From the IMG/VR virus record IMGVR_UViG_3300034062_001467, positions 1 to 21,597 of that record: a stretch of DNA of 21,597 nucleotides. One strand, given 5' to 3'. The first letter of the stretch is position 1, and every line of letters starts with the position of its first letter. Made by a program: the position numbers and the translations under genes. The notes beneath the pieces were generated by a model. The model was not told the origin of the DNA. It made no database searches and worked only from the letters and a program-made list of their open reading frames with translations. Below are positions 1-21,597 of the stretch, in pieces. The stretch is from a virus.

Positions 1-1
1 C

Positions 2-250
2 GCCCGGGTGGCGGTGGCGCGCACGGCCGGTGGCTTCACGCGCACTGTGTCCACCGTGGCCAACACCGCCCTGGTGCAGTTCCCCCAGGCCACGGGCGGC
101 ACCGCCACGGCCACGCACTTCGGCATCGGGACAGACAGCACGGGCACTGGCAACCTGCTGCTCAAGGGCGCGCTGAACAGCAGCCTTTCCATCTCCAACG
201 GCATCCAGCCGCAGTTCGCAGCCGGTGCACTGACCGCCACGGTGGACTGA
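2..250 (+). CDS. Phage virion structural protein, C-terminal part (5' end outside the window)
   Basis: The reading frame is open to the left edge (codons begin at base 2 with Ala-Arg-Val), so this is the C-terminal 82 residues of a longer protein. A GTG at base 8 is available but is probably internal. The segment 'ATHFGIGTDSTGTGNLLLKG' and the ending 'FAAGALTATVD' match a pattern I know from small phage structural proteins whose full-length members are about 130 residues with an N-terminal 'YVALHT'-type stretch. That recognition is from memory. The family is usually annotated only as virion structural or tail-fibre-like; its exact place in the particle is not known to me. The stop codon overlaps the next start by one base (TGATG), so the two are translationally linked. 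Confidence 0.65.
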   Translation, partial: ARVAVARTAGGFTRTVSTVANTALVQFPQATGGTATATHFGIGTDSTGTGNLLLKGALNSSLSISNGIQPQFAAGALTATVD

Positions 251-429
251 TGATCCCGGCGGCCCAGCAGGCAGCGGACGCGCAGATGCAGGCGCCGCTG
301 TTCCGGTGCTCGGAGTGCAACGAGCCCGTGATTGCTTACAACGGGCGGTTCTTCCGAACGTGCGAGCACCTGGCCGCGCAGGTGGTGGCAACCCCCGAGG
401 CGGCGAGGGCGGTCAATGTCAACCAGTAG
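250..429 (+). CDS. 59-residue CxxC...CxH mini-protein
   Basis: A short gene whose ATG shares one base with the preceding stop and whose end overlaps the next start region by 14 nt, leaving no gap, as elsewhere in this operon. The protein has C20-S-E-C23 followed by C38-E-H40, four possible zinc ligands about 14 residues apart in a region with a basic/aromatic 'NGRFFRTC' segment. This looks like a one-knuckle zinc ribbon. Small zinc-binding proteins are frequent in phage late regions, but I cannot assign a role. Codons are G/C-ending like the neighbours, supporting that it is translated. An alternative internal start is Met13, but the overlap with the upstream stop favours the first ATG. Function unknown. 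Confidence 0.6.
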   Translation: MIPAAQQAADAQMQAPLFRCSECNEPVIAYNGRFFRTCEHLAAQVVATPEAARAVNVNQ

Positions 430-1270
430 CAGCCTGGCCGACAGCTGGGACAGCAACAAGGTCTGGCGCCAGCATTGGCACAAGACCGCGAGCCCGGTGA
501 CCACCGCATCGGGCTTCTGGCTCGACTTGTCGATGGCCGCAGGCACGCCGAAGTTCAACCCCTACGTTGGGGACGCGCTGGCCTACACGCCCCTGGTGGG
601 CGGTTCCAACAACGGCATCAACGCGGGGCTGGGGGGCGACAGCTACATCACCCGCTACAACTTAGGGGGCGGCGGCACGGGCAACGGCATCTGGCCGGCC
701 AGCGCCCTTCTGCTGGACTACTGTGGGTTTTACCCGTTGGTGGACATGGACTCCACCGACCCGCAGGCGTTTGACAACACCAACTTCACCAGCCGCTACA
801 CCTCGGGCACGCGGCTGATGGTGGTGACCACCATCCCGCAGACGGCGCCGTCGCCCACGCAAGTGGTGCTCGACTATGTGGGCAGCAACGGCGTCAGCAC
901 AACCGTGTCGTTCTGGATCAACGCCACGCCGGGTGCCGGGCACCTCAACGCCTTCAGCAGCGCGACGGGCGCAGGCTCTGGCTTTGCGGCGCCGTTCGTG
1001 CCGCTGGGGGTGGGCACGCTGGACGTGCGCCAACTGACCAATGTGCAAGTGTTCAACAGCTCGGGCGGCTTCTGCGCGTTCGTGCTGGTGCGCCCGGTGC
1101 TGGAGGCGGTGGCCTACGACACCGTGACCCCTTACGAGCTGGAGTTTCCGCGCAACCGGGTGCCCCCACTGGTCCCCAGCGGGGCCTACCTCAACCACAT
1201 CGTGTGCCCGATCAGCAACGGCACGGTCAGTGGCATCACACGCGGCCACATCGTATTCGCAAGGGATTGA
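416..1270 (+). CDS. Virion structural protein, shorter paralogue (284 aa)
   Basis: I chose ATG 416 (MSTSSSLADSW) over an in-frame upstream start at 332 because the extra 28 residues are Arg/Trp-rich translation of the gene in another frame, and because 416 is preceded by a GA-rich 'gcgaggg' stretch. The protein is rich in Gly, Thr, Ser and aromatics with alternating beta-like segments and no signal peptide or membrane helix. It shares its layout with the next gene: an N-terminal '(V/I)WxQxW(H/N)K' block, a central 'SRYTSGT' / 'PRYTSGT' block, and a late 'PFVPL' / 'PFLPL' block followed by 'LVRPVLE' / 'LAKPIME'. The pair are therefore paralogues. A surface or tail-associated role is inferred from content and context only. 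Confidence 0.7.
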   Translation: MSTSSSLADSWDSNKVWRQHWHKTASPVTTASGFWLDLSMAAGTPKFNPYVGDALAYTPLVGGSNNGINAGLGGDSYITRYNLGGGGTGNGIWPASALLLDYCGFYPLVDMDSTDPQAFDNTNFTSRYTSGTRLMVVTTIPQTAPSPTQVVLDYVGSNGVSTTVSFWINATPGAGHLNAFSSATGAGSGFAAPFVPLGVGTLDVRQLTNVQVFNSSGGFCAFVLVRPVLEAVAYDTVTPYELEFPRNRVPPLVPSGAYLNHIVCPISNGTVSGITRGHIVFARD

Positions 1271-1274
1271 CATC

Positions 1275-2534
1275 ATGGGATTCGCCAGCTACGACGACTT
1301 GATCAACCAGGTCACCACCAACGGGAAGATATGGACCCAGCCGTGGAACAAGATCACGCCCACGGTGATGACTGCCGGCCGGTGGTACGACCTGTTCCTG
1401 GGCGGCGGTGATCGGGGCCAGGGCTACCACGGCAACCACGTCAAGAACTGGGGCTTCGACTCGGCCGCAGAGTGGACGGCCGGCACCGGCTGGGCCTGGG
1501 GCGTCACGGGCGTGTTCACCAAGACGGCGGGCACGGCGTCGAACTTGACGCAGACCTCGGGCATCACGCTGGAAAGCGGCGTCACCTACACCGTCATCAT
1601 CACCACCTCTGGTGTTACTGCGGGCCAGATTCAGATCCAACTTGGCGGCGGCACGGCGGGCACGGCGATCACGACCAACACCACGACCACGCAGGCGGTG
1701 GTGGCGGGGGCCACGCAGGATATCTCCATCGTGGCGAACTCGACCTTTGCCGGCTCGGTGGACAACTTCATCGTGATCGCTGGGGGCACAAACGGCCAAA
1801 GCCCTAGATTTGCCCCATACAGCGCCACGCAGCAGGGCTGCATCTGGCCGGGCGATCTCATCAGCGGCACGGCCACCAAGCACCTGCTGACCATGAGCGC
1901 GCAGACCGCAGGCTCGACCACGGTGCCGATCACGCTGCTGCTGGTGGACCTGCTGGGCTGCTACGCCCGGATTGACGGCAACACGGCTTCAGCGATCACC
2001 TTGGCCAACACCTTGACGCTGCCGAGGTACACGAGCGGCACGGGTGTCATGGCCTACAACGTGGTGGCCCCAGCCACTACCGGGAGCACCGCGCACAACT
2101 GCCTGATGACCTACACCAACCAGGCCAACGTCGGCTCACGCGAACTGCCGCAAACGGTGGCGTCCACGGTGTCGGCGGTGAACAGCCACATCTACCACTC
2201 GGGCACGGCGGCCAACAACATCGGCCCGTTCCTGCCGCTGCAGGCCGGCGACACCGGCATCCGGTCGGTGCAGACCTGGCGGCAAAGCGCGGCCAACGGC
2301 ACGGCCTCGACCTTCACCAACCTGGTGCTGGCCAAGCCGATCATGGAGCTGCAACTCACGACGCAGTTTTTGTTGAGCGAGCGCGACATGCTGAACCAGT
2401 TCCCGAGCCTGCCGCTGATCCAGGAAGCCGCCGCTACCAGCAACGCCTGCCTGTCCTGGATCGCTTACGCGGGCGCGGCCACCCCTGCCTCGACGAACTT
2501 CTTCGGTGTGAACCGGTACGCCTGGGGCGGCTGA
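1275..2534 (+). CDS. Virion structural protein, longer paralogue with inserted carbohydrate-binding-like domain (419 aa)
   Basis: ATG 1275 (MGFASYDDLI) follows 'aaggga' at a good distance; the in-frame start at 1230 would only add translation of the previous gene's end. Residues 1-43 and about 172-419 align by eye with the 284-residue upstream paralogue. Residues about 56-170 are extra and read as a beta-sandwich of the CBM_4_9 type: 'NWGFDSAAEWTAGTGW', then 'LTQTSGITLESGVTYTV', then 'QIQIQLGGG', closing on 'FAGSVDNFIVI'. Such domains occur in phage structural proteins and may bind glycans; here that is inference. The join points are clean: 'GQSPRFAPYS' in this protein corresponds to 'AGTPKFNPYV' in the paralogue. 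The stop shares one base with the next start. Confidence 0.75.
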   Translation: MGFASYDDLINQVTTNGKIWTQPWNKITPTVMTAGRWYDLFLGGGDRGQGYHGNHVKNWGFDSAAEWTAGTGWAWGVTGVFTKTAGTASNLTQTSGITLESGVTYTVIITTSGVTAGQIQIQLGGGTAGTAITTNTTTTQAVVAGATQDISIVANSTFAGSVDNFIVIAGGTNGQSPRFAPYSATQQGCIWPGDLISGTATKHLLTMSAQTAGSTTVPITLLLVDLLGCYARIDGNTASAITLANTLTLPRYTSGTGVMAYNVVAPATTGSTAHNCLMTYTNQANVGSRELPQTVASTVSAVNSHIYHSGTAANNIGPFLPLQAGDTGIRSVQTWRQSAANGTASTFTNLVLAKPIMELQLTTQFLLSERDMLNQFPSLPLIQEAAATSNACLSWIAYAGAATPASTNFFGVNRYAWGG

Positions 2535-3400
2535 TGGCTCTGCGTTTCATCGGACAGTCGCCCGTCTCCGCCACCAGCGCCTACTCGGCGGTGCCGGGGC
2601 GCACGGTGGGCACCGTGTCCGGCGTGACGGCGCAGACATCGATGCAGCCGCTGTGGAGAGCCAGTCGCAACCAGACGGCGGCGTTTGGAATGCTGGCCGG
2701 GCAACCGGACGGCACGACGCACCCGTCTTCCTGGCTGATGGCGCTGCAAGCCGGGCGCATCTCGTCCCGGTCCACGCAGATCACGTTCAGCGCGGCAGCA
2801 TCGGGCACGCTGGGCCTGCCAGCCACCGGTTCGACCAGCATCACCTTCACGGTGCCGCCCGCCGACCTGCAACTGGTGGTGTCGGCCTCGGGCTCGACCT
2901 CGATCACCTTCAGCACCACGGCGGACCTGGCCGGCGCACTGGCGGCGCAGGGCTCGACCAGCATCAGCTTCACGGTGCCACCCGCCACGCTCGGCGCCAT
3001 CATCGACGCGCAGGGCAACGCGCCCATCACCTGGAGCCTGAGCGCCACGCCGCGTGCCATCGGGGTGCTGTCGGGCGACATCACGCCCTTCACCGAGCTG
3101 AGCCCGCAATCCCTGTCGGCCGCAGTCTGGCAAGCCTTGGCCAGCGCCTACAACACCCCCGGCTCCATGGGCGAGCTGCTCAACAGCGCAGGCGCCGCGG
3201 CTGACCCGCTGCTGGGCACCGTCGAGGGCGGCCTCACGCTGCGCGACGTGCTGCGCATCCTGCTGGCCGTCAACGCGGGTGACGCCACCGGCCTGGAAGG
3301 CTCCAGCATGGTGTTCAAGAGCCAAGACGGCACCGTGGACCGGGTGGAGGCCTCCTATGCCTCTGGCGCCCGCACCATCAACGTCATCGACCCGTCGTGA
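2534..3400 (+). CDS. Phage structural protein with tandem ~20-residue beta repeats (288 aa)
   Basis: Start ATG overlaps the previous stop by one base. Residues 1-78 form a leader domain. Residues about 79-180 contain five degenerate repeats of roughly 20 residues built on 'GSTSITF' followed by six residues, Ala/Leu and a hydrophobic run ('GSTSITFTVPPADLQLVVSA', 'GSTSITFSTTADLAGALAAQ', and so on). Residues about 188-288 form a separate C-terminal domain with 'SAAVWQALASAYNTPGSMGE' and a beta-rich end 'VDRVEASYASGARTINVID'. I recall the last domain as recurring at the ends of tail- or head-associated proteins in tailed phages. The repeats suggest an extended beta spacer between two folded ends. 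The specific role is unknown. The stop overlaps the GTG start of the next gene. Confidence 0.65.
   Translation: MALRFIGQSPVSATSAYSAVPGRTVGTVSGVTAQTSMQPLWRASRNQTAAFGMLAGQPDGTTHPSSWLMALQAGRISSRSTQITFSAAASGTLGLPATGSTSITFTVPPADLQLVVSASGSTSITFSTTADLAGALAAQGSTSISFTVPPATLGAIIDAQGNAPITWSLSATPRAIGVLSGDITPFTELSPQSLSAAVWQALASAYNTPGSMGELLNSAGAAADPLLGTVEGGLTLRDVLRILLAVNAGDATGLEGSSMVFKSQDGTVDRVEASYASGARTINVIDPS
2768..3073 (+). repeat. Five degenerate ~60-bp coding repeats (GSTSITF units)
   Basis: At protein level five consecutive units of about 20 residues begin STQITF, STSITF, STSITF, STSISF and APITW. At DNA level the unit core is variously spelled (for example tcgaccagcatcaccttc and tcgacctcgatcaccttc), so the repeats are old or under codon drift. 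They lie wholly inside the 288-residue structural protein. Confidence 0.6.
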
Positions 3401-3870
3401 GCTACTTCGGCCTGACCTTCGGAGAGTACCCCGGGCGGTGGTGGGGCCAGGCCGTTGTGCCGCCCCCGCCGGTGGTGGTCTTTGCCGGTGGCGATGACGC
3501 CCCCAGGCGCAGGCGGGCCAAGCCGCGCGACTTTGAGCAGGAGCGCAAAGAGGCGGCGCAGCTCCGTCGCTTCCTCGAGCGGCTGCTGGAGCCTGTGGAG
3601 GTGGCCGCCGAGGTGGTCACTGCGCCTGGTGTGGTGGCGGTGGTGCCCAAGCGGGGGCAGGACATCGTGGTGCCTGTGCCACCGGCCTTCAGCGTGGCCG
3701 AGGTGTCCGAGGCCGTGATGTCGGTGCTGCGCCAGCGGTCTGTCGAGTCCAAGCGCCTCAGGGCTGCGGATGACAGGCTGCGGGAGATTGTGGCGGCTGC
3801 CAAGGCTGAAACTCAGCGCAGGCTGATGCTGAAGCGGCGGCGCGAGGAAGAAATGCTTCTTTTGATGTGA
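3397..3870 (+). CDS. Pro/Arg-rich protein with coiled-coil C-terminus (157 aa)
   Basis: Uses a GTG start inside the overlapping sequence GTGA that contains the upstream stop. The N-terminus 'MSYFGLTFGEYPGRWWGQA' is aromatic, followed by a proline run (PPPPVVV), a basic patch RRRRAKPRDFEQERKE leading into a helix (residues about 43-65), a valine-rich middle, and a long charged helix (about 100-153) ending in KRRREEEMLLLM. No catalytic motif, signal or membrane segment is seen. I do not recognise a named family, although short proteins of this composition are common among phage head/tail genes. A nucleic-acid or oligomer-interaction role is possible from the basic helices, but this is a guess. 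Confidence 0.6.
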   Translation: MSYFGLTFGEYPGRWWGQAVVPPPPVVVFAGGDDAPRRRRAKPRDFEQERKEAAQLRRFLERLLEPVEVAAEVVTAPGVVAVVPKRGQDIVVPVPPAFSVAEVSEAVMSVLRQRSVESKRLRAADDRLREIVAAAKAETQRRLMLKRRREEEMLLLM

Positions 3871-3882
3871 GGAACAGAAAGA

Positions 3883-5274
3883 ATGGACGCACAGGCAATC
3901 ATCGCCGCCCTGCGTGACAGGGCGCGCAAGTTCGTCTCGTTGGACACGCCAGAGGACGCTGACCTGGGCGACATGGCCATCGACATCGCCACGGGCTTCC
4001 TGCCGGTGGTGGGCACGGCCCAGGCCGGCCGCGACTTTGAGCGCGCCAGGCGTGAGGGCGACAAGCTCGGCATGGGCCTGTCCAGCCTGGCGGCCATCCC
4101 GGTGGTGGGCGGCGTGGCCAAGGCGGCCAACAAGGCGCGCAAGGGCGGCAAGGCTGGCGAGGAGACGGTGAAGGCGCTGCGCAAGGCTGACAACGTCGGC
4201 TACGACCGCGCCAAGATCGCCGCCGACTACCCCGACACCGCGCCGCCCGTGCTGGCCAAGGATCCCAAGACCGGCAAGGAGTTCCTGCAAAAGCAGAACT
4301 CGGCCGAGGCGCAAGCCGTCGAGAAGGTGCGCAAGGCGGCGCAGAAGGACATCGACCAGGGCAAGTACACACCCTACTTCGACGTCTCGGAGCGCAGCTA
4401 CGCGGACGCCGCCAAGTACCCGCTGCAGGGGCGCACGGTGACCGATGCGTTGCCCAAGAAGCAGGCGACCATCGACAAGTACACCGCCGAGTTCGACACG
4501 CCAGAGGCGCGCGAGCGCCTGACCGCCGCGTTCAAGGAAGGGTCCAAGGATCCCTTGGCCAAGGACTGGTACGCGATGGGCCAGCTCGAGGCTCAGTTTG
4601 TCAAGGAGTACGGCCCCGAGCGCGGGCGGCAGCTGTTCAAGGAGTCATTCGCTGACGCGATGGCGGCCACGACGGGCGGCGCTGATCCAACGGCCAACCT
4701 GCTGATGGCGAACTACGGCAACTTTCTGCGCCAGCGCGGCACGCCGCAGCCCACGGCGGCCTATGACTTCCCGTACCCCATCGGGGGCCGGTTTGCGTCA
4801 GGGAACATGGCCATGTACGACAAGGTCATCAACCAGGGCGCTGGCCTGGAGGCCACCAAGACGCCCAAGCGCTTTGACTTCTCTGCCAACTTCCTCGGCC
4901 ACCGCGACCGGGCGACCATTGACGAGCAGATGAGCGGCGGATTTAAGCCTGGCCTGATGGTGCCCCCAGGCGACTCCTACGGGGTCTTTGAGAAGGTGGT
5001 GCATGACCTGGCCAAGGAGCAGAACGTCATGCCGGCCAACTTCCAGGACGTGGCGTGGAAGGGCCTGAAGGGCGTCCCCGGCAAGCCGATGATCCAGCAC
5101 GTCAACGAGGCCATCGAGCGCACGTCACGCGTGACGGGCAAGACCCCCGATGCAGTGGTGCGCGACAGCCTGGTGCGTCGCACGCATCCCTTGTACGGCA
5201 TCGCAGGTGCTGGCATCAGTGCCGGGGCATTGGCGGCCGCACTGCGTGGTCAGGACGAGGAAGAGCTGCAGTGA
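3883..5274 (+). CDS. 463-residue phage protein of unknown function (DUF7178-like C-terminal half)
   Basis: ATG 3883 follows 'aggaacagaaaga'. The N-terminal 90 residues contain two hydrophobic glycine/valine stretches, 'GFLPVVGTAQ' (about residues 38-47) and 'SLAAIPVVGGVAKAA' (about 68-82), of a type seen in phage-injected proteins and in effector N-termini. Residues about 100-250 are charged and helical. From about 256 a conserved-looking block follows: 'FADAMAATTGGADPTANLLM', 'ANYGNFLRQRG', 'YPIGGRFASGNM', 'NFLGHRDRATIDEQM', 'GKPMIQHVNEAIERT' and 'VRRTHPLYG'. This resembles a domain of unknown function that I associate with the label DUF7178; the label is from memory. A short hydrophobic helix (about 438-455) lies near the C-terminus. 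Its end overlaps the opposite-strand gene by 25 nt. Function unknown; an internal virion protein is one possibility. Confidence 0.6.
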   Translation: MDAQAIIAALRDRARKFVSLDTPEDADLGDMAIDIATGFLPVVGTAQAGRDFERARREGDKLGMGLSSLAAIPVVGGVAKAANKARKGGKAGEETVKALRKADNVGYDRAKIAADYPDTAPPVLAKDPKTGKEFLQKQNSAEAQAVEKVRKAAQKDIDQGKYTPYFDVSERSYADAAKYPLQGRTVTDALPKKQATIDKYTAEFDTPEARERLTAAFKEGSKDPLAKDWYAMGQLEAQFVKEYGPERGRQLFKESFADAMAATTGGADPTANLLMANYGNFLRQRGTPQPTAAYDFPYPIGGRFASGNMAMYDKVINQGAGLEATKTPKRFDFSANFLGHRDRATIDEQMSGGFKPGLMVPPGDSYGVFEKVVHDLAKEQNVMPANFQDVAWKGLKGVPGKPMIQHVNEAIERTSRVTGKTPDAVVRDSLVRRTHPLYGIAGAGISAGALAAALRGQDEEELQ

Positions 5275-5459
5275 TCGTCCAGCGTGTACTTGACCTCCTT
5301 GACGCGGTCGAGCATCTGCTCGCCCAGGTGCTTCTCAAGGTGCGGGTACATGTCGCCGGTGTCCACCATCAGCGAGGCCACCTGCAGGAAGGCAGACCAG
5401 ACGTCATGCGGAACCCGCAAGACCTTGTCGCCAGTGACGATGACGATGTCGGGTTTCAT
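5250..5459 (-). CDS. 69-residue minus-strand protein, moron-like
   Basis: This is the only gene I accept on the minus strand. The ATG (bases 5457-5459, read in reverse) is preceded by GAGG five bases upstream. A TTG 39 nt further upstream is possible but lacks a comparable site. The protein 'MKPDIVIVTGDKVLRVPHDV' continues with a helix-rich segment 'FLQVASLMVDTGDMYPHLEK' and ends in a run of serines encoded opposite the last codons of the convergent gene. Codons are overwhelmingly G/C-ending and amino-acid use is that of a normal soluble protein, unlike the Arg/His/Pro-rich shadow frames elsewhere. A sigma70-like promoter sits just upstream (5487-5515). No terminator is seen beyond its stop. 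No family recognised. Confidence 0.65.
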   Translation of the reverse strand: MKPDIVIVTGDKVLRVPHDVWSAFLQVASLMVDTGDMYPHLEKHLGEQMLDRVKEVKYTLDDHCSSSSS

Positions 5460-5486
5460 CTTTGCCTCAATCGTTGAGAGATTCTC

Positions 5487-5515
5487 ATCATATGACAAGA
5501 CGCCGCTACATCCAA
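5487..5515 (-). promoter_or_regulatory. Candidate sigma70 promoter for the minus-strand gene
   Basis: Read on the minus strand, TTGGAT (bases 5510-5515) is followed after exactly 17 bp by TATGAT (5487-5492). The -10 matches 5 of 6 consensus bases and the -35 matches 3 of 6. The predicted start, about base 5480, would leave a leader of about 20 nt containing the GAGG ribosome site (5465-5468) before ATG 5459. The -10 overlaps the start codon of the divergent + strand gene at 5492. Confidence 0.4.
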
Positions 5516-5815
5516 GACCGCACCACCGGAGAGTTGATCGAAGTCACCGCCGACCACCGCGAGCCGATGCGCAACGACGCGGGCGCGCTGTGGGGTGATC
5601 GGCACTACGACGGCCTGCAGGCCACTGACGGCAGCGACATCAGCACTCGCAGCAAGCACCGCGACTACATGCGGGCCAACAACGTGACGATGGCCGACGA
5701 CTTCAAGGACACCTGGGCGCAGGCCCAGGCACAGCGTGAGCGCCTCTACACCCAGGGCGGCACGTTCTCTCGACGCGACGTAGAGCGCGCGATTCATCAA
5801 CTCCAAAACAGGTAG
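5492..5815 (+). CDS. Conserved phage head-region protein (107 aa)
   Basis: ATG 5492 (MTRRRYIQDRTTGELIEV) is preferred to the in-frame TTG at 5462, which lies within the minus-strand gene's upstream region; 'gagag' lies upstream at a somewhat long spacing. The protein has a basic start, the phrase 'YIQDRTTGELIE', a middle 'DGLQATDGSDISTRSKHRDY' and a charged helical end. This layout (a short 'x-QD-x-TGEL' opening and a later 'SR(S/A)xHRxxxR' segment) is one I recall in small proteins next to phage scaffold/capsid genes. No enzymatic motif. Its position directly before the scaffold suggests a head-assembly-related or structural role, but the function is not established. Confidence 0.65.
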   Translation: MTRRRYIQDRTTGELIEVTADHREPMRNDAGALWGDRHYDGLQATDGSDISTRSKHRDYMRANNVTMADDFKDTWAQAQAQRERLYTQGGTFSRRDVERAIHQLQNR

Positions 5816-5822
5816 CACCACC

Positions 5823-6956
5823 ATGAACGAACCCACGACCCTGCGCGACTCCATCGAGGCCGCGCTGGACACCGCGGCGCCTGACACGGCGCCTGAGCCC
5901 ATTGCGCAGCCTGCTCCGTCTGGGAGTGCCCCGGGCGAAGAGCGGGGGAGTGCCCCAGCGACGCAGGCTGCCTCCTCACCAGGCCAAGACCTGAACGCAT
6001 TGGCTGAAGGGAAAGACCCTGAAAGCCAGCAGGTACATCAACGCGCGCGCGACGAGACAGGAAAATTCAAGGCCAAGGAGCAAGAGGGCATCCAGCCCGG
6101 GCCCAAGGCCGGCCCGCGTCAGCAAGGTGACCGCGCCCCCCAGGCTTGGCGGCCAGAAACCCGAGAGCACTGGGGCCAACTGCCTGAGCCGGTGCGCCAG
6201 GAGATCCAGCGCCGCGAGGTGGAGGTGCAGCGCACGCTGCAGGAGTCTGCCGAGGCCCGCAAGGCCTACGACGCGGTCATGCGCACCATCCAGCCCTACG
6301 AGGCCTTCATCAAGGCCGAGAACTCCAACCCGCTGCAGGCCATCGACAACCTGATGAGCACGGCCGCTCGGCTGCGCACTGGCACGGCGCCGGAGCTGGC
6401 GCAGATGGTGGCCGGGATCGTGAACCAGTTCGGCGTGGGCCGGTTCGGGCAGGGCTTCATCCAGGCGCTGGACTCCGCGCTGGCGGGGCAGGCGCCCCAG
6501 GTAGATCCGCAGCAGGCCGCGATTGACCAGGTGCTCAACCAGCGCTTGGCTCCCGTGCAGCAGATGCTGACGCAGTTCCAGCAGGCGCAAGCCTCGCAGC
6601 AGCAGATGGTGACGCAGAAGGCTCAGTCAGAGGTGGCGCAGTTCCTGCAGCGCGCCGAGTTCGGTCAGGACGTGCGCGAGGAGATGGCCGACCTTCTGGA
6701 GACGTCTCAGCGCCGTGGTCAGGATCTGAGCCTGGTGGACGCCTACAAGAAGGCCTGCTTGCTGAACGACCGCGTGCGCTCGGTGCTGCAGGGCCGGGCC
6801 AAGGCTAGAGGCGCGCAGACCCAGACCGCAGTGGCACAGAGGGCCCGCCAGGCTGCGGTGAGCGTGACCGGAGCCGCCCCGGCCGGCGCGCTGAGGCAGG
6901 ACGCCACCGACGTGCGGTCTGCGATTGAGGCGGCCATTGCGATGAACTCACGCTGA
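5823..6956 (+). CDS. Capsid scaffolding protein
   Basis: Identified by position immediately before the major capsid gene and by its typical build. It has an acidic/Pro/Ala-rich disordered N-terminus (residues 1-100), a moderately conserved centre ('AWRPETREHWGQLPEPVRQE', residues about 108-127), long Gln-rich helices (about 120-345) and a short helical C-terminus 'DVRSAIEAAIAMNSR' of the type that binds coat protein in scaffolds. Scaffolds direct coat subunits into a procapsid and then leave or are degraded; no protease gene is seen nearby, so release is likely P22-like exit. Length (377 aa) is in the normal range. ATG 5823 lies seven bases after the upstream stop. The gene is followed by an unusually long, structured gap before the capsid gene. 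Confidence 0.85.
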   Translation: MNEPTTLRDSIEAALDTAAPDTAPEPIAQPAPSGSAPGEERGSAPATQAASSPGQDLNALAEGKDPESQQVHQRARDETGKFKAKEQEGIQPGPKAGPRQQGDRAPQAWRPETREHWGQLPEPVRQEIQRREVEVQRTLQESAEARKAYDAVMRTIQPYEAFIKAENSNPLQAIDNLMSTAARLRTGTAPELAQMVAGIVNQFGVGRFGQGFIQALDSALAGQAPQVDPQQAAIDQVLNQRLAPVQQMLTQFQQAQASQQQMVTQKAQSEVAQFLQRAEFGQDVREEMADLLETSQRRGQDLSLVDAYKKACLLNDRVRSVLQGRAKARGAQTQTAVAQRARQAAVSVTGAAPAGALRQDATDVRSAIEAAIAMNSR

Positions 6957-6964
6957 TGGATAAT
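6937..6964 (+). promoter_or_regulatory. Weak candidate promoter for the capsid gene
   Basis: TTGCGA (6937-6942) and GATAAT (6959-6964) are separated by 16 bp and match 4 of 6 and 5 of 6 sigma70 consensus bases. They overlap the scaffold's last codons, and the predicted start falls at the beginning of the structured leader. In high-GC DNA a GATAAT is fairly unusual, but such matches also occur by chance. Confidence 0.3.
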
Positions 6965-7139
6965 TCGCACCAGGGTGCGAGTAATCGCATCTTGGTGTGC
7001 CCAGCACCCCAGCCACCGAAAGCTCGCAGGAGACGGCGCGGCCGTCCCACCTACAGCACAACCGGACTGAGAAGGTTCGCGTAGGCGCATCTGAACTGGC
7101 GACCGAAAGGTCATCCCCAACTCAGATGGAGTTTTCATC
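6965..7139 (+). promoter_or_regulatory. Structured 5' leader of the major capsid gene
   Basis: A 183-nt gap between the scaffold stop and the capsid ATG, the longest in the window, holds four hairpins in series. They are TCGCAC-CAGG-GTGCGA (6965-6980); GGTG/CACC with a 7-nt loop (6994-7008); GACGGC-GCG-GCCGTC (7032-7046); and a composite one in which outer arms CATCTGA (7088-7094) and TCAGATG (7122-7128) enclose GACC-GAAA-GGTC (7101-7112), with an extra GG/CC pair (7098-7099 with 7115-7116). The last outer arm abuts the ribosome-binding GGAG (7128-7131), eight bases before the ATG, so folding could adjust capsid translation or stabilise the transcript. No open frame of note lies here. The structures are read by eye and unfolded computationally. 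Confidence 0.5.
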
Positions 7140-8117
7140 ATGGCATTTCCGAATGTGAGCGACATCGTCGCCACGACCATCCAATCCCGTTCGCGTCAGA
7201 TCGCGGACAACGTCACCAAGAACAACGCCCTGCTGTCGCGCCTGAACCAGCGCGGCAACATCAAGACCATCAGCGGTGGCTCCTCCATCCTGGAAGAGCT
7301 GTCCTTCGCTGAGAACGGCAACGCCGGCTTCTACTCGGGCTACGACATGCTGCCCGTGGCGGCGCAGGACGTCATCAGCGCCGCTGAATTCAGCATTAAG
7401 CAGTTCGCTGTCCCGGTCGTTATGAGCGGCCTGGAGATGCTGCAGAACAGCGGCAAGGAGGCCTTCATCGACCTGCTTGAGGCGCGCCTGAACGTGGCCG
7501 AGGCGACGATGATGAACAAGCTGGCGCAGTCGGTGTATTCCGACGGCACTGGCTCTGGTGGCAAGGAGATCACCGGCCTGAACGCCGCCGTGGCCTCCAC
7601 CAACACCAGCGGCACCTACGGCGGCATCGACCGCGCCACCTGGACCTTCTGGCAGAACAAGAAGTACGACTTCAGCGACAACAGCATCTCCGGCACCCCC
7701 ACAGGCGCCCAGATGCAAACGGCGATGAACACCCTGTGGGCCAGCTGCACCCGCGGCAATGATCGTCCCGACTTGATCGTGCTCGACACGATCTACTGGG
7801 GCATCTACATGTCCAGCTTGCAGGCCCTGCAGCGTTTCGCCTCGCCCGAAACCGGCAACCTCGGCTTCCCGTCCCTGAAGTTCATGGACGCGGACGTGGT
7901 GCTGGACGGTGGTATCGGCGGGTTCTGCCCAGCCTCCACCGGGTTCTTCCTCAACACGAAGTACCTGAAGTGGCGCCCCCACAAGGACCGCAACATGGTC
8001 CCGCTGTCGCCCAACCGTCGGTACGCGATCAACCAGGACGCCGAGGTGCAGATCCTGGGCTGGGCCGGCAACCTCACCTGCTCTGGCGCTCAGTTCCAGG
8101 GCCGTCTGCAGGCTTGA
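7140..8117 (+). CDS. Major capsid protein (HK97-fold type)
   Basis: 325 residues starting 'MAFPNVSDIVATTIQSRSR'. Recognised from features of a broad phage coat family: an N-terminal arm, 'GGSSILEELSFAENGNAGFY' and 'YDMLPVAAQDVISAAEFSIK' (the E-loop/N-arm region), 'VMSGLEMLQNSGKEAFIDLL' plus 'ARLNVAEATMMNKLAQSVYS' (the long spine helix and DGTG turn, about residues 98-145), and a C-terminal strand region 'YAINQDAEVQILGWAGNLTC'. It forms the icosahedral shell with the upstream scaffold. No N-terminal delta domain or neighbouring prohead protease is seen, in keeping with a separate scaffold. A good ribosome site (GGAG) lies next to a stem. A structured leader precedes the gene and a strong terminator follows it, which would give it its own expression level. 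Confidence 0.9.
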   Translation: MAFPNVSDIVATTIQSRSRQIADNVTKNNALLSRLNQRGNIKTISGGSSILEELSFAENGNAGFYSGYDMLPVAAQDVISAAEFSIKQFAVPVVMSGLEMLQNSGKEAFIDLLEARLNVAEATMMNKLAQSVYSDGTGSGGKEITGLNAAVASTNTSGTYGGIDRATWTFWQNKKYDFSDNSISGTPTGAQMQTAMNTLWASCTRGNDRPDLIVLDTIYWGIYMSSLQALQRFASPETGNLGFPSLKFMDADVVLDGGIGGFCPASTGFFLNTKYLKWRPHKDRNMVPLSPNRRYAINQDAEVQILGWAGNLTCSGAQFQGRLQA

Positions 8118-8145
8118 TTTTGGTGGACCGTCGTGGGTCGCCTTA

Positions 8146-8185
8146 CCCGAGAGGGCGGGGTGACCCAATCCTCTCGGGTTTTTTT
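8146..8185 (+). terminator. Intrinsic terminator after the capsid gene
   Basis: Perfect 8-bp stem CCCGAGAG (8146-8153) / CTCTCGGG (8171-8178) followed by seven T residues (8179-8185); the loop contains a small GGG-TGA-CCC helix. It lies 28 bases after the capsid stop and just before the ribosome site of the next gene. GGGT at 8135-8138 could instead pair with ACCC at 8145-8148, which would compete with the terminator stem. Terminators after coat genes (for example in T7) reduce read-through to later genes. Confidence 0.85.
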
Positions 8186-8202
8186 CTTCAGGAGTTTCGA
8201 AC

Positions 8203-8709
8203 ATGGCACAAGCTGTCATCGGTCTGAGCAAGGACCAAATCACTGCGGCTACGGCCGCCCCCGCGTTTCGTCTGGGCACCGTTGGTGGCTACGACGACCC
8301 GACCAACGGCTACCAGGAGTTCATCTACGGCCGCGCCGATGGTGCGGTGACGGGTGCCGGCTACCTGTGCGTCGAGGAGACGGGCTGCGACTTCATCATG
8401 GCCACCACCACCACGACCGCGCCGGGCGCGTCTGGCCCCGGGTCTCGTTGCGGTGCGGCCCAGGCCGTCATGGCTGACAACGAGTACGGCTGGTTCCAGA
8501 TCTACGGCAAGGGCAGCGTCCGCACGCTGGCCAGCGCCGCCAAGGGAACCCAGCTCAACAGCACTGCCACTGGCGGCGCAGTTGACGACGATGCCACTGC
8601 CGGCTCTGAAACCATCAGCGGCCTGGTGCTGGGCACCGCGACGGGAGGTGCTGCGGCGACCAACGCCGACGCCTACTTCTCGTACCCGGTCGTCGGCCGC
8701 ACGCTGTAA
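8203..8709 (+). CDS. Capsid decoration/stabilisation-type protein (168 aa)
   Basis: ATG 8203 is preceded by AGGAG at the standard distance. The protein opens 'MAQAVIGLSKDQITAATAAP', then 'FRLGTVGGYDDPTNGYQEFI', and shows 'YGWFQIYGKGSV' and 'GGAVDDDATAGSETISGLVL', ending 'YPVVGRTL'. The sequence 'x-LG(T/A)-x(2)-G-DG-x-E(W/F)-x-Y' followed by 'YGW-x-Q-x-G' is the build of small all-beta phage head proteins that follow the coat gene and are often annotated as decoration or DUF2190-like proteins. That assignment is by pattern memory and position. It would coat or stabilise the capsid surface. Expression probably depends on read-through of the preceding terminator. Confidence 0.7.
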   Translation: MAQAVIGLSKDQITAATAAPAFRLGTVGGYDDPTNGYQEFIYGRADGAVTGAGYLCVEETGCDFIMATTTTTAPGASGPGSRCGAAQAVMADNEYGWFQIYGKGSVRTLASAAKGTQLNSTATGGAVDDDATAGSETISGLVLGTATGGAAATNADAYFSYPVVGRTL

Positions 8710-8735
8710 AGCCACCCCAGAAGAAGGAGAACAGC

Positions 8736-9347
8736 ATGCAACCCACGACACCCACCATGTTTGATGAGCCCACGCACCTGGCCAGGCCGGATGAGTCCCG
8801 GTACGCGCACGATGCGCGGCTGTACGTGGAGTTCTCACGCGAGCCTGTGATGCACCCCGGCAAGAGCCGGGAGGCGGGCCGGGCCGTGTACGAGGAGCGG
8901 GACTTCATCCGCATCCATGTGCCTGGCGACAAGACCTCGGTGGTTCACCGACAGGTCACCGAGCAGGACGCGCAGCGTTTCGCTGATCGGTACGCCAAGT
9001 GGAAAGCCGGCCAGGCTGAGGCCGTGACGGGCACGCCGCTGTCGTCGTTGCCCACCATGACCCCGTCCAAGGTCGAGGAGTACAAGTTCTTCAAGATCAC
9101 GACGGTGGAGCAGCTCGCGGACGCGAACGACAACCTGGGTCAGAAGTTCATGGGCTTCCACTCGGACAAGCAGCGCGCCAAGGCATTCCTTGAGGTGGCG
9201 GCCAACAACGCCCCCATCGAGCGCATGAACTCCGAGCTGCAGAAGCGCGACGCCGAGATCGAGAACCTGAGGACCATGGTCGAGGCGCTGCAGGCCCAGG
9301 CCAAGCCCGGCAAGCGGGCCGTGGCCGCGGAGCCTCTTGCGGCCTGA
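8736..9347 (+). CDS. Conserved phage head-tail region protein with C-terminal coiled coil (203 aa)
   Basis: Start ATG 8736 follows AAGGAG. Residues about 60-105 carry 'FIRIHVPGDKTSVVHRQVTE', 'RFADRYAKWKAGQAE' and 'GTPLSSLPTMT', followed by 'KVEEYKFFKITTVEQLAD' (about 110-127). I recall this order (a strand 'VPGDKTxVxxR', an 'RFxxxYxxFKxG' helix, then 'GTPLxxxP' and 'TVEQLA') from hypothetical proteins encoded between coat and tail-adaptor genes of short-tailed phages. The last 50 residues form a heptad-like helix (ERMNSELQKRDAEIENLRTM) and an Ala/Pro tail. Likely virion-associated or an assembly factor; no activity can be assigned. Confidence 0.65.
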   Translation: MQPTTPTMFDEPTHLARPDESRYAHDARLYVEFSREPVMHPGKSREAGRAVYEERDFIRIHVPGDKTSVVHRQVTEQDAQRFADRYAKWKAGQAEAVTGTPLSSLPTMTPSKVEEYKFFKITTVEQLADANDNLGQKFMGFHSDKQRAKAFLEVAANNAPIERMNSELQKRDAEIENLRTMVEALQAQAKPGKRAVAAEPLAA

Positions 9348-9360
9348 GGAAGGGTAGGGG

Positions 9361-10110
9361 ATGGCCTTCCAGATTGTCAACGAATCGACCCTCTCGGCCA
9401 TCGTCCAGAACGTGGCCGCGATGGTGGCCTTCCCCGTCCCCGCTGACCCTGCCGGCAGCACCGACCCCGCGGTGCAGCAGATGGTTCAGGCCGTCAACAT
9501 GGCCGGCATCGAGCTGCTGTCCATGTACGACTGGCAGGAGCTGGTCAAGAACTACCAGATCCCGATCCAACAGGACACCGCCGGTCAGAAGGAGAAGTCC
9601 TTCGACATGCCGGAAGACTTCTACGACTGGATCGACCAGACCAACTGGAACGCGACGACGCAGTTCCCGTCGCTGGGCCCGGTGTCGCCCCAGATGTGGC
9701 AGCAGCTCCTGATTCGCACGACGCTGCCGACGCTGTCGTTCTACTGGCAGGTGCGGGACAACAAGATCTACGTCCTGGCGCCGCCGTCTGCACCGCAGAC
9801 GATGAACGTGTTCTACCTGTCGCAGGCCTGGGTGCGCGACCAGGACGACAGCACGCTGTACAAGAACCGCGTCACCAAGAACGGCGACGTGACCTTGCTC
9901 GACCCGACGCTGGTGACGCTGTACACCCGCGCGAAGTGGCTTGAGATGAAGGGCCTGGACTCCAGTGCGGCCATGCGCGACTTCCAGGTCAGCTTCGAGA
10001 ACCGCAAGGGCGCCGAGAAGGGCGCTCCGGTGCTGAGCATGGCGCGGGACTTCCGCTTCCCTTACATCCAGCCGCTGATCAACACGCCTGACACGGGCAT
10101 GGGGGCCTGA
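9361..10110 (+). CDS. Head-to-tail adaptor / tail tubular protein A-like (249 aa)
   Basis: ATG 9361 follows a purine-rich 'gaggaagggtagggg'. The protein has an N-terminal helical bundle ('PAVQQMVQAVNMAGIELLS' then 'YDWQELVKNYQI'), the phrase 'DMPEDFYDWIDQTNWNATTQ' (about residues 81-100), a beta core around 'KIYVLAPPSAPQTMNVFYLS', and a helical C-terminus. This matches the arrangement of T7 gp11 / P22 gp4-type proteins that form a ring under the portal. Length (249) is somewhat above T7 gp11 (about 196) and P22 gp4 (about 166). The gene order, adaptor followed by a large hub protein, supports the call. The alternative is a more general 'phage structural protein' label. Confidence 0.7.
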   Translation: MAFQIVNESTLSAIVQNVAAMVAFPVPADPAGSTDPAVQQMVQAVNMAGIELLSMYDWQELVKNYQIPIQQDTAGQKEKSFDMPEDFYDWIDQTNWNATTQFPSLGPVSPQMWQQLLIRTTLPTLSFYWQVRDNKIYVLAPPSAPQTMNVFYLSQAWVRDQDDSTLYKNRVTKNGDVTLLDPTLVTLYTRAKWLEMKGLDSSAAMRDFQVSFENRKGAEKGAPVLSMARDFRFPYIQPLINTPDTGMGA

Positions 10111-10111
10111 C

Positions 10112-11719
10112 GTGCCTCTGGTGCCTCTGAAGCCCTTCAAGGTGCCGCGAAGGGCGGCTGCCTCGCAGGTGGCGCAGTCCGCGATCATCCCCGCGCCTGT
10201 GGGCGGCCTCAACTACCGCGACCCGATCAGCGCCATGGATCCGCGTGACGCACTGGTGCTGACCAACCTGATACCGGGGCAGCAGGGCGTGGAGCTGCGC
10301 CGCGGCTGGTCTGAGTTTGCCGACGCCGTCGAGGCGGTCGATAACTCGGTGGAGGCGGTGTTCTCGTACAAGGCGCCCAGCTCGGCCAATGACAAGGTGT
10401 TCATGGCCGCAAACGGCAACATCTACGACGTCACCTTGGGCGGCACTCCGACGGTGGCCGTCACGGGCACCGGCAGTACCGATGACGAGTGGTGGACGAC
10501 GCAGTTCTCCACCGCAGCCGACACCTTCCTGCTGGCCGTCTCCCCGGGCGCGGGCTACTGGACCTACAGCACCACCTCGGGCTGGGTCAACCGCACCGGC
10601 ACCGTCACCGGCATGACCACCTCGGTGCGCACGGTCATGGTCTGGAAGCGCCGTGTCTGGTTCACGTTTGCGGACAGCCCAAACGTCTACTACATGAACG
10701 CGGTGGACGCGATCACCGGCACGGTGACGTCGTTCCCCATGGGCTCGCTGCTGCGCAACGGCGGCTACGTCTCGGCCATGGTCAACTGGACCACCGACGC
10801 CGGCATCTCGGTGGACGACTACCTGGTGGTGATCGGCACCGAGGGCGACGTGGGCGTGTGGCAGGGCACTGACCCCACCAGCGCGGCCACGTTCGAGCTC
10901 AAGGGCGTCTGGTACGTCGGCCCGGTGCCGCTGCATGGTCGGTACTTCACCACGTTCGGTGGCGACGTGATGATCGTCTCGCAGCTCGGCCTGGTGCCGA
11001 TGTCGCGCCTGTTCACCGGCCAGTTCAGCTCCGACAACCAGAACGTGGGCCCTGCGGCCAAGATCCAGACGGTGTTTGCGCCGCTGGTGCGCCGCCTGCG
11101 CGATGAAAAGTTCTGGAACGTCTTCGTGGTGCCGTCTTCTGATGTGCTGGTGATCTCGCTGCCGGTGGATGGTGACGTCTACCGGCAGTTCGCCATGAAC
11201 GTCACCACCGGGGCATGGTGCAGCTTTGAGGGCATGCCCATCCGTAGCGCGGCAGTCATCGGTGGCGAGCTGTACTTCGGGCAGTCCAACGGCACAACGT
11301 GCAAGGGCCTGACAGGCGACCTGGACGGCGTGGCGATTGACAGCACCGGGGGATCCTACGTTCTGGGCGAGGTGCAGTGTGCCTTCAACGCTTTCGGCAC
11401 GCCGGGGCAGTTGAAGAAGTTCAGCATGGCCCGGCCGATCTTTTTCGGGCCTGCGGCTCCCAGTGCGCAGTTGACGATCAACACGCAGTACGCCTTCAAA
11501 GACACCGCGGGCGCGCCTGCGTTTTCCGATCCTGGCGTTGCGTTGTGGGACACCGGCATCTGGAGCCAGGCTGTGTGGTTGACAAACAACAGCTACGAGT
11601 CTTGGTTCGGCACGGCCGCGCTGGGGTACTACGGGTCGATGCGCATGAAGCTGCGCGGCCTGCCGGGCACGTCGTTCCTGTCGGCGCACGTGCTCAGTGA
11701 AATGGGTGGGGTGATGTGA
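10112..11719 (+). CDS. Tail hub protein, P22 gp10 / tail tubular protein B-like (535 aa)
   Basis: GTG start at 10112, two bases after the previous stop; no nearby ATG gives the full N-terminal 'PAPVGGLNYRDPISAMDPRD' motif (about residues 28-47), typical of these proteins ('GGLNxRxP...MxPxDAxxLxNxxP'). The rest is almost entirely beta: repeated short blade-like units such as 'VWKRRVWFTF', 'DDYLVVIGTEGDVGVWQG', 'GGDVMIVSQLGLVPMSRLF' and 'GELYFGQSNGTTCKG', which suggest a propeller. In P22 and T7 the equivalent proteins build the short tail tube below the adaptor and hold packaged DNA in. Length fits P22 gp10 (about 470) better than T7 gp12 (about 790). The stop shares a base with the next ATG. 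Confidence 0.75.
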   Translation: MPLVPLKPFKVPRRAAASQVAQSAIIPAPVGGLNYRDPISAMDPRDALVLTNLIPGQQGVELRRGWSEFADAVEAVDNSVEAVFSYKAPSSANDKVFMAANGNIYDVTLGGTPTVAVTGTGSTDDEWWTTQFSTAADTFLLAVSPGAGYWTYSTTSGWVNRTGTVTGMTTSVRTVMVWKRRVWFTFADSPNVYYMNAVDAITGTVTSFPMGSLLRNGGYVSAMVNWTTDAGISVDDYLVVIGTEGDVGVWQGTDPTSAATFELKGVWYVGPVPLHGRYFTTFGGDVMIVSQLGLVPMSRLFTGQFSSDNQNVGPAAKIQTVFAPLVRRLRDEKFWNVFVVPSSDVLVISLPVDGDVYRQFAMNVTTGAWCSFEGMPIRSAAVIGGELYFGQSNGTTCKGLTGDLDGVAIDSTGGSYVLGEVQCAFNAFGTPGQLKKFSMARPIFFGPAAPSAQLTINTQYAFKDTAGAPAFSDPGVALWDTGIWSQAVWLTNNSYESWFGTAALGYYGSMRMKLRGLPGTSFLSAHVLSEMGGVM

Positions 11720-13185
11720 TGGCATTGACGGCAGAACAGACGACCCAAGCGACGCAGCTCAGCAATGGCCTGCCGTGGATCTACCCGGGCGCGTCAGACA
11801 CCGACTTCTGGGGCCAGTACTTCTCTGGCTCGGGGCCGTCCCTGACGCCGGCCGAGCAGGCCAGCGGCATCTCCATCGGGCCCATGGCCACCACCTCGCC
11901 CATGCCCACACCTGCGCCTGCTCCTCAGCCTCAGGTGCTGCCGGGGGTCAATGACATCGGTTACTGGCCGGAAGAAAGGGAAGGCTACGTGCCCCCTGGC
12001 GCGCCCGTGCAGTACCAGAGCGAGCTGATCCGCAGCCTGCGTGAGGCATCGCCGGGGTTCGGCACCAACAACCCGGGCGTGACGATGCTTGCCAACCCGG
12101 CCAACAGCAAGACCGTCATCGACTTCAAGCGTGCGCCGCCCGCTCCAACGCCCGCTCCAACGCCCGCGCCTACGCCCGCTCCAACGCCGGCGCCTCCTCG
12201 CTCGGGCGGCGGTGGAGGGGGCAGGCCTGTGACGCCTGGGCCGGTAATCATTGGGCCAGAGCCGTTGCCTGTCGAACCTGAACCCGCCCCTGCGCCTGCG
12301 CCTGATCCAGACGTGCCTGACTACACCGACGACCTGTGGCCTCCGGTGGAAGAGCAGCCGGTGGAAGAGCGGCCGCCGGTCGAGACGTTTCCGGTGCCAG
12401 ATCCGACGCCTCCGGATGTGGTGGATCTGCCCCCGCTGCCGCCAGAGGATGTGCCGGGCGTTCCTGACTACACGGATGATCTGTGGCCGCCTGTCGAGCC
12501 TGAGCCGCAAGACCCGCCGCAAGGTGAGATCGTTATCGAGCCGATTGGCGGGGGTGATCGTGATCAGATCCGCGAGGCTGATCCGGTCACTGTCGTCAGT
12601 GATCCGATTGATGAGTGGGAGCCAATAACTCTGCCAGAGATTGACTTGGCAGACCTAATGGGCCCGCCTTTGGTGCCGGGCGTTCCTGACTACACGGACG
12701 ATCTGTGGCCGCCTGTCGAGCCTGAACCTCAAGACCCTCCGCAGGGCGAGATCGTCATTGAACCCATTGGCGGGGGTGATCGTGATCAGATCCGCGAGGC
12801 TGATCCGGTCACTGTCGTCAGTGATCCGATTGATGAGTGGGAGCCAATAACTCTGCCAGAGATTGACTTGGCAGACCTAATGGGCCCGCCTTTGGTGCAA
12901 GACCCTCCGTCTCCATCGGTAGAGGTTGTGCAGGACTTGCCCGTCACCACGACACCAGCGCCGGTCTATGACCCTGTCGAAAACTTTGAAATCGACAGAG
13001 AACTTGGATTGGTTCCTGAGTGGGATGTGTACGTGCCTCCTTTCGAGAACTCCTTCGACTTTGCTTCCGAAAACTCCTTCGACTTTGACTTCTTTGACGA
13101 TGCCCTGTTCGGTGATTTCGGGTGGGGCGGCGGCGGGGGTGGCTTTGGCTCTTGGCGTGGCCCTGATGTGGTGATGATGGAATGA
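11719..13185 (+). CDS. Pro/acid-rich repeat protein in the tail-needle position (488 aa)
   Basis: I chose the ATG at 11719, overlapping the previous stop by one base, over a GTG one codon upstream. Residues 1-60 look folded (WIYPGASDTDFWGQYFSG), then the chain is largely disordered. It holds PT/PA runs (about 141-159), a glycine run, and acidic proline-rich segments. 'VPDYTDDLWPPVE' occurs three times (starting about residues 199, 248 and 322); the last two lie inside an exact 74-residue duplication (245-318 and 319-392). The C-terminus repeats 'ENSFDF' twice and ends in a Gly-rich, aromatic tail. No homologue recognised. In P22 the gene at this place encodes the tail needle gp26, but no trimeric coiled coil is seen here. 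The end overlaps the next gene by four bases (ATGA). Confidence 0.65.
   Translation: MALTAEQTTQATQLSNGLPWIYPGASDTDFWGQYFSGSGPSLTPAEQASGISIGPMATTSPMPTPAPAPQPQVLPGVNDIGYWPEEREGYVPPGAPVQYQSELIRSLREASPGFGTNNPGVTMLANPANSKTVIDFKRAPPAPTPAPTPAPTPAPTPAPPRSGGGGGGRPVTPGPVIIGPEPLPVEPEPAPAPAPDPDVPDYTDDLWPPVEEQPVEERPPVETFPVPDPTPPDVVDLPPLPPEDVPGVPDYTDDLWPPVEPEPQDPPQGEIVIEPIGGGDRDQIREADPVTVVSDPIDEWEPITLPEIDLADLMGPPLVPGVPDYTDDLWPPVEPEPQDPPQGEIVIEPIGGGDRDQIREADPVTVVSDPIDEWEPITLPEIDLADLMGPPLVQDPPSPSVEVVQDLPVTTTPAPVYDPVENFEIDRELGLVPEWDVYVPPFENSFDFASENSFDFDFFDDALFGDFGWGGGGGGFGSWRGPDVVMME
12139..12195 (+). repeat. 12-bp coding repeats (Pro-Ala-Pro-Thr)
   Basis: Just over four units of 12 bases such as cccgctccaacg, coding Pro-Ala-Pro-Thr, in tandem; third bases vary between units. 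A low-complexity linker followed immediately by a six-residue glycine run. Confidence 0.8.
12451..12898 (+). repeat. 222-bp tandem duplication (two copies) inside the Pro-rich protein
   Basis: Copies 12451-12672 and 12673-12894, period exactly 222 bp (74 codons), identity continuing four bases into the flank. The two copies encode the same 74 residues. All ten base differences fall between 12477 and 12543 (and their counterparts) at third codon positions; the following 133 bases are identical. A shorter related segment coding VPDYTDDLWPPVE lies upstream at 12313-12351. Confidence 0.95.
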
Positions 13186-13622
13186 AACTTGTCACCGATC
13201 AACCCGAGCAGTACCCGGTCGTCTGGCAGTGGATGAACCGGCGCACGCGGCTGCCTTGGAGCACCGACCTGCGCACGATCGCGTCCATGCGCGACGACGG
13301 CACCATCGCCTGTGCCGTGGCCTTCAACGCCTGGACGCACAGCGCCTGCTGGATGCACGTCGCGTTCGACGGCGAGCACGGCCTGACGCGCCAGCTCTGG
13401 GAGGCTGCCTTCCGCTACCCTTTCATCGACTGCGGGATGGAGGCCGTCTACGGGTTGACGCCCAAGGCGCTGGACGAGGCCCTAGCCATGAATGACAGGC
13501 TAGGGTTTCGCCGGGTCGCGGAGACAATCGACAGTGTGATGTTTGAAATGCGTGCCGACGACTGTCGGTGGCTGAAAGGAGTGAGACATGGGCGGCAAAG
13601 GCAGCGCACCTGCAGCGCCTGA
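13182..13622 (+). CDS. GNAT-like protein, T7 gp13-position (146 aa)
   Basis: ATG overlaps the previous stop (ATGA). The chain has a GNAT-like order of elements: a strand 'IACAVAFNAW' (about 42-51), 'ACWMHVAFDGEHGLTRQLWE' (about 55-74, the place of the acyl-CoA-binding loop and helix), 'YPFIDCGMEAVYGLTP' (79-94), and 'NDRLGF' (104-109), a common GNAT signature in which Asn and LGF follow the CoA-binding region, then the end 'MRADDCRWL'. The usual Q/RxxGxG/A loop is not clear, so acetyltransferase activity is uncertain. Small proteins of this type stand between tail-tube and ejection genes in many podoviruses, where T7 gp13 (about 138 aa) sits. The final 35 nt overlap the next gene, which has its own AAGGAG site within this frame. 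Confidence 0.65.
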   Translation: MKLVTDQPEQYPVVWQWMNRRTRLPWSTDLRTIASMRDDGTIACAVAFNAWTHSACWMHVAFDGEHGLTRQLWEAAFRYPFIDCGMEAVYGLTPKALDEALAMNDRLGFRRVAETIDSVMFEMRADDCRWLKGVRHGRQRQRTCSA

Positions 13623-14880
13623 CTACCTCGGCGCGGCCACCGCGCAGGCTCAGGCATCGGAGAAGGCCACGACGGCGCAGAACTTTGCGAACCGTCCGAC
13701 CGTCAACACCCCTTTTGGTGGCCAGTCCTGGACCACCGGCAGCCAGATTGACCCTGCCACTGGGCAGAATGTCACCACCTGGACGCAGAACACCACGCTG
13801 GCGCCTGGCCTGCAGTCCGCGCTCAACGCGCAAATCGGCCTGCAGAACGACCGCAGCCAACTGGCCAATGGGTTCATGGACCGGGTGGCTGAGGAATATC
13901 GGCAGCCCTTCGACTACGCCAACCTGCCGCAGATGGCCATGGCCAATGCGCCAAACAGCCTGGGCACGTCGCTGACCGACTACACCCCGGGCCTGACCAC
14001 CGGGTTCAACTTCGGCGGCGCGATCCCGCAGGTGGACTCCAGCTACCGCGACACGGTGGCCAACCAGCTCATGCAGCGCATGCAGCCGGTGCATGACTAC
14101 CAGCAGAACCAGCTTGAGACGCGCCTGGCCAACCAGGGCTTCACGGTGGGCAGCGAGGGCTACAAGCGGGCCTTGGACGAGCTCAACCAGCGCCAGGCGG
14201 GCGAGCGCTTCCAGGCCCTGGACCAGAGCGGCAACGAGATGCAGCGCCTGTTCGGCATGCAGATGCAGTCGCAGAACACGGGCTACAACCAGAACATGGG
14301 CGCCGCGCAATTCCAGAACCAGGCCCTGGGGCAGGCCGCCGCGCTGGATCAGTCGCGCCTGCAGGCGCAGAACGCGGCCATGGGCCAGCAGCAGGGCCTG
14401 AACCAGTCCTACGCCGACGCGCAGAACCGGGTGCGACAGCAGGCCATCGCGGAGCAGATGCAGCGCCGCGGCATGAGCCTGAACGAGATGAACGCGCTGC
14501 TGAGCGGCCAGCAGGTGCAGATGCCCAACATGCCGTCGTTCGTGGCCTCGGGCCGCGCCGAGACGCCCAACATCCTGGGCGCCACGCAGATGGGGTACGA
14601 CGCGCAGCTCGGCGCCTACAACGCGCAGAACGCGGCCTTCGGCAACTTGCTGGGAGCTGGTGCTCAACTGGGCTCGGCCGCGTTCATGTTCTCTGACCGG
14701 CGCCTGAAGTCCAACATCAAGCGCGTGGGGACTCACCCTATCGGGGTGGGCATTTACACGTACACAATGATGGGGATGCCACAACGCGGTGTGATTGCCC
14801 AAGAGGTGCAGGAAGTGCGTCCTGACTTGGTCAAGCGCCACGCCAGCGGCTACCTACAGGTGAACTACGGAGGCCTGTGA
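13588..14880 (+). CDS. Internal virion / DNA-ejection protein ending in a compact S74-like module (430 aa)
   Basis: ATG 13588 follows AAGGAG. The N-terminus 'MGGKGSAPAAPDYLGAATAQ' and a very Gln/Asn/Met/Ala-rich helical body (about residues 140-330: 'YQQNQLETRLANQGFTVGSE', 'LFGMQMQSQNTGYNQN') match phage internal/ejection proteins. Residues about 367-430 are a short peptidase_S74-like module: 'FSDRRLKSNIKRV' with S369 and K374 in the S-D-x-x-x-K spacing of the Ser/Lys dyad, then 'GVIAQEVQEVRPDLV' (401-415) and 'GYLQVNYGGL' at the end. S74 domains normally sit on fibres or spikes as trimerising chaperones that cut themselves off. Its position matches P22 gp7 or T7 gp14. Whether the module self-cleaves here is unknown. 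The stop shares a base with the next start. Confidence 0.75.
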   Translation: MGGKGSAPAAPDYLGAATAQAQASEKATTAQNFANRPTVNTPFGGQSWTTGSQIDPATGQNVTTWTQNTTLAPGLQSALNAQIGLQNDRSQLANGFMDRVAEEYRQPFDYANLPQMAMANAPNSLGTSLTDYTPGLTTGFNFGGAIPQVDSSYRDTVANQLMQRMQPVHDYQQNQLETRLANQGFTVGSEGYKRALDELNQRQAGERFQALDQSGNEMQRLFGMQMQSQNTGYNQNMGAAQFQNQALGQAAALDQSRLQAQNAAMGQQQGLNQSYADAQNRVRQQAIAEQMQRRGMSLNEMNALLSGQQVQMPNMPSFVASGRAETPNILGATQMGYDAQLGAYNAQNAAFGNLLGAGAQLGSAAFMFSDRRLKSNIKRVGTHPIGVGIYTYTMMGMPQRGVIAQEVQEVRPDLVKRHASGYLQVNYGGL

Positions 14881-15242
14881 TGAATGACGACCTGATGTTC
14901 GACTACCTCCTGCAGCTGGGCGCAATGCGTCCTGAGCAGGATGAGCTCAAGCGCAAGCAGGCCATGGTGGACGCCCTGCGCGGCCAGGCCATGACGCCGA
15001 TGCAAGGCCAGATGGTGGGCAAGCACTACGTGGCGCCCGGCATCGCCAACGCCATCGCCCAGATGGGCACGGCCTACATGGCCGGGCAGCAGCAGAAGGG
15101 CGTGGACAGCAGCGCGATGGCCTTCAACAACCGGCAGCGCGCCGCGTTGGAGGAGATGCGGCGCCGTCGCCGGCCCCAGATGCCGGGCATGGACAGCCCA
15201 AGCCTGTCCGCGTTGCCCTACGGTGACGGCCCGGCCTACTGA
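14880..15242 (+). CDS. Small Met/Gln-rich protein in the ejection gene block (120 aa)
   Basis: ATG 14880 overlaps the upstream stop by one base and is served by GGAGG inside the previous gene; the in-frame GTG one codon earlier is less likely. Sequence: acidic start 'MNDDLMFDYLLQLGAMRPEQ', a Met/Gln-rich middle ('QAMTPMQGQMVGKHYVAPGI', 'ANAIAQMGTAYMAGQQQ'), then a basic stretch 'RRRRRPQMPGMD' and a Pro/Ser tail. No known domain recognised. It could be a small internal protein packaged with the larger ejection proteins on either side; composition and tight coupling are the only support. Confidence 0.6.
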   Translation: MNDDLMFDYLLQLGAMRPEQDELKRKQAMVDALRGQAMTPMQGQMVGKHYVAPGIANAIAQMGTAYMAGQQQKGVDSSAMAFNNRQRAALEEMRRRRRPQMPGMDSPSLSALPYGDGPAY

Positions 15243-15251
15243 GGTGGCGCC

Positions 15252-16553
15252 ATGAACGACCTGACCTTTGCCGAGGACGTGCTGGAGCGCAAGCGGCTCC
15301 AGCGCAGCATGCTGCCGATGGCGCTGGGCGTCATGAATTCGCCTGACGGCACGCTGACGAACAGTGTGCAGCCTGGCCGGGCCCTGCCGTCTGCGCTGCG
15401 TGCGCGCCTGGGCAAGGTGCAGAGCCAACTGGACGAGCTCGACAGCCAGGAGGTGGACACCTCCGCGCTGCAGGCCTTCGCCCAGCAGCAGGGCGAGAGC
15501 GGCCAGACGGCCATGCTCAACGCCTTGGCGGCGCAGTACGCGGGGGAGAACTTCCAGCCGGTGCAGGCGCAGTTCCTCAAGCGCGCCGCGGCTGCGGCCG
15601 AGCCGATGAAGATCGGCGGCGGCATGCTGACCCCGCAGGGTCAGTTCGTGAAGGATCCGTTCGCGCAGCGTGACCAGCGGCGCACGGCGCTGGAGCGCCA
15701 GGCTCTGGGGCTGGAGCGGATGGCTGGCGAGGAGGAGCGGGCTGCAGAGCGTGCTGCCGAGGTGGCCCGACAGTTCAACGAGCGCCGTGCTGATCAGCAG
15801 CGACGGGACGCAGATGCTGCGGAGTTCAGGCGCTTGGGGCTTGGTCTCCAGCAGCTTGGCCTCGACCTGCGACGCGAGGCGCTGGGCAAGAAGGGAGACG
15901 GCCAGGTGGGTTCGTTCTCGCCGGCCGGCTTCACCCCGCAGGGCCAGCAAGTGGTGACCAACACCAAGAGCGGTGTGAGCTACATCCTGAACGTTCAGCC
16001 GGATGGCACGCCCAACTACACGCCCTATCAAGGCACGATGATCCCCAAGGGCACCTTCGACAAGGAGGTGTCAGCCGCAGGGGATCTGTCTGCGGTGGCA
16101 TCCCGTGCCGACAGGCTGGTGCAGATGGTTGACGCCAACCCCGACGCGTTCGGGCTGCGCAGCGCGGCCGTGTCTGCGTTGCCGGGTGCCGTGCAGGGCT
16201 ACGCGGCGAAGGCTGTGGGCCTGACGCCACAGCAACTTGAGGCGCGCTCGACGGTGCTGCGCCAGGCTGCGCAGGAGATCAACGAGCTGTACGGCGCCGC
16301 GCTGTCCATGGGCGAGCAGGCCCGCGCCAACACCTTCCTGCCCAACCCGTCAGACCCGCCTGAGATGCTGATGAGCAAGCTGAAGGCGGCGCGCGATTGG
16401 GCCAAGACCCAGTTGGGTCGTTACAGCCCCGGCGTCACAGATGCGGCCACCCAGCGTTCAGGCGGCGCGGCACCGGCCCCTGGTGCTGGAACACTTAGCC
16501 CGGCTGAGATGGAAGAGCTGGCGCGCCTGCGGGCCAAGCACGGGAGGCAGTGA
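15252..16553 (+). CDS. Probable internal virion / DNA-ejection protein, helical (433 aa)
   Basis: ATG 15252 follows GAGG. An Ala/Gln-rich helical N-terminal half is followed by a long uninterrupted charged helix (about residues 138-214; 'RRTALERQALGLERMAGEEE', 'ERRADQQRRDADAAEFRRLG'), a beta-type linker ('PQGQQVVTNTKSGVSYILNV') and a second helical region ('RSTVLRQAAQEINELYGAAL') ending 'ELARLRAKHGRQ'. The build and position correspond to P22 gp20 or T7 gp15, proteins that assemble into the trans-periplasmic ejection conduit. No lysozyme or transglycosylase motif found. The stop shares one base with the following ATG. Confidence 0.65.
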   Translation: MNDLTFAEDVLERKRLQRSMLPMALGVMNSPDGTLTNSVQPGRALPSALRARLGKVQSQLDELDSQEVDTSALQAFAQQQGESGQTAMLNALAAQYAGENFQPVQAQFLKRAAAAAEPMKIGGGMLTPQGQFVKDPFAQRDQRRTALERQALGLERMAGEEERAAERAAEVARQFNERRADQQRRDADAAEFRRLGLGLQQLGLDLRREALGKKGDGQVGSFSPAGFTPQGQQVVTNTKSGVSYILNVQPDGTPNYTPYQGTMIPKGTFDKEVSAAGDLSAVASRADRLVQMVDANPDAFGLRSAAVSALPGAVQGYAAKAVGLTPQQLEARSTVLRQAAQEINELYGAALSMGEQARANTFLPNPSDPPEMLMSKLKAARDWAKTQLGRYSPGVTDAATQRSGGAAPAPGAGTLSPAEMEELARLRAKHGRQ

Positions 16554-18307
16554 TGGACCCGCGGCAAGAGCTCGAGGAACTGCGCCGGCTGGAGGATCTG
16601 GAGCGCCGGCTGGGGGCTCAGGATCTTGGCGAGGTGCGCAAGCAGAAGCAAGCCACGCAAGCCAACGTCTACGCGGGCCAGGACGTCGGCCAGATGGGCT
16701 CTGTGATGCGGGGCCTGGGCGGCGCCAAGGCCGCGTGGGACCGCGCTGCGCTCGGCCTCAAGGGCATGTTCACCGACCTGACGCCCGACGACAAGGCGCT
16801 GCTGGATCAGGGCAAAGCCTTCACCGAGCAGGGCGGCACCGCGGCCACGGTCGGCAACATCGGCGCCGATGCGCTGATGATGGCAGCACCTGCCCTGCGT
16901 GGCCAGCAGGCCATCATGGCCGGCGCCAAGATGCTGCCCAGGGCGGCTCAGTTCATCGGAGGAAGGCTCCCAAGCGCCGCGCTGGCCAGTGGTGCTACCT
17001 CGGCCGCCATGGCCCCTGAAGATCGCACTGGCGCCTTCTACGGGGGCGCGGCGGGCGGTGCTGCGGGGGAAGTGGCCGGGCGCGTGCTGACCAGGGCCCT
17101 GGGCGGCGTGGTGTCTGACAAGGTGACCCCGGCCGCGCGCGATCTGATGAACCAGGGCGCGGATGTGCCGATGTGGAAGGCGGTGGACGACACCACCCGA
17201 TCCGGCCGCGTGCTGCGCAATGCTGCCGAGCGGGCCAAGGTGCTGCCGGTGGCCGGCGACCTGATCCGCAGCCAGGAGCGCTCTGCGCTTGAGTCCTGGA
17301 ACCGCATCCTGGTGAAGGAGGCCACGCCTCCGATGCCGGTGCTGGATGAGGCCGGCAGCGTGCTGCGCTTTGAGTACGACAAGCCCGTCACTGCGGTCGG
17401 CAGCGAGGGCCTGCGTGAGCTCTCCAAGCGCTTCAACGACGCCTACGGCGCCCTGTATGGCACCCGAGGCGTGCCAGTGGATCAGACATTCGCCTCGCAG
17501 CTCAGCGGCATCGTGAACGACGCCAAGGCCTACATGCCGGGTGTGGCTGACGATGTGGCCGGCTCGGTGCGCAGGGCCCAGGACACGCTGATGGGCCTGA
17601 CATCACCGACTGTCACCCGCCAAGGCGGCCAGACGGTGGGCAAGGGCGTCGTCAGCTCGCGCATCAAGGCGCCGGTCACGCAGACGGTGACGCCTGGCCG
17701 TGAGGTGGTGCCGCACAGCAACGTCAAGACGGCGCTGGACGACATCAACAACGCGATCACGGCCGCCTACAAGAGCGGCAACGGTGAGAAGGCCGAGGCG
17801 CTGTCTGCGGTGCGCTCGGCCATTGAGTCGCTGCGCGCTCGAGGCTTGCCGCCAGAGGTCGCCGCGCAGGCTGACGAGATCAACAGGGCCTACGCCAAGT
17901 TCAAGACCCTGAGCAGGGCATCGAGCATGCTGGGCGCACAGAAGCAGGGTGGGGTGGTGACGCCTGGTCAGCAGCTCAACTCCATCCGCGCCCGGGACAA
18001 GACGCCCGACAAGGCCGCGTTCTCACGCGGCACCGCGCCTGGCCAGCAGCAGGCCCTGACGGCACAACAGGTCTACGGCAACCAGTTGCCAGACATCGGG
18101 CCCGGCACGGCTGAGAAGCTGCTGCCGTTCGTTGGCATGGGCTTGCCGATGATGGGCATGGACGCAGGCGCCACGGCCCTGCTGGGCACGCAGACAGGGC
18201 AGAACCTGCTCATGGGCAAGTACGGCTTCCAGGGCGGCGTTCGCAACTACAGCCCGGCCCTGATTGAGGCGCTGCGCAACTACGGCGCCGCCGTTGGGAA
18301 CGATTGA
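16553..18307 (+). CDS. Largest probable DNA-ejection protein with membrane-prone segments (584 aa)
   Basis: Begins at ATG 16553 (MDPRQELEELRRLEDLERRL) with GGGAGG upstream; a GTG one codon earlier is possible. After a charged N-terminal helix come glycine/alanine-rich hydrophobic stretches at about residues 96-130 ('ADALMMAAPALRGQQ') and 140-185 ('GGAAGGAAGEVAGRVLTRAL'), a long helical, polar centre, and a hydrophobic C-terminal region (about 525-555, 'LLPFVGMGLPMMGMDAG'). Such amphipathic or membrane-inserting segments are expected in proteins that leave the virion and cross the envelope. Length and order (last of the block) match P22 gp16 (about 609). No peptidoglycan-cleaving motif is visible, unlike T7 gp16. 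Confidence 0.65.
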   Translation: MDPRQELEELRRLEDLERRLGAQDLGEVRKQKQATQANVYAGQDVGQMGSVMRGLGGAKAAWDRAALGLKGMFTDLTPDDKALLDQGKAFTEQGGTAATVGNIGADALMMAAPALRGQQAIMAGAKMLPRAAQFIGGRLPSAALASGATSAAMAPEDRTGAFYGGAAGGAAGEVAGRVLTRALGGVVSDKVTPAARDLMNQGADVPMWKAVDDTTRSGRVLRNAAERAKVLPVAGDLIRSQERSALESWNRILVKEATPPMPVLDEAGSVLRFEYDKPVTAVGSEGLRELSKRFNDAYGALYGTRGVPVDQTFASQLSGIVNDAKAYMPGVADDVAGSVRRAQDTLMGLTSPTVTRQGGQTVGKGVVSSRIKAPVTQTVTPGREVVPHSNVKTALDDINNAITAAYKSGNGEKAEALSAVRSAIESLRARGLPPEVAAQADEINRAYAKFKTLSRASSMLGAQKQGGVVTPGQQLNSIRARDKTPDKAAFSRGTAPGQQQALTAQQVYGNQLPDIGPGTAEKLLPFVGMGLPMMGMDAGATALLGTQTGQNLLMGKYGFQGGVRNYSPALIEALRNYGAAVGND

Positions 18308-18319
18308 GGAGTTTCAGAC

Positions 18320-19207
18320 ATGCCACGCAACGCAAGCGGCACCTACACCCTGCCATCTGGCAACCCGGTGGTGTCCGGCACCACGATCGAGGCGTCGTGG
18401 GCCAACACGACCCTGTCTGACGTCGCCAACGAGCTGACGAACTCGCTGTCGCGCACGGGCGCTGGCGGCATGCTGGCGCCGTTCAGAATCGCTGACGGCA
18501 CCGTCGGCGCCCCGGGCCTCGCGTTCCTGAACGAGACGTCCTCGGGCCTGTACCGCCCCAGCGCCAGCAACGTCAGCATGTCGGTTTCGGGCGTCGCCGC
18601 GATGACCTGGAGCAACGCCAACGTGGTGATCCCCAGCGGCATCACCCTGTCGGCTGAGGTGCCCACGCCGGCCAGCTCTGCGGCCATCGCCAACAAGGCC
18701 TACGTCGATTCGGTGCTCAGTGGCGTCACATCGACGCGCCAGACCTACACCGCCACGGCCAGCCAGACCACGTTTGCCATCACCTACACCGTCGGGGCGA
18801 TTGACGTCTACCTCAACGGTGTCAAGCAGCTCAACGGAACCGACTTTACGGCCACCAACGGCACCAGTGTGGTGTTCGCGGTGGGGCTGACTGCTGGTGA
18901 CATCGTTGATCTGGTGGGCTACGGCACCTACGTGGCCACGCCTGGCGTGGCGGTTGTCAGCACCAACACCGCCGCGGCGCGCAACACGCTGTACGTCCTG
19001 ACGGCGTCTCTGACGCTGACGCTGCCGGCCTCGCCTGCGGTGGGTGACACGGTCAAGGTCAGCAACCTGTCAGGCACCACCACCTGTGTGGTGGCGCGCA
19101 ACGGCAGCAACATCCAGGGCCTGGCTGAAGACCTGACAATCGACAGCCTGAACGCGGCGATCACGCTGATCTACGCAAGCGCCTCTTTGGGCTGGGTCTT
19201 TGCTTGA
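18320..19207 (+). CDS. Tail fibre protein (295 aa)
   Basis: ATG 18320 follows GAGGAG. The N-terminus 'MPRNASGTYTLPSGNPVVSG' with 'TTIEASWANTTLSDVANELT' and 'GAPGLAFLNETSSGLYRPSA' is a head/tail-attachment segment common to many phage fibres. Next come 'ANKAYVDSVLSG', a beta unit 'TFAITYTVGAIDVYLNGVKQ' with 'GTDFTATNGTSVVFAVGLTA' that recurs in fibre proteins, and a C-terminal knob-like domain starting 'NTLYVLTASLTLTLP' and ending 'ASLGWVFA'. It most likely carries the N-terminal anchor of the host-recognition assembly. Codon use is still the G/C-ending type of the upstream genes. Confidence 0.85.
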   Translation: MPRNASGTYTLPSGNPVVSGTTIEASWANTTLSDVANELTNSLSRTGAGGMLAPFRIADGTVGAPGLAFLNETSSGLYRPSASNVSMSVSGVAAMTWSNANVVIPSGITLSAEVPTPASSAAIANKAYVDSVLSGVTSTRQTYTATASQTTFAITYTVGAIDVYLNGVKQLNGTDFTATNGTSVVFAVGLTAGDIVDLVGYGTYVATPGVAVVSTNTAAARNTLYVLTASLTLTLPASPAVGDTVKVSNLSGTTTCVVARNGSNIQGLAEDLTIDSLNAAITLIYASASLGWVFA

Positions 19208-19219
19208 GAAAGTAGCACC

Positions 19220-19951
19220 ATGAGTACCCTTTCGCAATTCATCTCCGGCGGCAAGTCTCAGTCGCAAGTCTTCACCAGCGGCAGCGGCAACTGGACGGTG
19301 CCCGTGGGCGTCACCAGCGTGCGCGTGTTCGCGGTGGGTGCTGGTGGGGGAGGCGGTGGGGGCTACACCTCAAGCTACCGCGGCGGCGGTGGTGGTGGCG
19401 GGGCGGTTGTCGAGATCGACCTGGCCGTGACCTCCGGCGCGTCCATCGCCTACGCAGTGGGCGCAGCCGGCACGGCCGGGGCCATCAACGGCGGGGGCGG
19501 CGCAGGCGGCAACACCACCTTCGGCACCGTCACGGCCTACGGCGGCGGCGGTGGTGCCAAGGGCCAAACGGGCACCGACGGCGGGGGGGGCGGCGGTGGC
19601 GGCTTCAGTGCTGCTGGTGCCACCTCGGGCAGCAACATCGGCGGCGCTGGCGGTGGCGGCACTGGCGGCGCTGGCGGTGACAACGGCGTCGGCGGCTCGG
19701 CTGGCGTCGTGTTCCTGAACGGCCAGGGCGGCGGGGGCGGTGGTGGTGGCAACGCCAACGGCGGGGCCAGCATGGCCGGCGGCGGTGCTGCTAGTTCCAA
19801 CCGCGGCGGTGGTGGAGGCTCCTACGGGGCCGGTGCTGCAGGCGGGGCGGCCGGGGCTGCCAACACAGGTGGCGGCGGCGGTGGCGGTGCAATCAACACG
19901 GCCGGCAACGCAGGTGGTTCAGGTTATCTGATGGTGACGTGGGTCGGTTGA
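19220..19951 (+). CDS. Glycine-rich tail fibre / adhesin protein (243 aa)
   Basis: After a short N-terminus, residues about 17-42 ('VFTSGSGNWTVPVGVTSVRV') form the beta opening seen in phage glycine-rich domain proteins; the rest to the end is dominated by glycine runs of 4-8 separated by Ala, Asn, Ser and Tyr, closing on 'GGSGYLMVTWVG'. Glycine-rich adhesins such as phage S16 gp38 fold as packed polyglycine-II helices with receptor-binding loops at one end; that fold is possible here but not shown. Spacing to the upstream fibre is 12 nt; the ribosome site is weak ('gagaaagtag'). It pairs with a second such gene at 20513. Confidence 0.8.
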   Translation: MSTLSQFISGGKSQSQVFTSGSGNWTVPVGVTSVRVFAVGAGGGGGGGYTSSYRGGGGGGGAVVEIDLAVTSGASIAYAVGAAGTAGAINGGGGAGGNTTFGTVTAYGGGGGAKGQTGTDGGGGGGGGFSAAGATSGSNIGGAGGGGTGGAGGDNGVGGSAGVVFLNGQGGGGGGGGNANGGASMAGGGAASSNRGGGGGSYGAGAAGGAAGAANTGGGGGGGAINTAGNAGGSGYLMVTWVG

Positions 19952-19961
19952 GGAGTTTGCA

Positions 19962-20516
19962 ATGTCCAAGGCAAGAGATGCAGCAGACAAGGCGCCAGTC
20001 GCGGCGACGCTGTCTGGTACTGAAACGCTGACCAACAAGACGATCAGCGGTGCCAGCAATACCGTTACGAACATCCCTCTGTCTACAGGCGTGACGGGTA
20101 CGTTGCCTGTGGCGAATGGGGGAACAGGTAATACCTTCTTCTCGGTGAGCGGCCCTGCAAGCAGCACGAAGACCTACACGTTTCCTAATGAGAACATGAC
20201 CGTGGGGTATCGAAACCTCCCAGCGGTTGGCACGCAGACTGGCAGTTATACGCTTGGTGTGAACGATGTCGGCAAGTACGTGCAAGTCGGCACGGGCGGC
20301 AGTATCACGATCCCGACATCGACTTTTGCTGAAGGCGATGCGATCACCATCTACAACAACACGACCGGCAACATTACGATTACCTGCTCTGCGCCCACGG
20401 CGTACATAGCGGGCACCAACACAGTCAAAACCTCAATGACGCTTGCCACTCGCGGTGTGGCAACTGTGCTGTTCTACAGCGCCACCGCTTGTGTGGTGAC
20501 AGGGAACGTGACATGA
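19962..20516 (+). CDS. Tail fibre protein (184 aa)
   Basis: ATG 19962 follows GAGGAG. Residues 1-60 contain the very common fibre phrases 'SGTETLTNKTISGASNTVTN' and 'VTGTLPVANGGTGNT'. The second half ('YTLGVNDVGKYVQVGTGGSI', 'FAEGDAITIYNNTTGNITIT', 'TRGVATVLFYSATACVVTGN') is a compact beta domain frequently at fibre C-termini. The first third is still G/C-ending in codon use, while the remainder uses many A/T-ending codons (gtt, aat, tat), the first sign of the compositional change that continues to the end of the window. The stop overlaps the next start (ATGA). Confidence 0.8.
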   Translation: MSKARDAADKAPVAATLSGTETLTNKTISGASNTVTNIPLSTGVTGTLPVANGGTGNTFFSVSGPASSTKTYTFPNENMTVGYRNLPAVGTQTGSYTLGVNDVGKYVQVGTGGSITIPTSTFAEGDAITIYNNTTGNITITCSAPTAYIAGTNTVKTSMTLATRGVATVLFYSATACVVTGNVT

Positions 20517-21355
20517 CCGGGATCATGCAGATGGTGTTTGGTAGTTTTGCAGGAATAGTTCCTGCTGGACAACAAGCCTACACGACGGCAGGCACTTACA
20601 CATGGGTTTGCCCTGCTGGTGTTACGTCTGTTGCGGTTTTGGTTGTGGGTGCTGGTGGTAAGGGTGGCAGTGCTCAAAATGCCGGGTGCTGTGCCGCAGA
20701 CAGTGGTGGCGGTGGAGGAGGCGGGGGGCTCGCCTATGGAAATTCAATAGCCGTAACACCGGGGACTTCTTATACGCTGCGCGTTGCAGCAGCAGACTCT
20801 GCGCAAAGCAGCTACTTTAATACCACAGGGTTTCTATTTGCCAACAGTGGTGACAACGGCGGTTCTGTATCTCCGGGGTCCGGTGGAACTACGGGAGGTA
20901 CGGCACGTACCGCAGGATACACAGGTGGGTCTGGTGGTACGGGCGATTCCGGGTCTGTTGCTGCCGGGGCTGGTGGTGGTGGCGCTGCGGGATATGCAGG
21001 CGCTGGAGGCGCTGGTGGAAATGATCAAGTTGCGGGGAGTAATGCTGCTGCTAGTAGTGGCGGCGGTGGTGGTGGCGGCGGCGGCACCAACAACAATTAC
21101 GGGGGCAATGGTGGCGGCGTAGGATTGCTTGGCAGTGGCTCAACGGGCACTGGCGGTGCTACAGACGCAAATGGCACAGCAGGAAGTGGCGGGTCCGGTG
21201 TAACTTATGGGGGCGGGGGCGGCGGCGCAGGTGCTCAAAATGGCGGACCATTTAACGCTGGAAATTCAGGCGGTGTTGGTGCAGTTCGCATCATTTGGGC
21301 AGGGACTACAGGTATAACTCGCGCGTTTCCATCTACAAACACGGGGGACTTGTAA
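20513..21355 (+). CDS. Second glycine-rich tail adhesin (280 aa)
   Basis: I chose ATG 20513 (MTGIMQMVFGSF), which overlaps the previous stop; an in-frame upstream start at 20489 would lie inside the previous gene, and ATG 20525 is an alternative. Residues about 28-56 ('QAYTTAGTYTWVCPAGVTSV', then 'AVLVVGAGGKGG') match the opening of the 243-residue glycine-rich protein; after that come long glycine runs mixed with Ala, Thr, Ser and Asn, and the ending 'GVGAVRIIWAG' also resembles its partner's. Unlike the partner it has a Cys-Cys pair in 'NAGCCAADSGG'. A/T-ending codons are frequent. Probably a receptor-binding tip protein. The stop overlaps the next start by one base. Confidence 0.8.
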   Translation: MTGIMQMVFGSFAGIVPAGQQAYTTAGTYTWVCPAGVTSVAVLVVGAGGKGGSAQNAGCCAADSGGGGGGGGLAYGNSIAVTPGTSYTLRVAAADSAQSSYFNTTGFLFANSGDNGGSVSPGSGGTTGGTARTAGYTGGSGGTGDSGSVAAGAGGGGAAGYAGAGGAGGNDQVAGSNAAASSGGGGGGGGGTNNNYGGNGGGVGLLGSGSTGTGGATDANGTAGSGGSGVTYGGGGGGAGAQNGGPFNAGNSGGVGAVRIIWAGTTGITRAFPSTNTGDL

Positions 21356-21597
21356 TGGAACTGTTTATTCAAATCCGCAACGGACAACCCTATGAGCATC
21401 CCATCATGGGGGATAACTTCAGGCAGGCATTTCCAGATGTAGATGTCAACAACCTACCCCCTGAATTCGCCCGGTTTGAACGTGTTGCGCCGCCTGTACC
21501 CGGGGTATACGAAGTGGTAGAAGGCCCAACCTACGAATGGGTTGCAGACACAGTAAAGGATATCTGGACAATCCGCCCGATGACGGATGAAGAGCAG
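21355..21597 (+). CDS. Fibre-linked protein, N-terminal part (runs off the window)
   Basis: ATG 21355 shares its first base with the preceding TAA stop. The frame is open to the window edge (81 codons). It begins 'MELFIQIRNGQPYEHPIMGD', then 'FARFERVAPPVPGVYEVVEG', 'PTYEWVADTVKDIWTIRPMT' and DEEQ. The phrase 'VYEV-x-EG-x-TYEW-x(2)-D-x-VKD' followed by 'RPMT-x-EE' is one I recall at the end of phage fibre clusters, in proteins sometimes treated as tail-fibre assembly or accessory factors. Codon use is A/T-richer than the structural genes. Role inferred from position. Confidence 0.6.
   Translation, partial: MELFIQIRNGQPYEHPIMGDNFRQAFPDVDVNNLPPEFARFERVAPPVPGVYEVVEGPTYEWVADTVKDIWTIRPMTDEEQ

Follow-up and report, generated by a model that had tools for sequence, protein, structure and literature searches.

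Tailed phages evolve as mosaics, through homologous as well as illegitimate recombination. The DNA described here is the same in kind: the window (i.e. the whole stretch of 21,597 nucleotides that was analysed, a virus record from IMG/VR, a virus contig collection) alternates patches of near-100% identity to its relatives with parts at 85-95% identity, and one of its genes contains a short imported tract. It is the resolution that is unusual, with a patch of 40-53 bp lying within one copy of a fresh repeat. The event is ordinary phage recombination in an unusually changeable gene.

Two described systems come close to this gene by their repeats. Borg elements have amino-acid tandem repeats with intragenic variation of the unit number (PMC9879509), and intragenic tandem-repeat variation is reported for E. 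coli tolA (PMC3477136). Our gene resembles these systems in that the unit length is a multiple of three, that disorder is predicted and that the number of units varies from one close relative to another; a further likeness, reported for a Borg repeat, is that units differ synonymously (PMC9879509). It differs from both in that the unit is long (222 bp), that there are two copies only and that the difference between them can be traced to the allele of another phage lineage. By gene order, the window recalls the Mx8-like podoviruses (Myxococcus Mx8, Stenotrophomonas BUCT555 and ctMlz233): identity is 26-33% in two virion genes, and the shared order is capsid, p50/p51-like, head-closure/stabilisation (p52-like), acetyltransferase or p53, and structural protein. 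Unlike the window, these three phages have no repeat-rich gene in the slot that separates the stabilisation gene from the small gene after it.

A variable slot and its two neighbours

The gene that carries the repeat occupies a slot between a gene matching phrog_5107 (upstream), for which the cultured relatives are labelled head closure, stabilisation or tubular tail protein, and amidase in some records, and an acetyltransferase gene (downstream).

11719-13185, plus strand: ORF of the variable slot protein (488 amino acids); its two ends overlap the upstream gene's stop and the downstream GNAT gene's start
12016-12093, plus strand, approximate limits: conserved core of the slot family (YQS-LI-SLR-A...NNPGV-NP), the best conserved part across 18 aligned relatives

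The slot is filled in 61 of the 72 loci having both neighbours and empty in the other 11, including Mx8, BUCT555 and ctMlz233. Slot proteins of 11 close phages have a median identity of 45% (26-87%) and range from 302 to 581 amino acids; the two neighbour proteins are mostly 93-97% identical to those of the window in close relatives. A helix-like [LMI]I-x-LR core, as defined by a loose pattern, is kept in 61 of 61 slot proteins. Very different proteins fill the slot in loci L015-L095, some with DUF4214 (for instance L017 and L080) or RTX-like repeats (L069).

Two copies of one unit and their alleles in relatives

Four features define the repeat.

12451-12672, plus strand: copy 1 of the 222-bp unit
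12673-12894, plus strand: copy 2 of the 222-bp unit, equal to the single-copy allele of L003, L004 and L005 from offset 9 on
12669-12680, plus strand: duplication junction TTTG-GTGC-CGGGCG, with 4 bp (GTGC) common to unit start and unit end
12504-12543, plus strand: smallest extent of the patch imported into copy 1, with nine diagnostic sites in 40 bp (outer limits about 12496-12548)

The sequence-only reading of this DNA had described an exact duplication of 74 residues in two 222-bp copies, and so it is: the copies are adjacent and in frame, share the translation VPGVPDYTDDLWPPVEPEPQDPPQGEIVIEPIGGGDRDQIREADPVTVVSDPIDEWEPITLPEIDLADLMGPPL, and are followed by the 4 nt GTGC at 12895-12898. A recount also upheld the ten third-position differences clustered in 67 bp (offsets 26, 53, 56, 65, 71, 74, 83, 86, 89 and 92, counted from 0) and the 133 identical bp that come after the last of them, 129 within the unit and 4 beyond. 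Ten changes put randomly on degenerate third positions would span so short a distance with P ∼5×10−5, and the fact that all ten are synonymous has P ∼6×10−7 without selection. A search of the record for a further tandem copy found only these two and a 39-nt element.

IMG/VR was scanned with two DNA patterns and with the proteins of the slot gene and of its two neighbours; the segment was found in six other contigs (L003, L004, L005, L006, L008 and L019). The comparison of copy number and per-site differences that had been proposed for related phages could thus be made: all six carry a single copy, and both variants are present as alleles, L003, L004 and L005 having the copy-2 base at ten of ten sites, L006 and L019 the copy-1 base at nine and eight sites, respectively, which is evidence from five contigs, L003 and L004 being nearly identical to each other. 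Because both variants occur in separate single-copy phages, the inter-copy differences are best read as old between-lineage alleles separating two phage groups, not as changes that followed the duplication. The earlier proposal of a protein under selection while its DNA drifts consequently fails for these ten differences, and the selection against recombination between copies that had been invoked beside it is unlikely, 133 bp of perfect identity still being present. Between lineages, the alleles do bear the mark of purifying selection (10 synonymous and 0 nonsynonymous changes in the 5′ segment); the 3′ half of the unit differs from L006/L019 by 12-13 nonsynonymous changes, and hence is not strictly conserved. 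One of the ten sites, offset 26 of copy 1 (GAT), is private, i.e. found in none of the relatives. The CCG GGC codons that open both copies (VPG) are also absent from all of them, and the closest candidates, donor-like L006/L019 and recipient-like L003-L005, are not the exact parents.

Followed from its start, copy 1 is L005-like at offsets 15, 23 and 44, L006-like without exception at the nine sites of offsets 53-92, and L005-like again at all informative sites from offset 98 to the unit end. Copy 1 is an L003-L005 sequence with a patch of L006/L019 type, between 40 and 53 bp long: a donor-type block with recipient-type sites on either side, and a mosaic at base-pair resolution. Of the nine diagnostic sites in the patch, all agree with L006 and eight with L019. 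When L006 and L005 are taken as the parents, the 40 informative sites include these nine as a single run (exact P ∼1.1×10−6, an optimistic value, the parent pair having been picked after inspection). L008 was also tried as donor and was rejected by the run test (P = 0.85). Gene conversion overwriting part of one copy had been considered in the sequence-only reading. Recombination of this type does fit, but with the two parts in exchanged roles: comparison with the relatives shows the differing stretch to be the import (L006/L019 type) and the identical stretch to be simply young.

Origin of the pair and competing explanations

From offset 93 on, no difference separates the two copies from one another or from L003-L005 (0 changes in 30.7 synonymous sites, as against 10 changes in 19.3 synonymous sites in the 5′ segment); a uniform age is therefore excluded. 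Beyond the same offset, L006 and L019 differ from the copies at 42-49% of synonymous sites. The duplication thus appears to be recent, which would be why the 3′ part of the copies is identical. Other marks of a recent event are that the copies are adjacent and in frame, that relatives have a single copy and that the junction is absent from them; a pattern search found the junction 26-mer in no other IMG/VR contig, the duplication being known from this one record. The GTGC microhomology of 4 bp is the likely seed of the duplication, because GTGC also stands at the unit end in L003/L004 (GTGCAAGAC).

The explanation that we prefer, with a probability of about 0.8, is a recent tandem duplication plus one short inter-phage exchange; the variation in number of other modules of the slot gene among relatives, the exact runs that the right arm of the window, unlike the left, shares with L005 (see below) and the low-confidence structure model of the slot protein were also counted in its favour. 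In a podovirus-like phage, a 222-bp segment of a predicted disordered, repeat-built accessory gene would have been doubled in tandem and in frame, presumably by out-of-register recombination or template switching at the GTGC microhomology, and an exchange of 40-53 bp with a related lineage would have brought the L006/L019-type allele into copy 1. Either the duplication came first and copy 1 was patched afterwards, or a patched and an unpatched sibling gave rise to the pair by unequal crossover. Both histories would take two events and are equal in cost; the order is something that we infer only.

A first alternative is an artefact, in which metagenome assembly fused two co-occurring strains into a false tandem copy. 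In favour of it, the record was taken from a collection of virus contigs, 133 bp of exact repeat come near common assembler k-mer sizes, and the arms on either side are closest to different relatives. On the right-hand side of the unit, the window matches L005 exactly at 12682-12898, 13197-13550, 14218-14915 and 15117-15331, the longest run being of 698 bp. The left arm adjoining the unit has about 82-99% identity per 100 bp to any relative; most of the region from 7.5 to 12.5 kb is not consistently nearer L005 than other relatives (8.7-9.3 kb is an exception), and the N-terminal part of the slot protein is of the L006/L007/L019/L023 type, not of the L005 type. We nevertheless regard an artefact as quite unlikely. 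Only 8 and 5 bp at the patch borders are common to both alleles, probably too short for k-mer merging; the reading frame is preserved; and the junction of unit end and unit start, absent from every single-copy relative, could not have been created by a mix of strains alone.

Another possibility, to which we give an even smaller chance, is that the duplication is old, the protein having been selected in both copies while the DNA drifted, until gene conversion between the copies erased the 3′ differences. This would account for ten synonymous differences out of ten, and tandem units elsewhere in the family (for example DDLFVGPPAP, six times in L097) do keep the peptide while codons diverge. However, drift between the copies is unnecessary when both variants are alleles in single-copy phages; moreover, all other relatives with the segment are single-copy, and L003-L005 have the very bases of copy 2, and of copy 1 in its 3′ half, except in the first codons of the unit. 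Least probable of all is an ancestral dimer from which L003-L006, L008 and L019 each lost one copy: deletion between direct repeats is easy and loss of an FPVPDP module is seen nearby, but several independent losses would be required and no relative has any trace of the junction sequence.

If recent duplication with one exchange is the right explanation, the locus provides a base-resolved case in which repeat copies that differ only synonymously can owe their divergence to imported alleles and not to drift under selection. Dating repeats by the differences between their copies is a trap when these differences are imported.

Repeat modules and possible role of the slot protein

The unit is one of several repeats in the slot gene, in which six of the nine tandem-repeat entries of the window fall.

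12137-12195, plus strand: Pro/Thr/Ala 12-bp tandem repeat
12312-12350, plus strand: older copy of the VPDYTDDLWPPVE motif, 85% identical over 39 nt
12386-12450, plus strand: FPVPDPTPPDVVDLPPLPPED (FPVPDP) module, single here, with two copies in L003-L006 and L019 and three in L023
13040-13092, plus strand: 24-bp tandem repeat (ENSFDF), also in L003-L005 and single in L008

The third, upstream element that had been noticed is real (it is the VPDYTDDLWPPVE motif), but it is not a step of this duplication, because it stands at the corresponding place in L003-L007, L019 and L023 (it is not in L008). The stepwise growth of a repeat series that it had suggested is true of the gene family in the long term; the short motif itself is older and shared. 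The number of PDYTDD-like motifs goes from 0 to 9 per relative, and in L026 a higher-order unit of 72 bp, its codons matching, is repeated for nearly three rounds. In the slot ORF of L097 (positions 118-177), six DDLFVGPPAP units have the same peptide in three codon versions, arranged in blocks of 3, 2 and 1. DNA is identical inside the blocks and differs only synonymously between them, with 68 synonymous and 0 nonsynonymous pairwise codon differences. Judging from such sequences, the peptide motifs of the slot family seem to be constrained; selection of the peptide while codons diverge, as had been proposed, is thus supported in the family, but not for the present pair.

The 488-aa protein is rich in Pro (20%), Asp+Glu (18%) and Gly (9%), and a profile search gave no PHROG or Pfam match. 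The only PDB sequence match, to residues 139-198 (E 0.0036), was disregarded as weak and confined to a low-complexity, Pro/Gly-rich stretch. The AlphaFold2 model (18 sequences; mean pLDDT 50.7, pTM 0.18, no residue reaching a pLDDT of 90) has two short helices only, one of them in the conserved core at 12016-12093, and leaves the repeat region without predicted fold; it is consistent with disorder and is not proof of it. From gene position, predicted disorder and motif arrays, we tentatively suggest that the slot protein could be a flexible linker or a multi-motif binding protein of the neck/tail module; a non-virion accessory protein would be the alternative. For a linker or binding protein, gain and loss of PDYTDDLWP-type motifs would alter length and valency.

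The locus draws attention to a slot for accessory genes that is hypervariable, in a phage lineage of which few relatives have been cultured. Our search found no cultured phage with the slot gene, scans of bacterial and archaeal genomes for a host or prophage gave no relative, and no report of the slot gene or of the duplication/patch event was found in the open-licence PMC literature. At this stage we can only speculate that the slot might be a dedicated diversification site of a large uncultured phage lineage, where a short docking helix would be kept and disordered acidic-aromatic arrays rebuilt by duplication, loss and patching, with peptides selected and codons free, and where motif number or type would set binding to a host or virion partner; we hold this broader idea to be doubtful.

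Some minor observations concern the surroundings of the unit. In its C-terminal tail (GFGSWRGPDVVMME, window 13150-13185), the slot protein is unlike that of L004/L005 (long Gly run, FRVEPYQLE), although the flanks on both sides are the same as theirs or nearly so. Beyond the gene, 13197-13550 is base-identical to L005 and L004, and 14218-15331 has two mismatches to L005; amid 85-95% identity elsewhere, this near-identity could be read as recent exchange or hitchhiking. Further along the window, a structural protein whose C-terminal domain is Peptidase_S74 (endosialidase chaperone) is encoded at 13588-14880, and two glycine-rich proteins with Pfam Gly_rich_2 matches at 19220-19951 and 20489-21355.
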